64,000 bases of DNA from Endomicrobiaceae bacterium (GTDB lineage: Bacteria > Elusimicrobiota > Endomicrobiia > Endomicrobiales > Endomicrobiaceae). Below are positions 1 through 64,000 of this stretch, piece after piece. The notes beneath the pieces were generated by a model. That model had not been told where the DNA came from. It saw only the letters and a list, made by a program, of their open reading frames with translations, and ran no database searches. The number at the start of each line of letters is the position of its first letter. Position 1 is the first letter of the stretch. The translations under genes and the position numbers were made by a program. The DNA lies in the NCBI GenBank assembly GCA_028711215.1, contig JAQTSO010000005.1:1-64000 (forward strand). Direction: 5' to 3'.

Positions 1-127
1 CGGAGACAATATAACTATGGACATTGAATTGATAATGCCTGTAGCAATGGAAACACAACTTAGATTTGCAATCAGAGAAGGCGGAAGAACTGTAGGTTCC
101 GGTGTTGTAACTGAAATAATAGCGTAA
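1..127 (+). CDS. tuf: Elongation factor Tu, C-terminal end (truncated by window start)
   Basis: Frame from nt 2 reads [41 protein letters not shown], typical EF-Tu C-terminus. Confidence 0.95.
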
Positions 128-153
128 TTTGTACATAATTGGAGAAAATCAAA

Positions 154-306
154 ATGGGTGACAGAGTAATTATAACTATGGCTTGTACTGAATGCAAAAA
201 CAGAAATTATTATTTTGCAAGAGGCAAAAAACAAGAAGGAAAATTAGAAGTTAAAAAGTTTTGTAGAGCATGTGGTAAACATGTTTTGCATAAAGAGACG
301 AAATAG
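154..306 (+). CDS. rpmG: 50S ribosomal protein L33
   Basis: Read directly: [50 protein letters not shown], CxxC...CxxC; below the ORF track size cutoff. Confidence 0.93.
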
Positions 307-409
307 TTTAGAAATTCCTGCTCTTTCAATAAAATTTGTTAACGAAAAAGGACAATTATAATCCTTTTTAATTTTCAAAATATATTGAATTAGTTGGAAC
401 CAAAAGCCA

Positions 410-480
410 GGGGGCATAGGCTAACGGTAAACTTCTGGTCTCCAAAACCAGCTTTGTTGGTTCAAATCCAGCTGCCCCCG
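410..480 (+). tRNA. tRNA-Trp (CCA anticodon)
   Basis: Acceptor GGGGGCA/TGCCCCC, anticodon arm CTGGT-CTCCAAA-ACCAG (anticodon CCA), T-arm GTTGG-TTCAAAT-CCAGC; sits between rpmG and secE. Confidence 0.93.
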
Positions 481-519
481 TTTTAAGTTTTGATATAAAA
501 AAGTTGTAGAGGATGATAA

Positions 520-717
520 ATGTCTTTATTCAATAATGCGATTCAGTTTTTTAAAGAAGCTTATGTTGAGCTGACAAAAGTCACTTGGCTGGGTAAAAAA
601 GAAGTTATTGCGACGACAATAGTTGTTATTATATTTATTATAATACTTGCTCTTTTCGTTAGTTTTGTTGATTTAATATTATCAACAATTTTAGGTATAA
701 TAATGAAACTGGGGTAA
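520..717 (+). CDS. secE: Preprotein translocase subunit SecE
   Basis: Small single-TM protein with EAYVELTKVTWLGKKEV motif, directly upstream of nusG. Confidence 0.93.
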   Translation: MSLFNNAIQFFKEAYVELTKVTWLGKKEVIATTIVVIIFIIILALFVSFVDLILSTILGIIMKLG

Positions 718-721
718 AAAA

Positions 722-1252
722 ATGGCTAATCAATGGTACGTTGTCCATACATATTCTGGACATGAAGATAAGGTAAAAAATAGTATTGAAAGAACTGTTG
801 AAAATTTGGGAATGAAAAATATGATTTCTCAGATTTTGGTTCCGACAGAAGAAGTTGTTTCGGTAAAAAATAACAAGAGAAAAATAAGAAAGAAAAAATT
901 TTATCCCGGTTATGTTTTTATTGAAATGACAATTAACAATGAAACATATTGGTTAATCAGAAACACAACAGGTGTAACCGGCTTTTTAGGAGGGGTAAAA
1001 CCTATTCCTATGGCAGAAAATGAGGTAGCGAATTTAATTAATGCTATAGTAAATCCGGACAGTGCAAAACCAAGACCGGCAGTTATGTTTGAAAGAGAAG
1101 AAAATGTCCGAATTGCAGAAGGACCTTTTAAACATTTTATTGGCGTTGTTGAAGAAATAAATCAGGAAAAGGGAAAACTGAAAGTTATGGTTACGATTTT
1201 CGGAAGACCAACTCCGGTAGAATTAGACTTTTTACAAGTTGAAAAAATATAG
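722..1252 (+). CDS. nusG: Transcription termination/antitermination factor NusG
   Basis: WYVVHTYSGHEDKVK N-terminus and C-terminal KOW motif (GPFKHFIGVVEEINQEKGKLKV). Confidence 0.96.
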   Translation: MANQWYVVHTYSGHEDKVKNSIERTVENLGMKNMISQILVPTEEVVSVKNNKRKIRKKKFYPGYVFIEMTINNETYWLIRNTTGVTGFLGGVKPIPMAENEVANLINAIVNPDSAKPRPAVMFEREENVRIAEGPFKHFIGVVEEINQEKGKLKVMVTIFGRPTPVELDFLQVEKI

Positions 1253-1398
1253 TAAATTTATAAGTTTGGCTGTCTGTTGATTGTTACGGCAACAAACGGC
1301 AATGAAAATAGTCGAAAAAATAGTATTTTTAAAACGTAGTAATGAATTTTAGAAATACAAAGTTGTGTACGAAGCAGTAAGAAAATAGGAGAAAAATA

Positions 1399-1830
1399 AT
1401 GCCACCAAAGAAAGTTAAAACGCAAATTAAGTTACAGATACCTGCAGGAGCAGCAAATCCTGCACCACCGGTAGGTCCGGCACTCGGACAACAAGGTGTA
1501 AACATAATGGATTTTTGTAAGCAATTCAATGAAAGAACAAAAAAAATGGAACAAGGAATGGCAACACCTGTTGTTATAACAGTGTATGAAGACAGATCCT
1601 TTACATTTATTACAAAAATGCCGCCGGTTCCTGCGTTAGTTAAAAAAGCAGCTGGAGTTGCAAAAGCATCCGGTACGCCAAATAAAGTAAAAGTCGGTTC
1701 AATAACAGCACAGCAAGTTGAAGAAATAGCAAAACAAAAAATGCCTGATTTAAATGCAATAGATTTAGAAGGTGCAAAATTGATGGTTGAAGGAACAGCA
1801 AGAAGTATGGGTATTGAAGTAAAAAAATAA
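1399..1830 (+). CDS. rplK: 50S ribosomal protein L11
   Basis: [38 protein letters not shown]. Confidence 0.97.
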
Positions 1831-1844
1831 GCAGTTAAAATAAA

Positions 1845-1883
1845 GTGGGAGCAGTAGTCAAAAGATTATTGTGATTGAACCAC
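1845..1883 (+). promoter_or_regulatory. Candidate ribosomal protein L1 mRNA-binding (autoregulatory) motif
   Basis: GTGGGAGC...GATTGAACCAC in the rplK-rplA gap; GTGG/CCAC stem with asymmetric internal loop like the L1 leader motif, next to the rplA Shine-Dalgarno. Confidence 0.55.
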
Positions 1884-1894
1884 AGGAGAAAAAA

Positions 1895-2578
1895 ATGGCA
1901 AAGAGATTTAATGAAGTCGCAAAGTTAGTAGATTTAAACAAATTGTATTCTGTCAATGACGCATCGGGTTTAATAAAACAAACTGCAAAAGCAAAATTTG
2001 ATGAATCGGTTGAAGTCCACATTCGTTTAGGTATTGACCCAAAAAAAAGTGATCAAAGTGTCAGAGGAACAGTCTCACTTCCTAATGGTCTTGGCAAATC
2101 ACGAAAAGTTGTTGTTATCGCAAAAGGTGATAAACAAAATGAAGCTAAAAATGCAGGAGCAGATGCATTTGGATCAAGTGATATCATTGATGAAATAGCA
2201 AAAGGATGGCTGGATTTTGATATTTTAGTTGCAACGCCGGATGCTATGAAAGATTTATCTAAAGTTGCAAAAATATTAGGTCCAAAAGGTTTAATGCCAA
2301 ATCCAAAATCAGGAACTGTTACGTTTGATATTGAACAAACAGTAAAAGATTTGAAAAAAGGCAGAGTTGAATATAAAAATGATGCTTACGGTATAATTCA
2401 TTGTGCTGTTGGAAAGGCATCTTTTGAAGCCGATAAAATAGCAGAAAATATAAAAGTTCTTCTTGAAGCAGTTCAAAAAGCAAAGCCATCGGTTGCTAAG
2501 GGACAATATATAAAGAGTATTTCAGTCTCTTCAACAATGGGACCCGGAATATTTATAGATCACAACCAAAAGTTCTAA
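1895..2578 (+). CDS. rplA: 50S ribosomal protein L1 (track start 1871 probably too early)
   Basis: MAKRFNEVAKLVDLNKLYSV... with GPKGLMPNPKSGTVT; ATG 1895 preceded by CAGGAG. Confidence 0.96.
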   Translation: MAKRFNEVAKLVDLNKLYSVNDASGLIKQTAKAKFDESVEVHIRLGIDPKKSDQSVRGTVSLPNGLGKSRKVVVIAKGDKQNEAKNAGADAFGSSDIIDEIAKGWLDFDILVATPDAMKDLSKVAKILGPKGLMPNPKSGTVTFDIEQTVKDLKKGRVEYKNDAYGIIHCAVGKASFEADKIAENIKVLLEAVQKAKPSVAKGQYIKSISVSSTMGPGIFIDHNQKF

Positions 2579-2607
2579 TTTTTTTGGTTAAAATATAATG
2601 TGTTTTG

Positions 2608-2648
2608 CAAAAACAAGAAGATGTTCGATTTTATTCTTCTTGTTTTTG
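2608..2648 (+). terminator. Intrinsic terminator-like hairpin after rplA
   Basis: CAAAAACAAGAAGA (2608-2621) is perfectly complementary to TCTTCTTGTTTTTG (2635-2648), U-rich 3' arm. Confidence 0.7.
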
Positions 2649-2688
2649 TAGTTTTAATAAGTTAAAAATGTGTACAAAAGAGTTTATT

Positions 2689-3618
2689 ATGAAAAAACTG
2701 AAAAAAGATTTATTATCAATATATGATTTAGATGCAACGCAAATACTTGATTTGGTTGTAAGTGCCAGGAAATTAAAAAAATCAAAATATTCCAACAAAT
2801 TAAAAGGTAAAGTTATTGGTCTTATTTTTGAAAAACCTTCAACAAGGACAATGGTTTCTTTTGCTACGGCAATTGCCCAGGAAGGGGGAACTCCTCTGAT
2901 TCTTGATACACAGAAATTACAAACTAAAAGGGGCGAATCTGTTTCTGATACAGCAAAAGTTTTATCAAGATATTTAGACGGTGTAATTATAAGGGCTTTT
3001 AAACATGAATATGTTGAAGAATTTGCAATAAATTCAAATATTCCTATAATTAATGCTTTAACTGATTACGAACATCCATGTCAAATATTAGCAGATTTGA
3101 TGACTATTATTGAAAAATTTAAAATAAAATCCGTTAAAGAATTATCGAAATTGAAAATAGTTTTTGCGGGTGATACCAACAACGTTGCTAATTCATGGAT
3201 TGCTTTATCTGCGGTGCTTGGACTTAACTTCACACTTTTAGGTGCAAAAAAATACCCTCCCAAAAAAGAATTTTTAATTAAAGCTTTAGATATTGCAAAA
3301 AAAACAAAATCAAAAATAGTGGTTTCTAATGATTTGGATGCCGTTATTGGTGCTAATGTTATTTATACGGATGTTTGGACTTCCATGGGAGCAGAAAAAG
3401 AGGAAGATGAAAGGATAAAAGCTCTTACCCCTTATCAAGTTAATATAGAACTTCTTAAAAAAGCAAGTAAAGATTGTATAGTTATGCATTGTTTACCTGC
3501 TGTTAGGGGTGAAGAAATATCAGCAGAAATAATGGATATTCAGGAAAAAAATATTCTCGATCAGGCAGAAAACAGATTACATATCCAGAAAGCAATACTG
3601 CTTGAGTTGATAAAATGA
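2689..3618 (+). CDS. argF: Ornithine carbamoyltransferase (track start 2605 runs through the terminator)
   Basis: EKPSTRTMVSFATAIAQEGG, DYEHPCQILADLMTI, VMHCLPAVRGEEIS. Confidence 0.88.
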   Translation: MKKLKKDLLSIYDLDATQILDLVVSARKLKKSKYSNKLKGKVIGLIFEKPSTRTMVSFATAIAQEGGTPLILDTQKLQTKRGESVSDTAKVLSRYLDGVIIRAFKHEYVEEFAINSNIPIINALTDYEHPCQILADLMTIIEKFKIKSVKELSKLKIVFAGDTNNVANSWIALSAVLGLNFTLLGAKKYPPKKEFLIKALDIAKKTKSKIVVSNDLDAVIGANVIYTDVWTSMGAEKEEDERIKALTPYQVNIELLKKASKDCIVMHCLPAVRGEEISAEIMDIQEKNILDQAENRLHIQKAILLELIK

Positions 3619-3630
3619 AAAATATAAATA

Positions 3631-3639
3631 TGCTATAAT
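3631..3639 (+). promoter_or_regulatory. Extended -10 promoter-like site
   Basis: TGCTATAAT (TGn-TATAAT) 12 nt after the argF stop; -35 weak. Confidence 0.45.
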
Positions 3640-3688
3640 TTAGTGGGTTCATAATTGATATTTATTATGAAGATTGTGAAATGGTTGG

Positions 3689-3725
3689 GTCGCCATTTGG
3701 ATTTATCTGAGTGGTGACTTTTTTT
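3689..3725 (+). terminator. Terminator/attenuator hairpin in the leader of the 3764 gene
   Basis: GTCGCCA...TGGTGAC stem followed directly by seven T. Confidence 0.6.
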
Positions 3726-3763
3726 CTGCAAAGATTAATTTAACCAAAAAGGAGGAACATATT

Positions 3764-5056
3764 ATGAAAATAAGTTGCGTAATTCCTGCATATAATGAAG
3801 AAACAACTATAATACCTCTTATAAGAAATGTCAAAAAAGTAGAATCAATAAATGAAATAATTGTTGTTGATGACGGATCTGATGATCAAACATACAATTT
3901 TGCAAAATCAGAAAATATTACAGTATTAAGACATACTAAAAATAAAGGCAAAGGGGCATCAATAAAAACAGGTGCCGGTCATGCTTCCGGGGAAATAATC
4001 CTTTTTTTAGATGCTGATCTTGCGAACATGTCACCAAAAAAAATAGCTTCACTTTTACAACCGCTTGAAAATGATGATGCCGATTTGGTTAAAGCTTCTT
4101 TCTCACGTTCAAGGGGAAGAGTAACCGAACTTGTTGTAAAACCGCTTTTTCAGGTTATACTTCCTTTTTTAACTTTTAATCAGCCGTTAAGCGGACAATT
4201 TGCAATAAAAGCTCACCTGATGAAAGAATTGGTAGTAGATGATAAATGGGGAGTAGATATTCAAATACTTATACAGGCAATAAAAAAAGGGGTGCGTATT
4301 GTTGAAGTTGATATAGGAAAATTAATACATAAAAAACAACCTATTGAAAATCTGGCAATAATGTCAGAACAGGTTATAAAATCCATTCTTTCTGAAATAG
4401 GAATGATAGCCAATAAGCACAAACTGATTATTTTTGATTTTGATAAAACCTTAATAGAAGAAAGTAGTATTGAAATTTTTGCCAGCCAATTCGGATTTAC
4501 AAAAACTTTAAACGATTTAAGACATCAATATCAGGAACACAAAATACGTGATTCACAAATCACGACAAAACTTGCCGAATTTTTCAAAGGTAAAAGTGAT
4601 GAAGATTTAAAAGTTGTTTACAATAAATTACATTTGCAGGATAATATAATTAAAGTAATAGAACGACTTAAAAAACGAAGATATGAATTAGCCATAGTTT
4701 CACATGCTTTTTCACCGGTAGTATATCACTTTGCAGAACAACTTGGTATTCCAAAGGAAAATGTTATATGTCCTGTTTTAGTAAAAGGGAAAAACGATAA
4801 ATACAATGGTGAAGTTTTGGCAAAAACACATCATAATTCAACTTGTTGCGACGGTATTATTTGCAAATCAGATGCTGCAAATGAACTCATGGAAAAACTT
4901 GAAGTTACACCTGAAGAATGTATTGCAGTAGGAGACGGCAGGTCAGATGAATGTCTTTTTCGTGCTTCAGGATTGGCATTAGCCTATAAATCAAAACAAA
5001 AGATTGGAGATATATCAATATCTCATTTCAGTGAAATATTAATATATGCTGAATAA
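3764..5056 (+). CDS. Two-domain protein: GpgS-like glycosyltransferase + HAD-IB (SerB-like) phosphatase
   Basis: N-term VIPAYNEE..., VVDDGSDD, DADL, GRVTELVVKPL, QPLSGQFA, WGVDIQILI; C-term IIFDFDKTL, IVSHAFSP, VGDGRSDECLF. Confidence 0.8.
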   Translation: MKISCVIPAYNEETTIIPLIRNVKKVESINEIIVVDDGSDDQTYNFAKSENITVLRHTKNKGKGASIKTGAGHASGEIILFLDADLANMSPKKIASLLQPLENDDADLVKASFSRSRGRVTELVVKPLFQVILPFLTFNQPLSGQFAIKAHLMKELVVDDKWGVDIQILIQAIKKGVRIVEVDIGKLIHKKQPIENLAIMSEQVIKSILSEIGMIANKHKLIIFDFDKTLIEESSIEIFASQFGFTKTLNDLRHQYQEHKIRDSQITTKLAEFFKGKSDEDLKVVYNKLHLQDNIIKVIERLKKRRYELAIVSHAFSPVVYHFAEQLGIPKENVICPVLVKGKNDKYNGEVLAKTHHNSTCCDGIICKSDAANELMEKLEVTPEECIAVGDGRSDECLFRASGLALAYKSKQKIGDISISHFSEILIYAE

Positions 5057-5061
5057 CTAGA

Positions 5062-5090
5062 TTGAATTAACTTAAAAAATTTAGTATAAT
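5062..5090 (+). promoter_or_regulatory. rpsB operon promoter
   Basis: TTGAAT-17 bp-TATAAT. Confidence 0.6.
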
Positions 5091-5226
5091 TTGCACCAAG
5101 TTTAGTCGTAGAAGCTAAATACACACACAAACGGATTATTCAACGGTCCCTTTTTTGAGGGCTTGAATTCGGAAGTTTGTGGAGGCATTCTTTTTAGAAT
5201 GAAAAAACCAAAGGAGAGTAAAGAGT

Positions 5227-6000
5227 ATGGCAAATGTAACAATGAAGTCATTGTTGGAATCCGGTGTACATTTTGGACATCAAACAAGAAGATGGAATCC
5301 GAAGATGGGGAAGTTTATTTTCGGAAGCAGAAACAAAATTCATATTATAGATCTTCAAAAAACCTTGAAGGAACTCAAAAAAGTCTATAAAGTCGTAAGA
5401 GATTTTTCTGCCGAAGGAAAAGAATTTCTTTTTGTAGGAACAAAAAAACAAGCTCAGGAACCAATTAAAGAAGAAGCTTTAAAATGCAGTTCTTATTTTG
5501 TATCCGACAGATGGCTGGGCGGTACTCTTACAAATTACGATACCCTGAAAAAATCCATAGCAAGACTAAAAGAACTTGATGCAATGAAAGAAAACGGTAT
5601 TTTTAAAGTACTTTCAAAAAAAGAACAATCTCAAAAAGAAAAAGAAAGAATCAAACTTGAAAAATCTTTGGAAGGTTTGAAAAATATGTCAAAACTTCCG
5701 GATGTAATGTTTATTATAGACCCTGTTGAAGAAGCAACAGCGCTTGCAGAAGCAAGAAAACTCGGTATTCCGGTCGTTGCAGTTTGTGACACAAACTGTG
5801 ATCCTGATTTAATAGATTATCCTGTTCCGGGAAATGATGACGCAATAAGAGCAGTAAAATTATTCTGTTCTGTTATTGCTGATGCTGTATTAGAAGGAAA
5901 GGGGATTGAAAATAAGCAAGAAAATGCTGAAAATGTTATGGAAGATGCCCCCGAATCAAATAATGTTGTAGAGGAAAAAAAAGAAGAAACAATTCAATAA
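5227..6000 (+). CDS. rpsB: 30S ribosomal protein S2
   Basis: [41 protein letters not shown]. Confidence 0.97.
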
Positions 6001-6013
6001 GGAGAACATTAAA

Positions 6014-6862
6014 ATGTCAGTTGAACTTATATCAAAACTTAGAGAAATGACAAGTGCAGGCATAAAGGATTGCAATAATGCACTTAAAGAAGCAAATAAT
6101 GATTTAGAAAAAGCAGTTCAGATCTTAAGAGAAAAAGGAATTGCTTCTGCCGTTAAAAGAGCGGACAGATCAGCAAAACAGGGAACTGTTGTTGCTAAGA
6201 TCAGTCCTGATAAGAAAACCGGAGTATTGGTTGAAGTTAACTGTGAAACTGATTTTGTTGCAAAAACAGATAATTTTAAAGCTCTTGTAAATAATATTGC
6301 AAATCATGTTGAAAAATCTAATTCAAATGAAAGTATCCTTGACCAGAAATATGACGACAGCCAAACAGTAAAAGATTTAATTACAAATGCCATTGCAACA
6401 ATAGGTGAAAATATTGTTTTAAAAAGAGCGGTTAAATTTCAGTCAACAGGTGTTGTAAGTTCTTATGTTCACGGAGAACTCGGAACATTGGGAGTTTTAG
6501 TAAATTTTGAATGTTCAGATGAAGTTGCAAAATCTGAAAAATTCCAAAGTTTGACAAAAGAAATCGCAATGCAAATCGCTGCCGTCAGTCCTTCTTATGT
6601 GACAAGAGACCAGGTCCCTCAGGAAGAATTGGCCAAAGAAAAAGAAATCTATGTAAAACAGTTACAGGAAGAAGGAAAGCCTGCGAACATAATCGAAAAA
6701 ATTATCGTCGGAAAATTAGACAAGTATTATTCTCAGGTATGTTTGGTTGAACAGCCGTACATGAGAGATACAACCGGCAAACAAAAAATTCAGGAAATTA
6801 TAAATCAAGCCGGTACAGGTATAACAGTAAAAGAGTTTGCAAGATTTAAAATCGGGGAATAA
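6014..6862 (+). CDS. tsf: Elongation factor Ts
   Basis: LREMTSAGIKDCNNALKEANNDLEKAVQILREKG; VNCETDFVAK. Confidence 0.97.
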   Translation: MSVELISKLREMTSAGIKDCNNALKEANNDLEKAVQILREKGIASAVKRADRSAKQGTVVAKISPDKKTGVLVEVNCETDFVAKTDNFKALVNNIANHVEKSNSNESILDQKYDDSQTVKDLITNAIATIGENIVLKRAVKFQSTGVVSSYVHGELGTLGVLVNFECSDEVAKSEKFQSLTKEIAMQIAAVSPSYVTRDQVPQEELAKEKEIYVKQLQEEGKPANIIEKIIVGKLDKYYSQVCLVEQPYMRDTTGKQKIQEIINQAGTGITVKEFARFKIGE

Positions 6863-7554
6863 TGAAACCACAAAGAGTTTTGCTTAAACTTTCAGGTGAA
6901 ACATTATCAGGCAGTGAAAGTGCAATTGATAATGCAAGTTTACAGAACATAGTAAATGAGTTAAGTGTACCTTTGTCGCAGGGAATAAAGTTTGGCATGG
7001 TTGTAGGTGCAGGCAATATCTGGCGCGGTGCCGGCAAAGAAATTGAAAGAGTTTCAGCCGATAAAATGGGTATGCTTGCAACAGCAATAAATGCCATTGC
7101 AATAACAGAAGTTTTAAAGTCAAATAATATAAAAGCAGTTATGCTTTCAGCTGAAGATGTTACGGGTTTTTACGAAACGGTTTCAGCTGAAAAAGCAAAT
7201 AAGTATTTGGATGACGGATATGTTGTTGTTTTTGGCGGTGGACTAGGCAAACCTTACTTTACAACAGATACAACATCAGCGGTAAGAGCATCTGAAATTA
7301 ATGCCGATGTAATATTAAAAGCGACACAAGTAGACGGTGTCTATACTGCTGATCCAAAAAAAAATCCTTTAGCAAAAAAATATGATAGTTTGTCATACAC
7401 AGAAGCAATAGATAAACAATTAAAAATAATGGATTTAAGTGCTTTTGAAATTTGCATGAAAAATAAAATTGCTATTTATGTTTTTGATTTTTATAAAAAA
7501 GGCAACTTACAGAAAATATTAAACGGACAAAATATAGGGACAATTGTTTCTTAG
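6862..7554 (+). CDS. pyrH: Uridylate kinase
   Basis: RVLLKLSGETL, GAGNIWRG, ADKMGMLATAINA, DTTSAVRASEI. Confidence 0.97.
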   Translation: MKPQRVLLKLSGETLSGSESAIDNASLQNIVNELSVPLSQGIKFGMVVGAGNIWRGAGKEIERVSADKMGMLATAINAIAITEVLKSNNIKAVMLSAEDVTGFYETVSAEKANKYLDDGYVVVFGGGLGKPYFTTDTTSAVRASEINADVILKATQVDGVYTADPKKNPLAKKYDSLSYTEAIDKQLKIMDLSAFEICMKNKIAIYVFDFYKKGNLQKILNGQNIGTIVS

Positions 7555-7562
7555 GGGGGAAA

Positions 7563-8123
7563 ATGTTACCAAAAGAACTTTTACTGGCAGGCGAAGAAGC
7601 AATGAAAAAAACCATAGAAAAAGTAAAACACGATTTTTCTGCAATTAGAACCGGCAGGGCAAATCCCGCAGTCCTTGAAAACCTCAAAGTTGAAAGTTAT
7701 GGTTCAATGATGCCATTAAATCAGATTGCAGGTGTTGGTGTTCCTGATGCTAGAACACTTGAAATCAGACCTTGGGATATTTCTCAGTTAAATGCAATAG
7801 AGAAAGCTATTCAAAAGTCGGATTTAGGTTTAACTCCGGTAAATGACGGGAAAATAATAAGAATATCTATTCCGCCTCTGACAGAAGACAGGAGAAAAGA
7901 AATCATAAAAACAATCAATAAAATGTCGGAAGACTATAAAGTTGCAGTAAGAAATGAAAGAAGACATATTGTTGACGGTATAAAAAAATCAGAAAAAGAT
8001 AAGTTTATTACAGAAGATGAAAGAAAAAAATATGAAACAGATTCGCAAAAATTGACAGATACTTATATTAAAAAAATAGAAGAGTTGGTTGTTTTAAAAG
8101 AACAGGATTTAATGACAATTTAA
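7563..8123 (+). CDS. frr: Ribosome recycling factor
   Basis: FSAIRTGRANPAVLENLKVESYGSMMPLNQIAGV. Confidence 0.97.
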   Translation: MLPKELLLAGEEAMKKTIEKVKHDFSAIRTGRANPAVLENLKVESYGSMMPLNQIAGVGVPDARTLEIRPWDISQLNAIEKAIQKSDLGLTPVNDGKIIRISIPPLTEDRRKEIIKTINKMSEDYKVAVRNERRHIVDGIKKSEKDKFITEDERKKYETDSQKLTDTYIKKIEELVVLKEQDLMTI

Positions 8124-8147
8124 AAAAACATAGGGGGGTTGGAAAAA

Positions 8148-8321
8148 ATGGCATATGTAATTAATAAAGATGTTTGTGTAGGATGTGGAGCATGTGAATC
8201 AGCATGTCCGGCAAGTGCAATAAGTGCAACAGATGATAATAAATATGTTATTGGTGATGCATGTGTTGATTGCGGAGCATGTGAATCAGCATGTCCAGTT
8301 TCAGCAATATCTCAAAAGTAG
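8148..8321 (+). CDS. 2[4Fe-4S] ferredoxin
   Basis: Duplicated CVGCGACESACPxSAIS / CVDCGACESACPVSAIS. Confidence 0.95.
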   Translation: MAYVINKDVCVGCGACESACPASAISATDDNKYVIGDACVDCGACESACPVSAISQK

Positions 8322-8327
8322 AAAAAT

Positions 8328-9035
8328 GTGTCTTTAAGAGAAAAAATAGATTTCTTAAAGTTGCCGCAACATATTGCTATCATAATGGATGGCAATGGAA
8401 GGTGGGCACAAAATAAGTTTTTGCCAAGAATTATAGGACATACTAACGGGGTCAAAACTGTAAAAAATATTGTTGAACTCGCAAATTCAATTAATATAAA
8501 GGTTTTGACCCTGTATGCTTTTTCAACAGAAAATTGGAAAAGACCTAAAGATGAAATTTTTGGTTTGATGACACTTTTAAAGTCATATCTTAAAAGTGAG
8601 TTAGAATCAATGATAAAAAATAATATAGCATTCAGAGTTTTGGGAGATACTTCAAGGTTACCCGAAGAAATTCAGGAAGAAATTGCAAATGTTTCTGAAA
8701 AAACAAAAGATAATACGTCTTTAATTTTAAATATTGCATTAAATTACGGTTCACGCCAAGAAATACTCAAAGCTGTTAAAAATATAATAGATAAAAAAAT
8801 TGATAATCCGACGGAGCAGGATATTTCTGATAATCTTTATACAAAATCTCTGCCGGATCCTGATTTATTAATAAGAACTTCAGGTGAAATGAGAGTGTCC
8901 AATTTTTTATTATGGCAGATTGCATACAGTGAAATTTATGTAACAGATGTCTTGTGGCCTGATTTTTCGGAAGAAGAATTTTATAAAGCCATAGTTGAAT
9001 ATCAAAAAAGAATCAGGAAATTTGGCGGAATATAG
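8328..9035 (+). CDS. uppS: Isoprenyl transferase / undecaprenyl diphosphate synthase (GTG start)
   Basis: IAIIMDGNGRWAQ, LTLYAFSTENWKRP, DLLIRTSGEMRVSNFLLWQ. Confidence 0.96.
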   Translation: MSLREKIDFLKLPQHIAIIMDGNGRWAQNKFLPRIIGHTNGVKTVKNIVELANSINIKVLTLYAFSTENWKRPKDEIFGLMTLLKSYLKSELESMIKNNIAFRVLGDTSRLPEEIQEEIANVSEKTKDNTSLILNIALNYGSRQEILKAVKNIIDKKIDNPTEQDISDNLYTKSLPDPDLLIRTSGEMRVSNFLLWQIAYSEIYVTDVLWPDFSEEEFYKAIVEYQKRIRKFGGI

Positions 9036-9054
9036 TCAATAAAGAGGAATTACA

Positions 9055-9843
9055 ATGTTATTGCATAGAATTTTAGTTGCACTTGTCGGAATTCCATTAG
9101 TCTTATGGTGTATATATTTGGGGGGAATCCCGTTTTTTTTAATGTTTTTTGCAATAGTATTTTTTTCGGTTATTGAATTTTATTGCATATGTAAAAAATA
9201 TAATCCTATGAATTTTATCGGGACGATAATTGGTTCTATTTTTTTTATATCACTATATCTTAATTATAATGTACAAATATTTTTAATATTGTCACTATTT
9301 ATAATTTTTTTATTCCAAATGTTCAGAGGCAAAACAAACAGTGCCAGTTCTGAAATAGCGGTTACGATTTTCGGAGCACTCTTTATACCGTGGACATTGT
9401 ATCATATGATTTTGATAAGGGATATTTCTGTTTTTGGCACACAGTATATAATATTTTTATTTGCAAATATTTGGTTATTAGATACAGGGGCTATGTTTGC
9501 GGGTAAAAAATTCGGCAAGCATAAATTAGCTGCGAATATAAGTCCTAAAAAAACTGTTGAAGGGGCTATTGCCGGTATAATAACGGCTTTAATTGTTTCT
9601 GTTTTATGCAGAGAAATTTTTATGAAAAATATAATTAGCATTAATGAAACAATAATTTTTGCTGTTATTATAGCAGTAGTTGCACAATTTTCGGATTTAG
9701 CAGAATCAATATTCAAAAGAGATTGCAATATGAAAGATTCCGGTAATATATTACCGGGACACGGCGGTATGCTTGACAGATTTGATTCTTATTTATTCTG
9801 TGCACCTATATTTTACTATTCAATAATATTCATAAAAGGTTAG
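9055..9843 (+). CDS. cdsA: Phosphatidate cytidylyltransferase
   Basis: Multi-TM; DTGAMFAGKKFGKHKLAANISPKKTVEGAIAG and KDSGNILPGHGGMLDRFDS signature. Confidence 0.95.
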   Translation: MLLHRILVALVGIPLVLWCIYLGGIPFFLMFFAIVFFSVIEFYCICKKYNPMNFIGTIIGSIFFISLYLNYNVQIFLILSLFIIFLFQMFRGKTNSASSEIAVTIFGALFIPWTLYHMILIRDISVFGTQYIIFLFANIWLLDTGAMFAGKKFGKHKLAANISPKKTVEGAIAGIITALIVSVLCREIFMKNIISINETIIFAVIIAVVAQFSDLAESIFKRDCNMKDSGNILPGHGGMLDRFDSYLFCAPIFYYSIIFIKG

Positions 9844-9848
9844 ATATA

Positions 9849-9985
9849 ACATTATAGCGACTTTAACTATTTTGGTTACAGCTTTGAAATTTTAAAGTTC
9901 ATTTACCAATCGCTTTGCTTTCTTTTATGTAAACTTCACTTTAAAATTTCTTCACTTCACCTAAAATATTTAAGTCCTTAAAAAC
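9849..9985 (+). repeat. Dispersed structured intergenic element, copy A
   Basis: Aligns end to end with 61244-61383; perfect 13-bp inverted arms 9886-9898/9938-9950 plus outer paired segments. Confidence 0.85.
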
Positions 9986-10043
9986 ATAAATATAACGTTT
10001 TTATAATGCTTTTATTAATATAATCGCACTAGAGGTTATTTCA

Positions 10044-10829
10044 ATGTTTAATATAGATACTTATGCTAAATCAAAACAAGATGTCATTGACATTATTAAG
10101 TCAACTCATGATTGGGAACATACTGAAGGATTTATTGCAGATGGACTTATTGATCCAATAGAATATGATAAAACTCAGAATAAAATTATTGTTTTTCTGT
10201 CAGAATCTTATGGATACGATGAATGTAGAATGAAAGATATAACTGAGCAATCTGAATATGAACCTAAATCTAACCCTAAAGATGAAAAATATAATCTTTT
10301 AGGCATTGGTCATAGAAATAAACAAACATCAAACAAAATTCCAATTTTGTTATGGTATATTCATAATCATTTTAATGATGATATTGTTAAAGAAAGTGAT
10401 GGATATTTAAAAAAAAATGATAGTATGTTAAAAAAAACTATTGAAAATAAAAAACAACTTCAGAATGCATTAAAAAAATCAGGATGGATTAATGTAAAAA
10501 AAGCATCTAAACATATAGAAGAAAATGCTAAAAATAAAACTAGACAAAATTACAATGAAATATATAATGCAGTAGAGAAAAATAGGGAAATATTAACTGA
10601 ACAACTTAATTCAACAAGTCCAAATTTAATAATAGCTTGTGGTAATCCGGTAATAGATGGTTTAATTGATAATGGAATAATACCTCTTAAGCAAAAAAAA
10701 ATAAAAAATAAATTAATGATTATTGAAAATGGACAAAAAATATTTTTTGTCAGTCATCCTAGTTATTTTAAAGATTGGAATTATAATAATATTTATAATA
10801 TGTATAAAGAAATAGTCAATAATATTTAA
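10044..10829 (+). CDS. Uracil-DNA glycosylase superfamily-like protein of unknown role
   Basis: KIIVFLSESYGYDE, SPNLIIACGNPVIDGL and C-terminal FFVSHPSYFKDWNYNNIYNMYKEI resemble UDG-fold motifs; no strong specific family recognised. Confidence 0.5.
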   Translation: MFNIDTYAKSKQDVIDIIKSTHDWEHTEGFIADGLIDPIEYDKTQNKIIVFLSESYGYDECRMKDITEQSEYEPKSNPKDEKYNLLGIGHRNKQTSNKIPILLWYIHNHFNDDIVKESDGYLKKNDSMLKKTIENKKQLQNALKKSGWINVKKASKHIEENAKNKTRQNYNEIYNAVEKNREILTEQLNSTSPNLIIACGNPVIDGLIDNGIIPLKQKKIKNKLMIIENGQKIFFVSHPSYFKDWNYNNIYNMYKEIVNNI

Positions 10830-10953
10830 ATTTATTAATAACGATATATATTGTTGTTTTTGCTTGTACTAAAATATCTTGTAGCGATGGTTTTTTATCT
10901 ATATAAAATGATATAATTTTTGGGTTGTTCAATTTTAAAAGGCTAATATAATA

Positions 10954-12117
10954 ATGAAAAATATTGCAGTATTAGGATCATCAGGTTCAATAGGAGTCCA
11001 GACTTTAAATTTTATTGCCAAAACTAAAAATGAATTTAAAGTTTGCGGATTATCCGTAAATTCAAATATTGAACTACTGCAAAAACAAATAAAACAATTT
11101 AAACCTTCGGTTGTATCTGTCGGAAATCAACAAGATGCCAATAAAGTTGAATTATGGTGCAAAAAAAATCGATATAATACAAAAGCTTATTTTGGAATAG
11201 ACGGACTTAATAAAGTTGCCACAATCAAAGAAGTGGATATCGTTCTTTTTTCTGTTGTAGGTTCAATAGGTTTAAAATCTTTACTTAAAGCAATAGAAGC
11301 CGGCAAGAATATAGCAATAGCAAATAAAGAATCTCTTGTTATGGCAGGCTCCATTATAATGAAAAGGGCAAAAGAAAAAAATGTCAAAATTCTTCCGGTT
11401 GACAGCGAACACTCTGCTATTTTTCAATGTATAGGGGAAGAAAAAAAAGAATCAATTAAAAAAATAATTTTAACAGCATCCGGCGGACCGTTTTATAAAT
11501 CAAATAAAAAACTTTCAACTATAACAGTTGAAGATGCTTTGGCTCATCCTACATGGGAAATGGGTAAAAAAATAACAATAGATTCAGCTACTTTAATGAA
11601 TAAAGGGCTTGAAGCGATAGAAGCATCCGTTTTATTTGGTGTTCCTATAGAAAAAATTGAAATAGTTATACATCCTCAATCGATAGTTCATTCAATGGTT
11701 GAATTTAATGACGGCTGCGTAATGGCTCAATTATCAAATCCTGATATGACACTTCCTATTCAGTATGCATTATCATATCCTGAAAGAAGAAAATGTTTTA
11801 TAAAACCTCTTGATTTAATACAAACTCAAAAATTAGAATTTTACAAACCGGATTTTAAAAAATTTGAATGTTTGAAAATTGCTTATGATTGTGCTAGAGT
11901 TGGTTGGACAATGCCGGCTGTTATGAATGCTTCAAACGAAATAGCAGTTGAATATTTTTTAGATAACAAAATATCTTTTTCAGATATTGCAAGTATAGTA
12001 AAAACTATGACGTCAAAACATAAGATAATAAAGACAAATAATATTCAAAAATATCTTGAAGTTGATGAGAATATCAGACAACAAACCGTAAATTTAATAG
12101 AGGAGCGATATATTTAA
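10954..12117 (+). CDS. dxr: 1-deoxy-D-xylulose 5-phosphate reductoisomerase
   Basis: AVLGSSGSIGVQTL, ANKESLVMAG, PVDSEHSAIFQCI, HPQSIVHSMVEF. Confidence 0.97.
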   Translation: MKNIAVLGSSGSIGVQTLNFIAKTKNEFKVCGLSVNSNIELLQKQIKQFKPSVVSVGNQQDANKVELWCKKNRYNTKAYFGIDGLNKVATIKEVDIVLFSVVGSIGLKSLLKAIEAGKNIAIANKESLVMAGSIIMKRAKEKNVKILPVDSEHSAIFQCIGEEKKESIKKIILTASGGPFYKSNKKLSTITVEDALAHPTWEMGKKITIDSATLMNKGLEAIEASVLFGVPIEKIEIVIHPQSIVHSMVEFNDGCVMAQLSNPDMTLPIQYALSYPERRKCFIKPLDLIQTQKLEFYKPDFKKFECLKIAYDCARVGWTMPAVMNASNEIAVEYFLDNKISFSDIASIVKTMTSKHKIIKTNNIQKYLEVDENIRQQTVNLIEERYI

Positions 12118-13208
12118 TGGAAATAGTAAAACTTTTTTCTGGTTCATATTCTGTATTATTACAGATAGTGGGAGTTGTTTTTGGTTTAGGACTTTTAATT
12201 TTTGTTCATGAATTAGGTCATTTTGTTATGGCAAAATTATATAAAGTAAGAGTTTTAAAATTTGCTTTTGGTTTTGGTCCGCAATTATGGGGTTTTACAA
12301 GAGGTGAAACCAGATATGCCATATGTGCATTTCCACTTGGCGGTATGGTTGAAATGGCAGGTGAATATTCAAATGAAAAAGGTAAAATAGAACCCAAAGA
12401 AGGAGACTATTTATATTGCAAATGGTACAAAAGAATTATGATTGGTTTTATGGGACCGTTCATGAATTATGTTTTGGCAATATTTTTATTTTGGTTGCTT
12501 TTTACCGTTTGGGGTTTAACAGTTATATCAGAAGATTCATTTATCGGCAAACTTGCTCCGAATATGGCAGCCCAGAAAGCAGGAATGCAGGAGGGAGATC
12601 AAATTATATCCATAGACAATGTTGAAATAAAATCATGGGATAATATATTAGACAATATGCAGGATAAGGCGGAAAAACAAGTCAATATTTCAGTTTTGAG
12701 AAATAGTGAAAAAATTGATTTTACTTTTGTTGCCGACAAAAATCCTATAACAGACGTAGGAATGCTCGGCATACAGCCGAAAATTACTATGGAAAAAACA
12801 AGTTTTTTAAGGGCGGCATATTTAAGCACCCAAATGGTTTGGATCCAAACTGTAGTTACTGTTTTATATTTATGGGACAGACTTGTCAGCTGGGAGAAAC
12901 CTGAACTGGCAGGTCCCGTAGGTGTTATTCAGATAATGGCAAAATCTGCTGATGCAGGCTTAGCAAGTTATATAAGATTGATAGCTATTATTTCAGTAGC
13001 TCTTGGATTATTTAATTTATTTCCTATTCCTCTTGTAGACGGGGGAATGATAGTGTTATTTGTGGTCGAAGGTATTATACGCAAAAGAATAAGCATGAAA
13101 GTTATACAAATATATAACACCATAGGTGTTGCAATAATATTATTAATTTTAATTTTTGCAACTTACAGCGATTTAATAAGATTAGGCATAGGAAAGTTGT
13201 TTCATTAA
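12117..13208 (+). CDS. rseP: Site-2 protease RseP-like zinc metalloprotease with PDZ domain
   Basis: VHELGHFVMAKLYKVRVLKFAFGFGP, PDZ region, NLFPIPLVDGG. Confidence 0.94.
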   Translation: MEIVKLFSGSYSVLLQIVGVVFGLGLLIFVHELGHFVMAKLYKVRVLKFAFGFGPQLWGFTRGETRYAICAFPLGGMVEMAGEYSNEKGKIEPKEGDYLYCKWYKRIMIGFMGPFMNYVLAIFLFWLLFTVWGLTVISEDSFIGKLAPNMAAQKAGMQEGDQIISIDNVEIKSWDNILDNMQDKAEKQVNISVLRNSEKIDFTFVADKNPITDVGMLGIQPKITMEKTSFLRAAYLSTQMVWIQTVVTVLYLWDRLVSWEKPELAGPVGVIQIMAKSADAGLASYIRLIAIISVALGLFNLFPIPLVDGGMIVLFVVEGIIRKRISMKVIQIYNTIGVAIILLILIFATYSDLIRLGIGKLFH

Positions 13209-13237
13209 TAAAATATAGTGTAGAATATAATCTTAAT

Positions 13238-14308
13238 ATGAAAATATTTACAAGGGAAAACACAAAAATTATAAACATAGGCGGTGTAAAAATCGGAGGC
13301 GGAAATCCGATCAGAGTCCAGTCTATGACTAATACAGATACGCGAGATTGGAAAGCTACCGTTAAACAGATAAAAGAACTTGAACAATATGGCTGTGAAA
13401 TTATCAGAGTGTCTGTACCTGATATGGAGTCCGCACAAAATATTAAAAATATCAAAAAAAACATTTCAATTCCTCTTGTTGCCGATATTCATTTTGACCA
13501 CAGAATAGCAATAGAATCAATAAAGCAAGGTATAGACAAATTAAGAATAAATCCGGGAAATATCGGTTCAAAAGAAAAAGTTCAGGAATTAGTTAAAGAA
13601 GCCAAAAAAGCAAAAATACCGATAAGAATAGGCGTAAATGCCGGCTCTTTAAAGTTTGTTCATGAATTTCATACACCGCTTGATAAAGCAAAAGCTCTTG
13701 TAAAAAGTGCAATGGAACACGTTGAAATACTTGAAGACTGTAATTTTTATGATATAGCTGTATCATTAAAAGCTTCAGATGTAATAACAACAGTTGAAGC
13801 ACATAAAATATTTGCTCAAAAAAGAAATTATCCGTTACATTTGGGGATAACGGAATCAGGCTCAATATTCAGAGGAACGATAAAATCATCTTCAGGACTT
13901 GCAATTATGCTTTATATGGGACTAGGTGATACCATTCGAGTCTCTCTTACCACAAATCCGATTGAACAGGTAAAGGTAGCATATCAAATACTACAATCTT
14001 TGAATTTAAGAAGTACGGGAGTTGAGATTATATCATGCCCGACATGCGCAAGATGCAAAGTAGATTTAATCAATATAGTAAATCAATTAGAAGCGGAACT
14101 TGCAAAAATAAAAAAAACAAATAAAAAAGAAATAAAGATAGCCGTAATGGGATGTGCAGTTAACGGACCCGGGGAAGCAAAAGATGCCGATTTTGGAATA
14201 GCAGGCGGACAAGGTGAAGGAATTTTATTTCAAAAAGGGGAAATAATAGGGAAAATTCCTCAGAATTTATGGGTTAAAAAACTTATTTCTCTGTATAAAA
14301 ACATATGA
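13238..14308 (+). CDS. ispG: 4-hydroxy-3-methylbut-2-enyl diphosphate synthase
   Basis: IRVQSMTNTDTRD, LRINPGNIG, SCPTCARCKVDL, VMGCAVNGPGEAKDADFGIAGG. Confidence 0.97.
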   Translation: MKIFTRENTKIINIGGVKIGGGNPIRVQSMTNTDTRDWKATVKQIKELEQYGCEIIRVSVPDMESAQNIKNIKKNISIPLVADIHFDHRIAIESIKQGIDKLRINPGNIGSKEKVQELVKEAKKAKIPIRIGVNAGSLKFVHEFHTPLDKAKALVKSAMEHVEILEDCNFYDIAVSLKASDVITTVEAHKIFAQKRNYPLHLGITESGSIFRGTIKSSSGLAIMLYMGLGDTIRVSLTTNPIEQVKVAYQILQSLNLRSTGVEIISCPTCARCKVDLINIVNQLEAELAKIKKTNKKEIKIAVMGCAVNGPGEAKDADFGIAGGQGEGILFQKGEIIGKIPQNLWVKKLISLYKNI

Positions 14309-15471
14309 AGAGATTCATCTTAGTATTACTAGGTCTTTTTTTTTCATTTCTATTCTTGGAAATCGGATTACAAACCGCAGGGATATTACTAAAAACAGTA
14401 AGAAAATATAGAGTATACTATGCCACAAACACTTACGGGAGTATAAAAAACAAAGATGTAATCACTGTGATGTGTATAGGCGAATCTACAACCGAAGGAC
14501 AATATCCGTTATTGTTAAAAGAATATCTTTCAGCATATATGCCAGACAAAAAATTTAATATTATAGATTCCGGATATGGCGGTATAAAATTAGATGATTT
14601 ATATTTCAAAGTTCAGACAAATATTGAAAAATATAATCCTGATATAATTGTCGGTATGATCGGAATTAATGACACAACCGAATATATATTCAAAATAATA
14701 TCATCGAAACTAAAAACATTGAGATTTTTAAAATTAATTTATTCGTCATATAAAAAACAATATATAATCAAAAAAATAAAAGATGACTATGACTTCGGGA
14801 AACTGACTCCTGAAAAAGCCAACCGCATAAAAGCAGAATTATACGCTTCAATTTTTATTGGTAATATTGAATCAAAATCTTCTCTCTTGTTTTTACTTGC
14901 ACAAACTACAAAACACGAAGCTGTTCATATTTACGGCATGAAAAATGAATTATTTGCTTCATTATTGTCCAAATATTATGATAATTATTCAAATAATCGA
15001 GATATAACGTTTGATAAACTTACTGATGTTCTTATAAACGATAATAACATAAATAAAGATTTCAGATATGGGTTGAAAGGAATTTTATGTATGACAAAAT
15101 CAGATTATGAGCAGGGACTTAAAAATTTAGATAAGGCAGATTCAATAAGATTAACTTATAATTATACGGAAATATCTAAAAAACATAAAAAAATATTAGA
15201 CCTTATTATCAAAAAAAATATACAATATGTTGCCATGCAATATCCTGTAAGAGATATAGGGAACCTGAAAAAAATTATAGAAAATACGGGATATGGTAAT
15301 AAAGTTGTTTTTGTAGAAAATAAAAATAATTTCAGAAAGGCTTTAATGTCTAAAAAAAACCATGAAATTTTTGCAGATTTATTTGCTTGGGATTTTGGAC
15401 ACTGCAAAAATTACGGAAACAGATTAATAGCCGATAATTTGGCAAAAGAACTATCAAATATATTAAAATAA
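14305..15471 (+). CDS. SGNH/GDSL hydrolase-like protein, N-terminal TM
   Basis: VMCIGESTTEGQYPLLLKEYL, IDSGYGG, DIIVGMIGINDT; 4-nt overlap with ispG. Confidence 0.65.
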   Translation: MKRFILVLLGLFFSFLFLEIGLQTAGILLKTVRKYRVYYATNTYGSIKNKDVITVMCIGESTTEGQYPLLLKEYLSAYMPDKKFNIIDSGYGGIKLDDLYFKVQTNIEKYNPDIIVGMIGINDTTEYIFKIISSKLKTLRFLKLIYSSYKKQYIIKKIKDDYDFGKLTPEKANRIKAELYASIFIGNIESKSSLLFLLAQTTKHEAVHIYGMKNELFASLLSKYYDNYSNNRDITFDKLTDVLINDNNINKDFRYGLKGILCMTKSDYEQGLKNLDKADSIRLTYNYTEISKKHKKILDLIIKKNIQYVAMQYPVRDIGNLKKIIENTGYGNKVVFVENKNNFRKALMSKKNHEIFADLFAWDFGHCKNYGNRLIADNLAKELSNILK

Positions 15472-15488
15472 TACCGGGAGTTATTGAA

Positions 15489-15953
15489 ATGGCAGAAATT
15501 TATTTAACAAGAGAAGGCAGAAATAAAATGATAGAAGAGCTTGACAGGCTTCAAAAGAGAAAACCTCAAATTCAGGATGAAATAGCCAGAGCGAGGGAAC
15601 ACGGTGATTTAAGAGAAAATGCAGAATATCATGCTGCAAAAGAAACTCTTACAAATCTAATGCAAAGAATTTCTGAGATAGATTCAAAATTATCAAGAGC
15701 CAAAATAATCGAAGAACAAAATATAGATCCTGATAAAATTTTCATAGGTGTTACTGTTACAATTAAAGATGAAGACGGAGATGAATATATTTATTCCATT
15801 GTGGATGAAGAAGAAGCAAATCCGCTGAAAATGAAAATTTCAATAGGCTCTCCTCTTGCTCAAGGTTTACTTGAACATAAAGTTGGTGATACGGTTGATG
15901 TTAATCTGCCGGCAGGAGTAACAAAATTTACGGTTTTAAAAATAACAAGATAA
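15489..15953 (+). CDS. greA: Transcription elongation factor GreA
   Basis: AREHGDLRENAEYHAAKE; SIGSPLAQGLLEHKVGDTV. Confidence 0.97.
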   Translation: MAEIYLTREGRNKMIEELDRLQKRKPQIQDEIARAREHGDLRENAEYHAAKETLTNLMQRISEIDSKLSRAKIIEEQNIDPDKIFIGVTVTIKDEDGDEYIYSIVDEEEANPLKMKISIGSPLAQGLLEHKVGDTVDVNLPAGVTKFTVLKITR

Positions 15954-15966
15954 ATTTATATTTAAT

Positions 15967-16003
15967 AAAAAAGCTGTTATATTCAAACTATACCGGCTTT
16001 TTT
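15967..16003 (+). terminator. greA intrinsic terminator
   Basis: AAAAAAGCTG / CGGCTTTTTT stem (one G-U), U-tract. Confidence 0.7.
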
Positions 16004-16015
16004 TATGTCAAAAAA

Positions 16016-17461
16016 ATGACTAAATTAAACGAATATATGCCAAAAATAATATTGTTTTTTATTTTAACATTATCGGTATATATATATACTTACAGCATAA
16101 AATTTATTCCGTTAGACGGAGACGAACTGTTTACATTAAATATAGTTAATATGAACAGTATCTTTGATGTTATTAAAATTGGAAACATAAATGATACACA
16201 TCCCCCGCTGTATCATATCTTGCTGTTTATATTTGTTCAATTTGCGGGAGTATCGGAAACATCCGTAAGGTTATTATCATCAATATTTGGAACACTTTCA
16301 ATATTATCAATTTATATACTGGCAAAAAAAATGTTTTCCGAAAAAGAAGGTTTAATTTCAGCTTCAGTAATGCTTTTTATATGGTCACTCATAATTGTTA
16401 ACCAGTATGCAAGAGGATATGCTCTTTTACTTTTCTTAAGTATTTTAACAATGATTTTTTTATACGACATAACTGACAGGCTTGGACAGAATAAAAACAT
16501 AAAAAAAAGTCTGATATTCTATGTCATTTCGACAACTCTGTGCATATACACTCATTATTTCGGATTACTTTTAATATTTATTGAATTTCTATTTTTATTT
16601 TTTATACGATTTAAATACATAAAACAGATATTACCTGTCTATTTTTTTATTTTTTTACTGTATCTGCCTTGGATTCCTTTTATACATACAAGATATATTC
16701 ATACTGTTTATCCCGATTTTATTCAATGGGTAAGATGGAATGTTTTTGGTGGTTACGAAAATATATTTTTATTGCCGTTACTATGCACATATCCATTTAT
16801 ATTCATTATATACAAAAAAATATCTAACGGACACTCAATGTCAGAGTTTGTAAATATTTATAAAAGTGAGATTATGTTAATTGTACTGGCTGCTGTGCCT
16901 TTTATTTTTGTATGGATTAGTGATAAATTCCTGTTTAAATGTTATAACCACAGATACATAATTTTTTCAATAGCACCTTATTATATTCTTGCAGCTAGGG
17001 GAATAGTACTGATTTTCAGAAAATTTATATTGATTACAACAGCGACACTTCTTTTATTAACAGGAATGTCTTTTCATGTAATAATTTCACACATACAACA
17101 TCTAACTGGGAATTATTCAGATCAACCCATAAATGCTTTAATGGATGTTAAAAAAAAATACGGCAAATATCCGGATTCTTTTTTATTGCTGGAAAAAGCC
17201 AATTATTTTGATTATCATTTAAACAATTATTGTAAAGAAATTCCCAATAGTAAAATTAAAATTATCGACTATACTGAAAAAAATTCAAAAATTAAAATTA
17301 TGAATTTCATAACACAGCAAAAACCGAAATATGTCTGGTTAATCGATAGTTTAAAAAAAGAACATTTCTTAATCCTAAACAATACCCATAACCGGATATA
17401 CAGTAATTCTTATAAAGGCTGGGATGTTTATCTTTTTGAAAAAAAACAGATTAAAGTTTAA
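16016..17461 (+). CDS. GT39/ArnT-like multi-TM glycosyltransferase
   Basis: LDGDELFTL...NDTHPPLYHILL...SVRLLSSIFGTLSI pattern, many TM segments. Confidence 0.7.
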   Translation: MTKLNEYMPKIILFFILTLSVYIYTYSIKFIPLDGDELFTLNIVNMNSIFDVIKIGNINDTHPPLYHILLFIFVQFAGVSETSVRLLSSIFGTLSILSIYILAKKMFSEKEGLISASVMLFIWSLIIVNQYARGYALLLFLSILTMIFLYDITDRLGQNKNIKKSLIFYVISTTLCIYTHYFGLLLIFIEFLFLFFIRFKYIKQILPVYFFIFLLYLPWIPFIHTRYIHTVYPDFIQWVRWNVFGGYENIFLLPLLCTYPFIFIIYKKISNGHSMSEFVNIYKSEIMLIVLAAVPFIFVWISDKFLFKCYNHRYIIFSIAPYYILAARGIVLIFRKFILITTATLLLLTGMSFHVIISHIQHLTGNYSDQPINALMDVKKKYGKYPDSFLLLEKANYFDYHLNNYCKEIPNSKIKIIDYTEKNSKIKIMNFITQQKPKYVWLIDSLKKEHFLILNNTHNRIYSNSYKGWDVYLFEKKQIKV

Positions 17462-17601
17462 TAATTCTTTAATACCGCTAAAAATATTGATTTTTCAAGA
17501 TTGACAATACCGGTATATAATAGTAAAATAAAAAAGTTATATTTAGTCAAGAAAATCCAACAATAAAAAAATAATATAAATTTTAATATAGAGAGGATAA
17601 A

Positions 17602-18918
17602 ATGAGTACTCAAAAATGCGAATTTCAATCGAAAGTTTTAGAAAAAAAGCCTTGTGCTTTGGTAATGGAAGTGGAAATACCTACGTCTCAAACGGATGCA
17701 GAGATGGTAAATGTGTATCAATCAATACAGGCTTCTGCAAAGGTTCCGGGTTTTAGAGCCGGCAAAGTCCCTATGGATTTAGTACAAAAGGAATATGCAG
17801 GACTTGCTAAAGAAAAATTAGTAGAAAATATGATTAAAAAAACTGTTTTTTCTGCATTGGAAAAAGAAAATTTTTCACCGATAGATATGCCGACGGTAAA
17901 AGATATTAATTTTGAAGAAGGAAAAAACCTTAAATATGTATTTGAAGCAGAATGTCATCCGGAAATAAAAGCAAAAGACTACAAAGGTATTGTTGTAAAA
18001 AAAGAAAAGCTTACTATTACCGATGCCAACGTTGATGAAAACATAAAAATTATGCTTGACAGAAATTCAAAACTGGTGATATCTGATGACAGTATTGTAA
18101 AGAAAGATAGTTTTGTTATAGTCAATTATCAAGGTTTTTGCGACGGAACAGAAATTAAAGAGATTAAAGCAAATGACTATATGCTAGATCTAGGTGCAGA
18201 AAATACTTTAAAAGGATTTAAAGATTTGGTTGGTTCCAAAAAAGGTGAAACAAAAGATATTGAAATTGAATATCCGGCTGACTATCCCAACAAAGTATTA
18301 GCCGGCAAAAAAGTGATATTTAAAACAACAGTAGTTGAAGTAAAAGATAAACAGTTGCCTGAACTAAATGATGATTTTGCAAAGGATATGGGACTTGAAA
18401 ATTTAGAAGATTTAAAGAAAAAATTGAAAGAAACAATAGAGCAGGAAGAAGTTAAAAGACAAAATGCAGAAGTAGAAAAACAAATAGTTGAACATTTGTT
18501 AAATAATAATAAATTTGATGTTCCTGCAACAATAATTGCCCAACAAAAGGAATATTTAATAAAAAAAATGTCGGACTATATGAAAAATCAGGGTGCCCCT
18601 GAAGATTACATAGCAAAACAAGTTGAGGCAAACCAGGAAAAGTATAATGATGAAGCTGATAAAAATGTCAGATTATCTTATATTCTTAATTCAATTTATT
18701 TAACAGAAAAACTTGAAGTATCCGAACAGGATTTAGAAACAGAAAAACAAAAAATGCTAGATTCTAATCCGACAAGAAAAGATGATGTTGAAAAATATTT
18801 CATTGAACACAAAAACAACATATCGGCTTCAATGAAAGAAGAAAAACTATTTAAATTCTTGCTTGATAATGCAAAAATTACTGAAACAGAAAAAGATATG
18901 CCGGTAAAAGGTAATTAG
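17602..18918 (+). CDS. tig: Trigger factor
   Basis: VPGFRAGKVPMDLVQKEY, FKBP-like middle domain; upstream of clpP/clpX. Confidence 0.94.
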   Translation: MSTQKCEFQSKVLEKKPCALVMEVEIPTSQTDAEMVNVYQSIQASAKVPGFRAGKVPMDLVQKEYAGLAKEKLVENMIKKTVFSALEKENFSPIDMPTVKDINFEEGKNLKYVFEAECHPEIKAKDYKGIVVKKEKLTITDANVDENIKIMLDRNSKLVISDDSIVKKDSFVIVNYQGFCDGTEIKEIKANDYMLDLGAENTLKGFKDLVGSKKGETKDIEIEYPADYPNKVLAGKKVIFKTTVVEVKDKQLPELNDDFAKDMGLENLEDLKKKLKETIEQEEVKRQNAEVEKQIVEHLLNNNKFDVPATIIAQQKEYLIKKMSDYMKNQGAPEDYIAKQVEANQEKYNDEADKNVRLSYILNSIYLTEKLEVSEQDLETEKQKMLDSNPTRKDDVEKYFIEHKNNISASMKEEKLFKFLLDNAKITETEKDMPVKGN

Positions 18919-18927
18919 GAGGACTAA

Positions 18928-19536
18928 ATGCCAAATTTTATACCTACAGTAATTGATAAAAGCGGTAATACTTCTGTCGGTTACGATATATATTCAAGAT
19001 TGTTAAAAGACAGAGTTATTTTTGTCGGCGGACATGAAGGCTCTGTTACAACAGATTCTGCCAATTCTCTGATAGCACAGCTTTTATTCCTGGATGCCGA
19101 AGATAATACAAAAGATATAACTTTATATATCAATTGCCCGGGTGGAATGGTAACTGCAGGTCTTGCTGTTTATGACACGATGCAATATATCAAAAGTCCG
19201 GTTACTACAATATGCATGGGTATGGCAATGTCTTTTGGAGCTGTATTACTTGCAGCTGGAACAAAGGGAAAAAGATATGCTCTCCAACATTCAAGAATCA
19301 TGATACATCAACCTCTGATTTACGGCGGTGGAATTTCAGGCACAGTATCAGATATTGATATTGAAACAAGAGAATTAGTATTAACTAAAGAAAAATTGTC
19401 CGTAATTATTGCAAACCATACAGGACAAACAAAAGAAAAAGTACTGGCAGATACCGAGAGAAATTATTATATGTCATCTGAAGAAGCAAAAAAATATGGA
19501 ATAATTGATGAAATAATAATACCGGGGAAAAAATAA
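18928..19536 (+). CDS. clpP: ATP-dependent Clp protease proteolytic subunit
   Basis: [31 protein letters not shown]. Confidence 0.98.
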
Positions 19537-19537
19537 G

Positions 19538-20788
19538 ATGGAAAAAGATACTGAACAAAAATGTTTGTTTTGCGGGAAACCAAAATCTAAAGGTAAAAGA
19601 TTTGTCGGTGGCGGCGGCACAATAATTTGTGCTGATTGTATAAAAAGTTCGAGTGAAATTTTAAACCGCTTGGAACAATCCGATCTTGTTGATTCTTTTA
19701 AAAAGGTCCCCAAACCTAAAGAAATTAAAAAGTCTTTGGATAATTATGTTATTGGCCAGGAACAAGCAAAAAAAATACTCTCTGTTGCCGTATATAATCA
19801 TTACAAAAGAATAGAAAATGCTTTATCAAATGATGATGTTGAATTGCAGAAATCAAATGTGTTATTAATAGGTCCTACCGGAACAGGAAAAACATTGCTT
19901 GCCCAGACGTTGGCAAAGATGCTTGATGTGCCGTTTGCCATTACTGATGCCACAACTTTAACTGAAGCTGGTTATGTAGGAGAAGATGTTGAGAATATAC
20001 TTTTAAGACTTTTACAAAATGCAAATTTTGATATAAAGAAAGCTCAGAGAGGTATAATTTATATAGATGAAATAGATAAGATTTCAAGAAAATCTGAAAC
20101 CCCCACAATAACAAGAGATGTTTCGGGTGAAGGAGTACAACAAGCTCTGTTAAAAATAATAGAAGGAACCATTGCAAATGTGCCTCCGCAGGGCGGAAGA
20201 AAGCATCCTCAGCAGGAATTTATACAAATAGATACTACAAACATATTGTTTATATGTGGAGGAGCTTTTGACGGTTTGGAAAAAATTATTGAAACGAGAA
20301 TGAATAAAAAAATTATTGGTTTTTTAAACAGTAAAGAAAATTTAAACAATGAAGAAAAATTAAAAAACAAAGACAGAGTATTTTCAAATGTTGAGACCCA
20401 GGATTTAATTAAATACGGTCTGATACCTGAATTAGTAGGAAGACTGCCGGTTATATCAACGTTGAATCACTTAACCGTTGAAGATTTTATTCATATTTTG
20501 ACAGAACCCAAAAATTCATTGGTAAAGCAATACACTAAAATTTTCAAACAAGAAGGTATTGAACTTGTTTTTGAAAAAGAAGCTTTAAATGAAATAGCAT
20601 CACTTGCAATAAAAAGAAAATCCGGTGCAAGAGGATTAAGGTCAATGATTGAGAATATTCTTATGGAAACAATGTTTGATAAATTTCAGGAAAACAATAT
20701 AACGAAATGTATTGTTGATATTGATTCTGTAAACGGAATAAAAGTGCCAAAATATGTTGATAGTGACAATGGTAATAAAACAGCATGA
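19538..20788 (+). CDS. clpX: ATP-dependent Clp protease ATPase subunit ClpX
   Basis: Zinc-binding N-term [46 protein letters not shown]. Confidence 0.98.
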
Positions 20789-21891
20789 CGTTATTCTTTA
20801 AATTTATAGATTTTTTAAATGCATATCCTTATATATATATTTTTTTTGCATGTTTATTATCATGTTTGACAATATTTTTGACTGTAAAAATAAATATAGT
20901 AAGAAAATTATTTTTAAGTTTTTCAATGTTCTTTTTTATGCTGTTTTTTATAGAATTAATATTGTCTTTGTACTTGCTGCCTATCGCCACAAAGCCAATA
21001 GAATTATATAATAAACCAAACAATTATTTTCCCGATAGTGGCACAAGATATCAAGTATCTGAAATTTTGCTTAATAACGGGCATAGAAAATGGTTTTTAG
21101 TGGACAAAAATTATCCTGAGTTTAAAAATAATTTTGCAAACAAAAAAAATATTGTCTTAGAAGCAATATACACTATTGATGAAAACGGATTGCGTTACAC
21201 GAAATCAAATATTAATTCTGAAGAAACTTATTTGTTTATGGGTTGCTCGTTTGTTTTTGGTGCATGCGTAAATGATGAACAAACGCTTCCTTATTATTTT
21301 TCTCAAGCTCTTGATTTTAACAAAAAGATTATTAATGCCGGGCAGGATTCAAAAGGCATAAACAGAGCTCTTTCTTTTTTAAAAAGTAATTTTTTTGATG
21401 ATATATTTGAAAAATCTAAAATAAAAAATATAATATATCTATACATGGATGATCATATATCAAGAGCTTTCAGATATAATATACCATCTGATAATATGAT
21501 TTATGAAAATGGTGAAGTTTCAGAAATTCAACAGCCTTTTAAATTGATCAAAAAAGTATTTATAAAAAGTTTGATATATAATAGATTTTTTTATAATTTT
21601 ATTGAAAATAATTCACGGAAATTTTATTTGAATAAAATAAAACAACAATTTTTGAACATGAATGAAGTCGTTCAAAAAAAGTATAAAAGCAATCTCATTG
21701 TTCTTATGTGGAGTTCTCAAAAAGAATTGGAAGACTTGTTTATAAAAAACAACATAGATTTTATAGAAATTTATAAATATTTGGATTTAAAAACAGACAT
21801 TGTGAAAGGAGATGGGCATCCAAATCCTTCATGTAATAAAAAAATGTCGGATATATTATTAACATATCTGAAAAACAGAGGAGATTTATGA
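20785..21891 (+). CDS. SGNH hydrolase-like protein with N-terminal TM helices
   Basis: [27 protein letters not shown]...[31 protein letters not shown]; 4-nt overlaps with clpX and lon. Confidence 0.55.
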
Positions 21892-24263
21892 GCGAATTAG
21901 ACAAAGTATCCAGTGAAAGTAATTTGCAAAATATTCCCAAAATGTTGCCGATGCTTCCTGTTAGAGATGTTGTTGTATTTCCTGCAATGGTACTGCCTTT
22001 GGCTGTCGGCAGAGAAAAATCTATCAGAGCTTTGGAAGAAACAATGACAAGCAACAGATTAATATTTGTAATTACACAGAAAAATTTACAAATAGAGGAT
22101 CCTACTCCCGATGATATATACAAAATAGGTACCGTATGTGAAATTTTGCAAATGTTAAAAATGCCTGACGGCACATTGAAGATTTTGATTGAATGTGTTG
22201 CCAGGGCAGAATGGACGGAATTCAAATTAAACGACAAAGGCTATGTCGAAGTTGGCATAAGTGTTTTTGACGACGATATTGAAAAAACTCCAGAAATAGA
22301 AGCCATAATGCGCAGAACTATTTCATTATTTGAACAATATGTTAAATTAAATCCAAGAATGCCTATGGAAATTTCAATATCTGTTTCAAATATTCAGGAA
22401 CCATCCAAATTAGCAGATACTATTGCTTCTCATATATCAATAAAAAATAATGAAAAACAGGCCATATTAGAAGCCACAAATCCTGAGAAAAGACTTAATA
22501 AAATCACGCAAATATTGAATGCAGAAATAGAAATTTTAAATATTGAACGTAGAATCCAAAACAGAGTAAGAAACCAAATAGAAAAAAATCAAAAAGAATA
22601 TTATCTTAACGAACAAATGAAAGCCATACAAAAAGAACTTAAACAAAAAGATGATAATTCGAAAGAAATAGATGAGCTTAGAGCAAAAATAAAAGCAAGT
22701 TCTATGTCTAAACAAGCAGGAGAAATTGCAGAAAAAGAGCTCAGCAGAATGGAAAAGATGATGCCAATGTCTCCGGAGGCAAGTGTTATCAGAACGTACG
22801 TTGAATGGCTGCTGGACATCCCTTGGCAAAAATTAACCGAAGATAATTTAGATTTGGTAAGAGCAAAAGCAATATTAGATGATGACCACTATGGGCTTGA
22901 AAAAGTAAAAGAAAGAGTCGTTGAATATTTGGCTGTATTATCCAGAGTAAAAAAGATAAAAGGACCAATTTTATGCTTTATCGGCCCACCGGGAGTAGGT
23001 AAAACTTCAATAGCAAAATCCGTTGCAAGAAGCCTTGGCAGAAATTTGGTTAGGATTTCTATGGGCGGGGTAAAAGACGAGGCAGAAATAAGAGGTCACA
23101 GAAGAACATATATCGGTTCCATGCCGGGAAAAATAATACAGTCTATGAAAAAAGCCGGTTCCAGCAATCCGGTTTTTATTTTAGATGAAATAGATAAGAT
23201 GGGTAGTGACTGGAGAGGTGATCCTTCATCAGCGTTGCTTGAAGTTTTGGATCCGGAACAGAACTATTCGTTTAATGATCATTATTTGGATATTGATTAT
23301 GATTTATCTGATGTTATGTTTATAACAACAGCAAATACATTAAACAATATTCCGACTACGTTGTTGGACAGACTTGAAGTAATCAGATTTTCAGGTTATA
23401 CGGATGAAGAAAAACTTTCAATTGCAATAAAATATTTAATTCCAAAACAGATAAAAGATCACGGATTAAAAGAAACTGAGTTAACTATAAATGATGATGC
23501 CATAAAAATTATCATATCAAATTATACACATGAAGCCGGAGTTAGAAATTTAAACAGAGAAATTGCAAATTTATGCAGAAAAATTACAAAACAACTATCA
23601 TTAGAAAAAGATAAACAAGCTATTGCCGTAACATCGGCAAATATTGAAGATTATTTAGGTATTCCTCATTATGAAAGAGACCGAATAGCCGACAATGATA
23701 TAGGCGTAGTAACAGGACTTGCCTGGACCGAAGTCGGCGGGGAAACATTAACAATAGAAGTTAACATGATGAAGGGCAAAGGTATACTGAGTCTTACAGG
23801 TAAGCTCGGAGATGTAATGAAAGAATCCGTACAGGCAGCTCTTACATACGTAAAATCTTCGGCTAAAAAACTCGGTATTAAGGATGATGTTTTTAAAGAC
23901 ACAGATTTTCATGTCCATGTTCCGGAAGGAGCAGTGCCTAAAGACGGACCAAGTGCCGGACTTGCAATGGCAACTGCCCTTGCTTCCGTATGTATGAATA
24001 TTCCCGTTAAGAAAAAAATTGCAATGACAGGTGAAATAACTTTAAGGGGTCGTGCTCTTGCAATCGGCGGTTTAAAAGAAAAAGTTCTGGCAGCTTACAG
24101 AGAGGGGATAACAACAGTTTTATTTCCTATAGGAAACAAAAAAGATTTAGCTGATATACCGGAAAATGTTAAGAAAAAAATCAAGATGATACCGGTTAAA
24201 CATATGGATGAAGTTATTAATATCGTTTTTGAAAAAACAACAAATAAAAAGAAAACAAAATGA
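21888..24263 (+). CDS. lon: Lon ATP-dependent protease
   Basis: MLPVRDVVVFPAMVLPL, GPPGVGKTSIAKSVA, catalytic PKDGPSAGLAMATALAS. Confidence 0.98.
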   Translation: MSELDKVSSESNLQNIPKMLPMLPVRDVVVFPAMVLPLAVGREKSIRALEETMTSNRLIFVITQKNLQIEDPTPDDIYKIGTVCEILQMLKMPDGTLKILIECVARAEWTEFKLNDKGYVEVGISVFDDDIEKTPEIEAIMRRTISLFEQYVKLNPRMPMEISISVSNIQEPSKLADTIASHISIKNNEKQAILEATNPEKRLNKITQILNAEIEILNIERRIQNRVRNQIEKNQKEYYLNEQMKAIQKELKQKDDNSKEIDELRAKIKASSMSKQAGEIAEKELSRMEKMMPMSPEASVIRTYVEWLLDIPWQKLTEDNLDLVRAKAILDDDHYGLEKVKERVVEYLAVLSRVKKIKGPILCFIGPPGVGKTSIAKSVARSLGRNLVRISMGGVKDEAEIRGHRRTYIGSMPGKIIQSMKKAGSSNPVFILDEIDKMGSDWRGDPSSALLEVLDPEQNYSFNDHYLDIDYDLSDVMFITTANTLNNIPTTLLDRLEVIRFSGYTDEEKLSIAIKYLIPKQIKDHGLKETELTINDDAIKIIISNYTHEAGVRNLNREIANLCRKITKQLSLEKDKQAIAVTSANIEDYLGIPHYERDRIADNDIGVVTGLAWTEVGGETLTIEVNMMKGKGILSLTGKLGDVMKESVQAALTYVKSSAKKLGIKDDVFKDTDFHVHVPEGAVPKDGPSAGLAMATALASVCMNIPVKKKIAMTGEITLRGRALAIGGLKEKVLAAYREGITTVLFPIGNKKDLADIPENVKKKIKMIPVKHMDEVINIVFEKTTNKKKTK

Positions 24264-25672
24264 TAAAAGTTTTTGGCTTATTTGAAAAATATCTATTGGA
24301 AAAACTACCGCAAATTACATTTGTATCTTTGACGGTAGTTTTTTTTATTAATGCTTTTTACAACATAGCTTTACTTACCGATGGAACATTTAATTTTGCA
24401 AACATTCTAATTGATCTTTTTTGGGATGAGAATAGATTTTTCGCAACTTTCATAGTAAATCTTCCTATGATTCTGGCAATAAAATTAGGCTGTACTGATT
24501 TTAATTTGTTTATTATTATGCAGGGATTTTGGTTCTTTTTTGTAACATTAATATGTTTATTTATTACATATATCAATATTCCAAAAAAACATAGAAATAT
24601 GTTTCAATTCGTTCTTTTATCTTATTTAATTTCAATGAATTTTGTCGGCACATTTTTTTCAAGTAAAAGTTTCTTGTGTGCAGGTTTATACTGGATTATT
24701 GCAGTAGTGCTCATTTTTGAAAACTTCAATACAATTTCATATAAAAAATTGTTTTTACTTTTAATTTGTTCAATTTTCATGATAAAAAATTATGAATGGA
24801 GTGCTGTTTTTGCATTATTGTTTATTATTTATTATATATTCAAAATAAAAAACATCAATACTTACATTAGTTTATATAAAAAAACACTGATATATATAAT
24901 ATTTTTTATCTTTTTTCTTCCGATATTATCTTTTATCTTCACTTGGGTTACTGAAACGGAATTTTTAATTTATATATCTAAAAATCCAATTCAAGAAATG
25001 CTTGTTGATTCTCAATTACCACAAGCATTAATTGTTATTGTTTTTATAATTATGATTTTATTTTTGTCATTAAAAAAAAATAAAAGTAAAATTACAGATT
25101 CCGTTTTATTTTTATGTTTTTGCTGTTTATTGTTTATATTTATTAATTATAATTTCTTATATTCAATTTCGAGTTACAGATTATTTAATTTTTTTCTGCC
25201 TTTAACTTTCTCATTGCTTATATTTTTGATTTATAATAAAAAAATATTTGTTAAATTTAAAATCATAAAATTGTTAAATTTTATATTGCTGGGACTTTTT
25301 ATATTTAACATATCTGTGATTGCACAAAAATGGAATAAAAGCCTTAATAACATATATTATGTCTTAACTACAAACAAAGGCATATTAAAAGCCGAAGATT
25401 ATCCGTTATCTTTACAGGAAGGATTTCAACTCCATATGTGGCTTTCTATTATTCTTCAAAAAGAAAGAGGGGTTTCAAATATTGATTCTATATTTATCTC
25501 ATTTAGTACCCTAAAGCCCTCAAGTAATTCGGTATTAAAAACAATAAATAATTTTTTATCTTTTCCTAATTTAAAAAAATATGGGATAACATACAGTGAT
25601 GAATTGTTGAAAAAAATAGAAGAAAATAGTAAACTGGTTTCTAAAATTAACAAAAAAGAATTAATAATATAA
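24260..25672 (+). CDS. Polytopic membrane protein, putative GT-C-like/unknown; resembles 59079-60449
   Basis: About 10+ hydrophobic segments; shares YINIPKK...FVLLSYL with YINIPKD...IILLSFL of the 59-60 kb gene; 4-nt overlap with lon. Confidence 0.5.
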   Translation: MIKVFGLFEKYLLEKLPQITFVSLTVVFFINAFYNIALLTDGTFNFANILIDLFWDENRFFATFIVNLPMILAIKLGCTDFNLFIIMQGFWFFFVTLICLFITYINIPKKHRNMFQFVLLSYLISMNFVGTFFSSKSFLCAGLYWIIAVVLIFENFNTISYKKLFLLLICSIFMIKNYEWSAVFALLFIIYYIFKIKNINTYISLYKKTLIYIIFFIFFLPILSFIFTWVTETEFLIYISKNPIQEMLVDSQLPQALIVIVFIIMILFLSLKKNKSKITDSVLFLCFCCLLFIFINYNFLYSISSYRLFNFFLPLTFSLLIFLIYNKKIFVKFKIIKLLNFILLGLFIFNISVIAQKWNKSLNNIYYVLTTNKGILKAEDYPLSLQEGFQLHMWLSIILQKERGVSNIDSIFISFSTLKPSSNSVLKTINNFLSFPNLKKYGITYSDELLKKIEENSKLVSKINKKELII

Positions 25673-25688
25673 ATACAGGAGAACAAAA

Positions 25689-26822
25689 ATGAAAAAACAT
25701 TATTTGCTCACACCAGGACCTACCCCAATTCCACCGGAAGTTGCATTGAAAGAAGCTTTGCCTATTATTCATCACAGAACAAATGAATTTGCAGTTATTT
25801 TTAAAGATGTTGCAGAAGGACTAAAGTATTTGTTCCAGACAAAAAATGATGTGTTTATGACATCTTCTTCCGGAACAGGGACAATGGAAAGTGCCGTTGT
25901 AAATTTATTATCTGCAGGAGATGAAGTAATAGTTGCAAGTTCAGGTAATTTTGGTGACAGATGGGCAAAGATTTGCCAAGTTTACGGAGTTACTGTACAT
26001 AATGCAAACGCACCTTGGGGCAAGCCTGTTTCTGCAAGTGAAATTGAAAAAATTTTAAAAACAAATCCAAAAGTGAAAGCTGTTTATACAACATTTACGG
26101 AAACTTCAACCGGTGTTGTTAATGACATAAAAGCAATCGGAGAAATCGTTTCAAAAACTGATGCCATTATGGTTGTTGATGCAATTTCCGGTCTTGTCGG
26201 ACAGGAATTTCACATGGATGATTGGAAAGTTGATGTTACTGTGAGTGGTTCTCAAAAAGGTTTTATGTTGGCACCCGGGTTAGCATTTGTTGCTTTAAGT
26301 GACAAAGCATGGAAAGTTACAGAAACTTCAAAACTTCCAAAATTTTATTTTGATTATAAAAAATATAAGAAATCACTGCTAACCAGTGAAACTCCTTTTA
26401 CTCCGCCTGTAACGTTGATAGTTGCACTTCAGGAAGCAATTAGAATGCTGAAGGAAAAAGGAATTGAGAATGTTTGGGCAGACTGCAGATTGCTTGCAAA
26501 AGCTTCGAGAGAAGGAATGAAAGCTATAGGTCTTGAAATATTTGCCGAAAGTCCTTGTGATGTTGTTACAAGTGCAAAAGTACCTGAAGAAATCGGCGGA
26601 AAAATCGTAAAAATATTAAGAGAAAAATATGGAGTCTCAATAGCTGGCGGACAAGGAGATCTTAAAGGAAAAATAATTAGATTTGCACACATGGGTTATA
26701 TTGGGAAAGCCGATATATTAGTAGGTTTTGCTTGTTTAGAAATGGTACTATGTGAACTTGGTTATAAATTAGAAAAAGGTAAATCTGTAGCTGCTGTTCA
26801 AGAGGTTTTATTAAACAATTAA
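25689..26822 (+). CDS. Class V aminotransferase (serine/alanine-glyoxylate or phosphoserine type)
   Basis: LTPGPTPIPPEVALKEALPIIHHRTNEF, SGSQKGFMLAPGLAFVALS; adjacent to serA. Confidence 0.9.
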   Translation: MKKHYLLTPGPTPIPPEVALKEALPIIHHRTNEFAVIFKDVAEGLKYLFQTKNDVFMTSSSGTGTMESAVVNLLSAGDEVIVASSGNFGDRWAKICQVYGVTVHNANAPWGKPVSASEIEKILKTNPKVKAVYTTFTETSTGVVNDIKAIGEIVSKTDAIMVVDAISGLVGQEFHMDDWKVDVTVSGSQKGFMLAPGLAFVALSDKAWKVTETSKLPKFYFDYKKYKKSLLTSETPFTPPVTLIVALQEAIRMLKEKGIENVWADCRLLAKASREGMKAIGLEIFAESPCDVVTSAKVPEEIGGKIVKILREKYGVSIAGGQGDLKGKIIRFAHMGYIGKADILVGFACLEMVLCELGYKLEKGKSVAAVQEVLLNN

Positions 26823-26837
26823 ATTAAGAGGATTAAA

Positions 26838-28415
26838 ATGTATAAAATTTTGATGACTTATGACAGCCAAGAAGGGTTAGACAAATTATTAAAACATCCT
26901 GAGTTTAAAGTTGAAGTTTTCAATAAACCGACTCCTGAAAAATTCAAAGAACTTATAAAAAATTATGACGGTCTTTTGATTCGTTCGGAAGTTAAAGTTA
27001 CTCCTGATATTATTGAAGCAGCTGATAAATTAAAATTTATAGGCAGAGCAGGAACCGGAGTGGACAACGTTGATAAAAATTCTGCAACGCAAAAAGGTAT
27101 TGTTGTTACAAATGTGCCCGGCGGGAATACAATTTCTGCTGCCGAACATGCAATAGGGCTTATGCTTTCTCTTGCAAGAAATATTCCTGAAGCCCACAAA
27201 TCCCTTAAAGCAAAAAAATGGGACAGAAAGAATTTTATGGGAAGTGAAATGCAGGGAAAGACTTTAGGTCTTATCGGTCTTGGAAGAATAGGAACGGAAG
27301 TTGCAAAAAGGATGATAGCTTTCGGAATGAATGTCATTGCTTATGATCCTTTTGCCAACGTTGAAATTGCGTCAAGTTACGGTATAGAAATAAAAACATT
27401 GGATGAAGTTTATTCCAACGCAGATTATATTTCTTTACATTCTCCTTTAAATGATTCTACAAAGGGCATGATCAATGCAGAGTCAATAAAAAAAATGAAA
27501 AAAGGTGTTTGTATTGTTAATTGCGCAAGAGGCCCGATTATAAATGAAAAAGATTTATCGGATGCAATAAAGGCGGGTCACGTTAAAGGTGCAGCTCTCG
27601 ACGTATTTGCAAAAGAACCGCCTGAAGATTGGACTATTATTGAAACCGATAATGTTATAGTAACACCTCATTTAGCCGCTTCAACTGAAGAAGCCCAAAT
27701 TAAAATTGCCGAAGAAATGAGCGAAGTTATTATAGATTATTTCACAAAAGGATTAATAAGAAATGCAGTTAATGTTCCGACCGTGGATTGGGAAACTTAT
27801 AAAAAATTAGTCCCATATATAGATTTATCCGACAAAATAGGAGCTTTCCAGGGGCAAACAATTGACGGTGGAATATCCGAAATAGAAATTACTTATCAGG
27901 GCAATATTTCAACTTTAAATACAAGTTCTCTTACTGTTGCATATTTAAAAGGTATTTTAAGTCAGATACTTGATTTAAAAGTTAATTTTGTTAATGCAAC
28001 TTCAGTAGCAAAAGAAAGAGGCATTAAAATAAAAGAAGCTTTAATAAGAGACTGTTCCGAATATTCAGGTTTAATAGTTGCAAAGGTAAAGACCTCAAAG
28101 GGGGAATATTCAATATCAGGGACACTGTTTGATAAAAGCCAGAGAATAATTGAAATTAACGGACTTTCAGTTGATGTTATACCTTCAGGTAATAAAATAT
28201 TTATAACAAATACCGATAAACCCGGTGTAATAGGAAATTTAGGTACTGTCATCGGTACTGCTAATGTTAATATTGCCGGAATGACAGTAGGAAGAAAACA
28301 AATCGGCAAAGAAGCAATAACAATAGTTGAGGTAGACAGTTCCATATCCAACGATTTAATTGCTAAAATCTCAAAAATTGAAGGTGTAACAAAAGTAAAA
28401 AATGTTTCTCTTTAA
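26838..28415 (+). CDS. serA: D-3-phosphoglycerate dehydrogenase with C-terminal ACT domain
   Basis: GRAGTGVDNVDKNSATQKGIVVTNVPGGNTISAAEHAIGLML; C-terminal DKPGVIGNLGTVIGTANVNIAGM. Confidence 0.96.
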   Translation: MYKILMTYDSQEGLDKLLKHPEFKVEVFNKPTPEKFKELIKNYDGLLIRSEVKVTPDIIEAADKLKFIGRAGTGVDNVDKNSATQKGIVVTNVPGGNTISAAEHAIGLMLSLARNIPEAHKSLKAKKWDRKNFMGSEMQGKTLGLIGLGRIGTEVAKRMIAFGMNVIAYDPFANVEIASSYGIEIKTLDEVYSNADYISLHSPLNDSTKGMINAESIKKMKKGVCIVNCARGPIINEKDLSDAIKAGHVKGAALDVFAKEPPEDWTIIETDNVIVTPHLAASTEEAQIKIAEEMSEVIIDYFTKGLIRNAVNVPTVDWETYKKLVPYIDLSDKIGAFQGQTIDGGISEIEITYQGNISTLNTSSLTVAYLKGILSQILDLKVNFVNATSVAKERGIKIKEALIRDCSEYSGLIVAKVKTSKGEYSISGTLFDKSQRIIEINGLSVDVIPSGNKIFITNTDKPGVIGNLGTVIGTANVNIAGMTVGRKQIGKEAITIVEVDSSISNDLIAKISKIEGVTKVKNVSL

Positions 28416-28429
28416 ATTTTTATAATTTT

Positions 28430-28462
28430 AAAAAGTCGGTGAATATACTTCACCGGCTTTTT
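28430..28462 (+). terminator. serA intrinsic terminator
   Basis: AAAAAGTCGGTGAA-TATAC-TTCACCGGCTTTTT, 14-bp stem (one G-U), 5-nt loop, T-tract. Confidence 0.9.
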
Positions 28463-28481
28463 TTATGTATAATAATCTTGT

Positions 28482-30020
28482 ATGTTTAACAAATTATTTG
28501 AAAAAAATTTCAACACTAAAGTTTTTTTAGTATTGGCAATTGTTATTTTTGCATTATACGGTAAAAGTATTTTTTTTAATTTTGTTTACTTTGACGACGA
28601 TATTCTGATTTTAGAAAAGCAAAATTATTTAACGATATCCAACATAAAAAATATATTAACAGATCCTGTTTTTGCCAGAGAAAATGACAAATACTACAGA
28701 CCTGTATTAAATTTGTCTTTTTTATTAGATAAACTAATTTACAATATTAATCCTCATGGTTATCATTTTACAAATATTTTAATTCATCTGTTTGCCGTAT
28801 TTTCAATATTTATATTATTTTCTTATAAATATGATAAAAATATATCTATCTTATTTTCAATTATCTTTGCCGTACATCCGACCATTGTAAAAGCAGTAGC
28901 CTGGATACCGGGCAGAAATGACAGTTTACTGGCTTTATTTTGTGTTTTATCATTTTATTTCTTTGTTAAATACTGCGAAACGTATAAAAAATCAAATTTA
29001 ATTTTTCATATTTTATTTTTTACATTGTCTCTGTTTACAAAAGAAACGGCAACAATAAGTATTTTGATTTATGGATTATATATAATCATTAATAATTATC
29101 CGATTAAGCGTTATTTAAATATAATGGTAACCTGGATTGGCATACTAATCATTTTTTTTCTTATAAGATATTTTGTTTTCAGTTATCAAATTATAGATGC
29201 ATCAAATTCTATATTATTTAAAACAACATTAACAAACCTTCCGGTATTAATAAAATATATACAATTAGTCATTTTTCCAATAAACATATCAATTCTTGCT
29301 GCTAAAATTGACATAAACTATTTTACTTTTTTTTATACTATTGTTTTATTTTTTATGCTATTTTTCTTATCAAAAAATAAAATCAGCCTAAAGCTTATTG
29401 TTTTTTATATTATTTGGTTTCTGCTCTATATAATACCGTCATGTTTAGTGCCGAATAATAATTATGATGTGCACAGAATATATTTACCGATGGTCGGCAT
29501 CTTTTTATTATTATTGGAAACATTAAAAGAATTTTACGTAAAAAAATCAAAAATAGTAAATATTTTTTTGGTGATAGTCTCTTTAATGTTTTTTTTAATA
29601 TCTTTTAATCAAACATATAAATTCAAAGACAAAAAAATATTTTGGGTAAGTGCATTAGTTGATAATTCCGAGTCTGCAATCGCAAATGCAAATGTTGCCG
29701 GACTGTTGTCAGATGCACACAGATATGAAGATGCTGAAAAAAAATATTTAAAAGCTATTTTGCTAGAACCTTGGGAATCAAAACACTATGTAAATTTATC
29801 TGTTTTATATATTCATATGAACAATATTGAGAAATCTGAAAAATATTTATTAGACGCATTGAATTTAAATAAATATAATGAAATGATATATTATAATTTA
29901 GCACAAATATACAATTATCAGGGTAAAAAAGAACTTGCTCTGGAAATGAAGAATATATATTTAGAAGTTTTTAAAACACAAAACAGATATGATAAGCCTT
30001 TGGAGATTAAAATAAAATGA
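28482..30020 (+). CDS. GT39/TMTC-like multi-TM protein with C-terminal TPR repeats
   Basis: VYFDDDILI, YRPVLNLSFLLDKLIY, HPTIVKAVAWIPGRNDSLLALF; C-terminal TPR-like YEDAEKKYLKAILLEPWESKHYVNLSVLY. Confidence 0.75.
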   Translation: MFNKLFEKNFNTKVFLVLAIVIFALYGKSIFFNFVYFDDDILILEKQNYLTISNIKNILTDPVFARENDKYYRPVLNLSFLLDKLIYNINPHGYHFTNILIHLFAVFSIFILFSYKYDKNISILFSIIFAVHPTIVKAVAWIPGRNDSLLALFCVLSFYFFVKYCETYKKSNLIFHILFFTLSLFTKETATISILIYGLYIIINNYPIKRYLNIMVTWIGILIIFFLIRYFVFSYQIIDASNSILFKTTLTNLPVLIKYIQLVIFPINISILAAKIDINYFTFFYTIVLFFMLFFLSKNKISLKLIVFYIIWFLLYIIPSCLVPNNNYDVHRIYLPMVGIFLLLLETLKEFYVKKSKIVNIFLVIVSLMFFLISFNQTYKFKDKKIFWVSALVDNSESAIANANVAGLLSDAHRYEDAEKKYLKAILLEPWESKHYVNLSVLYIHMNNIEKSEKYLLDALNLNKYNEMIYYNLAQIYNYQGKKELALEMKNIYLEVFKTQNRYDKPLEIKIK

Positions 30021-30535
30021 AAAAACAATTATCTTTTGCCATTGCAACTCTTTTCGGAACAGGCTATTGTCCCGTTGCTCCCGGAACAGCAGGTTCTTTA
30101 GTAAGTTTGCCGATAATTTTTTTAACCTGTTATTATTTTGGTTTACCGGGTTTGTTTTCACTTATAATTTTTTCTTTCATTATGGGATTTGTATCAACAA
30201 GAGAAGTTTTAAAATATACAAAACATGACCCTTCTTTTATAGTTATAGATGAATTGATAGGACAATCCATAACTTTTATTTCTGTAGCAAATATATTGAA
30301 ACATGATTTGTCTATTTGGTGGGTTTATTTGGCAGCTTTTGTATTTTTCAGATTATTTGATGTTTGGAAACCTTTTCCTATAAGGCACATAGACAAAAAG
30401 GTTACAAATGCCTTTGGAGTAATACTGGATGATATAGTTGCCGGTTTATTTGCAACTTCTCTATTGCACATAATTGTATATATCTATGTGATTAGATTCA
30501 AAGAATTAAACGAACTGATGAAGTTGGGGCAATAG
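30017..30535 (+). CDS. pgpA: Phosphatidylglycerophosphatase A
   Basis: LFGTGYCPVAPGTAGSLVSLP, VIDELIGQ, DIVAGLFA. Confidence 0.92.
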   Translation: MKKQLSFAIATLFGTGYCPVAPGTAGSLVSLPIIFLTCYYFGLPGLFSLIIFSFIMGFVSTREVLKYTKHDPSFIVIDELIGQSITFISVANILKHDLSIWWVYLAAFVFFRLFDVWKPFPIRHIDKKVTNAFGVILDDIVAGLFATSLLHIIVYIYVIRFKELNELMKLGQ

Positions 30536-30589
30536 TTGATAATATGATATCAACCATATCCGCATTCTAACCATCTTTTTTACAGATAC

Positions 30590-30895
30590 TCATTTAACTG
30601 TCAATCATAAGAATTTAATAAAACTGTTTTTGATAAAGTTTTGGATTATAATCCCGAATACTTTATTTGTCCAAGCAGCGGCATTATGGTATTAGAATAT
30701 ATAATTCTATATGAACGATTGCTGAATTTGAAAAAATTATCGTTGGGCTTACTTTTTTTGAAGAATTGAAAGGACAGGCATGGAATAAAAAAAATAAATA
30801 TTATTTTTCATATATTGAAAACTGAAAAGATTTTAATTTTTTAGAAGTTAAGCCGTTCAAATACGATTGAATAAAAAAACAGTAAAAATTATTAT
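30590..30895 (+). pseudogene. Possible degraded ORF of unknown family
   Basis: Protein-like fragments in two frames interrupted by stops: FDKVLDYNPEYFICPSSGIMV and TIAEFEKIIVGLTFFEELKGQAWNKKNKYYFSYIEN*KDFNFLEVKPFKYD*IKKQ. Confidence 0.4.
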
Positions 30896-30941
30896 AAAAC
30901 TTAAAAAATGGTAATTTATTCAAAACACAATCGCAAATATA

Positions 30942-33900
30942 TTATTTATTAATGAATTCACTATCCACATTATTTCTCATTCCCTTAGCATATAAATAAA
31001 TATACGGAACGAATAAAAGCGCAAGTGCCAAAGCAAATGATAAGCCGCCGCAGACTGCTATTGCCATAGACTGATTTGTTGTTGCTCCTTGCCCTAAACC
31101 AAGAGAAAGGGGTAAAAGTCCTACGACTGTTGTTAATGTTGTCATTGTTATAGGTCTTATATGGTCTACGGTAATTCTTACTACCATTTGTTTAAGAGAT
31201 ATAATATCTCTATATTTTTCAGGATCTTTGCTATAGAAAAGATTATATCTGTCAATCAACAAAATTGATATATTCACAACGTTTCCTATCAACATTATTA
31301 TCCCTAACATTGAAATAGAGTTTATGGATTGTCCCGTTATAAAAAGAGTACAAATCGCTCCGATAACTCCAAGAGGAACAGCTGTCATAACAAGAATCGG
31401 TTGCAATAACGATTCAAATTGTGATGCCAAAATCATAAATATGATTATAATACCTAAAATCATGGCAAATGAAGTCTGTGATAATGATTCTTTCATTGCC
31501 AACATTTCTCCTGTTATTACAGAAGTAACACTGGTGTTATTATAAGAATCATCTAATATTTCCTGTAATTGCCCAACAGCTTTTGTAAAATTACCGTTTA
31601 CATTTGCCGTTATAAGATAAGTTCTTTCCCTTTCAATTCTTTTAATTGCAGGCAATGTTTTAACAAAAGTTGCCTGGGCTATTTGTTTTAATTGTATAGT
31701 CATTCCCCATGATGAATATGCCGTCATTTCCATAACCTTATCAAGCGTATCTCTGTCTTCCGGTTTCATTCTGACTCTGATATCCATTTCATCATCGGCC
31801 AGCTTTAATTTTGTTGCAACAAAGCCTTTAATACCGGCTAATGTCATTGCAGCAATATCTTGCGTTGAAAGCCCGAAAAGAGATGCTCTTTCTCTGTCAA
31901 TTGTCAGCCTGAGTTCCGGAACTTCATCTGACGGATCAACTTTAATACCATAAAATTCCGGCATAGAATCCATAACTTTTCTTAGTTTTGTGGAATATTC
32001 TTTTAATTTTGTTAAATCTTTTCCTTTAATTTCAACTGTTACTCCGGATCCGCCACCGACACCGGATCCAAAAAGACCCTGTTGAGTTACAAATTCAGCA
32101 TCTAAATTTTTAATATTCATTTTTTTAATTTCATCACTCAGCTCTGTTACAATACGATCTGTTGAAAGACCTTTTTGAGTGAGGTTTGTTATTATTCTTG
32201 CCTGATATCCCCCAAGAGTCTCAATCGAAGCAGAACCGACCTGGTCACCTGTTGACCCGATACTTGTTGCAATATCTGTAACTTCGTCGTATCGGGATAT
32301 TGCCTTTTCTATTCTTTTAACAACATCATTTGTTATTTCAAGAGGAGTGTCGGGATGTAATGATACATTTAACACAAATCTTCTTTCATCCGTTTTGGGC
32401 ATAAACTCTTTTGGTATAAAATACATTGCAATAAACCCGATTAAAGCATATATAAAAATGTATAAAAAAATCTTACCCGCTTTAAAATCCAAAGTAGCTT
32501 TCAATATAGGAGTAAAATATTTATTGATTGTATTCATACCGGCTGTTACGGATTGTCCTTCAAGATTTGCCTGAAGTGCAAGCCTTGGAACAAGAAACAT
32601 CGCGGCAAAAATAGATGCTATCATTGAAAATGTAATAGTAAAAGCAAGTTGTGAAAACAACTGTCCGATCATACCTGCAACAAATATAAAAGGAATAAAA
32701 ATTGCAACCGTTGTAAATGTTGAGCTTACGATAGGTGATAATAAACTTGATGAAGCCTCATATATACTTTCTTTTTTGGGGATATCAGTTCCTTTATTTC
32801 TATGAATCGCCATCAAAATATTTTCAAGAATCATGTTTGAGTTATCAACAACCATACCGATACCGATTGCAAGTCCGCCCAGAGACATTGAGTTAATTGA
32901 AATATTATTAAAATACATCAAACTTAAAGTAACACACAGCGTTATCGGGATTGCAATATTTATTATCGTAGAACCTACAAAACTTCTCATGAAAAAATAT
33001 AAAAGTATGAATGACAGTAATGTACCCTGAATAGCAGATTGATAAATATTATTTAAAGATTGTTTTATAAATATTGACTGATCGTATGTTGTAATAATTT
33101 CAACGTTTTCAGGAACTTTATCGGCAATTGATTTTAATTTATCATGAACAAGTTTAGACATATTTATTAAATTTGCTCCTGATTGCGGGAAAATACCTAT
33201 AGATATATTTTCTCTTGAATTGTATCTGGAATATCCTTTTCTGTCTTTAAGAGTTTCTTTAACATCTGCAACGTCTCTCATATAAACGATTTTTTCGCCG
33301 GTTTCATCTCTGGTCGTTCTGTCTTTTCTGTAATTTATGTTACGTTCCTGCTGTGCCTGTTTTCCAAAAGAAAGTGCCTCTATATCGGCTAAATTTTTAA
33401 ATTCTCCGACTGTTTTTACTATATATTCATGTTTTTCTTCCTTGATGGTTCCGGCCGGATAAGTTATATTTGCGGTTTGCAGTGAATTAATTACATCCGT
33501 TATAGATACTTGGTTGGCAAGTAAGCGTCCCTTATCAATTTCAACAAGAACTTCTTTTTGTTCTCCGCCTCTGATTTCAACTTTTGCAACACCTTCAAGC
33601 CTTTCAAGTTCATCTTTTACATTTTTTTTAATAAAAGTTCTAAGCTCAGCCATTTTAAGCGGAGAAGATTCATCGGTTTTATAATTTGCCGATAATATTA
33701 TTGCTTCAACCTGCATCGGGTTATATTTTAAAACAATAGGATCTAAAGCATCTTTTGGCAAAGACTCTTTAATTAAATCTATTTTTTCTCTTACATCCAT
33801 TGAGGCAAAATCCATATTTGTACCCCAAATAAATTCACAGGAAACTATGGAAACTCCTTCTTTTGAAATCGATGAAACTCTTTTAATTCTTTTTACCGTA

Positions 33901-34115
33901 CCTGCAGTTTCTTCAATTAATTTACTTACCAATTTTTCCGATTCTTCAGGTCCTGCACCCTCGTATTTAGTTACAATTGTTATCTGCGGATATTCCATGG
34001 CAGGAAATAATTCCTGCGGTATTCTTGACCAGGAAATAAGCCCCATTAAAATTATTCCAAGAAATATCATCACGGTTGTAACAGGTCTGTCTACGGGAAG
34101 TCTTAATAAACTCAT
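30942..34115 (-). CDS. RND efflux transporter permease (AcrB/HAE1 family), second permease
   Basis: MSLLRLPVDRPVTTVMIFLGIILMGLISWSRIPQELFPAMEYPQITI; multi-TM, MITVDHIRPITMTTLTTVVGLLPL-like region. Confidence 0.95.
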   Translation of the reverse strand: MSLLRLPVDRPVTTVMIFLGIILMGLISWSRIPQELFPAMEYPQITIVTKYEGAGPEESEKLVSKLIEETAGTVKRIKRVSSISKEGVSIVSCEFIWGTNMDFASMDVREKIDLIKESLPKDALDPIVLKYNPMQVEAIILSANYKTDESSPLKMAELRTFIKKNVKDELERLEGVAKVEIRGGEQKEVLVEIDKGRLLANQVSITDVINSLQTANITYPAGTIKEEKHEYIVKTVGEFKNLADIEALSFGKQAQQERNINYRKDRTTRDETGEKIVYMRDVADVKETLKDRKGYSRYNSRENISIGIFPQSGANLINMSKLVHDKLKSIADKVPENVEIITTYDQSIFIKQSLNNIYQSAIQGTLLSFILLYFFMRSFVGSTIINIAIPITLCVTLSLMYFNNISINSMSLGGLAIGIGMVVDNSNMILENILMAIHRNKGTDIPKKESIYEASSSLLSPIVSSTFTTVAIFIPFIFVAGMIGQLFSQLAFTITFSMIASIFAAMFLVPRLALQANLEGQSVTAGMNTINKYFTPILKATLDFKAGKIFLYIFIYALIGFIAMYFIPKEFMPKTDERRFVLNVSLHPDTPLEITNDVVKRIEKAISRYDEVTDIATSIGSTGDQVGSASIETLGGYQARIITNLTQKGLSTDRIVTELSDEIKKMNIKNLDAEFVTQQGLFGSGVGGGSGVTVEIKGKDLTKLKEYSTKLRKVMDSMPEFYGIKVDPSDEVPELRLTIDRERASLFGLSTQDIAAMTLAGIKGFVATKLKLADDEMDIRVRMKPEDRDTLDKVMEMTAYSSWGMTIQLKQIAQATFVKTLPAIKRIERERTYLITANVNGNFTKAVGQLQEILDDSYNNTSVTSVITGEMLAMKESLSQTSFAMILGIIIIFMILASQFESLLQPILVMTAVPLGVIGAICTLFITGQSINSISMLGIIMLIGNVVNISILLIDRYNLFYSKDPEKYRDIISLKQMVVRITVDHIRPITMTTLTTVVGLLPLSLGLGQGATTNQSMAIAVCGGLSFALALALLFVPYIYLYAKGMRNNVDSEFINK

Positions 34116-37100
34116 ATAATTTCTCTCAATATAGGATTTGTTTCTTTTTTCCTATGTTTATTATAAATTTTTTGTAATATTTTTAGTAGTGCCGTTAATC
34201 CCAAAGTTTTAAAGAAAGAATTAATACTTTCTTTAGGTCTTTCAAGCACATAATATGCCGTCGGAATAATTATCATTGTCAAAATAGTTCCTGTTATTGT
34301 TCCGAATAGAACCGTTAATCCCAGTGAACGCCACATACTGGCAGATTCATCTCTGCTTAAAACCATCGGTAACAATCCGAGAGTTTTCATTAAAAATGTA
34401 ATAAGTTCCGGTCTTAATCTTTCTTTGCACGATTCAAAAATAACCCTTAATAAGTTTTTTCTGCCTATACGTCTCTGATTTATTTTATCAACGATAATAA
34501 TAGAACTGTATACTATTGAGCCGAACAAAATCATCATACCAATCCATACTCCAAGACTGATCGGTTTCTTAAATATCCATAATGCAAAAGCTACACCTAT
34601 AATACTCAAGGGTAACGAGAACATAATTAAAGTAGGTTGTATATATGATTCAAAAATAGAAGCCAATACAAAAAATATCAATATAACGGTAAGTGAAACT
34701 GCAAGTAAAAACTGACCTCTGTTTTTAACGGTCTTTTCATAATCGCCTGATATATTAAATGAATAATCTCTGGGAAAAGCAACACCCTTCAGTGTAGCAT
34801 TTATCTTTTCTGCCGCCGTAGTCAGTCCTATCTTAGCTCTGTTGGCGCTTATTTGGATAAATCTTTTTTTATTCTTGTGCCAAATTTCCTGATTAGTTTT
34901 AATTCTTTCTAAATTTGCAACCTGACCTATATATACAACATCCTTCCTTGGATTAATTATGCCCAAAAACGGAAGATCATCAACTCTTTGTATACTGCCG
35001 GGAGTTAGTCTGCAAATAGTTTCTATTTGCTTACCTTCTGTTCTGTATTGTGTTGCTATTAAACCTCTTATCTGACAGTGTAAAGTATTACTAAAATAAT
35101 AAGTTGTTAAACCAAATATGGCCAATCTGTTGTAATCCACATTTATCAAAATTTCAGGTTCATCTTCTCTCATTCTTATTTTTACATCTGTTAACCCCTT
35201 AACTTGTTGCAATCTGCCCGAAGATGAAAAAGCAAGTTGTTTTAAAGTGCTGTAGTCCTGTCCATAAAAATCAACGAAAATTTCCTTTGAGGTACTGCTT
35301 TGTGAATCTTGATAATATACAAAAGCAGGAGAAAACTCACCAAATCTTTTTCTGAATTCTTCTTTAAAAGCTTCTGCATCTTTGTATACCGTGACTTCAA
35401 CAAAGGTATGTAACTTTTCAATTTTAGATGACACTCTTTTTACCTGATCACTGTAAGTTAAAAGAGCTGCCTCCATTTTTTTTACAACCTCATTTGATAT
35501 TTCTATTCTGGTAGCCGGCGGAAATTGAATACCTATACGAAAAGTGTTAACGTCACCCGGATCCATAAATTCAGAATCTCTTGTCATTAAAACATGAACC
35601 GCAAAAATAAAAGCAGCCAAGGTGACAATCCATACCCATGTTTTTTTTCTAAAGGAAAATTTAAGAATACGTCCGTAATAATGACGAACTTTTATATACC
35701 ATTTTTGAAAGTCAAGTTCGAATTTATTTTGCCATTTGTATATTTGGGGGGGGATAAACAACATTGTGCCAATCAAAGAAGCAACCAGTGCAAATGTAAT
35801 AACTAATGCAAACGGAACATACATTTGTCTGATTTCGGGTTCTAAAAAAACTAACGGCAAAAATACAACTATTGTTGTTACGGTTGATGCAAATATCGGC
35901 TGCCATAATTCCTTAGTCGCATTAACAATTAAATCAAGCTTATTGATAAATGTTTTTCTATGATAATGAAATGATATATTTTCTATAACAACAATGGAAT
36001 TGTCCATAACATTTGCCATTCCCATGGCAAGTCCGCTTAAAGTCATAATGTTAAAAGTCTGGTTTGTAAAATGCATTAATAATATTGACATGAAAAGACT
36101 TAAAGGCATTGTAGTTGCAACAATAAAAATACTTCTGATATTTTTCATAAATAAAAACAATATACTTGCCAGTAATATTCCGCCTACAAGCAATGCCTCA
36201 ACTAAGGAAGAAATTGCTTTAGTTATGTATTCGGAATCGTTCTTTACGGTTGTAATTACAATATCCTTATCTATGTCTTTTTTGAGATTTTCGATTACCC
36301 GCATTACTTCATTGGCAATTTTTATGGTATTACCGGTAGATTCTTTCTGTATATAAACTGAAACAACCGATTGCAGATTAAGTCTTGAGAATGAAGTCGG
36401 CTCATAGAATGAATCTCTGACGGTAGCAATATCCCCGATTCTGACAATAGATCCGGACGGCGTTATTGCAATGGCGGTATTTTCAATTTCGTCAATACTG
36501 TTATATTCTCCCGTGGCTCTGATTACAAAATTCTGATTATCTTTATTGATTTCACCTGCCGATATTGACAAATTTGCCAAATTAATTTTTTGAACAACTT
36601 CAAGTATGGATAATTTATAGCCTAGAAGTTTTGCATTATCCATTTCTATAAGTAATTTTCGCTCTCTTCCGCCGCCAAATTCAACATTGGCAACCCCGGA
36701 AACTCTTAGTATTTTTTCTTTTATTTGTTCTTCCGCAATAATTCTTAATTCTTCCGTAGTCTTTTCATTTGAACTCAACGATAAAATAACAATAGGAGAA
36801 TCGGATTGTTCAAACTTGGCTATGATCGGCTTTTCCGTTTCCTTTGGAAGTAAATGTCTGACCATTGCAATTTTTTCTCTTATATCTATAACAACAAAAT
36901 CCGTATCAATATTATGATGAAACATCATCATAATATTTGATTCAGACTCTTTTGATGAGGAAATCATTTCCTTCAAACCGTTTAATTCTGAAAATACTTC
37001 TTCCAATGGTCTTGTTACGTATTTTTCAACTTCACTTGATGCAACTCCGCCTCTAAGCCTTGTAACGACACTAACAAGGCCCGACTGGGCACTGGGATAT

Positions 37101-37201
37101 AATTCTACGGGGATTCTCAACGTCGAAATAGCAGAAAACAGCAACATGGCAATAACAAGCATCAAAGTTGTTATTGGTCTTTTAATTCCAAATTCTATCA
37201 T
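34112..37201 (-). CDS. RND efflux transporter permease, first permease
   Basis: FGIKRPITTLMLVIAMLLFSAISTLRIPVELYPSAQSGLVSVVTRLRG; 4-nt overlap with next RND gene. Confidence 0.95.
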   Translation of the reverse strand: MIEFGIKRPITTLMLVIAMLLFSAISTLRIPVELYPSAQSGLVSVVTRLRGGVASSEVEKYVTRPLEEVFSELNGLKEMISSSKESESNIMMMFHHNIDTDFVVIDIREKIAMVRHLLPKETEKPIIAKFEQSDSPIVILSLSSNEKTTEELRIIAEEQIKEKILRVSGVANVEFGGGRERKLLIEMDNAKLLGYKLSILEVVQKINLANLSISAGEINKDNQNFVIRATGEYNSIDEIENTAIAITPSGSIVRIGDIATVRDSFYEPTSFSRLNLQSVVSVYIQKESTGNTIKIANEVMRVIENLKKDIDKDIVITTVKNDSEYITKAISSLVEALLVGGILLASILFLFMKNIRSIFIVATTMPLSLFMSILLMHFTNQTFNIMTLSGLAMGMANVMDNSIVVIENISFHYHRKTFINKLDLIVNATKELWQPIFASTVTTIVVFLPLVFLEPEIRQMYVPFALVITFALVASLIGTMLFIPPQIYKWQNKFELDFQKWYIKVRHYYGRILKFSFRKKTWVWIVTLAAFIFAVHVLMTRDSEFMDPGDVNTFRIGIQFPPATRIEISNEVVKKMEAALLTYSDQVKRVSSKIEKLHTFVEVTVYKDAEAFKEEFRKRFGEFSPAFVYYQDSQSSTSKEIFVDFYGQDYSTLKQLAFSSSGRLQQVKGLTDVKIRMREDEPEILINVDYNRLAIFGLTTYYFSNTLHCQIRGLIATQYRTEGKQIETICRLTPGSIQRVDDLPFLGIINPRKDVVYIGQVANLERIKTNQEIWHKNKKRFIQISANRAKIGLTTAAEKINATLKGVAFPRDYSFNISGDYEKTVKNRGQFLLAVSLTVILIFFVLASIFESYIQPTLIMFSLPLSIIGVAFALWIFKKPISLGVWIGMMILFGSIVYSSIIIVDKINQRRIGRKNLLRVIFESCKERLRPELITFLMKTLGLLPMVLSRDESASMWRSLGLTVLFGTITGTILTMIIIPTAYYVLERPKESINSFFKTLGLTALLKILQKIYNKHRKKETNPILREII

Positions 37202-37242
37202 AAGAGTAATTTACCAATTTTGCTATTTTATATGGATAGCTT

Positions 37243-38472
37243 CTAGTTCTGTGTCTGGTCTACTTTATCTTCTATTGCTTCAAGAAATTTAACTTTTATA
37301 CCGTCAGACAACTGTCCCTGTGTTTCAATAACGACCATATCTCCTATTTGTAATCCCTGTAAAATAACAGTTTTATCTGTAAGTTTTTCACCGAGCTGGC
37401 ATGGTCTCATTTGAACAACGCCTTCGCCGGGTGCTCTATAATCAGGTATTACTATCGGCACTAAAAAAACATTATCATTAAGAGAAATTATACTTTCTGA
37501 CGGAACAAGCATAACATCCTTTAATTCTTTAAGTATTATTGTTCCTCTTCCAAACATTCCGGATCTCAGTAAAGCCTCATCGTTTTCAACTCTGACTTTT
37601 ACGGTGGCTGTTCTGGTTCTTTCTTTCACTGTAGGAGCTATTTCCGTTAATTTTCCGACGAAAGTTTTACCTTGATGGGAATCGCAGGTTATTGTAACGG
37701 CTTGACCTACTGCCAACTTATATACATCTTTTTCAGGAACATCAACTTCAAAATTTGTACCTTTATCACTTATAAATTTAGCCACAACATCCTGAGGAGT
37801 TATGTAATCTCCGGGCTTTATAATTACCTCGGCAAGTATTCCGTCACTTGGAGCTATCAGATTTGTTTTTGCCAAATTTGACTGAGATAATTCAACTTCT
37901 GAAAGAGTTGCTTTTACTTTTGATTCTGCTGATTCAATCTCATACTTTGCTTCAAATAATTTGCTCTCGGAAAGCGCCTTCATTGTATAAAGTTCTTCAT
38001 ATACTTTATATCTTTCTCTGGCGGAATTATAAGCCGACACTTCACTTTTATATTTACTCTTTGCATAATCTGCTTTTGTCATAGCATCTTTAGGATCTAA
38101 TGAGCAAATGACAGAACCTTTTGGTATTATTGACCCCTCTTTGTAATTATAAGATGCAAGCTGTCCGTCAATTTCAAATCTCATTTCATTTTCAACGGCA
38201 CCTTTAATTGTGCCCATCGTAGTATATGTATCCGTATAATCCTGCTTTTCTACTTTCTTAACCTTTACACTAATCATTTCCTGCTTTTCTTCAACAACTT
38301 TTGCTTTATTAAAAAACACAAGATATATTATAAGTGCCAATAAAACAGCCAACACGGATATAACTGCGATTTTAAAATATTTTTTAAAGTTAGGACTGGA
38401 TTCTGCAAGCTGTGAATATTTGTATACAATAACCTGAACAAACTTGTAGTAATACTGTTTTAAAATGGACAA
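37243..38472 (-). CDS. RND periplasmic adaptor (membrane fusion protein)
   Basis: N-terminal TM, TNLIAPSDGILAEVIIKPGDYI, hairpin region, upstream of RND genes. Confidence 0.92.
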   Translation of the reverse strand: MSILKQYYYKFVQVIVYKYSQLAESSPNFKKYFKIAVISVLAVLLALIIYLVFFNKAKVVEEKQEMISVKVKKVEKQDYTDTYTTMGTIKGAVENEMRFEIDGQLASYNYKEGSIIPKGSVICSLDPKDAMTKADYAKSKYKSEVSAYNSARERYKVYEELYTMKALSESKLFEAKYEIESAESKVKATLSEVELSQSNLAKTNLIAPSDGILAEVIIKPGDYITPQDVVAKFISDKGTNFEVDVPEKDVYKLAVGQAVTITCDSHQGKTFVGKLTEIAPTVKERTRTATVKVRVENDEALLRSGMFGRGTIILKELKDVMLVPSESIISLNDNVFLVPIVIPDYRAPGEGVVQMRPCQLGEKLTDKTVILQGLQIGDMVVIETQGQLSDGIKVKFLEAIEDKVDQTQN

Positions 38473-38491
38473 GATAATCCTCCGATATTTT

Positions 38492-39904
38492 TTATCTTAA
38501 ACTCATAAGAGTTAATCTCTCAAGTTCTGTTACCGATGCATGATTTGTATAAGACGCTCTTGCAAAAGACGAAATTGCCTCAGCATATTGCCAAGATTCT
38601 TCCATAAGTGAGACTGTAGGAACTTCATATAAATTATTTCTTTTTTCCATAAGAGCAAGTTTTCTTTCTTTTAAAGTAATTTCCTGTCTAAGCGTCTTTG
38701 CATTATTTAATGAAATTGCATATTCGTTGTATGTTTTTTCTACGGTAAGTCTGCTATTTTTTAGAATATCAATAAGCTCGGATATTGTTTGTTTTTTTCC
38801 GATACTGCTCTCTTTTGCATCAACAAAATATTGCAAATCATCTAAGATTGATAATTGAACATCAAAAGTCGTTGTTTCAACTCTTTTGCTGGCATCAATG
38901 ATTGTTGTTGGTTCTGTTTTATCGGTACTATAAGATGCATTTAGCGAGTTACCCCATAAACCCCATGACAATTTTGCCGAAACATTCCATGACGTTGTAA
39001 GTTCCAGCGGTACTGTTGTAAAAGCTTCTCCGCTTCTGCCATAAAAACCGTCAAGATATAATTTTGGTAAAACTTTTGCTCTGTTAATTTTAATTTTAGT
39101 ATCTGCCATTTCAATCTGAATTTTCGCAATTTTAACATCTAAGTTATTTGTTTGGACAAAACTTACACAATCCTGCAGTGTGAAAGAAATTTCAGGAACA
39201 TCGGTCGGCAATTCTGCAGAAACTGTTGCCGGTATATCTTCTAATCCATACACACCGACAATCTCTACTAATTTTTTTGTAGCAAATTCCAAATTTATCC
39301 TTGATGCATTTAAAAGATTAGATACTTTGTCTCTGAAATTTTTAGATTCCATTAAGTCTAACTCAGATATCGCTCTTGCCTTATATTCTACCTGTGTCTT
39401 CAAATAAAGTCTTTCAACTTTTTCAAAAGCTTTAGTTAACGCCAAATACTCTACCTTAAGCGTTAAGTATTCATAGTAAGCCATTTTAACTTTGGAATAT
39501 AATTCTTCTTTTGACTTCGTATAGTTATATTTTGATGCATCCATCATTAATCTGTTATACTTGTACCCGCCGGTTGAGCCACCGCCTTCATATATCGGCT
39601 GAACAGCCCTGATACCCAATTCTTCGGAATTATACTCTTCTTCGTCGCTACCACTAACTACTTTAAATTTTGTTTTTCCTTTTGAAAATCTTCTCTGTAA
39701 CATAAGTTGTGGGAAAAATGAACGGATAGAACTTGTAACTCTTGTTTGAGCAAGTTCTACTTGTTCTTGAGCTACGCTAATTTTTAAATCCCTGGCTGTT
39801 GCAATTTTCAAACATGCATCCAAAAACTGGTCCGCATAAGCGGATGATACCGAAACAAAAAAACACGCCGCAATAACAAACAAAAATCTTATATTCACAG
39901 TCAC
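38492..39904 (-). CDS. TolC-family outer membrane efflux protein (GTG start)
   Basis: Signal peptide, paired long helical repeats, ATARDLKISVAQEQVELAQTRV; first gene of MFP-RND-RND operon. Confidence 0.9.
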   Translation of the reverse strand: MTVNIRFLFVIAACFFVSVSSAYADQFLDACLKIATARDLKISVAQEQVELAQTRVTSSIRSFFPQLMLQRRFSKGKTKFKVVSGSDEEEYNSEELGIRAVQPIYEGGGSTGGYKYNRLMMDASKYNYTKSKEELYSKVKMAYYEYLTLKVEYLALTKAFEKVERLYLKTQVEYKARAISELDLMESKNFRDKVSNLLNASRINLEFATKKLVEIVGVYGLEDIPATVSAELPTDVPEISFTLQDCVSFVQTNNLDVKIAKIQIEMADTKIKINRAKVLPKLYLDGFYGRSGEAFTTVPLELTTSWNVSAKLSWGLWGNSLNASYSTDKTEPTTIIDASKRVETTTFDVQLSILDDLQYFVDAKESSIGKKQTISELIDILKNSRLTVEKTYNEYAISLNNAKTLRQEITLKERKLALMEKRNNLYEVPTVSLMEESWQYAEAISSFARASYTNHASVTELERLTLMSLR

Positions 39905-39939
39905 CTCATATCAAATATAAATATATAAACACTCTTAGA

Positions 39940-39968
39940 AGTATATAAGAAAAAACATTTTTTGTCAA
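39940..39968 (-). promoter_or_regulatory. Promoter of the tolC-MFP-RND-RND operon
   Basis: On - strand TTGACA-17 bp-TATACT, about 30 nt upstream of the GTG start. Confidence 0.75.
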
Positions 39969-40033
39969 TGAAAAATATATTTTAAAATTAGCAATATTAT
40001 ACTGTATTTTATTAAAAATTTTACACTGAAAAC

Positions 40034-40387
40034 TTATTGATTTTTTTTAGATTTTTTAACAAGAACTTTCTTCAGCAATTTTTTAAATATTTTTTTCCTA
40101 AACACATAAACCATTATAAATGCCGACAAAACTACGGCGATCAGTACGTATGTATATTTTACAACATAAGTTTCTATTATAAATTTAGAGTATTTTTCTC
40201 CACATAAATAAACACCTAAAAATAACATTGCCCAAGAGACTAAGTATGTAATAAAGGCCATGTAATAATATATTTTTTGCTTATTTTTTCTGGCAATATA
40301 GACAAAATATATAAAACCGCCAAGTCCAAACGGAACATTAATAAAAAGCAGGATGATCCCTATTATAACATCTAAAGTTAAAGTCAT
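40034..40387 (-). CDS. Small membrane protein (hypothetical)
   Basis: Three or four hydrophobic segments, Lys-rich C-terminus, 4-nt overlap with upstream CpXC gene. Confidence 0.55.
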   Translation of the reverse strand: MTLTLDVIIGIILLFINVPFGLGGFIYFVYIARKNKQKIYYYMAFITYLVSWAMLFLGVYLCGEKYSKFIIETYVVKYTYVLIAVVLSAFIMVYVFRKKIFKKLLKKVLVKKSKKNQ

Positions 40388-41043
40388 TTTTTTGTTTTAT
40401 GCATTAAAATTTCATCTAAACAATTTGGATTGTTTTTGATTCTGATAAGAAGTTTTTCATATTCAAGTAAATTTTCATTGTAGGAAAGTAATTTTTCCAA
40501 ACCTGCAATAATATCTTTTATATTGCAATCTAAAGATTTTTTAATTTTTGGTATCAAATAGGGAATACATAAATTTCTTGCTTTTGACGGCTTTATTTCA
40601 ATTAATTCCAGTCCTATACGTTTTGCTATAAAATTTACTATCTGGATTTCGTCATTTAAAAAATCTTCATTTTTCAAAGTTGCCACAAGATCTTCAATTC
40701 CAAAAAACAATACAGGTTCAAAATTAATATTTTGGGCTTCTTTTGTTGATTTAACAATTTCTCCGAATTCATGTAACATTTTTTTTCTGTATTGAGTAGC
40801 TTGTCCTTCATAATCTTTTGGATATACGTATGCAATCAATTCACTTGAAATATCCTGGTAAATAAAGAAAATTTCCCAATAGAATAAATGTTTACACTTC
40901 GGACATTCGACAATATTAAACATTCCGGAATTTATTGTGTCCTTCAATTCCGGATTTTCTGAAATACTAACAGCAGTCCATAACTCTGCCCCGAAAACTT
41001 CACCACAATGGCAAGTAATTTCACAATTTGATAGTATCGACAT
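40384..41043 (-). CDS. CpXC-domain protein (start moved from 41079 to 41043)
   Basis: MSILSNCEITCHCGEVFGAELWTAVSISENPELKDTINSGMFNIVECPKCKHLFYWE: CxC...CPKC pattern of CpXC domain. Confidence 0.75.
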   Translation of the reverse strand: MSILSNCEITCHCGEVFGAELWTAVSISENPELKDTINSGMFNIVECPKCKHLFYWEIFFIYQDISSELIAYVYPKDYEGQATQYRKKMLHEFGEIVKSTKEAQNINFEPVLFFGIEDLVATLKNEDFLNDEIQIVNFIAKRIGLELIEIKPSKARNLCIPYLIPKIKKSLDCNIKDIIAGLEKLLSYNENLLEYEKLLIRIKNNPNCLDEILMHKTKK

Positions 41044-41178
41044 GCCCAAAATAATACAACATTGCCATTTTTTTTGCAAATTAAGTTATGGACAGCATTT
41101 CTGGTTTGATTTATGAAGTTAAATCTTGTATCATATCAAAGAATATAAACAATTTTTAAATAAAAAGGAGATGTGTTT

Positions 41179-41934
41179 ATGAGAAGACCGTTGATGGCGG
41201 GCAATTGGAAAATGCACAAAAATATACCGGAAGCGATTGCCATGGTAAAGGAGCTGAAACCGCTTATCTCTGATGTAAAAGATGTTGATATTTTAATCTG
41301 TCCGGTTTTTACCGCTATTTATCCTTTGTCAAACGAAGCAAAAGGATCAAATATTAAAATAGGTGCACAAAATGTTTATTGGGAACCAAAAGGTGCATTT
41401 ACGGGTGAAATTGCAGTAAGTATGCTTTCAGATGCAGGATGTTCTTTTGTTATTATAGGTCATTCTGAAAGAAGACAATATTTTTGCGAAACAGATGAAA
41501 CCGTAAATAAAAGGACAAAAGCAACGCTTAATGCAAATCTAATTCCAATAGTTTGTGTAGGAGAAACTCTTCAGGAAAGAGAATCCGATAACACATTCAA
41601 AGTAATTGAAAAGCAAGTTAGAGACGGGATTAAAAACTTTTCAAAAGAAGAAGCAGAAAAAATAGTTATAGCATACGAACCTGTTTGGGCTATCGGTACC
41701 GGAAAAACGGCAACACCTCAACAAGCTCAGGAAGTTCATGGATTTATAAGAAAAATCTATTCCGAAATGTATGGTTCAGACATAGCAAACAAAGTCAGAA
41801 TTTTGTACGGTGGGTCAGTAAAACCCGATAATGTAAGCGAATTGATGAAACAAAAAGATATTGACGGCGGACTTGTCGGCGGAGCAAGTTTGGATGCAGC
41901 CTCATTTGCAAAACTTGTAAAATTTAACGGATAA
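41179..41934 (+). CDS. tpiA: Triosephosphate isomerase
   Basis: RRPLMAGNWKMHK, IGHSERRQYF, AYEPVWAIGTGKTA, YGGSVKPDN. Confidence 0.98.
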   Translation: MRRPLMAGNWKMHKNIPEAIAMVKELKPLISDVKDVDILICPVFTAIYPLSNEAKGSNIKIGAQNVYWEPKGAFTGEIAVSMLSDAGCSFVIIGHSERRQYFCETDETVNKRTKATLNANLIPIVCVGETLQERESDNTFKVIEKQVRDGIKNFSKEEAEKIVIAYEPVWAIGTGKTATPQQAQEVHGFIRKIYSEMYGSDIANKVRILYGGSVKPDNVSELMKQKDIDGGLVGGASLDAASFAKLVKFNG

Positions 41935-41945
41935 AGGATATCAAA

Positions 41946-42530
41946 ATGCAAAATTACAGAGCAACTAATCCGGTATTGATAAATGTTTCGGCAAGACATA
42001 TACATTTGACAAAAGAAACTATGGAAATTCTTTTTGGTGAAGGATACCAACTTACAAAAACCAAAGATTTGCTTCAACCCGGAGAGCATGCCTGTGCCGA
42101 ACAGCTTACGGTAGTCGGTCCGAGAAATTCAATAGAAAAAGTAAGGATTTTAGGTCCTTTAAGAAAAATAACACAGGTTGAAGTTTCAATAACTGACACA
42201 ATAAGACTCGGAATAATTCCGTGCATAAGAGTGTCCGGAGACATCGCAAACTCACAGCCGATAACGCTTGTTGGACCAAAAGGCAAAGTGGATTTAAAAG
42301 AAGGATGCATAGTTGCAAAAAGACACATCCATTTTTCAATACAAGAAGCATTAAATTACGGAGTAAAAGATAAAGATTCATTGTCAATTAAATTTACAGG
42401 AGAAAGGGGATTAGTATTTGATAATGTTGTTGCCAGAGTAAGTAACAATATGATTTCAGAATGTCATTTAGATGCAGACGAAGCAAATGCCGCCGGTATC
42501 AAAAGCGGAGCAATGGCAATAATATTATAG
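41946..42530 (+). CDS. pduL: Phosphate propanoyltransferase (PduL-type phosphotransacylase)
   Basis: VLINVSARHIHLTKETMEILFG, AEQLTVVGPR...ILGPLRKITQVEVS, VAKRHIHFS. Confidence 0.94.
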   Translation: MQNYRATNPVLINVSARHIHLTKETMEILFGEGYQLTKTKDLLQPGEHACAEQLTVVGPRNSIEKVRILGPLRKITQVEVSITDTIRLGIIPCIRVSGDIANSQPITLVGPKGKVDLKEGCIVAKRHIHFSIQEALNYGVKDKDSLSIKFTGERGLVFDNVVARVSNNMISECHLDADEANAAGIKSGAMAIIL

Positions 42531-42545
42531 TAAGGGTGCTAATTT

Positions 42546-42980
42546 ATGAAAATATCTTTAGGAACCGACCATGCGGGATTTGATGTAAAAAGTAATGTTA
42601 TTAATTTTTTAAAATCGTTGGGGCATGAAGTTATTGATTGCGGAACTTTTTCAAAAGACAGTTGCGATTATCCTGATTTTGCAAAAGAAGTAGCAACAAA
42701 CATATTAAACGGCAAATCTGAAAAGGGAGTTTTAATTTGCGGCACCGGTATCGGAATGGCAATGGCTGCAAATAAAATGAAAGGAATCAGAGCAGGTGTT
42801 TGTTGGAATATGGAAACTGCAAAGTTAATAGCATTACACAACAATGCAAATATCATATGCCTTGGTGCAAGATTTTTGTATATTGAAGAAATGTTTGACA
42901 TGCTAAGAATATATTTGGAAACTAAATTTGAAGAAAGACACTTAAATAGAATTTTAAAAATATCCGATATGGAAAAATAA
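42546..42980 (+). CDS. rpiB: Ribose 5-phosphate isomerase B
   Basis: ISLGTDHAGFDVK, LICGTGIGMAMAANKMKGIRAG. Confidence 0.96.
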   Translation: MKISLGTDHAGFDVKSNVINFLKSLGHEVIDCGTFSKDSCDYPDFAKEVATNILNGKSEKGVLICGTGIGMAMAANKMKGIRAGVCWNMETAKLIALHNNANIICLGARFLYIEEMFDMLRIYLETKFEERHLNRILKISDMEK

Positions 42981-42981
42981 T

Positions 42982-43401
42982 ATGAAAAAAATTATTTGTG
43001 CATTTTTTTGTCTTTTATTTGTCACTTTAGCTTATGCATCATCTCAATACCTTGAAGAAACCCTGCAATTGATAAACGATGATAAAAATGATGAGGCAAT
43101 AGAAATAATAAAGCTTAATCTTATAGAAAATAAATCTGCAGATAATTATGTTTTGATGGGTATTGCATATTTGGAAAAGAATGATCCGAAAAATGCGGAA
43201 GAAAATTTTAAAAAAGCTTTGGAATTAGACAGAAAAACTGTATCTGCTCATTATATGTTGGCAATGTTGTATGAAAAAGAAAAAAGATATGAACAGTCAA
43301 TGGTAAAATGGGAAAAAATCTATAAATACACTAAAAATAAAAAATTAAAAAATTTGGCACTTAAACACTTGAAACAATTAAAAGGTATAATGACTCAATG
43401 A
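42982..43401 (+). CDS. Secreted TPR-repeat protein
   Basis: Signal peptide; TPR-like NYVLMGIAYLEKNDPKNAEENFKKALELD. Confidence 0.75.
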   Translation: MKKIICAFFCLLFVTLAYASSQYLEETLQLINDDKNDEAIEIIKLNLIENKSADNYVLMGIAYLEKNDPKNAEENFKKALELDRKTVSAHYMLAMLYEKEKRYEQSMVKWEKIYKYTKNKKLKNLALKHLKQLKGIMTQ

Positions 43402-43958
43402 AAAATTTGCTTTTACTATTTTTGATATTATTTGTTTCTTCTTGTGCTTCCGGTCCTGTGTACAAACAGGATTATGATTTTTCAAAGATAAAAACAGCAT
43501 ATGTTGAAAGCTCTCAAAGTTCAAATAACGCTGTCTTAAATGCAATTATAAAACAATTAATGATTAAAGGTTTTAATGTAAAAACTACCGACAGTGTAGA
43601 TGTTGATATTATTGTAAATTGTGTAGTTACAGAATATCAGCCAAGCAGGAAATATCTTGTAAGAAAACCACCTGAAGAACATAACCATACCAGAAGTGCA
43701 AGAGATATTGTTATTTACAATACTGACCCTATTGAAATCAGCGGTTCTTCCGTATATGATTTGGGTTCTGCATTCGGAATGGATGCCAATATAATAGCAA
43801 GCAATGCAACTGTGGGTGCATCTCTATACATTAAGGATGCAAAAACCGGAGATATCGTTTGGACAAATTCGTACACCTATGAAGGATTGGATTTATCATC
43901 AGCAATAGACGGTGTGGTAAGGTATATTTTAAAATCATTTCCACCAATCAAAAAATAG
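43398..43958 (+). CDS. Putative lipoprotein
   Basis: Signal peptide and lipobox LFVSSCASG; hypothetical otherwise. Confidence 0.65.
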   Translation: MKNLLLLFLILFVSSCASGPVYKQDYDFSKIKTAYVESSQSSNNAVLNAIIKQLMIKGFNVKTTDSVDVDIIVNCVVTEYQPSRKYLVRKPPEEHNHTRSARDIVIYNTDPIEISGSSVYDLGSAFGMDANIIASNATVGASLYIKDAKTGDIVWTNSYTYEGLDLSSAIDGVVRYILKSFPPIKK

Positions 43959-43972
43959 AGGCAGGTATTTAT

Positions 43973-45322
43973 ATGAAAAAATTTATTTTGATTATTTTTG
44001 TGTTGTTTGTTGTATGTCAAATTGCGGATGCGGTTTCCGTAACAATTTACAATAATGACCTTGCATTGGTCAGAGATACAAAAACTATAAAATTGGTAAA
44101 AGGTGTTCAAAACATTGAAATTGATAATGTCGCATCTAAAATTGATGCCACAAGCGTTTTGCCAAAATTTCTATCTAACACAAATAAAATCAAAATTTTA
44201 GAACAGAATTTCGATTTTGATTTGGTAAATACGGATAAATTACTCAGCAAATATATCGGAGAAAATATAGAGATTGAACGAACAGGGGAAGACAAAAGGG
44301 GAAAACTAACAGGAAAACTCCTTGCGACTTACGGTGGTTTGGTTGTACAAACTGAAAATAAACTAGTACTAAATCCTCAAGGAGAAATATCTTTGTCAAA
44401 ACTTCCTGAAGATTTAAGATTAAAACCTACTTTAATATGGCTTTTGGAAAGTGAAGTTGAAGGTAATAACCAGCTTGAAGTTTCTTACCAAACAAGCGGA
44501 ATAGGCTGGAATGCCGACTATGTTTTGGTAACAAATGAAAAAGATACTCTTGCAGATATTACCGGTTGGGTAACAATAAATAATAATTGCGGGGCAACAT
44601 TCAAAGATGCCGGATTAAAACTTGTCGCCGGAGACATTAACAGAGTGCCTCAAAACAGATATTCCCAAAAAAGAATGATGGCTCCTCTTATGGCAATGGA
44701 AGCAAACGTTAACGACTCTTCTTTTGAAGAAAAATCTTTTTTTGAATATCACATATATGAACTTCAAAGAAAATCAACTTTAAAAGACAGAGAAATAAAG
44801 CAGATTGAATTTACAAGTGCAAAAAACATACCGGTAAAAAAAGTTTTTACATATAATGCAGGCTTAGATCCTGTAAAAGTTAAAGTAAGTCTTGATTTCA
44901 AAAATTCAAAAGAAAATAATTTGGGAATCCCTCTGCCTAAAGGAAGAATCAGAGTAAGTAAATATGATGCCGATTCAATAGAATTTATAGGTGAGGATAA
45001 TATTGACCATACCGCAAAAGACGCGAAGGTCTCGATTGATATCGGAAATGCTTTTGATATAACCGGAACAAAAACTCAGACAGATAATAAAACTGAAGGA
45101 AAAACATCTTATCAAAGTTTTTCTATAAAGATAAAAAACAGTAAAAATACGCCTGTTGAAGTAAATATCGTTGAAACTTTAAACGCATGGCGTAACTGGG
45201 AAATAAGAGAAAATTCCGTTCCGTTTACAAAAAAAGATAAATCAACAATTGAATTTTTGATTACTGTACCGGCAAACAGCGAAAAAGAAGTTAAATATAC
45301 CGTAAAATACTGGTGGAAATAA
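43973..45322 (+). CDS. DUF4139-like secreted protein
   Basis: Signal peptide; VTIYNNDLALVRDTKTIKLVKGVQNIEIDNVASKIDATSV and NQLEVSYQTSGIGWNADYVL. Confidence 0.75.
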   Translation: MKKFILIIFVLFVVCQIADAVSVTIYNNDLALVRDTKTIKLVKGVQNIEIDNVASKIDATSVLPKFLSNTNKIKILEQNFDFDLVNTDKLLSKYIGENIEIERTGEDKRGKLTGKLLATYGGLVVQTENKLVLNPQGEISLSKLPEDLRLKPTLIWLLESEVEGNNQLEVSYQTSGIGWNADYVLVTNEKDTLADITGWVTINNNCGATFKDAGLKLVAGDINRVPQNRYSQKRMMAPLMAMEANVNDSSFEEKSFFEYHIYELQRKSTLKDREIKQIEFTSAKNIPVKKVFTYNAGLDPVKVKVSLDFKNSKENNLGIPLPKGRIRVSKYDADSIEFIGEDNIDHTAKDAKVSIDIGNAFDITGTKTQTDNKTEGKTSYQSFSIKIKNSKNTPVEVNIVETLNAWRNWEIRENSVPFTKKDKSTIEFLITVPANSEKEVKYTVKYWWK

Positions 45323-45334
45323 GGATTTTATGTT

Positions 45335-45979
45335 ATGGCAAAAATAAATATTGCTAATATTATAGAGCATACGCTGTTATCACCGGTTGCAACTGTTGCT
45401 GATTTCAAAAAATTATGCGATGAAGCTGTTGCTAACAATTTTTATGCTGTATGTGTTCCGCCATTTATTGTGAAAAGTTGTAAAGATGCGCTTATACAGA
45501 CTGATGTTAAAATCTGCTCTGTTGTAGGATTTCCGTTAGGTTATAGTTTTCATTTAACTAAGGTGCTTGAAGCAAAACAATTAATAAATTTAGGAGCAGA
45601 TGAAGTGGATTGTGTCATTAATTTGTCTGCACTGAAATCAAAAGATTTCAGTTATATTGAAAATGAAATCAAACTTTTAAGAAAAGCAACTACAAAAAAA
45701 ACATTAAAAATAATTATAGAAACTGCATATTTATCAGAACACGAAAAAATTAAAATAACAAAACTGGTTTTAAAATCGGGGGCAGATTTTATAAAAACCT
45801 CAACAGGATTTGCCGGTAAAGGTGCCGATGTTGAAGATATAAAATTAATAAAATCAATAATCGGTAATAATATGAGAATTAAAGCTTCCGGGGGCATATC
45901 GGCATACGGACAGGCAGTAGCAATGATTAATGCCGGAGCAAGCAGAATAGGCACATCTAAAAGTTTAGAAATTATATAA
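45335..45979 (+). CDS. deoC: Deoxyribose-phosphate aldolase
   Basis: IIEHTLLSPVAT, VVGFPLG, EVDCVINLSALKS, FIKTSTGF, RIKASGGIS. Confidence 0.95.
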   Translation: MAKINIANIIEHTLLSPVATVADFKKLCDEAVANNFYAVCVPPFIVKSCKDALIQTDVKICSVVGFPLGYSFHLTKVLEAKQLINLGADEVDCVINLSALKSKDFSYIENEIKLLRKATTKKTLKIIIETAYLSEHEKIKITKLVLKSGADFIKTSTGFAGKGADVEDIKLIKSIIGNNMRIKASGGISAYGQAVAMINAGASRIGTSKSLEII

Positions 45980-46002
45980 TTAAAATATATGGGGGAAGTT
46001 TC

Positions 46003-46827
46003 ATGGAAATGGGAGATTTAAAAATTGTATCTGCATCTGTCAGAAAGGACATATTAAAGATGCTTGAACTTGCCGGTTCAGGTCATCCCGGAGGGAGTTT
46101 ATCATCTGTTGAATTACTTGTAGATTTATATTTCAAACATATGAAATTTGACCCTAAAAATCCAAAGGACAAAAACAGAGATTATTTTATACTCTCAAAA
46201 GGACATGCCTGTCCTGTTTTATACTCCGTTCTTGCTCAGTTGGAATGCATAAATGGCGATGAACTTTGCACGCTCAGACAGTCAGGAAGCAGATTACAAG
46301 GGCATCCTGCATCCGATAAAGGATTACCCGGGGTAGAGGTTTCAACCGGTTCTCTGGGATATGGTCTTTCTATAGGTGTCGGAATTGCAAAAGGAATGAA
46401 AACATTAAAACAAACAAACAGAGTTTACGTATTGATGGGTGACGGAGAACAACAGGAAGGAACCATTTGGGAAGCTGCAATGTCTGCATCCCATTTCAAA
46501 CTTGATAATTTATGTGCAATTGTTGACTGCAACGGATTACAAATAGACGGAACGGTTGATAAAGTTTTAAACATAAATCCGATAACAGATAAATATGAGT
46601 CTTTCGGCTGGAATGTCATATCAATAGACGGTCATGATTTGTCACAGATTGATAAAGCATACAGCGATGCAAAATTGCAGAAAGATAAACCTACCGTAAT
46701 AATAGCAAAAACCGTTAAGGGCAAAGGAGTATCTTTTATGGAAAATATTGCAGACTGGCACGGCAAAACTCCATCTAAGGAACAAATGTTAAAAGCAATA
46801 AGTGAAATAGACGCATCAATAAAATAA
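46003..46827 (+). CDS. Transketolase, N-terminal subunit
   Basis: SGHPGGSLSSVELLVDLYF, LSKGHACPVLYSVL, LMGDGEQQEGTIWEAAM. Confidence 0.96.
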   Translation: MEMGDLKIVSASVRKDILKMLELAGSGHPGGSLSSVELLVDLYFKHMKFDPKNPKDKNRDYFILSKGHACPVLYSVLAQLECINGDELCTLRQSGSRLQGHPASDKGLPGVEVSTGSLGYGLSIGVGIAKGMKTLKQTNRVYVLMGDGEQQEGTIWEAAMSASHFKLDNLCAIVDCNGLQIDGTVDKVLNINPITDKYESFGWNVISIDGHDLSQIDKAYSDAKLQKDKPTVIIAKTVKGKGVSFMENIADWHGKTPSKEQMLKAISEIDASIK

Positions 46828-46849
46828 ATCAATAATATAGAGGAAAATC

Positions 46850-47800
46850 ATGGTTAAGGTTTACGGTAATAAAGCAACAAGATTTGGTTTTGGGGAAGCT
46901 CTTGTTGAACTTGGTAAAAAAGATGAAAAAATTTTTGTGTTAGGGGCAGATACTGCTTCATCAGTTGCAATCAACGGCTTTCAGGATGCTTTTCCTGACA
47001 GATTTGCAAATGTCGGAATAGCGGAATCCAATTTGATTGGTATTGCATCAGGACTTGCTTTAGCAGGTTTTATTCCGTTTGTTGCCACCTATGGAGTTTT
47101 TGCTTCCGGCAGACCATGGGAACAAATCAGAACAACCGTATGTTATTCAAATTTAAATGTTAAAATAGGCGGATCTCACTCAGGACTTATGGTTGGCCCT
47201 GACGGAGCAACTCACCAGGCATTAGAGGAAATTGCAATAATGAGATGTCTTCCTAAAATGACTGTGATATCTCCTTGTGATGTTATTGAAACAAAAAAAG
47301 CAACTATTGCCGGTGCTTATCATAAAGGTCCTGTTTACATCAGATATGGCAGAGAAAATATTCCGATTTTAACAGAAGAACAAACACCTTTTGAGATAGG
47401 TAAAGCCCAAGTTTTCAAACAAGGAAAAGATGTTTGCATAATGGCAACAGGAACGATGGTTTATGAAGCTCTTATGGCGTCCGAAATACTGGAAAAAGAA
47501 GGAATACAAGCAAAAGTTTTAAACATACATACAATTAAGCCGATAGATGAAAAAGCAATAATTGACTGTGCAAAAGAATGCGGAGCAATTGTTACTGCTG
47601 AAGAACATCAAATTTTCGGCGGTTTTGGTTCGGCAGTTGCCGAAGTTGTTGTCAGAAATATGCCGGTTCCGATGGAATTTGTCGGCATGAATGACTGTTT
47701 TGGAGAATCAGGAAAACCTGCAGATTTAATGATAAAGTACGGACTAAAAGATGTTAATATTGTTAAGGCAGTTAAAAAAGTTCTTTTAAGAAAATCATAA
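46850..47800 (+). CDS. Transketolase, C-terminal subunit
   Basis: GFGEALVELGKKDEKIFVLGADTASSV, FANVGIAESNLIGIASGLALAGFIPF. Confidence 0.96.
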   Translation: MVKVYGNKATRFGFGEALVELGKKDEKIFVLGADTASSVAINGFQDAFPDRFANVGIAESNLIGIASGLALAGFIPFVATYGVFASGRPWEQIRTTVCYSNLNVKIGGSHSGLMVGPDGATHQALEEIAIMRCLPKMTVISPCDVIETKKATIAGAYHKGPVYIRYGRENIPILTEEQTPFEIGKAQVFKQGKDVCIMATGTMVYEALMASEILEKEGIQAKVLNIHTIKPIDEKAIIDCAKECGAIVTAEEHQIFGGFGSAVAEVVVRNMPVPMEFVGMNDCFGESGKPADLMIKYGLKDVNIVKAVKKVLLRKS

Positions 47801-47868
47801 TTATTGCATAGTCAAATAGATACAAGTGTATTCATATTGGCTAAAAACGACAGCTTTAAGGTGGAAAA

Positions 47869-49119
47869 ATGTCGGATACAAACAAGATAATATTAATAGT
47901 TTTAGACGGTTTGGGAGTCGGCGAACTTCCGGATGCTCAAAAATATAAAGATAAAGGTGCAAATACCCTTAAACATATTTTTGACAGTATGGATGAAGAT
48001 TTTACTTTAGATAATTTAGGCAAATTAGGATTATACAACATAGTAAAATCTCCTAACGGATATAAACCAAAAAAAATTGTAGGCAACTATGGTAAAATGG
48101 CAACATTGTCACCTGCAAAGGATACAACAGCAGGGCATTGGGAACTGGCAGGAATAATACTGGACAAACCGTTTCAAACCTATCCAAACGGATTTCCAAA
48201 AGACTTAATTGAAGAATTTGAAAAAAGAATAGGAACAAAAATATTAGGCAACTGTGTTGCTTCCGGCACTGAAATTATTCAAAGACTCGGGGATGAACAT
48301 TGTAAAACCGGTTATCCGATTGTTTACACGTCAGCGGATTCTGTTTTCCAGATAGCCGGTCATGAAGACCCTGCTTTTTTCGGATTTAAAAAACTTGAAG
48401 ATATTTGTAAAATCGCAAGAGAATTACTGCAAGGCGAACATTCTGTCGGGCGAGTTATTGCAAGACCTTTCATCTCAATAAACAACGAATATGTACGTAC
48501 ACCCAGAAGGTTTGACCTTTCACTGGTTCCGACTGAAATAACTGTACTGGATAAAATAAAAAATACAGGCGGGAACGTAATCGCCGTAGGTAAAATATCG
48601 GATATATTTGCAAAAAAAGGTATAACTTTAGAAAAACATACAAACGGCAATGTAATCGGAATCACAAACACAATAGAATATATTATTGAACCTAAAAAAA
48701 TAAAAGGACTGGCTCACGGACTTTCTGAAGAAACACCCGAAACAGACCCTTTTAAGAAAAATTTAATATTTACAAATTTAGTTGACTTTGATATGTTATG
48801 GGGTCACAGAAGAGACGTAAATCTTTATGCCCAAGGGCTTAAATTTTTCGACAGACAACTGCCAAGTATAATGGATGCAATGGCAGAAGACGATATACTG
48901 ATTATCACCGCCGACCACGGATGCGACCCGACTTATACAAAACACACAGACCATACAAGAGAATATGTTCCTTTACTTGTCTACGGAAAAAATTTAAAAC
49001 AGAATATTAATCTGGGAACAAGAAAAACCTTGGCGGACATTGCACAGACAATTGCCGATATTTTTGAATTAAGCCCGATGAAAAACGGTAAAAGTTTTAA
49101 GGATGAAATAGAATTATGA
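47869..49119 (+). CDS. deoB: Phosphopentomutase
   Basis: IILIVLDGLGVGELPDA, DTTAGHWELAG, YTSADSVFQIAGHE, ITADHGCDPTYTKHTDHTREYVPLLVYG. Confidence 0.96.
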   Translation: MSDTNKIILIVLDGLGVGELPDAQKYKDKGANTLKHIFDSMDEDFTLDNLGKLGLYNIVKSPNGYKPKKIVGNYGKMATLSPAKDTTAGHWELAGIILDKPFQTYPNGFPKDLIEEFEKRIGTKILGNCVASGTEIIQRLGDEHCKTGYPIVYTSADSVFQIAGHEDPAFFGFKKLEDICKIARELLQGEHSVGRVIARPFISINNEYVRTPRRFDLSLVPTEITVLDKIKNTGGNVIAVGKISDIFAKKGITLEKHTNGNVIGITNTIEYIIEPKKIKGLAHGLSEETPETDPFKKNLIFTNLVDFDMLWGHRRDVNLYAQGLKFFDRQLPSIMDAMAEDDILIITADHGCDPTYTKHTDHTREYVPLLVYGKNLKQNINLGTRKTLADIAQTIADIFELSPMKNGKSFKDEIEL

Positions 49120-49946
49120 AAAATTCCGATATAATATCACAATTAAAAAAAACAAAATCATATATTCTTAAAAATATTAAAACAAAACCTAAAATAGCCA
49201 TTATTACAGGATCTGGTCTTTCCGATATTAAAGATTTAATAAAAAATCAAAAAATAATTGCATATTCAAAAATCCCATATTTTAAACAAACGACAATTGC
49301 CGGACATAAAGGGGAACTTGTTGTCGGAAAAATAGATAACACCGATGTGGTTTTATTAAACGGGAGATTTCATTATTATGAAGGTCATACCATGCAGGAT
49401 ATTACTTATCCTGTACGGCTATTGAAAGAATTAGGGATTAACACAATCATAATTACATGTGCTGTCGGAGCAATAAATAAAAAATATTCCGTAGGCGATA
49501 TTGTTGCAATAAAAGATCATATTAATTTTATGGTTGATAATCCGCTGATCGGTAAACATTTTAAGTGCTTCGGAGAGAGATTTCCCGATATAAGTAATGT
49601 TTACGATACAAATTTAATAAATAAAATAAAAAAAATAGCCAAATCTAATAAAATAAAATTACAAACCAGCGTTTACTTTGCGGTCAAAGGTCCGTCTTAC
49701 GAAACTGCTTCCGAAATATCTGTTTTCGGCAGTTTGGGCGCAGATGTGGTTGGAATGTCGTTAGTGCCTGAAGTTATTGTTGCAGGACAAATGAAAATGA
49801 AAGTTTTGGCGCTTGCTTATATTTCCAACAAAACAGGAAATACTTCAAAAAAATCAATAACACATGAGGAAGTATTGGCCGTCGGCAGAAAAACCGGTAT
49901 AAAAATGGCAAATTTAATAAAAAATATAATAAGGGAAATCAGGTGA
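49116..49946 (+). CDS. Purine nucleoside phosphorylase
   Basis: AIITGSGLSDI, LNGRFHYYEGH, VKGPSYETASEISVFGSLGADVVGMSLVPE. Confidence 0.95.
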   Translation: MKNSDIISQLKKTKSYILKNIKTKPKIAIITGSGLSDIKDLIKNQKIIAYSKIPYFKQTTIAGHKGELVVGKIDNTDVVLLNGRFHYYEGHTMQDITYPVRLLKELGINTIIITCAVGAINKKYSVGDIVAIKDHINFMVDNPLIGKHFKCFGERFPDISNVYDTNLINKIKKIAKSNKIKLQTSVYFAVKGPSYETASEISVFGSLGADVVGMSLVPEVIVAGQMKMKVLALAYISNKTGNTSKKSITHEEVLAVGRKTGIKMANLIKNIIREIR

Positions 49947-51244
49947 GAGCATACGATATAATATTCAAAAAAAGAAATAATAAAAAATTAACACAAGAAG
50001 AAATATTATTTTTAATAAACGGATATAATAACAACAAAATTGCCGATTATCAAATGTCGGCTTTTTTAATGGCAGTATATTTTTCCGGCTTAGATGATGA
50101 AGAAACTTTTTATTTAACGGATGCAATGGCAAAGTCCGGAAAAATATTAAACTTAAAATCAATAGGAATAACTGCGGATAAACATTCTACCGGCGGTGTC
50201 GGAGACGGAACGTCATTGGTAATAGCTCCAATAGTAGCAAGTTGCGGTATTTACGTTCCTATGATGTCAGGAAGAGCTCTGGGGCATACAGGCGGGACTC
50301 TTGATAAACTTGAATCTATACCGGGATTTAATGTTAATTTAGACACTAAAGAATTTATTGATATACTGAAAAAGAATCAAGTTGCAATGATCGGGCAGAC
50401 AAAAGAAATTGCCCCGGTTGATAAAAAAATGTATGCATTAAGAGACGTTACCGCAACGGTAGAATCAATACCGTTGATTTGTGCAAGTATTATGTCAAAA
50501 AAAATAGCAGAAGGCGCAAAACATATAATTTTAGACGTAAAATTCGGCAACGGTGCTTTCATGGCAACATATGATGATGCAAAAGAACTTGCTTTAAAGA
50601 TGGTAACCATAGGAAAAATGTTTAAAAGAAAAATGACGGCCGTATTGTCAGACATGAATAATCCTTTAGGAAATGCCATCGGCAATTCTTTGGAACTTAT
50701 TCAATCAATAGAAGTGTTAAAAGGTAATCTAAAAAATGATTTTTATGACTTGTGTATAGAACTTTCATCTCTTATGATTTATTCTGCCGGAATATCAAAT
50801 AATAGAACAAATGCCAAAAAACTTGCCGCAAAACAAATAGATTCAGGTAAAGCTCTTAAAAAATTTAAACAAATAATTAAAGCGCAAAACGGTGATACGA
50901 AAGTAATTGATGACTATTCCTTACTCGGCAAACCAAAAAACACAATATCCATAAAATCGAAAAAAACCGGATATGTAAATTCAATAGATACAAGAAATCT
51001 GGGCATCGCATCATGTATGCTCGGAGCAGGAAGATTAAAAAAAGAAGACGTAATAGATTATACTGCCGGTATAACTATAAATAAAAAAACAGGCGATTTT
51101 GTCAAGTACGGAGAAACACTTGGACAACTTCATTTTAATAAATGCCGTCACTTGGCAGACATTAAAAAAATTATAAAATTATCGTATAATATTTCTGACT
51201 CAAAACCTGACAAAATAGATTTATTTAAAGATATAATAATTTAG
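49943..51244 (+). CDS. Pyrimidine-nucleoside / thymidine phosphorylase
   Basis: DKHSTGGVGDGTSLVIAPIVASCGIYVPMMSGRALGHTGGTLDKLESIPGF. Confidence 0.96.
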   Translation: MRAYDIIFKKRNNKKLTQEEILFLINGYNNNKIADYQMSAFLMAVYFSGLDDEETFYLTDAMAKSGKILNLKSIGITADKHSTGGVGDGTSLVIAPIVASCGIYVPMMSGRALGHTGGTLDKLESIPGFNVNLDTKEFIDILKKNQVAMIGQTKEIAPVDKKMYALRDVTATVESIPLICASIMSKKIAEGAKHIILDVKFGNGAFMATYDDAKELALKMVTIGKMFKRKMTAVLSDMNNPLGNAIGNSLELIQSIEVLKGNLKNDFYDLCIELSSLMIYSAGISNNRTNAKKLAAKQIDSGKALKKFKQIIKAQNGDTKVIDDYSLLGKPKNTISIKSKKTGYVNSIDTRNLGIASCMLGAGRLKKEDVIDYTAGITINKKTGDFVKYGETLGQLHFNKCRHLADIKKIIKLSYNISDSKPDKIDLFKDIII

Positions 51245-51252
51245 GGGATTAA

Positions 51253-53265
51253 TTGCAACCAAATAAATGGATACTGCCAGAACTCAATAAAGAAGAAGAA
51301 TTAAAATTATCTCAAACCAACAATATAAATTCTGTTGTTGCAAAGATTTTGCTTTCCAGAGGATTTGATTCTCAAAAAGCTATAAGCGAATTTTTATTCC
51401 CCAAAAAAGAAGATTTATTTAACCCGTTTTTATTGGATGATTGTTATAAAGCTGTTCTAAGACTCAAAGAAGCAATTGAAAAACAAGACCCCATGCTTAT
51501 TTATGCGGACAGAGATGTTGACGGGATTACTTCTCTTGTAATTTTGTTCAACACAATAAAAACTTTGGGCGGAATTGTTGATTGGTATATTCCGTCAGAT
51601 GAGGGATACGGCATTTCAAAAACTGTTTTGGATAAATACCACAAAGCAGGAATTAAACTGGTTATAAGTGTTGACTGCGGAATATCTTCGGCAGATGAAG
51701 TTTCATATGCAAATACTCTTGGTATGCAGGTTATTATAACGGATCACCATGCACCGCCTGAAATTTTACCTGACGCATATGCAACAGTAAATCCTAAAAA
51801 ATTAAATTGCAATTATCCCTTCAAAGAATTGGCCGGTTGCGGAGTTTCTTTTAAAGTCTCTCAGGCACTGATGCAAACATACGGTAAAAATTTTGATAAA
51901 AATATTTTTATTATTTCATCAAAACAAATTGACGATAATTATAATGTTTTTATACTCAAAATATGTAACGATATTATAATTGAAGAAAAAGAATTATCTG
52001 CAACAAAAAACAATATTAAAATCTTATTTGATTACATAGGGAAATCTGCTGTTGTTACAAATCAAAATAATTCGTTGTTTGATGATTTTGATGATATTGA
52101 AAAGAAAATTATTTACATAGAAAACTCAAATGCAAATATATCCTTAAAAGAAGAAACTTTTTTATTGTTGTCGGAATACAGAAAAGAGGAATTATTACAA
52201 GACAGAAGAATGTCCGGATTTTATGATGACAATATTGATTTAGTATCTCTTGGTACAATTGCCGATATAGTCCCTTTGATAAGTGAAAATAGAATACTAG
52301 TAAAATACGGTTTGGATATTATTAATCAAAATCCGTCAAAAAGATACGGTTTGTTTTTCATTATAGATGAATATATTAAAAATACAAATAATATATCCGC
52401 AAAATCCATATCTTGGAACATAACGCCTGTACTAAATGCCGCAGGCAGAATGGCAAAAGCCGATACGTCCGCCAAATTGCTTTTGGCAGAAGATAAATAT
52501 AAAGCCGAAGATATTTTTATTGAGTTAAAAAAATTAAATAACGATAGAAAACAATTACAGATTGAGAATATTAAACATTTTGAAAAAATACTGCATCAAC
52601 AATGTGATATTGAGAAAGATAAAATTTTAGTAGTTCTGGCAGAAGGACTTGCACACGGTGTTACAGGAATTGTTGCATCTCAATTTGTCAAATCATATTC
52701 AAAACCGACTATTTTGCTAATTTCCGACGGACAATATGCTGTGGGTGCATGCAGGTCAATTGAAGGATTTGATATTGTTAGTGCTCTTGAAAAAACAAAA
52801 GATTTATTGGTTAAATATGGCGGACATTGCCAAGCTGCAGGATTTACGATAGAGATAAATAAAATAGATGAATTCAGAGAAAGATTAAAAGATATTTCAG
52901 AACATTTTATATCTACGGATATGGTAGCAAAAAAAATAAATATTGATTGTGAACTGAAAATAACTGATATAAATAAAAAAACATATACTGATTTAAATTT
53001 ATTAGAACCTTTTGGCAGTGCAAACACTGCTCCAATATTTTTAATGAAAAATGTAGAATTTACGGAAATTTCCAATATAGGACAAACAGGTGAACATTTA
53101 AAATTAAAAGTCTTACAGAACGGAACTTTTGTCAATGCATTATTTTGGCATGGAGTTAAATATGAGGATATGTTAAAATATAAAGGTAAATTTGATATTG
53201 TTTTTAATTTGGAAATGAACAGAGATAACTTACAATTATCAATCATTGATATAAATAATATATAG
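51253..53265 (+). CDS. recJ: Single-stranded-DNA-specific exonuclease RecJ (TTG start), with central insertion
   Basis: DRDVDGITS (DHH-family DxD), ITDHHAPPEILPDAYATVNPK, LVSLGTIADIVPLI, GGHCQAAGFTI. Confidence 0.92.
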   Translation: MQPNKWILPELNKEEELKLSQTNNINSVVAKILLSRGFDSQKAISEFLFPKKEDLFNPFLLDDCYKAVLRLKEAIEKQDPMLIYADRDVDGITSLVILFNTIKTLGGIVDWYIPSDEGYGISKTVLDKYHKAGIKLVISVDCGISSADEVSYANTLGMQVIITDHHAPPEILPDAYATVNPKKLNCNYPFKELAGCGVSFKVSQALMQTYGKNFDKNIFIISSKQIDDNYNVFILKICNDIIIEEKELSATKNNIKILFDYIGKSAVVTNQNNSLFDDFDDIEKKIIYIENSNANISLKEETFLLLSEYRKEELLQDRRMSGFYDDNIDLVSLGTIADIVPLISENRILVKYGLDIINQNPSKRYGLFFIIDEYIKNTNNISAKSISWNITPVLNAAGRMAKADTSAKLLLAEDKYKAEDIFIELKKLNNDRKQLQIENIKHFEKILHQQCDIEKDKILVVLAEGLAHGVTGIVASQFVKSYSKPTILLISDGQYAVGACRSIEGFDIVSALEKTKDLLVKYGGHCQAAGFTIEINKIDEFRERLKDISEHFISTDMVAKKINIDCELKITDINKKTYTDLNLLEPFGSANTAPIFLMKNVEFTEISNIGQTGEHLKLKVLQNGTFVNALFWHGVKYEDMLKYKGKFDIVFNLEMNRDNLQLSIIDINNI

Positions 53266-53278
53266 ACAGGGGGGGGAA

Positions 53279-54160
53279 ATGCAAAAAACAATTGAACCGG
53301 TAAAAATTGCAATTATTGGTGGTAGTGGCATCAGCGAAATAAGTGGGATTGAAAATGTTTCAGAAATAGAAATAGATACTCCTTTCGGAAAACCTTCGGC
53401 ACCTATTACTGTTGGAACTTTAGACGGTGTCAGGTGTGCTTTTTTACCAAGACACGGCAAAGGACATGTTATTTTGCCGAGCGAAATAAATGTCAGAGCA
53501 AATATTTATGCTCTTAAATTGATAGGTGTAGAACAAATTGTGGCATTAACGGCCGTTGGTTCTTTGCAGGACTCAATAAAGCCAAAAGATTTTGTAATAC
53601 CTGAACAAGTATTTGACAGAACTAAAAACAGAATAAATACATTTTTTGGAAACGGTGTAGTTGCACATGTTGGTTTTGCAGATCCTTTCTGTAATGAAGT
53701 CAGGGATATTATTCATAAAACAGTCTCTGAACTGGGCATAACCCATCATTTCAGCGATACAACGTATGTTTGTATCGACGGACCCCAATTTTCTACAAGA
53801 GCAGAATCAAAAGTAAACAGAGCAAACGGCTTTTCCATAGTCGGGATGACTGCCATACCTGAGTCAAAATTGGCAAGAGAAGCTGAAATATGTTATGCAA
53901 ATATTTCATTGGTTACCGATTATGACGTTTGGAAAATCGGGGAAGAAGTCGGTGTTGAAAAAGTTTTGGAAGTAATGGCTGCAAATATAAATACCTGTAA
54001 AAAACTAATTAAACAATTGATACCAAAATTAGCACAAAGACAAATAGCATGCCAGTGCAGTTCAGCTTTAAAATATGCTGTACAATCGGCACCGGAAACA
54101 ATAAAAAAAGCACCGTCATATCCGGCACTAAAATTATTTTTGGAGAAGTACTTTAAATAG
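53279..54160 (+). CDS. mtnP: S-methyl-5'-thioadenosine phosphorylase family
   Basis: IAIIGGSGISEI, FLPRHGKGHVILPSEINVRANIYALK, GPQFSTRAESK. Confidence 0.9.
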   Translation: MQKTIEPVKIAIIGGSGISEISGIENVSEIEIDTPFGKPSAPITVGTLDGVRCAFLPRHGKGHVILPSEINVRANIYALKLIGVEQIVALTAVGSLQDSIKPKDFVIPEQVFDRTKNRINTFFGNGVVAHVGFADPFCNEVRDIIHKTVSELGITHHFSDTTYVCIDGPQFSTRAESKVNRANGFSIVGMTAIPESKLAREAEICYANISLVTDYDVWKIGEEVGVEKVLEVMAANINTCKKLIKQLIPKLAQRQIACQCSSALKYAVQSAPETIKKAPSYPALKLFLEKYFK

Positions 54161-54168
54161 AGGATATT

Positions 54169-55068
54169 ATGTCTGTTTTAATAGTCGGTTCCGTTGCTCT
54201 TGATACAATTGAAGCAGGCGGTAGAAAAGTAAAAGAAGCTTTAGGAGGTTCAGCTGTTTATGCTTCCGTTGCCTCTTCTTTTCTTACCAAAACAGCAGTC
54301 ATTTCTGTTGTCGGAAAAGATTTTCCAAAAAAACATATTGACGTATTAAAAAAACATAAAATAGATATATCGGAATTAAAAATTTCAGAAGGAAGAACTT
54401 TCAGATGGACAGGAAAATATTCTTGTGATTTTAATCAAGCCCATACATTAGATACACAATTAAATGTTTTTGAAAGATTTAAACCGATAGTGTGTGAAAA
54501 AAATAAAAATATTGACTATTTGCTTTTAGCGAACATTGACCCTGATATACAATTTGAGGTTTTAAAAAATATATGTAACGTAAAGATTGTTGCATTAGAT
54601 ACAATGAATTTATGGATAACAACAAAATTAAAAAAACTCAAAAAACTTTTAAAATTGGTTGATATACTGTTTATAAATGAAGATGAAGCAAAACAACTCA
54701 GCAATAGCAAAAATTTGCTCTTGTCGGTAAAAGCAATATCTAAAATGGGACCGAAAATTATTATTATCAAAAGAGGGGAATTTGGTGCAATGCTTTTCAA
54801 AACTAATGAACTCTTTTTCGTCCCTTCATATCCGTTGGAAAAAATCACAGATACAACAGGTGCCGGCGATACTTTTGCAGGAGCATTTGTTTCATACATT
54901 TCATACATTAAAAATATTGAAATAAAAACGCTAAAAAATGCAATGTTTTATGCTACTGTTATGGCTTCTTTTAATATTGAATCTTTTAGTGTTAGTAAAT
55001 TATCCAATTTAACAAAAAAAGAAATATCTTCCAGACTAAAAATGTTAAAAAAAATAACGGAGTTATAA
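54169..55068 (+). CDS. PfkB-family carbohydrate/nucleoside kinase
   Basis: LGGSAVYASVASSFL, IIIKRGEFGAMLF, DTTGAGDTFAGAFVSYI. Confidence 0.9.
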   Translation: MSVLIVGSVALDTIEAGGRKVKEALGGSAVYASVASSFLTKTAVISVVGKDFPKKHIDVLKKHKIDISELKISEGRTFRWTGKYSCDFNQAHTLDTQLNVFERFKPIVCEKNKNIDYLLLANIDPDIQFEVLKNICNVKIVALDTMNLWITTKLKKLKKLLKLVDILFINEDEAKQLSNSKNLLLSVKAISKMGPKIIIIKRGEFGAMLFKTNELFFVPSYPLEKITDTTGAGDTFAGAFVSYISYIKNIEIKTLKNAMFYATVMASFNIESFSVSKLSNLTKKEISSRLKMLKKITEL

Positions 55069-55073
55069 TATTT

Positions 55074-55478
55074 ATGAAAAATGAAAAAGAACTCTATGAA
55101 AAATTATTAAACATTGCTAAAGAAGCAAGTAAAACCAGTTATAGTCCCTATTCAAAATTTAAAGTAGGTTGTGCCGTTTTATGTGATAATGGGGAAATTT
55201 ATTTTGGAACAAATATTGAAAATGCATCATACGGGCTTACAATTTGTGCAGAAAGAGTTGCTATTTTCAATGCTGTTTCAAACGGTGTAAAAAAAATAAA
55301 AGCAGTCGCAGTTTATACCGACAAAAAAGATATTACGCCTTGCGGAGCATGCAGGCAGGTAATCTTTGAATTTTCAAAAGATGCAGATATTATTTATAAT
55401 TCAAAAAATAACAAAATAAAAGTTACAAATATAAAATCTTTATTGCCAAATTCTTTTTGTTGTAAATCATTAAAATGA
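55074..55478 (+). CDS. cdd: Cytidine deaminase
   Basis: SYSPYSKFKVGCAVL, NIENASYGLTICAERVAIFNAV, TPCGACRQVIFEF. Confidence 0.96.
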   Translation: MKNEKELYEKLLNIAKEASKTSYSPYSKFKVGCAVLCDNGEIYFGTNIENASYGLTICAERVAIFNAVSNGVKKIKAVAVYTDKKDITPCGACRQVIFEFSKDADIIYNSKNNKIKVTNIKSLLPNSFCCKSLK

Positions 55479-57505
55479 AAAAAATATATTTTGTAATCAT
55501 ACTTTTATTTTTTGCACCTATAACCTTCGCACAGCAAAACACATTTGTAAAAATTGCAGGAGACAAACAATTAGGCTTAAAAGATATACCGCTAAAAGAA
55601 GAATTTACTATCCAGCTGTTAGATACAAAAAAACAACCGCTAAAAAACACTGAGGTTGAATTTTCAATAATACAGGACTCAATATTACAGGACTCCAAAA
55701 ATTTATCCTATTTACAAAAACATAAAATTTCAACAAATGAAAACGGTTACGCAAAAACAAAACTTGTAATCGGTAAAAAATCGGATGAAAAAATCATTGT
55801 TTTGGTCACTTCAGAAAACACAAAGCCGGTTTATTTTACGGTCTCGGTTTTAGGGAAAAACTGGCTTCTTTTAATGTTTGCCGGTATTTTAGGCGGAACA
55901 GCTTTGCTTCTTTTTTCTATGTTTAAGATAAACTTGGCATTTGAAAAAATTGTCGGTCAAAACATGAGAACAATTTTAACAAACTTTACATCCACAAAAT
56001 TAAAGGGTTTTTTAACAGGTTTATCCATTACCGGATTAAACCAATCAAGTTCTGCAACTGCCCTTTTACAAATAAGTCTTGTAAGTGCAGGACTACTCTC
56101 ATTTCAGCAATCAATGGCAGTAACAATGGGATCGTCTATAGGTTCTACAATAACAGGACAATTGGTTGCTTTTAGGCTTGTAGACTATGCTTTGCTAATT
56201 GTTTCCTTGGGATTTTTTATTTCATTTTTTTCCTCAAAAAAAAAGATAGCAAGTTTTGGTGATATTATTTTCGGATTCGGGTTATTATTTTTCAGTATGA
56301 AAATAATGTCAGATTCAATGTTGCCTGTAACTCTAAATACAAATTTATTAGATACCATTGCAACCATAAAATCACCGATTTTTGCTATATTTGTAGGATT
56401 TTGTTTTACCGTATTGATTCAATCAAGCGGAGCTACTGTAGGTATTACAATAGTACTTGCTTCATCAGGAATATTATCTCTGATGCAGGCTATATGCATT
56501 TGTTTGGGGGCACAGGTGGGAACTTGTATAACATCTGTAATTGCTTCTATAAATCAAACACGGGCAGGAAGAAGGGTTATGTTATGGCATTTTACTTTTC
56601 AAACTTTGGGAGTATTAATAATTATGCCACTTTTATTTATAAATTATAATGATAATCCGGTTTGGTTATCTTTTACCAAATTCATTACAAATAAAATATT
56701 ACACTCAAATGATATTGCAAGAGAAATTGCGATGTCTCATACGATGGTTGCAATTATAACATCATTAGCAGTATTACCGGTACTGCCGTTATTCTACAAA
56801 TTGATTTTATTTATATATCCAAGAAAATTATCGGAAAATCCTACAGCACCGATTTTTATAGATGACAAATATATATCACAAACGAATAAAGCATTAGAAC
56901 TATCGAAGAAAGAAATTTTAAGAGTATCTGAAATTTTAATGGAAATAGTTAAAGGTTCTATTCGTCTATTAGAAACAAGGCATGAGGAAATTGGTGAAAA
57001 AATTGCTTCTCAAGCTTTTCGCATCAGATTATTAACAAGTAAAATTGTTCCATATTTGTCAAAAATAGGACAAAACCAACTTTCTCAACAACAATCAAAA
57101 CATGAAATATCTTTGTTGTATATTATTGCGGATTTTGAACAAATTGCAGATATTATTGAACGTAATTTAATGTTTGTCGCCCATGAAAAAATTAAAAGGA
57201 ATTTGAGGTTTTCGGATGAAGGGTTAAATGATATAAGACAATTACATAATATTATTTCTTCGAATTGTTCAAAGGTAATAAATTCATTTGATAAAGACGA
57301 TATTGTCACCGCAAAAGAAATTATTAATTCGGTTTCAGAATTACACAATACCGTACATCAATTTAAGAAAAAACATATTACAAGATTACAAGCAGGTTTA
57401 CAGGAATCAATAGAAACTTCGGGATTGCATATGGATGTTCTTGACCAATATACAAGAATAAATGATATCTTAGCTGATATTGCTTCCACTGTTTCTAAAC
57501 AGTAG
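55475..57505 (+). CDS. Na/Pi-cotransporter II-like protein with N-terminal signal peptide/Ig-like domain and PhoU-like C-terminus
   Basis: Signal peptide, Ig-like VEFSI...NENGYAKTKLVIG, GLSITGLNQSSSATALLQISL and VLIQSSGATVGITI QSS motifs. Confidence 0.85.
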   Translation: MKKIYFVIILLFFAPITFAQQNTFVKIAGDKQLGLKDIPLKEEFTIQLLDTKKQPLKNTEVEFSIIQDSILQDSKNLSYLQKHKISTNENGYAKTKLVIGKKSDEKIIVLVTSENTKPVYFTVSVLGKNWLLLMFAGILGGTALLLFSMFKINLAFEKIVGQNMRTILTNFTSTKLKGFLTGLSITGLNQSSSATALLQISLVSAGLLSFQQSMAVTMGSSIGSTITGQLVAFRLVDYALLIVSLGFFISFFSSKKKIASFGDIIFGFGLLFFSMKIMSDSMLPVTLNTNLLDTIATIKSPIFAIFVGFCFTVLIQSSGATVGITIVLASSGILSLMQAICICLGAQVGTCITSVIASINQTRAGRRVMLWHFTFQTLGVLIIMPLLFINYNDNPVWLSFTKFITNKILHSNDIAREIAMSHTMVAIITSLAVLPVLPLFYKLILFIYPRKLSENPTAPIFIDDKYISQTNKALELSKKEILRVSEILMEIVKGSIRLLETRHEEIGEKIASQAFRIRLLTSKIVPYLSKIGQNQLSQQQSKHEISLLYIIADFEQIADIIERNLMFVAHEKIKRNLRFSDEGLNDIRQLHNIISSNCSKVINSFDKDDIVTAKEIINSVSELHNTVHQFKKKHITRLQAGLQESIETSGLHMDVLDQYTRINDILADIASTVSKQ

Positions 57506-57564
57506 AATTTCTCAAAAATCAATTAGTAGTATTAAAACAAGTGATTATATCAATATATTGTTGT

Positions 57565-57593
57565 TTGACAACCAAAAAATATTTTTGTATTAT
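57565..57593 (+). promoter_or_regulatory. purA promoter
   Basis: TTGACA-17 bp-TATTAT; about 130-nt leader follows. Confidence 0.75.
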
Positions 57594-57711
57594 AAATGAG
57601 GTTTAAGTGCTGAAGGTTCCTAGTTATAGTTAAAAGTTTTAAACCAAGTAAAAAATCTTCAATTTGAAACAAAAAAATAATACTGAACTAAGGCGAATAA
57701 TTTTGGCTTAG

Positions 57712-59025
<1,314 letters not shown>

Positions 59026-59078
59026 AAGTTTTGTCTTATGTCAGTATTTTAAATTTTTCTTATTTCATTTAATAAGTT

Positions 59079-60449
59079 TCAGTCATTAGTATCAATTTTA
59101 TAATATCCGGGTATTTCCATTATTTTGTAAATGTCTATACCGAATTTTTTAAATCGGTTTTGCTCAATATACATCTTACTATATTTTTTACCAAAAAATT
59201 CTTCTGAAGATAGTAATATTTTACAGTTATTGTTTGAATTTAAAAATATTTTTTTGAACAAAATAGCTGCTTGGATATCATATTTATTCGTCAATCCATC
59301 TCTGGCAAATCGTTGGATAGATATTTTTTCATTATTTTCCATATATTCAAGAATCTCATAATTAAAACGATTATTTTTGTTCGCGTAGATTAGAGTACTT
59401 ATTAAAAATGATGCCATTAATACAATATTAGCAATTTTTATATATGTATATTTTAGTTTTATTTTGAATACTGATATAAAAATTAAAAATAACATACATA
59501 AAAATACAAGATATAAATTCAACATTCTATAAAAAACACCTTGTATAGGGGTTATTTGCAACACCGTATAAAAAACTATAGTAAAAAAAATAATTGAAAT
59601 AATTTTTAAGTATTTATCATATTTAGTTTTTAAGATTGATATAATAATAATTGAGAATATTGCTGATATAAAATATATAAAATTTAAATCTCTTAGCATG
59701 CTAAATTTCCAATAATCATTAAATAGGGAAAATGGAAACAATATACAATATATATTAAAAATTAATGCGATGATTAATATAATAAAACTAGAAATAAGCA
59801 CTATTTTATTTGGGGGGCTTATATTTTTTGTTTTGAAATACTTATTTATCCCAAAAAACAACAGCATCGGTATAAAAACAACTACATTTGGATGAGAACT
59901 AATTAAAAATATTGAAAAAATCATCAAAGTAATTAAATTAAATAATTTCAATTTATCGTAATTGATATAAAAATATATAATAAAAATTATCCATAGAAAT
60001 AATGAACTAAATAGACTCTCTGCTAACATAACATATTTCATATAAACCGTACAAACCAAAAATGACAAAAGAATAATTTCAAAAGTTTCTTTTTTATCTT
60101 TTGGGATATTAATATAAATGATACTTAAAAAAATAATCGGAGAAAAGTATACCCAAAATGTAAAAATACTTAAAAGGTATTTAATATCTACAATGCCAAT
60201 AAAAATACTAAAAATAACTGAAAATTGTGGCAACATTGTAGAAAAATAGCGAACAATATATTGATAATTGCCAATATTTTCACTGCCATACAAAATATCA
60301 TTGAACACCAATGATGCAAAAAATTGACGAGAATTATCAAGTATTAACCCTATATGAGAATGGGTATTTATAACAGCAATAATGAAAAAACAACTGCTGA
60401 CTAATATTATTGAAAAATGTTTTTTTAATATTTTAAAAATTTGTTTCAT
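59079..60449 (-). CDS. Polytopic membrane protein of unknown function, related to 24260-25672
   Basis: Many TM segments; SSHPNVVVFIPML; IIYINIPKDKKETFEIILLSFL segment matches the lon-linked gene. Confidence 0.55.
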   Translation of the reverse strand: MKQIFKILKKHFSIILVSSCFFIIAVINTHSHIGLILDNSRQFFASLVFNDILYGSENIGNYQYIVRYFSTMLPQFSVIFSIFIGIVDIKYLLSIFTFWVYFSPIIFLSIIYINIPKDKKETFEIILLSFLVCTVYMKYVMLAESLFSSLFLWIIFIIYFYINYDKLKLFNLITLMIFSIFLISSHPNVVVFIPMLLFFGINKYFKTKNISPPNKIVLISSFIILIIALIFNIYCILFPFSLFNDYWKFSMLRDLNFIYFISAIFSIIIISILKTKYDKYLKIISIIFFTIVFYTVLQITPIQGVFYRMLNLYLVFLCMLFLIFISVFKIKLKYTYIKIANIVLMASFLISTLIYANKNNRFNYEILEYMENNEKISIQRFARDGLTNKYDIQAAILFKKIFLNSNNNCKILLSSEEFFGKKYSKMYIEQNRFKKFGIDIYKIMEIPGYYKIDTND

Positions 60450-60570
60450 AAATTTAATAATTTGGCTTTTTTATATTAACACTTTGAAAACAAAAAAACA
60501 ATAAAACCTTGTATTTATTTTATTTTTTCAATAGAATAAAACAAAATCAAATATTATGAAAGAGGGTATA

Positions 60571-61242
60571 ATGTTAGTAAAACTTTTGAAATGGACAAAA
60601 GAACCGGAAAAAACATGTGCAATAGCAGGAAGATTGTGTTATTCATCAGTCGGTGTTGAAGAACTTGATAAAAAACTTGATGAACATAAAATAAAAGATA
60701 TTTTAATTAAAATAGTCAAATCCGGACATTTATCTGTTCTGGAACATGCATCTTTTACTTTCGCAATAGAAGGGGTTTCAAGAGCTTTGCTTGCACAACT
60801 TACAAGGCACAGAATAGCCTCGTTTTCGGTACAAAGCCAAAGATATGTTAAATTTAAAAACGGCATAGACTGCGTTGTTCCTCCGATAATTAAAAAAAAC
60901 AAAGAACTATTAAAAGAATATCAGGAATTTTTAAAAACTTCCGAAAAATATTATGAGAAACTCTTAAATGCGGAAATCCCTGCAGAAGATGCCCGTTATG
61001 TGCTGCCTAATGCCGCATCAACAAAAATAGTTTTAACGATGAATGTAAGAGAATTGAGACATTTCTTTGCATTAAGATGTTGCAATAGAGCACAATGGGA
61101 AATACGAGATATGTCTTGCAGAATGTTAAAGCTTGCAAAAGAAATTGCCCCGATTTTATTTGAAACAGCCGGTCCTGACTGTGTTTCTGTGGGATGTACT
61201 GAGACTATGCCATGCAACAATCCTTGGAAAAAATTCAAATAA
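60571..61242 (+). CDS. thyX: Flavin-dependent thymidylate synthase
   Basis: LEHASFTFAIEGVSRALLAQLTRHRIASFSVQSQRYV (ThyX RHR...S motif); ATG 60571 has AGAGGG just upstream. Confidence 0.95.
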   Translation: MLVKLLKWTKEPEKTCAIAGRLCYSSVGVEELDKKLDEHKIKDILIKIVKSGHLSVLEHASFTFAIEGVSRALLAQLTRHRIASFSVQSQRYVKFKNGIDCVVPPIIKKNKELLKEYQEFLKTSEKYYEKLLNAEIPAEDARYVLPNAASTKIVLTMNVRELRHFFALRCCNRAQWEIRDMSCRMLKLAKEIAPILFETAGPDCVSVGCTETMPCNNPWKKFK

Positions 61243-61243
61243 T

Positions 61244-61383
61244 ACATTATATCGGCTTCACTATTTTGGCTACAGTTTTGTAATTTTAAAACTCATTTAC
61301 CGGTCCGTTTCTCTTCCCTTATGTAAACTTCATTTTAAAATTACTTCACTTCGCCTAAAATATTGAAGTCTTTAACAACAAAA
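61244..61383 (+). repeat. Dispersed structured intergenic element, copy B
   Basis: Homologous to 9849-9985, same orientation, arms 61280-61291/61333-61344. Confidence 0.85.
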
Positions 61384-61552
61384 ATTCAAAGTTTGAAGTC
61401 TTTAAAAGACTTAACAACTCAAATCTTTACAATGAAATCAAGAGTTTTTATTGAATTAAAAGAAAAAATTTAGTTTAATTGCTTTGAAGTATTTACACTA
61501 AATAATCTTTTTGATATTATATCCGTGTAGTTATCTAAAACAGAGGGGAAAC

Positions 61553-62383
61553 ATGTCAAAAAAAAATCAGAAGAATAGTAAAATTGAAAAAAAAGAGATA
61601 AGTGCAAAATCTGCTGAAAAAACCGATACAAACAAAGAAACTAAATCACAAAATGAAAGTATAGATATACATTATCCTGCCCATAAGTCGTCTGAAAATT
61701 TCGATAAAAATATTATAATTGTTATTATATGTTTTATAATCATATTTTCTATCGTTATTATTGAAAAAAATTGTTATACAAAAAACATAAAAGACAATGA
61801 TAATATAAACCAGACATATAATATTCAAATTACATCCGAACCCATAACTCAATTTGCCGTAGGACCTGAAAAAATAACAGAAGAACCAAAAGTTATAGAA
61901 GAAAAACAACCCACTGAAACCCCTAAAGAAATACAACAAAAACAAACAAACAAAATAATACACGTTGAAGCAAATGATGAAGATGAAGAACCTATGTTTA
62001 CAATAGAACCTTTAAAAGAAGAACCTGTATCTGATCGACTTATTACCACCACAGATATGAGCTCTCAAGAACCTTCTGAAATAATATTAGATTTTACTTC
62101 CGATTATAAATTTACACAAGAGCACAAATCTTATTTAATTGAAAAACTTGATATATCAAAAAAATTAGGACATTCAAACAATGTTATCATTTACGGCTAT
62201 GTAAATGATTCAGAAAAAGAAGAAAGTAACATAAAACAATCATTAGAATTAGCAAATTCTGTAGCTGATTATTTAGCAAAAAACGGATATATACCGGTTT
62301 CAGTTCAAGGAAGAGGCTCGGAAGATTTAGAAGATAATAACACTACCAGAAAAGTAGAAATACAGTTACTTCAATACCGATAA
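61553..62383 (+). CDS. Single-TM protein with Pro/Glu-rich linker and OmpA-like C-terminal domain
   Basis: Lys-rich N-term, TM IIIVIICFIIIFSIVII, C-terminal SLELANSVADYLAKNGY...VQGRGSEDLEDNNTTRKVEIQL. Confidence 0.6.
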   Translation: MSKKNQKNSKIEKKEISAKSAEKTDTNKETKSQNESIDIHYPAHKSSENFDKNIIIVIICFIIIFSIVIIEKNCYTKNIKDNDNINQTYNIQITSEPITQFAVGPEKITEEPKVIEEKQPTETPKEIQQKQTNKIIHVEANDEDEEPMFTIEPLKEEPVSDRLITTTDMSSQEPSEIILDFTSDYKFTQEHKSYLIEKLDISKKLGHSNNVIIYGYVNDSEKEESNIKQSLELANSVADYLAKNGYIPVSVQGRGSEDLEDNNTTRKVEIQLLQYR

Positions 62384-62399
62384 AACATTTAAATTTGAA

Positions 62400-64000
62400 T
62401 TACCTGTTCATAAGAATCTTTTCAAAAACAAATTCCGTTATGGGTTTTGAAAAGTAATATCCCTGGATACTGTCACAGTTAACTGCTTTTAAAAATTTAT
62501 ATTGACTTTCTGTTTCAACTCCTTCGGCAATAACTTCTATTTTTAAGGAATGTGCCAAGTTTATCGTGTGATAAACAATTTTATCTGTGCGCATGTCACC
62601 AATGCTGTCTATAAAAGATTTATCTAATTTTAAAGCATGAATTCTTGTATCTCTTAGCAGCATCATAGATGAATATCCGACTCCAAAATCATCTATCAAA
62701 ATTTTAAAACCAAGTTTATATAACTGTTCAATAGTTTTATTTAATAATTCAATATTTTCCAAAATAGCACTTTCTGTTATTTCCAACTGTATATATTGTG
62801 GTGCAAGTCCTATATCATCTAAAATTTCTTTGAAAATTTTAACAAAATTCGGATTGTAAAAATTTAATCTGGACAAATTGATTGAGACAGGAACAGGATT
62901 TAATCCCATGCCAAGCCACATTTTTTGTTTCTTACAAACAGTTGTATATACATATTTATCCAATTCTGTAATAAACCTGTTTTTTTCAAATAATGGTATA
63001 AAATTCATAGGAACTATTGTTGTACCGTCTTCTTTCTTCCAACGAACAAGTGCTTCTGCTCCAACAATCTTTTGTTCCAATGTGTTATACTTAGGTTGCA
63101 AATATATAACAAACTCTTCTTGTTCCAAAGCATCTCTCATCTGACTTTCTATAATACTGTCTTGAAGCTGTTTGTGTTCAAAGTTATCATCAAAAAATGC
63201 ATAGAAAATATCCTTTCTCTCTTTAATACTTTTTCTTGCAAGATTTGAATAATTAATCATATTATTTATATCTATATCCGGATTTTTTATTTCATATATT
63301 CCTATATGCGGTGCAAGCATATATTTTTTTGTATCAGAAATGGCATAATTTTGTAATTTTTTATAGAATACCAAAAGTCTTTCAAATAATTGTTTTTTAT
63401 CGGTAAAATAAAATAATGCATAGAAATTATCCGCATAGTGGTGTGCATGTAACTCTTTTGTTTGCTTTATATCGTTTAGTGTTTTCCATATAAAACGAAT
63501 TACCTTATTTCCTTCATCATATCCGAATATATTATTAAAAAATTTAAATCCGTCAATATTAATATTTAATATGGCTAAATTTTCAGGACTATCATCCAAT
63601 ATTTTTCTCACATTAATACAAAATTTTGCATATGTATCGCCGCCTGTTACTGCATCCACATATGCTATTCTTGCCAATTCTTTTTTTCTTTTTAGCTGAA
63701 TTAATAAAATTAACAAAAACAAGAAAACAACCAAACCTAAAATCTTTAAAAATAAAATATTACCTTTTTCCAAAACATCATCCATCATCGCATCCATGGT
63801 CTCAATCGGAACTATGATAAGCAAATACCAATTATTCATATTAATCGGATAGTAATACACATATTGATTTTTTTCGTGATTGAATTTAATGTATCCTGCC
63901 TTACCAAGATTCATATTTTTTTTCATCTCAAGAATATTTCCTTTTGTATTTTCATTGATTGTTATAATATCTTCAAATAAATTCTTTACATTTTGATCGC
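62400..64000 (-). CDS. Sensor protein with degenerate GGDEF and EAL domain, 5' end outside window
   Basis: EAL: AEALVRWKKEDG, SINLSRLNFYNP, LEITESAILEN, IDDFGVGYSSM, LDKSFID; GGDEF site reads YADNFYALFYF; frame is open to nt 64000. Confidence 0.88.
   Translation of the reverse strand, partial: DQNVKNLFEDIITINENTKGNILEMKKNMNLGKAGYIKFNHEKNQYVYYYPINMNNWYLLIIVPIETMDAMMDDVLEKGNILFLKILGLVVFLFLLILLIQLKRKKELARIAYVDAVTGGDTYAKFCINVRKILDDSPENLAILNINIDGFKFFNNIFGYDEGNKVIRFIWKTLNDIKQTKELHAHHYADNFYALFYFTDKKQLFERLLVFYKKLQNYAISDTKKYMLAPHIGIYEIKNPDIDINNMINYSNLARKSIKERKDIFYAFFDDNFEHKQLQDSIIESQMRDALEQEEFVIYLQPKYNTLEQKIVGAEALVRWKKEDGTTIVPMNFIPLFEKNRFITELDKYVYTTVCKKQKMWLGMGLNPVPVSINLSRLNFYNPNFVKIFKEILDDIGLAPQYIQLEITESAILENIELLNKTIEQLYKLGFKILIDDFGVGYSSMMLLRDTRIHALKLDKSFIDSIGDMRTDKIVYHTINLAHSLKIEVIAEGVETESQYKFLKAVNCDSIQGYYFSKPITEFVFEKILMNR

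Follow-up and report, generated by a model that had tools for sequence, protein, structure and literature searches.

Do two look-alike spacers more than 51 kb apart in an Endomicrobiaceae genome encode a functional RNA, or are they copies of a DNA repeat that has spread through the chromosome? The question arises from a 64,000-nt stretch (positions 1 to 64,000 of contig JAQTSO010000005.1, GCA_028711215.1; hereafter the window), for which an original prediction made from the sequence alone proposed a two-copy intergenic element that folds into a hairpin, retains its structure while its sequence changes, and belongs to no known family. The genome is a 2.2 Mb MAG (G000) with 168 contigs, 99.6% completeness, and 8.8% contamination.

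Two copies of a hairpin element in the window

The two spacers lie 51,394 nt apart in the same orientation and form a gap-free direct repeat of 138 nt with 82% identity. As had been proposed, both begin close to a CDS stop codon, copy A 6 nt past that of cdsA (9841-9843) and copy B 2 nt past that of thyX (61240-61242). Their predicted folding into hairpins was confirmed in comparison with dinucleotide shuffles, of which 200 out of 200 were beaten by both copies (z = -4.3 and -6.4). When checked by eye, the compensatory changes read between the copies were also correct: A9887-T9949 in copy A becomes T61281-A61343 in copy B, G9897-C9939 becomes A61291-T61333, and GGT/ACC becomes GGC/GCC. The features of both loci are listed below, with scores from a covariance model (R1) built from an alignment of 51 copies (A1).

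9055..9843, + strand: cdsA (CTP_transf_1), upstream of copy A; Pfam PF01148, E 9.4e-59
9849..9986, + strand: element copy A; R1 match of 117.7 bits, E 1.2e-24 in the window; member of A1
9886..9898, + strand: main stem of copy A, left arm GAAATTTTAAAGT; partner 9938-9950, aligned columns covary
9902..9906, + strand: apical 5-bp stem of copy A, left side TTTAC; right side GTAAA at 9929-9933
9938..9950, + strand: main stem of copy A, right arm ACTTTAAAATTTC; from folding and covariation
10044..10829, + strand: UDG-superfamily-like gene between cdsA and dxr, beside copy A; weak PF03167 match
60556..61242, + strand: thyX (Thy1), upstream of copy B; Pfam PF02511, E 2e-72
61244..61380, + strand: element copy B; R1 match of 131.1 bits, E 8.5e-28 in the window; member of A1
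61280..61291, + strand: main stem of copy B, left arm GTAATTTTAAAA; partner 61333-61344
61333..61344, + strand: main stem of copy B, right arm TTTTAAAATTAC; from folding and covariation
61390..61420, + strand: possible 5'-truncated remnant TTTGAAGTCTTTAAAAGACTTAACAAC downstream of copy B; by eye, weak

The R1 search finds no third full copy in the window, and a further one is located elsewhere on the same contig (78640-78776). The possible remnant behind copy B resembles the right foot of the family, and a similar arrangement occurs at other loci, a weak likeness that was judged by eye. The UDG-like gene beside copy A scores below the cut-off of TIGR03914 and has no match among the eight relatives searched. 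Upstream of thyX, the opposite strand contains an ORF of 456 aa (59079-60449, - strand) without a Pfam match.

Copy number and distribution in the Elusimicrobiota

The genome-wide searches reveal dozens of copies per genome, far from an element restricted to the two sites of the window. A nucleotide search (E<=0.001) yielded 18 matches in the own genome and 16 in the genus neighbour G001. With R1, the numbers rise to 46 in the own genome (E<=0.01), a few of which may be strain duplicates given the contamination of 8.8%, 39 in G001, 74 in G018, and 58 in G009. The genus of Candidatus Proruminimicrobium quisquiliarum (Endomicrobiaceae, Elusimicrobiota) has been described previously (PMC11257099). 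In G000, many copies are found no more than a few hundred bases away from the end of a contig (C49, C85, C35, C137, C110, C65, C48, C19, C69, and C144). As this looks as if the repeat breaks the assembly, the copy number may be underestimated.

Outside the Endomicrobiaceae, R1 detected 3-10 matches per genome in five genomes that represent four other families of the order; the other nine genomes of this search had none. Almost none of the genomes of the most heavily sampled genus (g7, with many small genomes) carry the element. A second covariance model (R2), built from an alignment of the copies of the other families (A4), extended the distribution to another five families of the phylum, where its matches reach E-values of 2e-32 in f12, 4e-25 in f19, and 5e-20 in f16. 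No element was found in exact-pattern scans of viral contigs or in the plasmid and phage collections searched, and five pattern matches in other organisms look like chance, as R1 gives none below E 0.85 there. The view that no known family is involved also holds, with no Rfam match above the gathering score for the element and, for copy A, no match at all up to E<=10, and a limited search of the open-access literature found no earlier description. Judged by these sequence searches, this is a new repeat family present across much of the Elusimicrobiota, which some IS may mobilise.

Structure of the repeat unit

The unit has a length of ~125-140 nt in the Endomicrobiaceae and ~167 nt elsewhere. 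It consists of one long hairpin comprising an outer stem, a box, a 3-bp stem, a box, a 12-bp stem, a box, a 5-bp stem, and a variable apical loop. The boxes are asymmetric and occupy fixed positions, with GGCTRCAACTTYG opposite TACTTCRTTTCGC and CTYAYGTA opposite GTACRCYGC; the left and right boxes are conserved, but neither side is the complement of the other. The stems between them vary freely in sequence and retain their complementarity. In other families, the hairpin is longer on its outer side, where an additional box (TTTCTACTGCG opposite CGCTACGAAA) is joined by outer arms that vary from copy to copy and still pair. The arms of family f16 end in long perfect inverted repeats, and several f16 copies have TA on both sides (by eye), while no target-site duplication is evident in the Endomicrobiaceae. 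An example of such an end is GGAGCCTGTCCGACATAA. Genomes of the G152 and G188 lineages carry many near-identical copies. The element is short, non-coding, present in multiple copies (46 in the own genome), and equipped with inverted arms, as is typical of MITEs.

Position at gene edges

The left end of the element is closely tied to gene edges. Among 112 Endomicrobiaceae copies, for which stop-codon offsets were searched in an interval around the left end, 66 have a CDS stop codon on the same strand near this end, located within 20 nt in 65 cases and at a median distance of 0 nt. In 13 copies, the gene is terminated by a TAR that belongs to the element itself, and six others of the 112 are preceded by a tRNA on the same strand. 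The remaining left ends include some that adjoin an opposite gene on the side of its ribosome-binding site, and some that adjoin the U-run of a repeated small-RNA-like unit. In the unrestricted comparison, which comprises 95 copies, a gene edge is found within 30 nt of the left end in 69 copies and of the right end in 18, and the left neighbour is the start of an opposite-strand gene in 26 copies, within 30 nt in 14 of these. Elsewhere in the order, copies are often in contact with a tRNA gene at one end or the other, or follow terminator-like hairpins. The upstream genes, which we take from their predicted proteins to be rlmB, cysS, ilvB, valS, secY, dnaK, idh, deaD, xer, and others, are a mixed set of housekeeping genes and therefore do not imply a single regulon.

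Two further arrangements were observed. G018 contains facing element pairs with 140-260 nt between them, mostly with one element behind each of two converging genes (L206 1213-1624, L205 1274-1798, L208 3670-4078, and L209 1243-1656). The repeated small-RNA-like unit of ~103 nt has a promoter-like TTGACA/TATACT upstream, GCTTCC...GGAAGC ends, and a U-run, directly behind which an element copy is located at several loci (unit positions L059 13755-13857, - strand; L174 599-701 and 1339-1440; L179 1409-1450 and 1656-1727). It has no credible Rfam match.

Covariation of the paired arms

The covariation read from two copies is significant in the larger alignment. Standard pairs fill 94.8% of the pair cells in the 51 copies of A1, compared to 76.0% after shuffling, and two-sided changes number 283 vs. 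80, a value reached by none of 500 shuffles. Such changes are seen in 25 of the 30 pairs, far more than in any shuffle or slid register. When a tree-based null was applied, six pairs lay beyond every simulated value, each of them part of the proposed structure.

Whether this covariation reflects RNA can be judged from its mismatches. RNA tolerates G·U pairs and does not tolerate A·C pairs. The stems of the element contain G·U and A·C at a ratio of 26:27, in contrast to 34:0 in 25 tRNAs at the same loci (Fisher p 4.6e-8). Pair 26/115, which has a high share of G·U, was left out of this count because an adjacent bulge makes its partner ambiguous; its inclusion gives 44:28, still far from the tRNA pattern. 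The ratios in the order and phylum sets are 40:46 and 30:28, respectively. Since G·U is not commoner than A·C, unlike in the tRNAs, the complementarity of the arms appears to be maintained, and the pairing to be shaped, at the DNA level and not as RNA. Among orthologous pairs, we counted 22 two-sided changes, compared to 10 single changes that produce G·U and 4 that produce A·C, and given this small ratio an additional role as RNA may exist beside the DNA-level constraint. At one orthologous site, the apical segment with both arms differs as if swapped for that of another subfamily, and two further sites show a difference in the apical loop only. Modular exchange of this kind between copies would give two-sided changes without wobble intermediates.

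Mobility and conservation in place

Judged from a comparison of loci, the element appears to be mobile in origin, as indicated by four observations. Where nearly identical copies occupy unrelated loci, their boundaries are sharp, so that discrete units can be delimited; subfamilies exist; a full copy beside a gene often has behind it the right half of another copy, truncated on the 5' side; and orthologous sites can be empty. Such empty sites were identified in relatives for both copies of the window. The thyX site is occupied in G011, and G001 has a spacer of ~60 nt without the element. At the cdsA site, G001, G013, and G019 lack the element and dxr starts directly after cdsA, two genes that in the window are separated by copy A and the UDG-like gene.

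Many copies are nevertheless conserved in place in two species. The own genome and G001 have 13 of 20 CDS-linked sites in common, and at idh five genomes from three genera carry the element. At nine of 13 orthologous sites compared, the elements are 88-96% identical, while the median identity of the downstream spacers is ~0.49. Seven of the nine sites are CDS-linked; here the adjacent 300 nt of coding DNA have an identity of 75-88% in six cases and of 92% in the remaining one. As the identity of the elements usually exceeds that of coding DNA and is well above that of spacers, the copies appear to be kept by selection. Copying between loci does not explain this conservation, because for most of the nine elements the nearest paralogues are less similar than the ortholog.

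Our search for a mobilising enzyme in this genus, directed at Y1 transposases and integron integrases, did not find one. No Y1 transposase (PF01797) is encoded in G000 or G001, leading us to reject a RAYT-REP system for this genus. The integron integrase (TIGR02249) is found above its curated cut-off in G026 and G027 only, with no match at this level in the other 23 of the 25 genomes searched, the own genus included. No element lies beside the Y1 and IntI loci inspected in relatives.

Origin and possible role of the element

We consider it probable (roughly 75%) that the element is a miniature non-coding hairpin DNA repeat of the REP, ERIC, or MITE kind that has been partly domesticated at gene 3' ends. 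Its placement in the class of REP/ERIC/MITE-like interspersed hairpin DNA repeats is, taken by itself, well founded. The original prediction had offered either a functional RNA or a structured mobile, REP-like DNA. The DNA alternative is favoured by the G·U to A·C ratio, the discrete copies, and the empty sites; RNA function as the sole explanation is weakened by the contrast to the tRNAs, with the ratio of 10:4 within orthologs as a caveat. The element would have spread as DNA through a recombinase or transposase that reads its folded or inverted-repeat form, and recognition by this enzyme, together with exchange between copies, would keep the arms complementary. Copies next to gene ends would then have been retained where a hairpin is useful. 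Among their possible uses, we would put first that of a REP-like 3' boundary of the upstream gene, which might shield the 3' ends of mRNA or affect what happens at the stop codon. This tentative role is suggested by analogy with REPs, some of which in E. coli are positioned no more than 15 nt from a stop codon and reportedly cause ribosome stalling (PMC12306157), and with ERIC sequences, which are reported to occur in transcripts and to affect upstream mRNA in a manner that depends on their orientation (PMC2229807). A pure 3'-boundary role does not account for the left ends at opposite-strand ribosome-binding sites. Alternatively, the retained copies may be binding sites for a putative DNA-hairpin protein. 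A broader version of this idea seems rather doubtful: a phylum-wide folded-DNA element of its own kind, with copies selected in place, would be read by a putative dedicated host protein through the asymmetric boxes at fixed spacing, the arms being free to vary as long as they are complementary, and would serve both spread and the marking of gene ends.

The preferred reading of a partly domesticated DNA repeat has to be weighed against other explanations. A functional 3'-UTR RNA in sense transcripts, acting as an mRNA stabiliser or as a processing or protein-binding site with spread as a secondary feature, would account for the sense position directly after stop codons and tRNAs, the conserved internal-loop sequences with covarying helices, the in-place conservation of orthologous copies, and the excess of G·U over A·C within orthologous pairs. 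We regard it as unlikely, given that, in contrast to the tRNAs, three data sets contain G·U and A·C about equally often overall, the opposite-strand gene starts on the left of 26 of 95 copies, and the lack of an Rfam match. Intrinsic transcription terminators that have grown long and been copied around would fit the sites at gene and tRNA 3' ends and those copies between convergent genes that occur one per gene. However, the foot has no U-run, with five or more T in only 8 of 112 copies, some copies already lie behind an apparent terminator, and with only tens of copies per genome most genes are without one, making this explanation, which we reject on the missing U-run, highly improbable.

Integron attC-like recombination sites scattered over the chromosome would share with the element the folded-DNA constraint, asymmetric boxes, similar length, structure conserved over sequence, and a position just after the stop codon. 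Against this, no integrase above the cut-off was found in most genomes searched and in the own genus, inspection of A1 by eye did not show the paired RYYYAAC/GTTRRRY core sites at its ends, no element lies beside the two integrase loci found in relatives, the neighbours are housekeeping genes and not a cassette array, and, unlike in attC sites, the internal sequences are strongly conserved. The integron reading was rejected on integrase and core motifs and is very unlikely. Finally, similarity by chance between two AT-rich intergenic regions, a thought encouraged by base composition and by a window with two copies only, is refuted by the dozens of copies per genome, the phylum-wide matches, and covariation beyond both the shuffles and the tree-based null, and its probability is close to nil.

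Relation to known repeats

ERIC sequences, also known as IRU or RU-1, are enterobacterial repeats of 127 bp. The element resembles them in its similar length, long imperfect hairpin, intergenic location, tens of copies, and MITE-like character, but no sequence relation to ERIC was noticed. Unlike ERIC, the element is distributed phylum-wide, has its left end fixed at gene edges, carries conserved asymmetric boxes at fixed spacing, and has a measured conservation in place. REP palindromes are tagged with GTAG/CGTC at one end, and by eye neither end of A1 carries such a tag. Like REPs and REPINs, the element is an extragenic palindrome, but its unit of 125-167 nt differs from the 20-40 nt of REPs (PMC3733652), and the RAYT-type Y1 transposase is lacking in this genus. 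In the Bacillus cereus group, the MITE-like repeats bcr1-3 occur in UTRs and operon spacers, and other families among bcr1-bcr18, whose secondary structure is conserved, may function as RNA (PMC3446304). In contrast to these repeats of one species group, the element occurs in a whole phylum, and its G·U to A·C ratio speaks against a constraint on RNA only.

ERIC and bcr1 were described from one family or species group, whereas the element has a recognisable structure across a phylum. Together with its conservation in place and its locking to gene edges, this makes the question of whether such a repeat is a parasite or a part of its host directly testable with clean ortholog sets. Moreover, the contrast between G·U and A·C separates covariation at the DNA level from that at the RNA level, which matters for calls of novel RNAs that are based on covariation only.
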